Virus record (IMG/VR): IMGVR_UViG_3300020436_000085
Coordinates: 1-25,652 of that record
Origin: a virus
Direction: 5' to 3' (one strand)
Length of the DNA stretch: 25,652 bases
Shown in pieces: positions 1 through 25,652 of the stretch. The position numbers were made by a program, and so were the translations under genes. The notes beneath the pieces were generated by a model. It worked only from the letters and a program-made list of their open reading frames with translations. It had not been told where the DNA came from and did no database searches. Positions within the stretch are counted from its first letter, which is position 1. Every line of letters begins with the position of its first letter.

Positions 1-2010
1 GCCCCACCAAAAGATAGAAAGAAAGGCTCTAAGAAAAACAAGCCGGGTTCTGCTAGACCGGGCGGTAAAATTACTTTTTCAGAAAGTGTTACTAAGTCAC
101 TACAAAAGAAAGTAAAAGAACACAACGAAAAATCAGACCGTAAAGTTACACTAGGTAAATTAAAGGCTGTATATCGTAGAGGTGCTGGTGCTTACTCTAC
201 TTCTCACAGACCGGGGGTATCAAGGGCTGCTTGGTCTATGGCAAGAGTCAATGCCTTCTTAAAATTAGTTAGAAGTGGCAAACCATCTAATCCCAAGTAT
301 GTACAAGATAACGACCTTTTACCTTCTAATCATCCTAGAGCATCAGAAGAATTGAATAATCACTCCGAAGATTTGGTCGCTATGGGCGGTTGCGGTTGCG
401 GTTGTGACGGTGATGATAACGCAATCGCTGAAAGACACGGAGAAATGTACGATAATCCCGGCGAGGCTATGGACCGTGCTAGAGAAATGGGCTGTAATAA
501 AATACATACTCACGATATAGAAGGCAAAACTATGTTTATGCCATGTGGTGATATGAAAGAATTCAATGATAAAATGAAAGAGGCTTCTTATCATATGAAA
601 GAAGAAGAGGCTATGTATCACAAAAAGAAAGAACATATGGCTTCTGATGAAGATGAATGGTATGATGATGACGAAATCATGGAAATGATGCTAAATAACG
701 CAGAAGCAAAAGAGCATAGTACACCAACTCCTAAGTCGGATGAAACTCATAAACAATACATGGATAGATGTATGGCTATGGGCAACAGCGAAGCAGCGTG
801 TAAGATGGCACATGAAGGACATAAATTCAAAGACCAAGATAAACCACATACTAGGTCTGACCACGAAGCAAAACACAAGAAAGACCATGAAGAAGATAAG
901 TATGGTTATGCAGAAGAAATTTCTGTTACTATCGATTTAGATGTTTCAGATGTTGTTGCAGTTGTAGAGGCTACTACAAAACAAACTATACTAGAGATAC
1001 GTGGAGTTGCTTTCCACGAAGGAATGAATAAGAATAAATGGTCCCTGACTCGCGAAGGCGCAGAGATTGTGGTTGAGCAAATGGTGGGAGCAGATGTAAC
1101 ACTCAACCATCCTAAAGCCCGTGAGGAAGGGGCGGGTTTCACCCGCAACATGAATGGTGATGTTGACGAAGCCGTTGTCGGTGTAGTCAAGCAAGCATCC
1201 ATTCGTGACCTTTCCGATGGTCGTTGGGAAGTAACTTACGTGGCTCATGTGATACGCACAGAATTGTTTGCCGCTCTTGAGTCTGGTCTTTGGAACCGTG
1301 AAAACTATGGAGTTTCCATAGGAGGTACAGGAATACCAGTATCGTCCTCCGAGGACGGAATTGTGTTCGGTGAAAGGTTCCGGTTTGACCACCTAGCCAT
1401 AGTCCATAAACCAGCATATCCGAGGGCTAATATCGAATCAGTAAAGCGAATAAAGACTGAAAAGGTAGAGATGAAGGCTTCTGAAATGCTTAAGTATCAT
1501 TCACCTACTGAGGAGGGACAACAACAGGTGATTGCTATGACCGATGAAGAACAGAATGATGCTAACGAGATTGAAGCACTTAAGGCTCAACTCGTTTTAG
1601 CAAATGCAAGAGTAAACGAATTTGAGGCCGCAGAAGAAGCCCGTGCAGAAGAAGTAAGAATGGAATTAGTTTCCGAGGCTTCTGAACTAGGTATGAGCGG
1701 TCATGAAGAATTATCCACAGACACACTAAAGAGTCTAATCGCATCTTGGCGCGAATCTCATCCAGACCCGGAGCCAGTAGAAATGGCTCCTGTCGCAGAA
1801 CCAAAGGTTGCTTCCGAAGAAGTTATTGCTTCCGAGAAGCCAACTGCTGTGGTTTCTAACTACCTCAACGGCAAAATTGTCGAAACCGATGCAAAGGCTT
1901 ACGAAAAGGCATGGAACGCATGGGCTTCCGCTTGGAACAAGACACTTGCTGTTGCAGAGCGTGATTCAATGCGCGCACCAAGTTTTGAAGAAAGAATGGA
2001 GATGATTTAA
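1..2010 (+). CDS. Prohead protease-scaffold fusion protein (N-terminus cut by window edge)
   Basis: The frame is open from base 1, so the ATG at 238 is internal and the gene starts left of the window; 669 residues are visible. In order: a Lys-rich start; a block with GAGAYSTSHRPGVSR and ARVNAFL (about nt 178-290), a type I associate with virus head proteins (possibly Pfam DUF5824, unverified); a Cys cluster GGCGCGC (382-408); a His/Cys segment with IHTHD and MPCGDM (493-570); and MDRCMAMGNSEAACKMAHEG (760-820). The protease core spans about nt 925-1440, with GMNKNKW, LNHP, GVSIGG and DHLAIVHKPAYP. His 1108-1110, Ser 1315-1317 and His 1390-1392 fit the His-Ser-His triad of herpesvirus-type prohead proteases. 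The rest (1441-2010) is acidic and coiled-coil-like, as in scaffolds. The protein likely forms the procapsid core and matures it. Its place just before the capsid genes agrees. The protease assignment is fairly strong; the roles of the N-terminal blocks are unknown. Confidence 0.8.
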   Translation, partial: APPKDRKKGSKKNKPGSARPGGKITFSESVTKSLQKKVKEHNEKSDRKVTLGKLKAVYRRGAGAYSTSHRPGVSRAAWSMARVNAFLKLVRSGKPSNPKYVQDNDLLPSNHPRASEELNNHSEDLVAMGGCGCGCDGDDNAIAERHGEMYDNPGEAMDRAREMGCNKIHTHDIEGKTMFMPCGDMKEFNDKMKEASYHMKEEEAMYHKKKEHMASDEDEWYDDDEIMEMMLNNAEAKEHSTPTPKSDETHKQYMDRCMAMGNSEAACKMAHEGHKFKDQDKPHTRSDHEAKHKKDHEEDKYGYAEEISVTIDLDVSDVVAVVEATTKQTILEIRGVAFHEGMNKNKWSLTREGAEIVVEQMVGADVTLNHPKAREEGAGFTRNMNGDVDEAVVGVVKQASIRDLSDGRWEVTYVAHVIRTELFAALESGLWNRENYGVSIGGTGIPVSSSEDGIVFGERFRFDHLAIVHKPAYPRANIESVKRIKTEKVEMKASEMLKYHSPTEEGQQQVIAMTDEEQNDANEIEALKAQLVLANARVNEFEAAEEARAEEVRMELVSEASELGMSGHEELSTDTLKSLIASWRESHPDPEPVEMAPVAEPKVASEEVIASEKPTAVVSNYLNGKIVETDAKAYEKAWNAWASAWNKTLAVAERDSMRAPSFEERMEMI

Positions 2011-2011
2011 G

Positions 2012-2434
2012 ATGGTACAATTTAGTGGCGCAGACCCAAGAAACGGAACTCTAAAGACCGGAACCACTGTTAGTGGACCGGGACTTTTACTAACTAACGA
2101 CAGCACTAACAACACATTAGACCTAACAGCGGCTAACGAAATCGCTATCGGTGTATCAGCAGGTGACTCAACCCGCGATGTTGATGGTGTTTTACAAACT
2201 GCTGCTGGAGCAACAGTATCTTTCTTCCCATTAGGCGGGGTTTTGATGGTTCAGTCAGAAGCATCCCAAACATACACTACCGGACTTTTAGTATATGCAC
2301 AAGCAGATGGATTAGTCGGTACAACTTCCTCTTCCCGAAAACTTTTGGGAATTTACGTAGGAGAAGGAGAAACTACTAGCAGTAGTGCTGGTGACATGAT
2401 TCCTGTTATGACTGCTGGAGCGGCAACTGCTTAA
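2012..2434 (+). CDS. Capsid decoration (cement)-like protein
   Basis: This 140-aa protein is rich in Ala, Gly, Ser and Thr, has almost no charged clusters and is predicted to be mostly beta. The pattern of an N-terminal extension followed by AIGVSAGDSTRD, FFPLGGVLMVQS, TTGLLVYAQADG and LLGIYVGEGE resembles the small capsid cement proteins (DUF2190-like) often encoded between the protease and major capsid genes. The start follows GGAGATGAT, which overlaps the end of the protease gene, and only 1 bp separates the two genes. It is followed at once by the major capsid gene. Family assignment rests on size, composition and position. Confidence 0.6.
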   Translation: MVQFSGADPRNGTLKTGTTVSGPGLLLTNDSTNNTLDLTAANEIAIGVSAGDSTRDVDGVLQTAAGATVSFFPLGGVLMVQSEASQTYTTGLLVYAQADGLVGTTSSSRKLLGIYVGEGETTSSSAGDMIPVMTAGAATA

Positions 2435-2447
2435 GGAGATGAATAAA

Positions 2448-3359
2448 ATGGCAAACGAAACATTAGACACAATATTGAACGCAGAAGCGGCTGCTGGGCC
2501 TTTTGGACCGGGCGACCAAGTTCTTGAGCAGACCTTAAGAGACTTTATCCAACTACAATCTAACGTCATCAGCGTTGGTACAAATCTTGTCGGAGTACGA
2601 AGTGTACCTTGGCTAGACTTCAAATGGTTCACTGGAATCACTGGAACTTTTACCTACCCATTAGATGATGTAGCAATCGTAGACCCAACAAAGATTGGAA
2701 CTGCTAACTACTCAGTACAATTAGAGAAGGGACAGGGACGATGCACTTTCCTAGACGCTGTAAGACTCAGAGGCGAATCCTTTGAAAACATCGACAGGCA
2801 ACAGTTGGCAATCATTCGTGGTCGTGCAGATACTATCGACAACCACATTCTAACAAAATTGATGGCTGGTGCTGGACAAACCAAGGCTGCAACTGCTACC
2901 TTTGGTGCTTCTACTGCTGATGAGGAAAAAGACTTGTTAGATTCTATGGACTTAATCTTCGCTAACGCAAAGGTTTCTGGTGACGAGCCAATGGCTCTTG
3001 TACTACCTGCTGACAAGAGAAGTGCTATGCTAAACACACAACTCTTTGGTAACGTAGTAGAGTCAATGACTGACCACCTACGAAGAATCGCTAACTTGAC
3101 TGTGTACTACTCCCGTGATTTCGGTTCATCCAGTGCGCTAGGAAACGACGCTTTGTTAATGATTCCGGGCGGAGAAACTGCTGAATTCTTCACATACAAC
3201 GGACCCGGCTACCAAGAAACAGAATTGACTCGTATTCCGGGCGTTGGTTTCGACTGGCTCTTGACTGGTTACATGGGTACTGTTATCCATGAGTTCCAAG
3301 ACGGTGCATCTGCTGGTACTAACAACCGAATTGTGAAGATTACAGGCGTAAGGGCTTAA
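2448..3359 (+). CDS. Major capsid protein, HK97 fold
   Basis: This 303-aa protein forms the icosahedral shell. An ATG lies 9 bp upstream at 2439, but it overlaps the AAGGAG Shine-Dalgarno (2433-2438). The ATG at 2448 has proper spacing, giving the N-terminus MANETLDTIL. Features typical of HK97-fold capsids are a helical N-arm (about 1-40), a GTFTYPLDD E-loop-like stretch (about 65-85), a central spine helix region (FENIDRQQLAIIRGRADTID), an A-domain with ALVLPADKRSAML, and a C-terminal beta part with YTGYMGTVIHEFQDG-like character. Its position after protease and decoration genes and its length match the family. No cleaved N-terminal delta domain is evident, which fits with the scaffold being fused to the protease instead. 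Confidence 0.8.
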   Translation: MANETLDTILNAEAAAGPFGPGDQVLEQTLRDFIQLQSNVISVGTNLVGVRSVPWLDFKWFTGITGTFTYPLDDVAIVDPTKIGTANYSVQLEKGQGRCTFLDAVRLRGESFENIDRQQLAIIRGRADTIDNHILTKLMAGAGQTKAATATFGASTADEEKDLLDSMDLIFANAKVSGDEPMALVLPADKRSAMLNTQLFGNVVESMTDHLRRIANLTVYYSRDFGSSSALGNDALLMIPGGETAEFFTYNGPGYQETELTRIPGVGFDWLLTGYMGTVIHEFQDGASAGTNNRIVKITGVRA

Positions 3360-3397
3360 TCTTAACAACGGGTTGATAATACTAGGACGGTGGAAAA

Positions 3398-3829
3398 ATG
3401 ACAAAGAACATTAACAGAAAATTACAAAACCTACTTGATGGTGAAGCATCTAGGCCGGTTACAGCAAACGCTACTTCTGATGTTCCTCTTTTCCCTCTTG
3501 TGTATAAGATTGAAGTTACTGGCGGAGCAACTGCTAACTACGACATCACTGTTGCAGAAAGTTGCCAAGTGATTGATATTTATATCATTAACAACGCTGC
3601 TGGAGACACATCTGATACAATACAAGTAACAAAAGGAACTGGTTCTAACCATATTAGTAACGCTATCAACAACGCTGGTGCTGCTGGTGCTGTTGTTGCT
3701 GCTTCAAGTTTGAGTGCAAGTCACAGAACTTTGGCTGCTGGAGATACACTTCGCGTAACACAGACTGATAACTCCGGTAGCGATGCTGCTGCAACATCTG
3801 TATATGTTGTAGTGTACAGAACTGCTTAA
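3398..3829 (+). CDS. Small beta-rich virion protein downstream of the capsid gene
   Basis: This 143-aa protein has a short basic N-terminus (MTKNINRKLQNLL) and then a beta-sandwich-like body with alternating hydrophobic strands (YKIEVTGG, QVIDIYIINNAAGDTSD, TLRVTQTD, SVYVVVYRTA). An Ala/Gly-rich loop (NNAGAAGAVVAAS) lies in the middle. Short proteins of this kind directly after the major capsid gene are often decoration or head-fibre proteins, but no specific family was recognised. Start support: GGTGGA lies 3 nt before the ATG at 3398. The 38-bp gap before it is one of the longer gaps in the head module. Confidence 0.6.
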   Translation: MTKNINRKLQNLLDGEASRPVTANATSDVPLFPLVYKIEVTGGATANYDITVAESCQVIDIYIINNAAGDTSDTIQVTKGTGSNHISNAINNAGAAGAVVAASSLSASHRTLAAGDTLRVTQTDNSGSDAAATSVYVVVYRTA

Positions 3830-3839
3830 GGTGATATTT

Positions 3840-4196
3840 TTGGCTACTAAGGCTGGTCTTGCCAAACAACTGCGTAAGCAAGGCATACCTATTCCGAAGG
3901 ATGGCAAAATCGCTGATTATGAGCATAGGCTTAAGCACTGGCTACCCGGACCCGGATGGATTGTAAGATTGGCTAAACCATCTACAAGAATGCCGGACCA
4001 TCCAGTACGACTTTTGACTGATACAAAAGCGATGTATTGGATTCCTAACAGTGATATGGCTAAAGAGATTATAGAAAGCAAAATAGTGTTTGTCCTACAA
4101 AGAACTACGGAACCTCTAAAAGACACCGTAGTAATAGAGATACCAAAGGACTACGGAGTGAATAGCGATGGCAGTAACGACAACGCAGATTCGTGA
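3840..4196 (+). CDS. Head-region protein with SAP-like N-terminus, TTG start
   Basis: This is a 118-aa protein if it starts at the TTG at 3840. The GTG at 3831 is also in frame, but it lies inside the Shine-Dalgarno GGTGAT (3830-3835), which sits 4 nt before the TTG, so TTG is the better start. The N-terminal third (AGLAKQLRKQGIPIPKDGKI then ADYEHRLKHWL) has the helix-turn-helix-like pattern of SAP/HeH DNA-end-binding motifs. The rest has WIVRLAKPS and TDTKAMYWIPN and resembles a small beta domain. It probably acts in head completion or the head-tail junction. It overlaps the next gene by 29 bp. Function is inferred from context only. Confidence 0.6.
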   Translation: MATKAGLAKQLRKQGIPIPKDGKIADYEHRLKHWLPGPGWIVRLAKPSTRMPDHPVRLLTDTKAMYWIPNSDMAKEIIESKIVFVLQRTTEPLKDTVVIEIPKDYGVNSDGSNDNADS

Positions 4197-4596
4197 ACTC
4201 CTAAATCGTCCACGCGGCCTTAACGAAGCCACAATTACCGAGTATGTTACTATTCGTACCGCAGAAGTAAATAAGAAGGCTCGCGGTGCAAACTTTGGTG
4301 TAACTGCTGATAACGCACCAACAGATGCTCTAAAAGAATCAGCAATAAAATTCCTAGTATGCGTAGATTGTCTGCGCGTACTTGTTGATACTATACCAGC
4401 GGTGCATCCTGAAAAGGAGCAAGGCACTCAAGATATTAGATACAATCAACAATTGAAGTCCTTTGAAAAACAGGCACTAGAAGCACTCCGTACCATAGAA
4501 GAAAAGGGAGGTTCAGCATTTTATACAAGTGCTACAACTACCCGTGTGGGCGGAACGACGAGTGCGCAGTTATCGGGTTCTTTAAACGATGACTGA
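4168..4596 (+). CDS. Helical connector/head-completion-like protein
   Basis: This 142-aa protein is mainly helical, with an N-terminal TTTQIRELLNRPRGLNEATI, a central hydrophobic helix (IKFLVCVDCLRVLVDTI) and a Gly/Ser/Thr-rich C-terminal tail. Size, helical content and position resemble gp6/gp15-type adaptor proteins of head-tail connectors, though a better gp6-like candidate lies at 7297. The start has GGAGTG (4155-4160) 7 nt upstream and overlaps the preceding gene by 29 bp, suggesting coupled translation. No diagnostic motif was found. Confidence 0.55.
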   Translation: MAVTTTQIRELLNRPRGLNEATITEYVTIRTAEVNKKARGANFGVTADNAPTDALKESAIKFLVCVDCLRVLVDTIPAVHPEKEQGTQDIRYNQQLKSFEKQALEALRTIEEKGGSAFYTSATTTRVGGTTSAQLSGSLNDD

Positions 4597-4613
4597 AAGA
4601 GAGCGTGTAAGGT

Positions 4614-6698
4614 ATGGCTGATGTTGTTTGGCAAGGAAGTTCTTCTACTGCGGCGGGTACAGCGGCGAATTGGGTGGGAGGTTCCCTGCCCGGTTCCGGT
4701 GACGTGGTGGTATTCAACTCAACTGCCGCAGCAGATTGCGTGTGGGATGCGTCGGCTATCGCTACGGTACAGGGCGTTAAAATAGATGATACTTTTGACC
4801 AAGTATGGATTATAAATTCATCAGGAACTTTAAACTTAACTTCCGCTGGTTTAATAATAGAAAAAACAAATGTATTAGCCGCTACTGCCGCCTTCACATT
4901 TAATTTTACGGGTGCTTTGCCTTTTACCGGAAACATAGAATCTTATGTCAAAATTGATTCTAGTTCAGATAGCGACCTAGACACAGATGTTTTGGGTGTA
5001 TTTGTAAATCCGTCTTCTAGGTCAAACCTAACTTATACATTTAATACAGCAGACACCGTAGACATTATTCTCGATGACGGTGTTTATCCTAATATGTCTT
5101 TTACTGCTGCTAGTGGCACATCTTTTCTTGCTCTTATTTATGGGACACCTTTTAACACGTATGGTCTTGTAGATATGTTAAATGTAACTGTATCTGCATC
5201 TTGTGAAGTAAGAAAAGCATCAACCACTTATTTTCCTGTTTCTAATGATTTTCTTAAAAAATTTAAGTTTGGTGGGACACTAACAGTAGGTAGTAATTAT
5301 TGGTACGCATACCGTTCTACTTGTACATTTGTTCCACAAAGCGCATCGGCGTACAGATTTCCAGCAGAAGGCGAGACTAATTTTGGTGTCGGTGCTAATT
5401 TTTATGCACAACATCATGATGTAATCATATCAAAGGGTGATGTCGATGGAACACAATGTCTTTTAGATTCTGGTCATATTCTTTCTTGTAATTCATTGAC
5501 AATAGAAGAAGGTGGTATTTTTGTAGGTCCGGCAGAACACCCCGGAAGTGAGGTTAGGTGTGTCAAAAGACCTACTATTGAGGGAACTTGGAACTTTGTG
5601 CAAGTGGCCGATGGTATTTACTCTTCGGTAGACCCTCGCCCGTTTTTCGGTGTGCCGCAAGGAGGAACTGGACTTCAAACTGTTACAAAAGGTAGTATTC
5701 TTATAGGGAATGATATGAATGTACTTAGCACTGACTCTAATCTTACTTTTGCAGCCGACCACTTACACGTTGATAGAGCAATAAAAATTACCGAAGGAAG
5801 TGACCATCCTGTTTCTCCCGGTAGCGGTTACGGTCTTTTATGGGTTAAAACAACTACACCAAATACTCTTGTTTTTACTGACGAAAATGGGACAGATACT
5901 ACCCTCGGCTCCGGTGGCGGAGGAGTCACTTCTGTTGCTACCTCCGCTCCCATAACAGGCGGCACAATAACAGGCACAGGTACAATCGGTATTAGCGCGG
6001 CAACGACAAGTGCAGCAGGTTCTATGTCTTCGGCTGATAAAACCAAACTTGACGGTATAGAAGCATCAGCAGATGTAACAGATGCGACCAATGTTAAATC
6101 GGCGTTAGATGGTATGTCAATCACTAGCGTAACCCCTGCTCTAAATGACGAAATACTTATCCAAGACACAGACGATAGTGACAATCTAAAAACTGCTACA
6201 TTTTCTGACGTGGCTACTACTATACTGACTGGTGCGCCCGGTACAGGCACTATGGTAACTGAGTTTGTTGGAGTGCCTAGTGGAACTCCTAGCATCAATA
6301 GCGCAACATGGACAGACGTAAGTTTGGATGGCACACCATTAGTAGGCTCTACATCAGATGTGCCTAACTATGCAGGTGGCGGCACTAAAAAAGGTTATAC
6401 CATACCAGCAGACGGTCTTTATTATGTTGAAGCGGCGGTAGGTTTTTCTGGATGGGCTGGTAACGATACCACTTATTACATCGCTAGAATCACACAGAAC
6501 AGTAGTGGGGGAAGTGCATCGTTGGGTGCTACGTTTAGCCTTACTGGTAACAGTGATGGTGGAGACATAAATCCTGTGCAGTATTATCTAGCATTATCAC
6601 AAAATGACCAAGTAGGTTTAGCAGTTTATCAGAATATTGGTTCTGCTAAAACAATTTATTTCGCGCAATTATCAATTAGGAGAGTGTTTGGAGTATGA
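4614..6698 (+). CDS. Tail fibre / receptor-binding protein with C1q-like tip
   Basis: This 694-aa virion fibre is inferred to bind the host surface. The N-terminal half is beta-rich, starting with a WVGGSLPGSGDVVVF-type repeat seen in beta-helical surface proteins. Around residue 349 comes FGVPQGGTGLQTVTKGSILI, the GGTG motif of phage tail fibres. A GSGGGG linker lies near 433-440. Near 464-483 is TTSAAGSMSSADKTKLDGI, a signature of phage fibre shafts. The last 150 residues (about 546-694; GYTIPADGLYYVEAAVGF and later VQYYLALSQNDQVGLAVYQN) look like a trimeric C1q/TNF jelly roll. The start at 4614 has only a weak AAGGT upstream. The position between head and neck genes is unusual for a fibre. 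The next start overlaps its stop (ATGA). Confidence 0.75.
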   Translation: MADVVWQGSSSTAAGTAANWVGGSLPGSGDVVVFNSTAAADCVWDASAIATVQGVKIDDTFDQVWIINSSGTLNLTSAGLIIEKTNVLAATAAFTFNFTGALPFTGNIESYVKIDSSSDSDLDTDVLGVFVNPSSRSNLTYTFNTADTVDIILDDGVYPNMSFTAASGTSFLALIYGTPFNTYGLVDMLNVTVSASCEVRKASTTYFPVSNDFLKKFKFGGTLTVGSNYWYAYRSTCTFVPQSASAYRFPAEGETNFGVGANFYAQHHDVIISKGDVDGTQCLLDSGHILSCNSLTIEEGGIFVGPAEHPGSEVRCVKRPTIEGTWNFVQVADGIYSSVDPRPFFGVPQGGTGLQTVTKGSILIGNDMNVLSTDSNLTFAADHLHVDRAIKITEGSDHPVSPGSGYGLLWVKTTTPNTLVFTDENGTDTTLGSGGGGVTSVATSAPITGGTITGTGTIGISAATTSAAGSMSSADKTKLDGIEASADVTDATNVKSALDGMSITSVTPALNDEILIQDTDDSDNLKTATFSDVATTILTGAPGTGTMVTEFVGVPSGTPSINSATWTDVSLDGTPLVGSTSDVPNYAGGGTKKGYTIPADGLYYVEAAVGFSGWAGNDTTYYIARITQNSSGGSASLGATFSLTGNSDGGDINPVQYYLALSQNDQVGLAVYQNIGSAKTIYFAQLSIRRVFGV

Positions 6699-6874
6699 GT
6701 AAAACATTACAACAAGTATTGGCAGAACAATATCCTACACTTGACCAAGTGCTTTACGGTGTGGTCGGTTGGGATGCGACGAATAATCAATCTGTTTTTA
6801 TACGCAGGGCATGGCCTTCTGACCTTGGTACTGCACCAACAGACGCACAACTTACGGAGTGGATGAATGAATGA
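6695..6874 (+). CDS. Small protein of unknown function after the fibre gene
   Basis: The 59-aa product begins MSKTLQQVLAEQYP and contains VLYGVVGWDATNNQSVFIRR, with an acidic end (TDAQLTEWMNE). ATG 6695-6697 overlaps the fibre stop (ATGA), with GGAG just upstream, so it is probably translated by reinitiation. The Trp/Tyr-rich middle and acidic amphipathic end resemble small accessory or chaperone proteins encoded after phage fibre genes, but there is no recognisable family. The coding call rests on the tight overlap at both ends and plausible codon use. Confidence 0.55.
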   Translation: MSKTLQQVLAEQYPTLDQVLYGVVGWDATNNQSVFIRRAWPSDLGTAPTDAQLTEWMNE

Positions 6875-7041
6875 CAAAAAGACCCGGAAAAATAGTATAT
6901 CAACCGCCTGAAAAATCGTTTACCCATGTAAACATTGAAGAAACACCACATGGCTACAAGATATACAGGCCGGGTGCAGATAGACCTTTTACAGTGATTC
7001 CGTTATCGGCAGTTAAACAAATAGTGTATGATAGAGAGTGA
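6871..7041 (+). CDS. Small basic protein of unknown function
   Basis: The 56-aa product begins MTKRPGKIVYQPP and contains THVNIEETPHGYKIYRPG and then FTVIPLSAVKQIVYDRE, suggesting a small beta hairpin with a C-terminal helix. It starts in an ATGA overlap with the previous stop, and its own stop overlaps a possible GTG of the next gene. It is part of a string of coupled mini-genes. No family was recognised. Confidence 0.55.
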   Translation: MTKRPGKIVYQPPEKSFTHVNIEETPHGYKIYRPGADRPFTVIPLSAVKQIVYDRE

Positions 7042-7046
7042 GAAAA

Positions 7047-7241
7047 ATGAGCGATTTAGAAATTTGGATTCCAGTAATAATGTTAGTAGTCGGTGCAGGT
7101 GCATGGGGCTTGAATAAATACAAGAGCATCATGGCTGACGGTAAAGTTAGTCTTGAAGAAGTCCTTGACACCGTAAGCGAAGCAACTGATAAGGTTGAAG
7201 AAATCGCTGATGCGGTGGAGGATGCTAAGGATGGACAATAA
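7047..7241 (+). CDS. Small single-span membrane protein (holin-like candidate)
   Basis: The 64-aa product starts at ATG 7047; the in-frame GTG at 7038 overlaps the previous stop and is less likely. Residues about 5-23 (WIPVIMLVVGAGAWGL) form one transmembrane helix. After NKYKSIMADGKVS comes a long acidic amphipathic helix (EEVLDTVSEATDKVEEIAD). The layout of one membrane span and a charged helix fits a holin or another virion/membrane accessory, but archaeal virus holins are poorly defined, so this is only a suggestion. Position beside the fibre matches where lysis genes sit in some tailed viruses. Confidence 0.6.
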   Translation: MSDLEIWIPVIMLVVGAGAWGLNKYKSIMADGKVSLEEVLDTVSEATDKVEEIADAVEDAKDGQ

Positions 7242-7293
7242 TCCTCGCTATCTTTTAGAATGGTTAGACCTCTATTTTCCAGAGGAGGAATAG
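7231..7293 (+). CDS. Possible 20-aa leader peptide before the adaptor gene
   Basis: A 21-codon frame (MDNNPRYLL...YFPEEE) begins at ATG 7231, inside the end of the membrane-protein gene, and stops at TAG 7291-7293, 3 nt before the adaptor ATG. GGTGGAGG lies about 9 nt upstream of its start. It reads across the adaptor's Shine-Dalgarno, so it may act in translational coupling rather than as a functional protein. The call is tentative because a frame this short can occur by chance. Confidence 0.35.
   Translation: MDNNPRYLLEWLDLYFPEEE
7269..7288 (+). promoter_or_regulatory. Hairpin overlapping the adaptor ribosome-binding site
   Basis: CCTCT (7269-7273) can pair with AGAGG (7281-7285) around a 7-nt loop. 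The 3' arm overlaps the Shine-Dalgarno GAGGAGG (7282-7288) of the gene starting at 7297. A ribosome translating the mini-frame 7231-7293 would open it. The stem is only 5 bp, so its effect is uncertain. Confidence 0.3.
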
Positions 7294-7296
7294 ACA

Positions 7297-7833
7297 ATGG
7301 CTTACTATTGCTCCGTCGCAGACGTAGGCTCCCGTCTAGGTCTTAACAGTGAGCAACGTACACGCGCCACCACACGCATAACTAGCGCAATCCGTAGGGC
7401 TACAATCGACATTGACCAATGCTATCGCGATTACGGTAGAGATGTGCCATCACGCGAGATAGCAAGTACCACATTAAATGGTGCTATTTCTGCTGGTGCT
7501 ACTACCATTACTTTGACTAGCGGTACAGGATTTAGTAGTGCGGGTAACGGTAACGTAGATGGTGATTCTTTCAAGTGGAGTGGTAAATCTACTAACGACC
7601 TTACAGGTGTTACAGGCATATCTTTCGACCATGCTTCCGGCGTTACTGTGGAAGAGGGTGAAGAGGCTCACGTACTGCGTGAGATTTGCGCTGATTTATC
7701 AGCAGCATATTATTACGAGGATGAATCAACATTCCAAACAACAGGCGTTGAAGGTGGAATGAGAGGTACTACATTACGCGAAAGAGGTACTAACAACCTA
7801 GTACGCCTAGCACACCTCGGTTCAGTAGATTGA
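7297..7833 (+). CDS. Head-tail adaptor, gp6-like, with inserted beta module
   Basis: This 178-aa protein starts YYCSVADVGSRLGL and continues with a helix, typical of the gp6/HK97-type connector subunits that attach below the portal. The second helical part (HVLREICADLSAAYYYEDES) and a C-terminal arm complete the fold. Between them (about residues 56-115) is a beta insertion with GAISAGATTITLTSGTGF and FKWSGKSTNDLTGVTGI, a module common in phage structural proteins and also seen in the giant tail protein of this window. A strong Shine-Dalgarno GAGGAGG lies 8 nt before the ATG. It is followed 9 bp later by the neck protein, the usual connector order. Confidence 0.7.
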   Translation: MAYYCSVADVGSRLGLNSEQRTRATTRITSAIRRATIDIDQCYRDYGRDVPSREIASTTLNGAISAGATTITLTSGTGFSSAGNGNVDGDSFKWSGKSTNDLTGVTGISFDHASGVTVEEGEEAHVLREICADLSAAYYYEDESTFQTTGVEGGMRGTTLRERGTNNLVRLAHLGSVD

Positions 7834-7842
7834 GGTGATTAG

Positions 7843-8376
7843 ATGATTCATATAAAAACACCGGGTATCACCAAAGAAGCCAAAAGATATTTACAAAAAT
7901 TTGGCAAAGAGGCGGTGGATGAAATTATTAAAACTCTTAAAAAAATTGGTGAGGAAGAGGTTCGTAATACACAAAGTAGACTTGCTACTAGAAGCACAGC
8001 CAGCGGTGATATTTTCGATAAAGTTGCCGATGAAGTAACTTTTGATATTGTTGGTGCTGGCCCAACACAAATACCTGTTTTACGTTTTGGTGCGGGAGAT
8101 AACTTCACAGGTATTATAGGTAGTCGTGGAGAGAACATAGCAGGTATTCTTGCTTTTGGAAAAAAAGCAGGTAAGCCTTTAAAGCAAAGAAAACTTGCTA
8201 CCCCCGCTAAAAAAAGTGGCACAGGATTTAAACTAATTTTACAAAAAGGTTACGTTAGCCCCGCAAGGGAAGCCGAGGAAGCGTTTTTACCAAAAGCAGA
8301 AAAAAATATAGAAGAGAAAATAGAAAAGAGAGTGCCGGAAGCACTTCGTAAGGCGTTTGATGAGGTGAAGGTATAA
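7843..8376 (+). CDS. Neck/tail-completion protein, HK97-gp10-like
   Basis: This 177-aa protein has an N-terminal helix pair (AKRYLQKFGKEAVDEIIKTL), a central part with VTFDIVGAGPTQIPVLRFG, a Lys-rich stretch (GKKAGKPLKQRKLATPAKK) and a C-terminal helix with AREAEEAFLPKAEKNIEEKI. The helix - beta - basic loop - PAR/P-xA-x helix order matches HK97 gp10 family neck proteins, in which a conserved P-x-R segment precedes the last helix. It follows TGAGGTGATTAG, a Shine-Dalgarno that overlaps the stop of the adaptor gene region, and its stop overlaps the next start (TAATG). The neighbours (adaptor before, terminator after) support the call. Confidence 0.7.
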   Translation: MIHIKTPGITKEAKRYLQKFGKEAVDEIIKTLKKIGEEEVRNTQSRLATRSTASGDIFDKVADEVTFDIVGAGPTQIPVLRFGAGDNFTGIIGSRGENIAGILAFGKKAGKPLKQRKLATPAKKSGTGFKLILQKGYVSPAREAEEAFLPKAEKNIEEKIEKRVPEALRKAFDEVKV

Positions 8377-9449
8377 TGGCTATCGCAACTAAGACTCAAT
8401 ACTGGACAAGTCGTATGAACGGTACAAATCCAGCCGCCTTGACAGGAACATTCAACGATTCTTGGTCTGAAACTGGTAGCGGTGGTGCAGCCAGTGGAGA
8501 GTATTGGAGAATCAGTGGCAACGGTTATTGGTCACAAACTCCTACAACGAGCGATTATACTCTTGTTGCTGCTCTAAAATTTCCAAACACAGGAGCGTTA
8601 CCTAGCGATGGCACTGTGCTTATGCGCCTAGATAATGGTGATTACAGAGTAGAAGTAAGAGCAAAAGGCAACTCATCTACCCTAGACCTTGTTGGTGCTA
8701 GTACGGCTACTACACCAGACCTTGATTTAGCATTGGCTGACGACAATCCGGTAGCAGTTATATTACGCCTTACACTAGATGCTAGTGGTAATGCTAGACT
8801 GTATATGCGTGAGATTATCGAGGATGACGACGGTGCTACACATTTCCTATCTGTGACCGCTTCTAGTGGTTCTGGTAAAGATGTGCGGTGGGGTAACTCG
8901 TCCGGTACAGTTGATTGGGGTTCAGTGTACTACACAAGCCTTGGGTCATTTAGTCCAGACGAACTACTAACATCTGATTTCGCTCAAGATGCTTTGGTTC
9001 GTATGGGTCTTGCCATAGTAGACCAAATAAAAAACAGTACACGTATGTACCTAAAAACACAGGTGGACAACTCTTCTGTGATATATGGCTATGACCTTTC
9101 TATGGATATGTTGAATAGATTGTCGCCTCCGACAGTCCATGTTATGATAAAAGATTTGGGGTCGCCTGAGTTTGAATCGTTAGGCGGAGCAAAGATAACA
9201 CAGAACTATGACGTTATGATTTTTGTAACCACAAAGGGTACTAATTATGAAAACGCATATCGTCTTGGCCTAAACATTATTGGAGAAATATTTGACGAAC
9301 TTTACACGAACACAGGTGTAGAAGGAACTACTGATAGTATTATTTCGTATGTTGCTGAATTTAGTCCTCGTATGGACAACGATGACTTTGTTTGCGTACA
9401 TCGAATGGAACTAACATATATGCGTAGAATCGATATGCGACACCGATGA
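8376..9449 (+). CDS. LamG-like lectin domain fused to tail-terminator-like domain
   Basis: This 357-aa protein has two parts. Residues about 1-200 form a concanavalin/LamG-like beta sandwich: FNDSWSETGSG, YWRISGNGYWSQ, TLVAALKFPNTG, YRVEVRAKGNSSTLDL, AVILRLTLDASGNARLYMRE and WGSVYYTSLGSF. Residues about 205-357 resemble tail terminator subunits: DALVRMGLAIVDQI, PPTVHVMIKDLG, ITQNYDVMIFVTTKG, then a long helix and FVCVHRMELTYMRRI. Terminators cap the tail tube and join it to the neck, and this gene sits exactly between neck and tube genes. The lectin-like part would project from the neck and may bind glycans. The start overlaps the upstream stop by 1 nt, with GAGGTGA 7 nt upstream. The terminator call relies on fold pattern and gene order. 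Confidence 0.6.
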   Translation: MAIATKTQYWTSRMNGTNPAALTGTFNDSWSETGSGGAASGEYWRISGNGYWSQTPTTSDYTLVAALKFPNTGALPSDGTVLMRLDNGDYRVEVRAKGNSSTLDLVGASTATTPDLDLALADDNPVAVILRLTLDASGNARLYMREIIEDDDGATHFLSVTASSGSGKDVRWGNSSGTVDWGSVYYTSLGSFSPDELLTSDFAQDALVRMGLAIVDQIKNSTRMYLKTQVDNSSVIYGYDLSMDMLNRLSPPTVHVMIKDLGSPEFESLGGAKITQNYDVMIFVTTKGTNYENAYRLGLNIIGEIFDELYTNTGVEGTTDSIISYVAEFSPRMDNDDFVCVHRMELTYMRRIDMRHR

Positions 9450-9461
9450 TAAGTGCGAATG

Positions 9462-9470
9462 CTTAATAAT
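9462..9470 (+). promoter_or_regulatory. Possible TATA element before the tail tube gene
   Basis: CTTAATAAT lies in the 59-bp gap before the tail tube gene, about 39 nt upstream of the ATG. With archaeal spacing of about 25 bp, transcription would start near 9492, leaving a short leader that still contains GAGGTG (9496-9501). The gap is the longest in this part of the module. Evidence is limited to base composition and spacing. Confidence 0.28.
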
Positions 9471-9508
9471 CAATCAGAGAATCAACAACTACCGTCGAGG
9501 TGTAACCT

Positions 9509-10552
9509 ATGGTTGAATTCTTAAATCGATATGTTTCTCTACAAAAAGAAGCCAGTTACGGTACTGAACCTACTGCGGGTACAGGTAACGGAGAAGTATT
9601 CGGGGAAGTAGATGACGAATCTATTCAACATAACTTTGAACTTATGACTCGCGAAGACATGAGCCGACCTATCAGTGCAAAGTCCGTAACCGGAACAGAA
9701 CATTCAGAAGGCGACATCAATCTTGCTATGCAAGTCGATGATTTCGTAGGCAACTTACTTTACTCTTTCTTCCCACAAGACACAACAAGTAACCCATCTG
9801 GTTCAATTTACAAACACATTCTAACAGAGCCTTCTCTTACAAGCGCATCTGCTGGTGTTTATCCTTCATTTACTATTCGTGTTGGACGCGAAGAGAAAGA
9901 ACACACTTTTACTGGTATGATGACTAACACACTAAACGTCAGTGCTTCGGTTGGAGAATACGCTACAATGAGTGTTGGCTTCGTTGGAAAGGCAGAATCG
10001 GCAACCGCCAGTCTTGCTACCCCTACATTCGATGGTGTCGCTCTCGATGCACTATACTTCGCTAACGGAGAAGTTAAGTTCGATAATGGAACTGGTAGCG
10101 CACCAGCAGCAGTAGCATCTGTTAAATCATTTTCTCTTGATATAAACCTAAATCGTGATACAGATAACGCTTACGGTATAGGTAGTAGTACATATGGACG
10201 CGCACCTCCAGCACAGCGCAGAGAAATCAGCGGAACAATCGAGTTTAACAAGGTAATTTATACAAGTTCTCTTGATGAGCCTACTTACGATGAGTTGATT
10301 GCGGCTGATGGTTTAGCGTATAACGACGGAACAGACCCTTCAATGAGCCTAAAATTATTAGATGAAGCAGGTGCAGATTTCATATTTATAGAATTCTTTA
10401 ATGTGCGTTTTGAGGCTCCCGAAGCATCAGTAAGTGGTCGTGATACTAACACAATGACCGTGAACTTTGTCGGTTTGTATGATGATAACCTTGGTGCTAT
10501 GAGAGTAACGGCACAAGGAACTTCACTTTCATCGACACAGTATGACGCTTGA
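9509..10552 (+). CDS. Tail tube protein
   Basis: The 347-aa major tail tube protein is inferred to stack as rings forming the tail lumen. The start MVEFLNRYVSLQKEASYGTE (the tube-typical GTEPTAG follows), then MTREDMSRPISAK, a central GDINLAMQVDDFVGNLLYSF, and pairs of strands such as FTGMMTNTLNVSASVGEYAT and VASVKSFSLDINLNRDTDNA, are characteristic of long siphovirus-type tail tube proteins. The last third (REISGTIEFNKVIY, MTVNFVGLYDDN) repeats the strand pattern, giving a two-lobed subunit longer than the roughly 200-aa tubes of lambda-like phages. GAGGTG lies 7 nt before the ATG. Its position between terminator and chaperones supports the call. Confidence 0.8.
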   Translation: MVEFLNRYVSLQKEASYGTEPTAGTGNGEVFGEVDDESIQHNFELMTREDMSRPISAKSVTGTEHSEGDINLAMQVDDFVGNLLYSFFPQDTTSNPSGSIYKHILTEPSLTSASAGVYPSFTIRVGREEKEHTFTGMMTNTLNVSASVGEYATMSVGFVGKAESATASLATPTFDGVALDALYFANGEVKFDNGTGSAPAAVASVKSFSLDINLNRDTDNAYGIGSSTYGRAPPAQRREISGTIEFNKVIYTSSLDEPTYDELIAADGLAYNDGTDPSMSLKLLDEAGADFIFIEFFNVRFEAPEASVSGRDTNTMTVNFVGLYDDNLGAMRVTAQGTSLSSTQYDA

Positions 10553-10561
10553 GGTGATTAA

Positions 10562-10738
10562 ATGAGTTTCATAGAACTAGCAGAATCTCTTGGGCATGAA
10601 GTCGATGAGGCTTCCGCAGAAATTCTAGCAAGACTTGAGAACAAAAGCGTTGCGCTAAAATTCATTCGCAGACTTCCTAAGAAGAAGGCTACACCTAAGA
10701 AGGCTAAGAAGGCTTCAAAGAAGGAGAGTGAAGAATAA
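10562..10738 (+). CDS. Small protein with Lys-rich tail
   Basis: The 58-aa product has a helical N-terminal part (MSFIELAESLGHEVDEASAE) and a basic C-terminal tail with PKKKATPKKAKKASKK. GAGGTGATTA directly precedes the ATG and overlaps the stop of the tail tube gene, and its own stop overlaps the next start (TAATG). Basic Ala/Lys tails of this type bind nucleic acid or acidic surfaces in other proteins, but its role here is unknown. It may be a minor tail or assembly factor. Confidence 0.6.
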   Translation: MSFIELAESLGHEVDEASAEILARLENKSVALKFIRRLPKKKATPKKAKKASKKESEE

Positions 10739-10950
10739 TGGCAGTCGGTGATGGTGGGATTAAGATTGTCGATAAGACAAAGATTACTGTTGCAGAACTA
10801 AAGACCACACTGGCTGGTCTTGCATCAGAACTACAAACATTCCTTCGTGGTAGCACATTTGCTAACAACGATATTATCTATCAAATCATATACGAGAGAA
10901 ACAAGAACAGTAACGACGTTACTGTGTATGTGGTGTTTGAAGACCAGTAA
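10738..10950 (+). CDS. Small tail-region protein of unknown function
   Basis: The 70-aa product begins MAVGDGGIKIVDKTKITVAE, then has a helix (TLAGLASELQTFLRG) and a C-terminal beta part (IIYQIIYERN and VTVYVVFEDQ). The start overlaps the previous stop by 1 nt. It lies where tailed viruses often encode small tail assembly proteins, between tube and chaperone. No family was recognised. Confidence 0.6.
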   Translation: MAVGDGGIKIVDKTKITVAELKTTLAGLASELQTFLRGSTFANNDIIYQIIYERNKNSNDVTVYVVFEDQ

Positions 10951-10963
10951 TAGGTGATTAAGA

Positions 10964-11068
10964 ATGTCGAGAAGATATACAGAACCAGTAAGTGAAGAGA
11001 AGCCAAAGAAGAAGGCTAAGAAAAGTGGAAAAGTGAAGAAAGATGCCGGTGTTAAAAAAGGAAATTGA
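10964..11068 (+). CDS. 34-aa Lys-rich mini-protein
   Basis: The product is MSRRYTEPVSEEKPKKKAKK followed by SGKVKKDAG and a short end. TAGGTGATTAAGA puts a good Shine-Dalgarno (GGTGAT) 5 nt before the ATG, which is the main support for coding. It has no predicted globular part and shares the KKAKK pattern with the tail of the 10562-10738 product. It overlaps the first chaperone frame by 26 bp, and may also serve to bring ribosomes to that gene, which lacks its own clear Shine-Dalgarno. Confidence 0.5.
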   Translation: MSRRYTEPVSEEKPKKKAKKSGKVKKDAGVKKGN

Positions 11069-11402
11069 ACTAGAAGACGGACGCAAGATTTGGGTGCGAC
11101 AAGCATCCGGTATGCAGAAATTAAAAATCGAAACTATACAAGCGAAAATATTTCGTCAGTTTAGGCATTTCGGTGCTAACCCCGCAGAATGGACAGAAGA
11201 CCAAAACATAGAGTTTTCTGATGCTCTTGACGCGGCTGGAGGCGGAATGGAAGCACAGATAAATTCATGGGTTCCGGGTTGTATATTAGAAGAAAATTTT
11301 GATATAGACACTCTAACTACTGGAGAACTTATGGGTCTACTTTCTTTCGTGCGTGGTGATGACCCGGAGGGTGCTATCCCTTTGGTCAATTCCTCGGAGT
11401 AG
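11043..11402 (+). CDS. Tail assembly chaperone, upstream frame (gpG-like)
   Basis: The 119-aa product begins MPVLKKEIELEDGRKIWVRQ, has an EIELxDGxxxxVRxAxG-like opening and helices (MQKLKIETIQAKIFRQF, TEDQNIEFSDALDAAGGGM), and ends near LTTGELMGLLSFVRG. Its location directly before a tape measure gene, and a second open frame continuing in the -1 phase, are hallmarks of the G/GT chaperones that coat the tape measure protein during tail assembly. The 0-frame stop TAG is at 11400-11402. There is no clear Shine-Dalgarno; translation may be coupled to the overlapping mini-gene. Confidence 0.7.
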   Translation: MPVLKKEIELEDGRKIWVRQASGMQKLKIETIQAKIFRQFRHFGANPAEWTEDQNIEFSDALDAAGGGMEAQINSWVPGCILEENFDIDTLTTGELMGLLSFVRGDDPEGAIPLVNSSE

Positions 11403-11473
11403 CGACCCCATTGTGTATGGCGTTTAAGGGTGTTTTGCCCTCAGACCTTTGGGACCGATATGACTCCGAGGGA
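11378..11473 (+). promoter_or_regulatory. Programmed -1 ribosomal frameshift signal
   Basis: The heptamer C CCT TTG (11378-11384) fits X XXY YYZ in the upstream reading phase; after slipping, the codons read CCC and TTT. After a 5-nt spacer, 11390-11400 can pair with 11463-11473 (11 bp: 10 Watson-Crick pairs and one G-U). The 62-nt loop holds a smaller hairpin, AGGG (11427-11430) with CCCT (11438-11441). The 0-frame stop begins inside the 5' arm. The second frame is open from 11363 and has no Shine-Dalgarno at its internal starts, so frameshifting is the simplest way to express it. Confidence 0.75.
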
Positions 11474-11698
11474 GGGCAGAAAAAACTTGAAATTGATATG
11501 CTGGTAGCATCAGAAATCAATGACCGTATTAGCGAGGCTAGTAAGGATGCTAAAAGGGATGCTAAATCTATGGTTGATAGACGTAACAAACGACGAGAGG
11601 AACGCCAACTCTTAAACAACAACAAAGACCTGTTTACCGCATTGAGAGATGCGAATGTCCCGATTGTGGGCAGTAATGAAAGTGGGGATAAGGAATGA
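11384..11698 (+). CDS. Tail assembly chaperone, -1 frame extension (gpGT-like T part)
   Basis: Read after a -1 slip at 11384, this adds 104 residues to the first 114 of the upstream frame, for a 218-aa fusion. The extension begins GQFLGVATPLCMAFKGVLPS and continues into acidic and basic helices (EGGQKKLEIDMLVASEIND, DAKRDAKSMVDRRNKRREER). ATPLCMAFKGVLPSDLW is sensible protein sequence upstream of both possible internal starts (TTG 11411, ATG 11417), which supports entry by frameshift rather than by separate initiation. The T part of such chaperones contacts the tail tube protein. The stop overlaps the tape measure start (ATGA). Confidence 0.7.
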   Translation, partial: GQFLGVATPLCMAFKGVLPSDLWDRYDSEGGQKKLEIDMLVASEINDRISEASKDAKRDAKSMVDRRNKRREERQLLNNNKDLFTALRDANVPIVGSNESGDKE

Positions 11699-14445
11699 TT
11701 GAACTTTTAGGTATCATCCCATCTTGGTTTATAGCAGTCGTATTCGCGGCCACGCTAGTTGTAAATCGTGCTGGTGCATCTAAGATTTTCTTCGATGTGG
11801 TAGGTACTTTCCAAGCAAATCGTTTGATTATGGAGGGAGGAGCAGCCTTCACTACCTTTCAATCACTTGCTTTAGACGCTTTCTCCGGTATAGAAGAAGC
11901 GGCGATGTTAGCCAGCGAACAAATACAAGAAATGGTAGATGCTACTGTTCCTCTCTCCCGTGAAATCGCTGCTGCTAGGATTGAATTCGATAAGTTTATT
12001 GACGACGCTGAACAGGCTAGGTTGGGAAATGAAATAAAAGATATTGGTGTGCAGTTTGGTTTCACTGGCGACCAAGCACTCCGAGCCGGTGCTAAGATGG
12101 CACAGTTGTCTGGTATGCTCGGCGAAGAAGCCGTACCTGCCGCTACTGAAATGAGTCTAGCGTTTGGTATGATTGGTGAAATGGAAGCAGAACAAGCCAT
12201 GCAAAGGCTAATCAACTTACATCAGCAGACTGGTTTTATGATGCGTGGAACCACACAAGCACAATTTGATGCTATGAGTGCAGATGAGCAACGCAATCAA
12301 ATTAGAAAGGCTAGTATCGCTACTCTTAACGAACTAAACGCAGTCGAAGACCATTCGGCGGCCAACATGGAGAGAATTACTTTCGTCATGAATCAGTTTG
12401 CATCACAGGCTCATTTGACTGGCGAATCAATAGCAGAAATGGCCGCTATGTCTGCGGTATTGATTGAGGCTGGTGAAGAGCAAGGAAAGGCTGGTCGTGC
12501 GTTGCGTATGATTTACGCTCGCCTTGGTGCTGATACTAACGGTGCTGCTACCGAGTTAGAAAAATTAGGCATCGCAACTAAAAAAGCGGACGGTACTTTA
12601 AGACCACTTAATGAAATATTGATTGATTTAGATAATAGCACTATTAATTTATCAAAGGCAGAAAGACAAAGAATAGCGCAAACTGTTGCAGGTAACAATC
12701 ATTATGTTCGTATGCTCAAATTGATGGAAGGCACAGAAAGAATGCAAACCCTCATGGGTGAGGCTACCGGCAATACTGCGCCTATTGTGGATATATTGAA
12801 TGATAGATTTGCAGATATGTCTGTTCGTCTAACACAGGCGGAAACTGCACTACATAATGTTCGTGGTGAAATAGGTGATGCTCTTTTACCAGCAGTAGTA
12901 AAAGCCACCGAAAAACAAGTAGAATTTAACGAAGCGTATTTAGATTTTATACAAATGCCTGTTGTTGGTGATTTGATACAAGGGATGACGCAATTCCAAC
13001 AAATGATGAGTACCACTCTAGGTCCGCTTATGCAGATGAACCTTAACTTCAAACAGATGTCTCTAGGTCTGATGACCACTGTTGTAGTTATGAGAGCGTT
13101 AAATGGAGAAGCGGTTGCTGGATTTAACAAAGAAGAACACTTAAATAATCTAAGAAGAGAAGGAAAAATGTTACTTGAGCAAAGTAAACAGATTAAAGCG
13201 GAAGGTAATAATCTAACAAGACTCGGTTTATTTTTAGAAGAGGAAGAGGCGAGGATTAAAAGGGAAAATATTGCTTTGGCCCGTTATGCAAAGGATTTTA
13301 GTGGTCAAAAACTGGCCGCAGACAAAGCCCGCATACCTGTTGCCAAACAGCAATTACAATCACTTAGAGAAGAAATATCACTTGATGATATTAAATTAGA
13401 AAAAATAAAAGAAAAAACAATAAATCACAAAAACTTAAATATTTTAACAAAAGACGAAAGGGCTGATAAGACAGCGACTATTCTTCTTTTAGAACAAGAA
13501 ATACCTATGTTACAACAAGCAGTTAGAATTAAAACGGCAGGTAATCATGTATCTAAGCAAGAGTTTGAAACAGGTAAGAAAATAATCTTTAATCTAAAAA
13601 TGCAGAACGATGAAATAGAAAAATTCAATTTTCAACATTTAATGAAAGTATCATCTGGTTTTATGATGATGCAGATGGGTGCTATGGCGGCAACTATGGC
13701 CGTTGGGCCACTAACAGATGTTTTAAATCATTTCGGTGCAGACGTTGATGCCTCTAGGGTTCAAATGATTATGATGGCTATGGTTATGGGTTTGACAGTT
13801 GCAGAAATGGGTATTTTTACTGCGGCTAGTACAAGTGCTGGTGTAGCATCTACTGGTGCGGCTGGAGGAACAGGACTTTTCGCTTCCGCCATGCAAGCAT
13901 TATCAGCATCTACTATGACTGCAACAACAGCGTTGAAGGCTTTTGGTAAAACAACTATCGTTGGTTTAGGTCTTACTTTGGCGGCGGTTGGTATCGCGAA
14001 ACTTTTGGATATGTTCGGTCTATTTGGTGACGAAATGGATGATTTTGAATCTGATATGGAAGACTTTAACACTAGGATGCAAGAGTCGGCAAGGGCCGCA
14101 GAAGCACTTATGGACGCACAAACGGCAGAAATGCAGTCTGTAATGAATCTTAGCGGTGCTTACGGTGACGCTACTGACGAAATACAAAGGTTTGGTAGTG
14201 CTAGAGAGGAGTTATTCTTTGGATTCAAAGCAGGTAATGTTACTGGTGATTTGGTAAAACAGGTTCAACAACAGGGCGTAGAGAATTTTGTAGCACATAC
14301 AGAAGTTATTCAGACCAACAACTTCAATGGTGTTACTACTGATGATATAGCAAATCAAATTCTTGAAATCATGGCACAAGCCCTTATGGAATCTGGTATT
14401 CCACCTGCGATGGTAGTAGGAGCGGCGGCTGGCGCACGACTTTGA
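11695..14445 (+). CDS. Tape measure protein (TP901 type)
   Basis: This 916-aa protein sets tail length and sits inside the tail tube. The N-terminus has a hydrophobic segment (about 7-24, SWFIAVVFAATLVV). Residues about 30-400 match the TP901 tape measure core, including MVDATVPLSREIAAARIEFD, helices with GDQALRAGAKMAQLSGML, and the conserved region around 250-275 (MSAVLIEAGEEQGKAGRALR followed by MIYARLGAD), then LEKLGIATKKADGTLRPLNE. About 480-640 is charged coiled coil. Hydrophobic spans at about 657-680, 692-712 and 753-778 could insert in the host membrane during DNA delivery. ATGA overlap with the chaperone. If the common rule of about 1.5 angstrom per residue holds, the tail would be about 130-140 nm. 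Confidence 0.85.
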   Translation: MIELLGIIPSWFIAVVFAATLVVNRAGASKIFFDVVGTFQANRLIMEGGAAFTTFQSLALDAFSGIEEAAMLASEQIQEMVDATVPLSREIAAARIEFDKFIDDAEQARLGNEIKDIGVQFGFTGDQALRAGAKMAQLSGMLGEEAVPAATEMSLAFGMIGEMEAEQAMQRLINLHQQTGFMMRGTTQAQFDAMSADEQRNQIRKASIATLNELNAVEDHSAANMERITFVMNQFASQAHLTGESIAEMAAMSAVLIEAGEEQGKAGRALRMIYARLGADTNGAATELEKLGIATKKADGTLRPLNEILIDLDNSTINLSKAERQRIAQTVAGNNHYVRMLKLMEGTERMQTLMGEATGNTAPIVDILNDRFADMSVRLTQAETALHNVRGEIGDALLPAVVKATEKQVEFNEAYLDFIQMPVVGDLIQGMTQFQQMMSTTLGPLMQMNLNFKQMSLGLMTTVVVMRALNGEAVAGFNKEEHLNNLRREGKMLLEQSKQIKAEGNNLTRLGLFLEEEEARIKRENIALARYAKDFSGQKLAADKARIPVAKQQLQSLREEISLDDIKLEKIKEKTINHKNLNILTKDERADKTATILLLEQEIPMLQQAVRIKTAGNHVSKQEFETGKKIIFNLKMQNDEIEKFNFQHLMKVSSGFMMMQMGAMAATMAVGPLTDVLNHFGADVDASRVQMIMMAMVMGLTVAEMGIFTAASTSAGVASTGAAGGTGLFASAMQALSASTMTATTALKAFGKTTIVGLGLTLAAVGIAKLLDMFGLFGDEMDDFESDMEDFNTRMQESARAAEALMDAQTAEMQSVMNLSGAYGDATDEIQRFGSAREELFFGFKAGNVTGDLVKQVQQQGVENFVAHTEVIQTNNFNGVTTDDIANQILEIMAQALMESGIPPAMVVGAAAGARL

Positions 14446-14464
14446 TAGATTAAGAGAGAGAGAA

Positions 14465-17400
14465 ATGGTTAGAGCGACAACACTTGCATATCAGTTTCTT
14501 TTGGCTGGTTATTACGATGACTTTAATGGTGCGAGAGCAATCCCCAATGATAACAACAACCCAAGTCTAACTGCTACATACGACCATGCTAACACGCACT
14601 ACGGCAACCCGATGAATGGAGAGGCTACTCTCAATACACGCTATCGTTGGTCTTTCGCAGACCGAGAGCAATATGATGGGAGTACAACGCCTACTTCTGG
14701 TGGCACAAGTGTTGCTACCGCCACTAACAAATTTCTAAAAAATACTGGACCCGCAGAATGGCTTACCTATGATGTATCAAGACAAGACCCGGAACATTGG
14801 GAAGGTAGAGCGCAACTACAATATCCAGATAGTCACATAGCAAACAAATACAGATTCAACAATTCTGGTAGCGAGGGTTACTTGCTGTTTTGTAACGGCC
14901 ACGATACAGCCGGTTCATACTACATACCGACAGGAGATTATGATTCTACTTTCGGTAGAGATGAACGACAACCTTATACAGTCCAATATTATGACGCTGG
15001 TACTTCTACTGGTGAAAGTAGTGCAGGTAAATTAAATAGTGTAGGTCCGTCTAACGTAGGTTATATGCAACGCGCTCATTTGACAAGCGTTTGGATGGCA
15101 GAAAGAAACTTTGATTTTAACCATTTTACAACCCCTTCTAGTGATACCGTAGAGACACCTAGACTTCACTATATGCCACATCGTTCTCCATCTGGTATGC
15201 CTTTCTTGTGCATACAAACTTGTTTTGATGACAACGCTAGTATAGTAGTAGATAGTCAAAAAAGACCAGCGATTGCATATGATGGCCTTCTAAATAGCAG
15301 ACAAGACAACGATACATTTGGTTTACGTTTTGCTATTCAATCTTTGTCTATGGGTAATTTAGCGCAAAGTTATGTGGCTAATTCGCCAAAACTAACAATA
15401 CAGATAGGGTTTCCGTCTTCTATTACACCTACTGGAGAAAAAGGTTTTTCTGAAAACACAAATACCGCCGCTATCGAATGGGAAATAGATTTGGGTGCTA
15501 GTACCGCTGCTAACAACGGGTTGGGCGGTACATATGATTATCACAATCATATAACTACTTGGGACGGTAGCACTTACGACGCTGCTTCATTGTGGATAGA
15601 TTTAGAATTTGTTATAGATTATACCAATAACAGATTTACAGTTTACAAGGATGGTACGGCTATAAAAAATACAAGTGGTGCAGATGGCCCATTCACTATG
15701 AATAACAACGCAGATACATCGGGTTCTTTCCTACCGTCAGAGATGAAAGGATGGCAGATTATTGTAGAAGAAGGAACTAACGCTGCTAACGATAATCATT
15801 ACACTCTTATGTTAGATAGAGTTGGTTTGTATCAATCTTTGACAGAGAGAGCAGATGGAACTCAAATGCCTCCTATCGATTCTATGAATATAGTTTCTAA
15901 TGTAAATGCTATATCTACCATGCAACTAAAAATTAGTGATGACCCCGGAATGAATACGTCTACTGGCGCAGTTGGGCTTAGGGACCAAGACTATGTTCAT
16001 TTCTTTAATAAAATTTTCACTGGTGCTGTCAATGATTGGTCGCTTCTTCTTTTTCACGGTAATCTTAATCGTCCTTTGTGGTGGGGCTTTTTAGAAAATA
16101 TGTCTATAAGACAAGGCCCAAAAACTAGACAAATAAATCTTTCAGCGCGTGACCCACTATCTTTACTAGATAGACAAGTACCTCTTTGGGAGTTGGGTCA
16201 GAAAGGACTGAATACGAATGAGCAAGGAACTGCTTACTGGACTAGAGAAGCGCAAGATTTCAATAGTGCGTTTTACTTCGGTGCGTCCCCACTAAAGACA
16301 CTAAAATCTACCGTAGGCTTAGAAAGCGTAGATTCTTATGCTGTACGCACAGACCAAAGAACACAGGTGTATTCTGCTCATCCTATACAGATGTATAACA
16401 ATGAAGATACTTTTGGACCCAACGATATAGAAAATGAATATGAGGGTGTTGGGATATTAGGATTTGGTAAAAGAAATGGGGCTAGTGGTAACACGGTAGT
16501 TTACCTTAACGGCAATCCCGGCTACACCACATCAGATACAATCAATATAGTCAACACATCTGCGGCTAGTGGTAGTGGTGGTTACAATAAAGATGGTATC
16601 AGCCCTTCAACTGTGGGTACTATGTTTATGAGAGCGTTACAAAACCGAGGTACTTACGATGAAATACAATTCCTTGAATTTAGTTCTAGTGATTTACCTT
16701 ATGTAGAAGATAATTCAGAATTCATATATGCGGGTAAATATAACTGGAGTGGAAACGGTCAAGTACACACAAGCAACGCAACAGAAATGGACGTATATTG
16801 TTTTTACTTTACTACTGACCCCGGACTAAAAACAGGAGATATTTTCACAGTACCCGAAAACTCAAAGGGTACAGGTACATATGCAAATTACGGAGATATA
16901 TCTAATAAAACACACAGAGTAGTATCAGTAAGAAAGGTAGCGAATAGTTATAGTTCCCCCGGCGGAACACAAACACTTTATGCTTGGTATCTAGCAACCG
17001 CCGCTCTTACTTCTGCCGCTACTCATTTTTACATAGTCACTACTAATACACCTGCTCCAACTGAATATGGAACCTTCGGTAATAGACATCAAGCGATAGC
17101 AAATCAATCTGGAGCATTTTCAAACAGTCCTACTACCGTTACTGTAAATACAAGTGGTGGGGGCATAAGTGATTTTTACGATAGTTCTACAAGCGACCCT
17201 AGAATGAAAACTCCATTTAAGATTAGAAAAAGTGCGCCCGCTGGAAATTTAGCAGCCCAATTTTTTACTTATACTGGTAAATCATCTAATGACCTTACGG
17301 GTTGTAGTGGTGTGGTTGGCGGTGTGACTAACGAAAGATTATTCCAGACAGGTGCATTATCTGATGATTTTGTAGGTATAATGTGTAAAGAAAGAGGTCA

Positions 17401-20400
17401 AGTAGTACCCGTTACGACAAGTGTTACAGATATAAAAGAAAGAGCCATACACGCTAGATGGATGAGAGATTTACCTCAATCTTTGTGGTTTCAATATCAT
17501 TTTGGTATTATCAACAAAGCGACTCATGCTAGTGGGTTCACTTCTTTGGGTGTTTCTACCAGTTCTGGTGCTACAACAGTACAGATAAGTTCTACACTGT
17601 ATAGTGCGATTACTCAAAACGCAGGTTTAGCGGAGTTTGTAAATTCAGACGGTACGACAGATACCTTTATTTACAGAGGGAAAGCAACTGCCGGTGGTAA
17701 TTATTTCCTTATAGGGTGTTTATTTATTAGTAAAAATCACACCGGAGCAGCAAAACTTAATATTTTGACCACTAAAGATACCTACAAACACTGTTGGGTT
17801 TTATGGGCAGATATGAGAAACGATGGTCGTGCTGATGCTGATGGAGGTAAAAGAAAACAATCTTTTGGTATCATTGAGCCGGGTGTAGATAATTATGAAA
17901 TAGATTTATTTTATACAGACCAATTAGATGAGAACGGTAATCCAGATGTCTTTACTGATTTGAAATTAGGTAGTGATGTAGACTTATGGGAGGTAAACGC
18001 AAATATCGACACTAGCACTAGAGGAGCATGGTCTAAACCAGCAGATTATACAACCAACGCATCTGCGACTTTAGCAGACGCTTCCGGTGCTATAAGACTT
18101 ACTGTTAGTTCCGGTCACGGTGTTGTAGCCAACGATTACATACATATTTTTAATAGTAGTTCACACGACGGAGTTTATCAAGTTTCTGCTGTAACATCGA
18201 CAACCATTACTCTAGGAGCAAGTACCTTCGTAACATCTGACTCCGGTGGTAGTGGTGGAATACATTATTGTAAAACCACTGGTAGCGAAACAGACTTAAC
18301 ACAATACCACGATTGGGAAGATAAGGCCGGTGCTTTCTTAATAGTAGATACGTCTAAATTCTTTAACTTAAACACTACTGCTAACTTCGGTAAATCTGGT
18401 CAAGATGCTGGAGGTAGAACAGATTTGGGAGATTACGTAACTAACGGTTTAGGAGATGTTGCTCTCATAGATTCTTATTATAGGGAGGCTATATCTTCTT
18501 ACAAAAACATAAGCACTCCTTATAACAACCATACTAATCAATTTAGAATAATATGCGATTCATCTACCGAAGATAGAAACATAACTACTGGAGATATGCA
18601 CATAGAAATAGGCGGAGATAGTGTTGATTTTCCTTACGCTGGAACAGGTAGAGTTATCGGTTTTGCTGGTAATGCTGGTGGAAATCAAACACAAACTACA
18701 AACTACATACAGTGGACAGATTCATTGATGACGGCATTTAGTGGAGGAGGCACTATTGTCCATGACACTTCTGCCAAAGAATATGTTTTGACTGTTTCTG
18801 GAGCAGATTTTAGAAATTTGATACCTTACACTATTTCTGCGTTGTTCGGTGCTAATCTTTATCCATTTGCTAAAAACACTACAACAGGAGAAGTCAGTAT
18901 AGTAACGCAGATAAGTTCAACAAGCGGGGGCAGTCCTAGTGTTTCACAGTACGATAAAATACATTTTGCTGCTAACGACAACACGAAGATTGCTGACTAC
19001 CCTAACATAGCGGGTTTTTCTGCGTTTTCTGCCGGGAATACATGGGAAGTTCCTAAACAACTAATGGGTGTTTTTGGCACAAGTCTTTCTTCACAACAAA
19101 ATCTAACAACTTATTCACCATCTGAAATAGAACTTGCTATAAACGCTGAATTTGCTCAATATGATACACCTAGAATATTATTCCCTACTATGACAGTATC
19201 AGCCACACCTACTAACTCACAATACAATTCTATTCAAGTTTTGAACGCAGTTACATCTACTAACTTAGGAAGGCTTATGATGAGAGTAAAGGGGTTTGTT
19301 GAATCTCCAAACATAGGTACATATTATGAGAGTGATAAAATGAGAATGTTGTGGAATGCTGGTCTAATGAAAACGTGGCTACCACGTACCCGACTATCAA
19401 CCATTTACGACATAGCGAATGTGCCAAATACTACTCAGATGACTGTTGATGGAACAACAGATGCAAACACGCAAGATGATTTTGGGTCTGTTCTTAACAC
19501 TAGGTCAAAGACGGTTTACAGTATAGTAAAAACAGCGCAACAAAATTCTGGAGTTGGTAGGACTAACGCCCTATCTTTGAATTTTTCTTTCATGATTGGT
19601 AGAGATGGCAGAATAGAATTTAGACCATCTTACAATTTGGGTTACGCCTTTGATAGAAGTAATTTAATGATAAGCGATTTGACGACAGATATGGGTAGTA
19701 TGATTACACACGTTAGAACTTATTTCAAGGGAGGCACTGCTTTTGCAGATTTCCCAGACCCCGGAGTGTCGGACACTACAAGATGGAAAATACTTGAGCA
19801 TCCCGAAGTAATAAATCATAGTGAGGCATTTAGTTTATCCAAACAAGAACTTGAAAGGTCTAAAAAAGCGAGAATGTCAATTGTCGCCGAACCTATAAGA
19901 AGTTCAACAGAAACCGATAAAATGCTAAGTGGTGGCAGATTTGGTTATGTAGCAGATACCCATAGAGTTCTTGACCATCAAGACGGAGAATATTCATATG
20001 ATTGGGCGCATATAGCGGCAGGTTTTACCCCGTTCCCCGGTATGGTAAACGGTATGGATGGTAACTTAAAAACATCGACTAATATTCATTCAAGATATGG
20101 ACAATCTGCTCCTTATACTTCTATTACTGCATCCGGCGCAGCAGATATTGAATATGATGAGCAATATTATTTCTATGGTGCTAACAGTGTCAATTACGCT
20201 ATGCAAATTGTACACATACCACAAGATATGCCAAAACAAAGCGATACTACTAACAACGAACTTAGGGTTTTCGTTGGACTAAAGCCCGGTCAAAGCGGAA
20301 CGGACATAGACAACGCTGAATTTGTATTATTATTAGTAGATTACGAATTTTCAAACAGTGCTACCACTAACGGTTACACGTCTTCTACGGTAGCATCATT

Positions 20401-21811
20401 AGTTGCCACAAGAAGAGGAGAGACACATAAGTTTGTTAAGAATAGTGGGTTCTATCAGATGGTCGTACCTTCTTCTTATTCTTCGACACTTAATTCTGCT
20501 GGCGCACAAATAGTAGTTTCTTTCAACGCAGAATATTGTCGTGCGCTTTTAAGACATAGATGTGGCGACCCAACCGCTAGTAGTGATATATTGGAAAACG
20601 CACACGGTCTTACTGGTGTCTCAACAGGTTACATTACTGGTGGTAACGATAACAGTATTTTCCCACTAGGGGGCAGAAAATACAGTGAGTTCGGTGATTT
20701 TGCTTATGGTCGTAGTGAATGGTATGCTCCTAGACTTCATGTTGTAGATGATATTAAGTTTGTTCCGGGTGGACAAGTCACTTACACTGACAAAGGTTTA
20801 GATTTGAATGATGAAACTTTTTTTACACAAGGAGTAAGTTGGAGAGTGCGTGGACAAAACACAGAGCAAGTTACATTGAGATTGGAAAGAGATGAATCTT
20901 TTTCTGCCGCTGGTGTTTTACCTTACATCGCATCTATGGGCATAAGTCCGCGCACAGGAGAGAGTAGTAATGGTAGAGGCTGGTTGCTTCCAGATACACA
21001 AGGCCCGGCTAACCCCGGTGGCGTACCTCCCGATATAGGCCCACTACCTAGTGACCCACATAACCCTCTTCCCGGCGTACCTACCGGCGGTCTTACTCCG
21101 GGCGTTCCTTCTGGTGGCACAGGTTCTTCTATGCCTATGGAAACTAACTTCAACAACCTGACTGCTGGCTCATACGGTAACTTGAAGGGAAGAATGAATT
21201 TAGATAGTGACCAATTTAGTAATCAAGGTACTTTTGGTATTCTAGGTCAAAAGAAACCCGGTCCTACGCCGGGTGCTATGCGACCAAGCACCGGAGAAAG
21301 TATGAACATAGCACCGCATCTTGGTGCGGCTACAAAAACATCTGATGGAGTAACTTTACCCGGCATAGGAAGTAGCGATAATACAGGTAGTAGTAAAAAT
21401 GGAGTACAGGGTATCACAGAAGTACCAATCGATGTTTTGAATAACGAAATAAATGTAACTGCGGTGGTATCTTGTGGTGCTGGTTCAGAATTGGTAAGTA
21501 CAGGAGTGAACTCGCAAAAAGCCGTTCTTTCCGTTACAGTAAAATGCTTAGAGACAGATATATCTAAAACTCATTCTGTCACAGTGGCTTTAGGTACTGA
21601 TAAACAGATGGTAGAATTACTACCTGTCTGTCTGCTTGATGGTGCTTCTACATACGGCAACAATATAGAAGTAACAGTTAGCCGTGACCCCGGTTCTGGA
21701 AACGATACTGCTAGTTATAGAACAGTTAAGATACATTCAATACAAACATTGTTCAAGCGAGCGGCGTTCATGACTAAAGGTTTAGGCGACCAATTTAGTT
21801 CGTTTTCGTGA
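14465..21811 (+). CDS. Giant tail-tip/hub protein with lectin-like and beta modules
   Basis: This 2448-aa protein follows the tape measure, the usual place of distal-tail, hub and host-contact proteins. No enzymatic motif was seen. Approximate layout: N-terminal beta region (FLLAGYYDDFNGARAIPNDN); LamG-like part near 339-456 (ASLWIDLEFVIDYTNNRFTV); a segment near 537-572 with PLWWGFLENMSIRQGPKTRQ then INLSARDPLSLLDRQVP, like baseplate/tail-tip proteins; TGKSSNDLTG beta module near 917-946 and a related one near 1027-1075; another beta module near 1200-1262; a hub-like part near 1590-1810 (FMIGRDGRIEFRPSYN, HVRTYFKGGTAFADFPDPG); Pro/Gly linker near 2176-2222; C-terminal beta sandwich near 2319-2436. 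It probably merges several tail-tip functions. It overlaps the convergent nuclease gene by 17 bp. Domain boundaries are estimates. Confidence 0.7.
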   Translation: MVRATTLAYQFLLAGYYDDFNGARAIPNDNNNPSLTATYDHANTHYGNPMNGEATLNTRYRWSFADREQYDGSTTPTSGGTSVATATNKFLKNTGPAEWLTYDVSRQDPEHWEGRAQLQYPDSHIANKYRFNNSGSEGYLLFCNGHDTAGSYYIPTGDYDSTFGRDERQPYTVQYYDAGTSTGESSAGKLNSVGPSNVGYMQRAHLTSVWMAERNFDFNHFTTPSSDTVETPRLHYMPHRSPSGMPFLCIQTCFDDNASIVVDSQKRPAIAYDGLLNSRQDNDTFGLRFAIQSLSMGNLAQSYVANSPKLTIQIGFPSSITPTGEKGFSENTNTAAIEWEIDLGASTAANNGLGGTYDYHNHITTWDGSTYDAASLWIDLEFVIDYTNNRFTVYKDGTAIKNTSGADGPFTMNNNADTSGSFLPSEMKGWQIIVEEGTNAANDNHYTLMLDRVGLYQSLTERADGTQMPPIDSMNIVSNVNAISTMQLKISDDPGMNTSTGAVGLRDQDYVHFFNKIFTGAVNDWSLLLFHGNLNRPLWWGFLENMSIRQGPKTRQINLSARDPLSLLDRQVPLWELGQKGLNTNEQGTAYWTREAQDFNSAFYFGASPLKTLKSTVGLESVDSYAVRTDQRTQVYSAHPIQMYNNEDTFGPNDIENEYEGVGILGFGKRNGASGNTVVYLNGNPGYTTSDTINIVNTSAASGSGGYNKDGISPSTVGTMFMRALQNRGTYDEIQFLEFSSSDLPYVEDNSEFIYAGKYNWSGNGQVHTSNATEMDVYCFYFTTDPGLKTGDIFTVPENSKGTGTYANYGDISNKTHRVVSVRKVANSYSSPGGTQTLYAWYLATAALTSAATHFYIVTTNTPAPTEYGTFGNRHQAIANQSGAFSNSPTTVTVNTSGGGISDFYDSSTSDPRMKTPFKIRKSAPAGNLAAQFFTYTGKSSNDLTGCSGVVGGVTNERLFQTGALSDDFVGIMCKERGQVVPVTTSVTDIKERAIHARWMRDLPQSLWFQYHFGIINKATHASGFTSLGVSTSSGATTVQISSTLYSAITQNAGLAEFVNSDGTTDTFIYRGKATAGGNYFLIGCLFISKNHTGAAKLNILTTKDTYKHCWVLWADMRNDGRADADGGKRKQSFGIIEPGVDNYEIDLFYTDQLDENGNPDVFTDLKLGSDVDLWEVNANIDTSTRGAWSKPADYTTNASATLADASGAIRLTVSSGHGVVANDYIHIFNSSSHDGVYQVSAVTSTTITLGASTFVTSDSGGSGGIHYCKTTGSETDLTQYHDWEDKAGAFLIVDTSKFFNLNTTANFGKSGQDAGGRTDLGDYVTNGLGDVALIDSYYREAISSYKNISTPYNNHTNQFRIICDSSTEDRNITTGDMHIEIGGDSVDFPYAGTGRVIGFAGNAGGNQTQTTNYIQWTDSLMTAFSGGGTIVHDTSAKEYVLTVSGADFRNLIPYTISALFGANLYPFAKNTTTGEVSIVTQISSTSGGSPSVSQYDKIHFAANDNTKIADYPNIAGFSAFSAGNTWEVPKQLMGVFGTSLSSQQNLTTYSPSEIELAINAEFAQYDTPRILFPTMTVSATPTNSQYNSIQVLNAVTSTNLGRLMMRVKGFVESPNIGTYYESDKMRMLWNAGLMKTWLPRTRLSTIYDIANVPNTTQMTVDGTTDANTQDDFGSVLNTRSKTVYSIVKTAQQNSGVGRTNALSLNFSFMIGRDGRIEFRPSYNLGYAFDRSNLMISDLTTDMGSMITHVRTYFKGGTAFADFPDPGVSDTTRWKILEHPEVINHSEAFSLSKQELERSKKARMSIVAEPIRSSTETDKMLSGGRFGYVADTHRVLDHQDGEYSYDWAHIAAGFTPFPGMVNGMDGNLKTSTNIHSRYGQSAPYTSITASGAADIEYDEQYYFYGANSVNYAMQIVHIPQDMPKQSDTTNNELRVFVGLKPGQSGTDIDNAEFVLLLVDYEFSNSATTNGYTSSTVASLVATRRGETHKFVKNSGFYQMVVPSSYSSTLNSAGAQIVVSFNAEYCRALLRHRCGDPTASSDILENAHGLTGVSTGYITGGNDNSIFPLGGRKYSEFGDFAYGRSEWYAPRLHVVDDIKFVPGGQVTYTDKGLDLNDETFFTQGVSWRVRGQNTEQVTLRLERDESFSAAGVLPYIASMGISPRTGESSNGRGWLLPDTQGPANPGGVPPDIGPLPSDPHNPLPGVPTGGLTPGVPSGGTGSSMPMETNFNNLTAGSYGNLKGRMNLDSDQFSNQGTFGILGQKKPGPTPGAMRPSTGESMNIAPHLGAATKTSDGVTLPGIGSSDNTGSSKNGVQGITEVPIDVLNNEINVTAVVSCGAGSELVSTGVNSQKAVLSVTVKCLETDISKTHSVTVALGTDKQMVELLPVCLLDGASTYGNNIEVTVSRDPGSGNDTASYRTVKIHSIQTLFKRAAFMTKGLGDQFSSFS

Positions 21812-22517
21812 TTGGGTCACGTAGAGATAATATCCGTCGCGCCTTCTCCCTACCGATGCCGGGAATCTTCATCAACTGTTTTTGTGAAGTTTTACTGTTT
21901 AATAATTTAGGAATCGTAATGAATTCATCCATCAATTGTTCTGCTAGATGCGGTGTTATACCTTGGATGGATGATAACGCCTTGATAGGAGCCTCTAGGC
22001 TTGCCGTCTGAGCCACCTTTACGGTTTTGGGTACGTTACCTAGCCTGTCGGTAATTAAGTGGTTTGTGTGCGTTGTCATGATAAAATCTACAAATTCTTC
22101 CATAGTTAAAAACTGCATGAATTTTATGTTTGGAAACCTAGAGTAAAAAGATACCTTGAAAGATTTTATAACAGACCTCATCTTAGACATTTCTTTTGCT
22201 ACCGATTGAGCAGTAGGTCTTCCGCCGGGAACCCAAGGTTTTAATTTAGTTCCGTAGACAACTAACATAGGATTCTCAAATGCTTCTTCAAGGTCACGTA
22301 GTTGCGCTACGATAGTTCTAGTTCTACCTATCCCTAAGATAGACCTATACAAATCGTTTATTTCTTTGGCTTCTATACCTATATCACCTATGATATAATC
22401 AGCCGAGTCTAAACGCGCTACTTTCGCTATGCCGTTTGGTGATTGATTAGCGTCGCCACCGCGCATAAGCATTTTGTGTATGACCTTCTCGTTCTCTCGG
22501 TCATCTATTAGAATCAT
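21795..22517 (-). CDS. ERCC4/XPF-family nuclease with helix-hairpin-helix end
   Basis: This 240-aa protein would cut branched or flapped DNA during replication or repair. The N-terminal nuclease domain starts ILIDDRE (D5-D6-R7-E8) and continues with DSADYIIGDIGIEAKEIND: D40, E49, K51 and D55 match the GD...ERKxxxD catalytic pattern, but Gly is Ala39 and the Arg of ERK is Ala50. The C-terminal part (about 180-235) has two helix-hairpin-helix motifs, IQGITPHLAEQLMDEF and KIPGIGREKARRIL, used for DNA binding. It has no helicase domain, so it resembles nuclease-only XPF or viral ERCC4 proteins. It is the last gene of the leftward operon, 26 bp after the primase, and its 3' end overlaps the tail gene. 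It has no clear Shine-Dalgarno. Confidence 0.8.
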   Translation of the reverse strand: MILIDDRENEKVIHKMLMRGGDANQSPNGIAKVARLDSADYIIGDIGIEAKEINDLYRSILGIGRTRTIVAQLRDLEEAFENPMLVVYGTKLKPWVPGGRPTAQSVAKEMSKMRSVIKSFKVSFYSRFPNIKFMQFLTMEEFVDFIMTTHTNHLITDRLGNVPKTVKVAQTASLEAPIKALSSIQGITPHLAEQLMDEFITIPKLLNSKTSQKQLMKIPGIGREKARRILSLRDPITKTN

Positions 22518-22540
22518 AGATAATACTACGCTAACTCCCT

Positions 22541-22551
22541 TTATTAATTAA
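22541..22551 (-). promoter_or_regulatory. Possible TATA element before the ERCC4 nuclease gene
   Basis: On the minus strand TTAATTAATAA lies 24-34 nt upstream of the nuclease ATG and overlaps the primase stop. Archaeal spacing would put the transcription start within a few bases of the ATG, giving a nearly leaderless message, which fits the lack of a Shine-Dalgarno at this start. The evidence is composition and spacing only; read-through from the operon is equally possible. Confidence 0.28.
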
Positions 22552-23560
22552 CTCTTGTTAGATTATGCGCCCAACAGTCGTGACCGTCACAAAGACCGCG
22601 AGCAGCGTACCAGCCAGCAGAAGGAGACCTATCGTAAGTCAACAAAGTTCTGATGTGTCCTCTACTTACACTAGGATTAAAGTCTCTCCAATTCAAAGTC
22701 TCAATGTAGGTCAGTATCTCATCTTCCATAGACTTCATTTTGTCAGCCGGGACACTAGATGCTGGCGCAAACCAACGTAGGTTTTCAGCCATATGTAGAA
22801 CTAAGGCTACACGAATCTCATGACTAGGATTGGTAACTTGTATTGCTCTATCTAAGCAGGGAGGTATAGGCACAGTGCTATGTGTGCCTACTTCTCCCGA
22901 AAAGGTTCCGCTAGATACCCATTGTTCTGTTTCGGGATTATCGATAGCCCATTTTGTAATAGAAAACGTAGGAGACAAATCATCTCCGCGAAACGGGTCT
23001 AGGTGAGTGTAATCATCTACTGGTCTTGTGGGTATGGTAAAATCCATAGGAGAGTCAGCGAATTCACGCGCATCTATGTTGACTGCCCATCTACCCCTAC
23101 TCACATTAAATGTGTCGGGAATCCTAGTCATCTTCTTGGCAAAACCTACGCCATCCAATGTTTTAAGGTCATGCGCTTTACTTCGCTCGTAGCGATTTAG
23201 TTTGCGGTCCCATGAGCCACCGATAACAGGCTCCCTAAACAACTGATGTACGTGAAATCCACGACCAGTAGCAACCAATCTTACGTCGCCTTCTAAGCGA
23301 TTTATCAGTGTTGCTACGTCACGCTTGACATCATTTATACCGCCGCGTTCACCCATATCGAAGTCCCACCACGCTCGGTCAATAACTACACTCTTGTAAT
23401 CTGGTTTCCAAGGGCGTTGAGGGTCACGTTCTTTGAATGAAAACAAAGATGTGTAACAATTTGCTTTACCATTTACGGTATCAACGTAAGAGGAGAATCT
23501 ATCTATCGAAGGGCAAATGCTACGCCGTAAACCAATCTCGCGAGGGAAGGAAAGTAACAT
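22544..23560 (-). CDS. Archaeo-eukaryotic primase with PriL-like Fe-S C-terminus
   Basis: This 338-aa protein is inferred to make primers for the viral DNA polymerase. The catalytic part is of the PriS/AEP type: WWDFDM gives the metal-binding D66-x-D68, ATGRGFHVH (97-105) is the nucleotide-binding SGGxGFH motif, and RIPDTFNVSRGRW (146-158) followed by D163 fits the third motif. The C-terminal part (about 230-330) has PIPPC (C235), SHEIR (246-250) and GLCDGHDC (C324, C329), the pattern of the PriL Fe-S domain. A fourth Cys is not apparent; H302 in RGHIRTL is a possible substitute. Small and large subunit functions would thus be merged in a chain much shorter than PriS plus PriL. It starts 3 bp after the 53-aa gene. 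Confidence 0.75.
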   Translation of the reverse strand: MLLSFPREIGLRRSICPSIDRFSSYVDTVNGKANCYTSLFSFKERDPQRPWKPDYKSVVIDRAWWDFDMGERGGINDVKRDVATLINRLEGDVRLVATGRGFHVHQLFREPVIGGSWDRKLNRYERSKAHDLKTLDGVGFAKKMTRIPDTFNVSRGRWAVNIDAREFADSPMDFTIPTRPVDDYTHLDPFRGDDLSPTFSITKWAIDNPETEQWVSSGTFSGEVGTHSTVPIPPCLDRAIQVTNPSHEIRVALVLHMAENLRWFAPASSVPADKMKSMEDEILTYIETLNWRDFNPSVSRGHIRTLLTYDRSPSAGWYAARGLCDGHDCWAHNLTRVN

Positions 23561-23563
23561 AAC

Positions 23564-23725
23564 TCAACCAACCACCTGCTCATGTCCACACGCGCAGACT
23601 GCTACGACAATAGGAGTTCTTTCGCCACCTTCTTCGCTGGTGACACTCCAAAGGGTCATTTCATCCACCCATTCACAATCACCAGTGCCTTCATCTTTTG
23701 CACATACTGTTACTTTTTTACTCAT
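23564..23725 (-). CDS. 53-aa Cys-rich protein
   Basis: The product begins MSKKVTVCAKDEGTGDCEW and ends VAVCACGHEQVVG. Four Cys, the last pair as CxC followed by GH, could bind zinc. Its start overlaps the nuclease stop (ATGA), and GTGAT lies just upstream. It sits between nuclease and primase genes and may be an accessory of one of them. Coding is supported by the tight fit between neighbours (4-bp overlap, 3-bp gap). No family was recognised. Confidence 0.6.
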   Translation of the reverse strand: MSKKVTVCAKDEGTGDCEWVDEMTLWSVTSEEGGERTPIVVAVCACGHEQVVG

Positions 23726-24573
23726 GCTATCACGTCCGGTTCTAATCCACTAAGTATGCCATCACATGACATGGAAAAATCACACCATTCGGGGCAAAAA
23801 TAATCATTCCACTTCATCGGCCATTGATGGGAAACTAGAGATTCTATGGTGTCGTTTAAGGATTGTGGGAATGTATTAAGTGACCTAGTTGGTACTCGTT
23901 CCATAACTGCAACGCCACAAGTTTCTCCCAACCAAACTTGTTTGCCACGCTTCCCTATCTCATCTAACATACGTTCATCAGTACAGTCTGGAGCGATGTA
24001 CAGGAAGTGTGTGATGTTCTCATAACCAGCCTGTGTAAGCATCCTGTGATAGAACACAAGTTCTTTACGAGTACGACTTAACTTAGAAGGATTCATATTA
24101 CCTGTCTTGAGTTCTACGATAATGATACCGCCATCTGGATGACGCAAAACACCGTCAATCATACCACTCCAAATAATAGGGATAGTACCTTGGTTTTCGG
24201 TTACAAAATCTTCATAGAGGTATCTCTTTTCTTCTACCTCGACTACATCAAGACCGCCAAGAGATGCCGCTATACCGTGAATCAACTTAGCCATTTCATC
24301 AACTCCAGTATCTCCAGCAACACCTTCCTTCTCAGCAACGGCTGGTATAACATCGGGTCCATCTACTAAACTTGCTTCCATCACAGAATGTATAGCAGTA
24401 CCGCGAATCGCCGCTTCGCCAACAGGAGGGCTAGGTACACCACTCATGTATCTCCACCAATACTGGCGAGGACACTTTTGGTAGTTCATGAAAGAAGATT
24501 TACTTACTCTCAAGATAGGTAGTTCTCCCACCTTGTAAGAAGATTGTTCGATTTGTTGTGGCGTAGCGTCCAT
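23722..24573 (-). CDS. Cas4/RecB-like PD-(D/E)XK nuclease with Fe-S cluster
   Basis: This 283-aa protein is a probable DNA exonuclease or end-processing nuclease. It has KCPRQYWWRY (C34) at the start of the fold, RGTAIHSVME with H62, D140 in SGMIDGVL, E154-L-K156 in IIVELKTG and a helix with KELVFYHRML (about 170-179), which together form the RecB/Cas4 active site. C260, C264 and C270 (YFCPEWCDFSMSC) with C34 complete the four-Cys set of the Fe-S cluster in Cas4 and AddB. It starts with a strong GGAGGT 6 nt before the ATG. There is no CRISPR array or cas1/cas2 in the window, and its neighbours are replication genes, so a role in viral replication or recombination is more likely than in CRISPR adaptation. 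Confidence 0.85.
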   Translation of the reverse strand: MDATPQQIEQSSYKVGELPILRVSKSSFMNYQKCPRQYWWRYMSGVPSPPVGEAAIRGTAIHSVMEASLVDGPDVIPAVAEKEGVAGDTGVDEMAKLIHGIAASLGGLDVVEVEEKRYLYEDFVTENQGTIPIIWSGMIDGVLRHPDGGIIIVELKTGNMNPSKLSRTRKELVFYHRMLTQAGYENITHFLYIAPDCTDERMLDEIGKRGKQVWLGETCGVAVMERVPTRSLNTFPQSLNDTIESLVSHQWPMKWNDYFCPEWCDFSMSCDGILSGLEPDVIA

Positions 24574-24710
24574 CAGTTTACCTCCGCACCAAGAATATCT
24601 TCTAGGGTGCGGATAAGAAGTTTTCGTGGCACATCTCCCAAATCGTTACCTCGCTTTAGACCTGCTATGTACCGTATAAGACGGTCATATACTTCATCTG
24701 CTTCTCTCAT
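24573..24710 (-). CDS. 45-aa helical protein of unknown function
   Basis: The product begins MREADEVYDRLIRYIAGLKR and ends LIRTLEDILGAEVN, so it should form two or three amphipathic helices. It overlaps the zinc-ribbon gene by 4 bp on its upstream side and shares one base with the start of the Cas4-like gene on the other. Position in a tightly packed operon and sensible codon use support coding. The Shine-Dalgarno of the nuclease gene lies inside its end, which suggests coupling. No family was recognised. Confidence 0.55.
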   Translation of the reverse strand: MREADEVYDRLIRYIAGLKRGNDLGDVPRKLLIRTLEDILGAEVN

Positions 24711-25006
24711 TCGCTCTCCCCCGTAAAGTCGTTGAGTGTTGGTTGCCCCTCATTCAGAGGCTTGTTACAAGAGGGACATATTTCTTCTCGCTCTATACCC
24801 TTTATTAGTGGTATTAGTATTTCTTGCTGACAAGACTGACAGGTTACTTCTTCTGCCGCACCCTGTTCTTTCAGATACGAGAACAAGATTACGTTCAACC
24901 TATGAATATCCATAGAAACCGCTTGCGTGAACTGCGTTAGATATTGACGCATATCCTTTATATCACGTTCTATTTCGCGAATGCTTGGCTTTCTCCCTCT
25001 ACTCAT
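24707..25006 (-). CDS. Helical protein with C-terminal zinc ribbon
   Basis: This is a 99-aa protein. An in-frame ATG at 25030 is possible, but AAGGTGATAAT places a GGTGAT Shine-Dalgarno right before the ATG at 25006, giving the start MSRGRKPSIREIERDIKDMR. Residues 8-50 are helical. C56-x2-C59 (TCQSCQQ) and C77-x2-C80 (ICPSCNK) form a zinc ribbon, and the tail is acidic. Such small ribbon proteins may bind DNA or act as transcription or replication accessories; none is specifically recognised. It lies 34 bp after the DNA polymerase gene. Confidence 0.65.
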   Translation of the reverse strand: MSRGRKPSIREIERDIKDMRQYLTQFTQAVSMDIHRLNVILFSYLKEQGAAEEVTCQSCQQEILIPLIKGIEREEICPSCNKPLNEGQPTLNDFTGESE

Positions 25007-25040
25007 ATTATCACCTTGTTGTCTAACCATATAAAGTTGT

Positions 25041-25652
25041 TTATACCCACTCTACCCTACCTAATCCGTTCAAAGCGTTGTAAAGTGGCTGTACGTCCCA
25101 CTTCATAACATTGTAATAAGGCAGAACCTTATCGACAACGAACTTACTTGCTAGAGTTCTGAACCCAACCTTAGTAATACCTTCTATGTCTTGCGGATTG
25201 TCGAAGGCGACATATTTACCCTCATCATTAATAGTCACTAAGAAGTATGAACCAGCACCGTAACCTTTGCCTAGATATTCGTTGGCCCACGCTGCGCCAG
25301 CAGAAGGACCGGACAACACCTTATACTCCTTAAGTGACTTTTCTAATTTACCCTTCATACAAAGTTCCTCGACCTCACAACCACCAGACACAATCTCATC
25401 TATGAGAGAAGTTAAATTTTTAGTGATTGCTACTTCGGGTCGACCCGATAACATACCATTTAGAGTTTCTTTCATGGCTTCTTTCATGACCGGAGGCATA
25501 CGCGATTGTTTCAACTCAATACCCTTGACGTACAGACTAGGCTCATGATATTCTCCATCAGTCCATACGGTTATACCAGCATACCTATTCTTAGCCATGA
25601 TGACCATACTATTACACCATTTCTCAAATTCAGTGATGATAGGAGACATCTT
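25041..25652 (-). CDS. Family B DNA polymerase, C-terminal part (cut by window edge)
   Basis: 203 residues of the C-terminus are visible and the frame is open at the right edge, so the polymerase starts beyond the window. MAKNRYAGITVW is the K-x-R/K-Y-A-G motif after the palm domain, and YVKGIELKQSRMPPVMKEAM matches the KG-E-x-x-R-x-x-x-P-x-x-x-K thumb entry of archaeal and eukaryotic-type PolB. The later parts with GPSAGAAWANEYLGKGYGAG and SYFLVTINDEGKYVA and the final helices agree with the thumb domain. The catalytic DTDS motif would lie outside. This is probably the viral replicative polymerase, and it leads the leftward operon seen here. Confidence 0.8.
   Translation of the reverse strand, partial: KMSPIITEFEKWCNSMVIMAKNRYAGITVWTDGEYHEPSLYVKGIELKQSRMPPVMKEAMKETLNGMLSGRPEVAITKNLTSLIDEIVSGGCEVEELCMKGKLEKSLKEYKVLSGPSAGAAWANEYLGKGYGAGSYFLVTINDEGKYVAFDNPQDIEGITKVGFRTLASKFVVDKVLPYYNVMKWDVQPLYNALNGLGRVEWV

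Follow-up and report, generated by a model that had tools for sequence, protein, structure and literature searches.

How two overlapping open reading frames between a tail tube gene and a tape measure gene come to be expressed is the question raised by a 25.7-kb virus record (hereafter the window, meaning the whole stretch of DNA analyzed), which we addressed entirely by computational means. The + strand of the window carries the structural genes, comprising the tail tube, small ORFs, the overlapping frames (here called G and T), the tape measure and a 2448-aa protein. Encoded on the - strand are, among others, an ERCC4 nuclease, a PD-(D/E)XK nuclease and the C-terminal portion of a DNA polymerase B, the last recognized by eye against the polymerase of a relative. 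G and T sit downstream of the tail tube gene and directly upstream of the tape measure gene (table 1). Sequence comparison strongly supports -1 programmed frameshifting of the phage lambda G/GT kind at this locus. Very probably, G and T are a tail-assembly chaperone pair in which a minority of ribosomes slip by -1 at C_CCU_UUG to produce a G-T fusion, with RNA structure acting as a modulator at most.

Table 1. Features of the G/T locus and neighboring genes in the window
Feature	Position	Strand	Remarks
Tail tube protein (PF18906)	9509..10552	+	context
G frame, tail-assembly-chaperone-like protein, 119 aa	11043..11402	+	stop TAG 11400-11402; homologs in all loci; chaperone-like predicted fold
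T frame, 104 aa, entered by the -1 shift	11384..11698	+	stop TGA 11696-11698; -1 homologs in 140/140
Predicted G-T fusion, 218 aa	11043..11698	+	junction ...EGAIPL-GQFLGVATPL...
Slippery heptamer C_CCU_UUG, in phase with G	11378..11384	+	kept in 128/140; CCU with 0 synonymous steps
5-nt spacer, heptamer to stem	11385..11389	+	direct reading
5' arm of the long-range stem of the preliminary description; possible lineage-specific stimulator	11390..11400	+	pairing not kept past nearest relatives
3' arm of the same stem	11463..11473	+	pairing not kept past nearest relatives
Shine-Dalgarno-like GGAGGG, 6 nt upstream of heptamer	11366..11371	+	lies in the codons of a conserved peptide; role doubtful
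Tape measure protein (PF10145)	11695..14445	+	start overlaps T stop

CCT (11379-11381) and TTG (11382-11384) are codons of G, so that CCCTTTG fits the X_XXY_YYZ pattern in the phase of the upstream gene, as stated in a preliminary description of the locus made from the sequence alone. The same description had the -1 frame open from 11363 to the tape measure start, in agreement with our reading that it runs up to the T stop at 11696-11698, which overlaps the tape measure ATG at 11695. The predicted length of the fusion (218 aa) and its junction (IPL-GQFLG) also match. The junction-peptide region of the predicted fusion lies around EGAIPLGQFLGVATPLCMAFK and its counterparts in the relatives. In the window's genes, an in-phase X_XXY_YYZ motif is found at 37 of 8036 codon positions, equivalent to a chance of ~4.5% in a 10-codon overlap for the window alone, and in-phase CCCTTTN occurs nowhere else in these genes. 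The argument from chance is modest when confined to the window, and we regard conservation among relatives as the decisive evidence.

The stretch that encodes the conserved peptide RGDDPEG (window 11355-11371), just upstream of the heptamer, contains two Shine-Dalgarno-like sequences, GGTGATGA and GGAGGG. An internal Shine-Dalgarno sequence was considered as a stimulator and rejected, being present in the window but without enrichment at the synonymous level across the family.

We collected 140 distinct homologous regions from IMG/VR via six scans with G-side and T-side queries. The peptide patterns used for scanning exclude the heptamer and two of the scans used T alone, so the heptamer was not selected for. 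Amino acid identity of the fusion in this set extends down to 35%, with a median of 51%. T lies in the -1 frame with an open overlap in every one of the 140 regions, and the in-phase heptamer is intact in 128 (94 CCCTTTG, 20 CCCTTTA and 14 CCCTTTT); as the counted sequences are related by descent, kinship was taken into account by parsimony on a FastTree tree. The proline codon is CCU in all 138 proline-bearing sequences, requiring 0 parsimony steps over a tree length of 31, as compared with 33-47 steps for four other conserved proline columns and a median of 36.5 for 28 conserved four- or sixfold columns. Measured in five-codon windows, synonymous constraint reaches its maximum at the heptamer if the gene ends are set aside, and has no downstream extension. 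At the level of related sequences, this comparison establishes the slip site and the reading frame and shows the heptamer to be under selection; it supports the earlier proposal that a -1 frameshift joins the two putative tail-chaperone frames. Among the first 111 regions, the G stop lies 0 to 27 nt past the heptamer. In one clade (L040, L052-L060, L062-L065 and relatives), TAG directly follows the heptamer (C_CCU_UUR_UAG), so that the slip site is also the end of G.

Two frames out of register could also result from an error in sequencing or assembly, or from decay of a gene. No point in support of such an origin was found, and it is refuted by the relatives, as 140 distinct sequences share the -1 layout and both of their frames are under selection; its probability is negligible. 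A more substantial alternative is that T is translated separately, starting at ATG 11420 or TTG 11411 either through internal initiation or through termination-coupled reinitiation after G, given that TTG or ATG codons are found 9-18 nt past the G stop and that the ATG (in LCMAFKG) occurs in the window as well as in 91/140 relatives. However, ATG is missing from the first 13 T codons in 49/140 regions, and no ATG, GTG or TTG occurs in the first 20 T codons of 22/140. Direct reading, in agreement with the preliminary description, found neither TTG 11411 nor ATG 11420 to be immediately preceded by a Shine-Dalgarno-like sequence. In addition, the -1 frame between the heptamer and the first ATG is already protein-selected (11.2, 6.1 and 29.0 steps at the three codon positions), and an independent start would leave a heptamer with zero synonymous change unexplained. 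Relatives having the two frames with no heptamer had been named as potential evidence against a frameshift; the 12 regions that depart from the strict heptamer carry U_UUU, not a separate start. Independent initiation of T is accordingly rated as very unlikely.

Slippage of RNA polymerase on CCCTTTG, changing the frame in the mRNA, would result in a fusion of both frames as well. Known transcriptional slippage needs long homopolymers, and the runs at this site comprise only three or four identical bases, which is too short. The conservation is moreover phase-specific, following X_XXY_YYZ, with all exceptions among sequences that have UUU in the A site. This is a codon-level pattern and therefore points to the ribosome, leaving polymerase slippage as an extremely improbable source of the fusion.

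How the ribosome would slip can be addressed through the exceptions to the heptamer. All 12 regions in which X is not C have UUU in the A site, and all belong to one monophyletic clade of 26 (hereafter the UUU clade). X changed 11 times within this clade (tree length 3.8) versus 0 times in sequences with UUG or UUA (tree length 27.2). Because the clade has a single origin, this contrast reflects a single switch to UUU, after which X changed many times. In Escherichia coli, the tetramer U_UU.U shifts alone and U_UU.A and U_UU.G barely do, and the heptamers C_CC.U_UU.A/G/U shift at >0.10% without stimulators (PMC4066793). A UUU codon preceded by U lets tRNA-Phe re-pair perfectly after a -1 shift, independently of the P site; with UUG or UUA in the A site, -1 re-pairing is imperfect, and here the P-site CCC is always kept.

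The UUU clade raises the alternative that one tRNA alone (tRNA-Leu, or tRNA-Phe in the UUU clade) drives the shift, as opposed to the P-site and A-site tRNAs acting together. X is free in this clade (12/26 not C) and XXY is CAT, replacing the proline codon, in two of its members; therefore P-site re-pairing cannot be needed there. Against this stands the class to which the window belongs, as all 114 sequences with UUG or UUA in the A site have X = C and thereby keep the P-site CCC, which favors tandem slippage in that class. A shift driven by a single tRNA is on balance unlikely. The sequence patterns of the family suggest, with about equal weight for and against, that ribosomes of the archaeal host obey the E. 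coli heptamer-versus-tetramer rule and that these viruses move between tandem and single-tRNA slippage while keeping the fusion, without a conserved stimulatory structure. The relatives in the UUU clade retain U_UUU with a relaxed P-site codon, which accords with the E. coli tetramer rule (PMC4066793) and likens them to the bacterial insertion sequences that shift at U_UU.U/C tetramers; they differ from these in that the site lies in a viral tail gene with a presumed archaeal host.

The preliminary description had combined the heptamer with a long-range stem (11390-11400 pairing with 11463-11473) into one complete signal. The elements of the stem are as had been read, with a 5-nt spacer, 10 Watson-Crick pairs plus one U-G, and an upstream stop that starts within the stem, the TAG beginning on the last base of the 5' arm. 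In favor of an essential stimulatory role, the stem is stable both in the window and in the three distinct relatives closest to it (z of -2.1 to -2.6 over 95 nt when compared with synonymous shuffles). It is, however, intact only in these four sequences and is not kept in other relatives. As a conserved family element the stem was rejected: its pairing at the family level is no better than with shuffled partners, and compensatory changes are not in excess. One such change is present in the stem of L013 and L016, together with a G-G mismatch. Alignment of the relatives thus upheld the heptamer (128/140) but gave no convincing case for stem pairing maintained by compensatory changes, and the two do not form a single conserved signal.

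Folding of nested structures gave a similarly divided result. Downstream of the heptamer, the window folds more stably than 98% of dinucleotide shuffles (z -2.7) and 99% of synonymous-codon shuffles (z -2.6). This holds only for a span of about 90 nt, as the initial 40-60 nt are no more stable than their shuffled versions. The two arms of the stem are separated by 63 nt, and in the window's clade the first 45-60 nt have no folding excess. That the stem is an essential stimulator consequently appears rather doubtful, and a stable stem in a single genome is on its own no evidence of a stimulator.

Across 65 representatives, the folding excess just downstream of the slip site is slight (mean z -0.6 to -1.0 in 90-nt windows versus 0 to -0.9 elsewhere). 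A downstream-specific folding signal with a mean z of -1.49 at +6 in 27 sequences dropped to -0.96 with 65 (codon-preserving shuffles) and was discarded, as was a shared alternative stem (columns 17-26 with 57-68, alignment A4) with 67% of cells paired versus 64.5% when shuffled and no excess of double changes. RNAalifold consensus folds, by clade and overall, were not clearly above column shuffles, the best being that of one clade (4 of 100 shuffles), and no structure was predicted in some members (L093, L098, L100, L109 and L110). Among the nested structures examined, none was conserved downstream in the relatives with compensatory changes. Potential local hairpins are found in individual lineages: GTTCC/GGRAC begins 5 nt past the slip site in the UUU clade (e.g., L161-L165, L170-L174, L178-L182, L209 and L215), and a potential GCCCCC/GGGGG hairpin occurs in the clade whose stop directly follows the heptamer. 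Codon +16 of the UUU clade is restricted to GGA or GGG (26/26), with GGC and GGT also used in other clades. Structure may modulate the shift in some lineages but, judging from these comparisons, is not the shared core of the signal.

Under the frameshifting model, we predict that most ribosomes would stop at TAG 11400 and release the 119-aa G protein. In a minority, the P-site tRNA-Pro (on CCU) and the A-site tRNA-Leu (on UUG) would slip back one base onto CCC UUU, and these ribosomes would stay in the -1 frame to produce the 218-aa G-T protein ending at the tape measure start. The product ratio is probably kept low and constant by the weakly slipping motif C_CCU_UUR itself; local RNA structure downstream, which differs between lineages, would be no more than a modulator. 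If the proteins act as in phage lambda, from which the division of labor between G and G-T is taken (PMC5009743), G would coat the tape measure and the rarer G-T would recruit tail tube subunits.

G and T have no match to any Pfam or NCBIfam family or to any PHROG, no named phage relatives of G were found, and profile comparison detected no sequence similarity of G or T to the chaperones of HVTV-1. An AlphaFold model of G (pLDDT 90) comprises a beta hairpin plus helices. Its best PDB match is the HK97 tail-assembly chaperone 2ob9, a weak match (E 0.03, TM 0.43), and its viral structure matches include several annotated tail assembly chaperones. The model of T, predicted with lower confidence, is mostly one long helix. 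Because of the predicted fold of G and the position of the genes, G and T are likely tail-assembly chaperones.

A DNA polymerase B is encoded by 18/18 large relatives, and that of one relative, compared with named viruses, is nearest to those of haloarchaeal tailed viruses (about 23% identity over nearly its full length), supporting the earlier suggestion of a probable archaeal virus. A GroEL-like (group I) chaperonin gene is present in 8/18 large relatives (e.g., L222:1441-3030). GroEL has been described in magroviruses of the Aoguangviridae, which have their replication and morphogenesis genes in two oppositely directed clusters (PMC10768690), a layout also seen in the window. The genes considered as being of archaeal-virus type also include the ERCC4 nuclease of the window. 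Searches for PCNA and for the small subunit of primase gave no match, and MCM was only marginal, in two of the 18 large relatives. No proviruses were found in GTDB host genomes, and GroEL gave no match when used as a host tracer. The host is likely a marine archaeon; Poseidoniales would be a guess.

The locus resembles phage lambda G/GT at the level of mechanism, as a predicted -1 frameshift in putative tail-assembly chaperone genes of a type well known from phages, and differs in its slip site, C_CCU_UUG, and in a host that is probably an archaeon. The preliminary description saw interest in an archaeal-virus case, but the kind is already known: G/GT frameshifts have been proposed for HVTV-1, HCTV-1, HCTV-2, HCTV-5 and Hardycor1 at G_GGA_AAN or A_AAA_AAC sites (PMC5009743, PMC7911831). 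The HVTV-1 record annotates a frameshift-joined chaperone with the same layout and the site G_GGA_AAG. These haloarchaeal systems share with the present one the archaeal tailed virus setting, gene position, X_XXY_YYZ motif and -1 direction. In contrast, the site here is C_CCU_UU[G/A/U], and the proteins have no sequence similarity found to those of HVTV-1. A -1 shift at the heptamer A_AAA_AAT has been demonstrated experimentally with archaeal ribosomes for fucA1 of Saccharolobus solfataricus (PMC8211752), a cellular gene with another motif and no viral chaperone pair. Archaeal programmed frameshifting rests on one experimentally studied cellular gene and a few reports from haloarchaeal viruses (reviewed in PMC8211752).

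A literature search, with most subscription papers outside its reach, found no report of such frameshifting in marine archaeal viruses, magroviruses included. Novel aspects of the present case are the lineage, the slip site C_CCU_UUN, which is absent from the archaeal-virus motifs listed in PMC5009743, the weight of the comparative evidence, and the contrast within the family between members with the heptamer and those with U_UUU. A large and diverse oceanic family of probable archaeal viruses provides comparative evidence for frameshifting at single-codon resolution, and the contrast between UUG/UUA and UUU opens the slippage rules of archaeal ribosomes to direct testing.

Two further genes of the window deserve mention. 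A 2448-aa ORF (14465-21811) immediately after the tape measure has no match in Pfam or named phage records and is perhaps a tail fiber or baseplate protein. A 338-aa protein (22544-23560, - strand) adjoining the nucleases has no match in Pfam, PHROGs, NCBIfam or PDB, and looks primase-like by eye.
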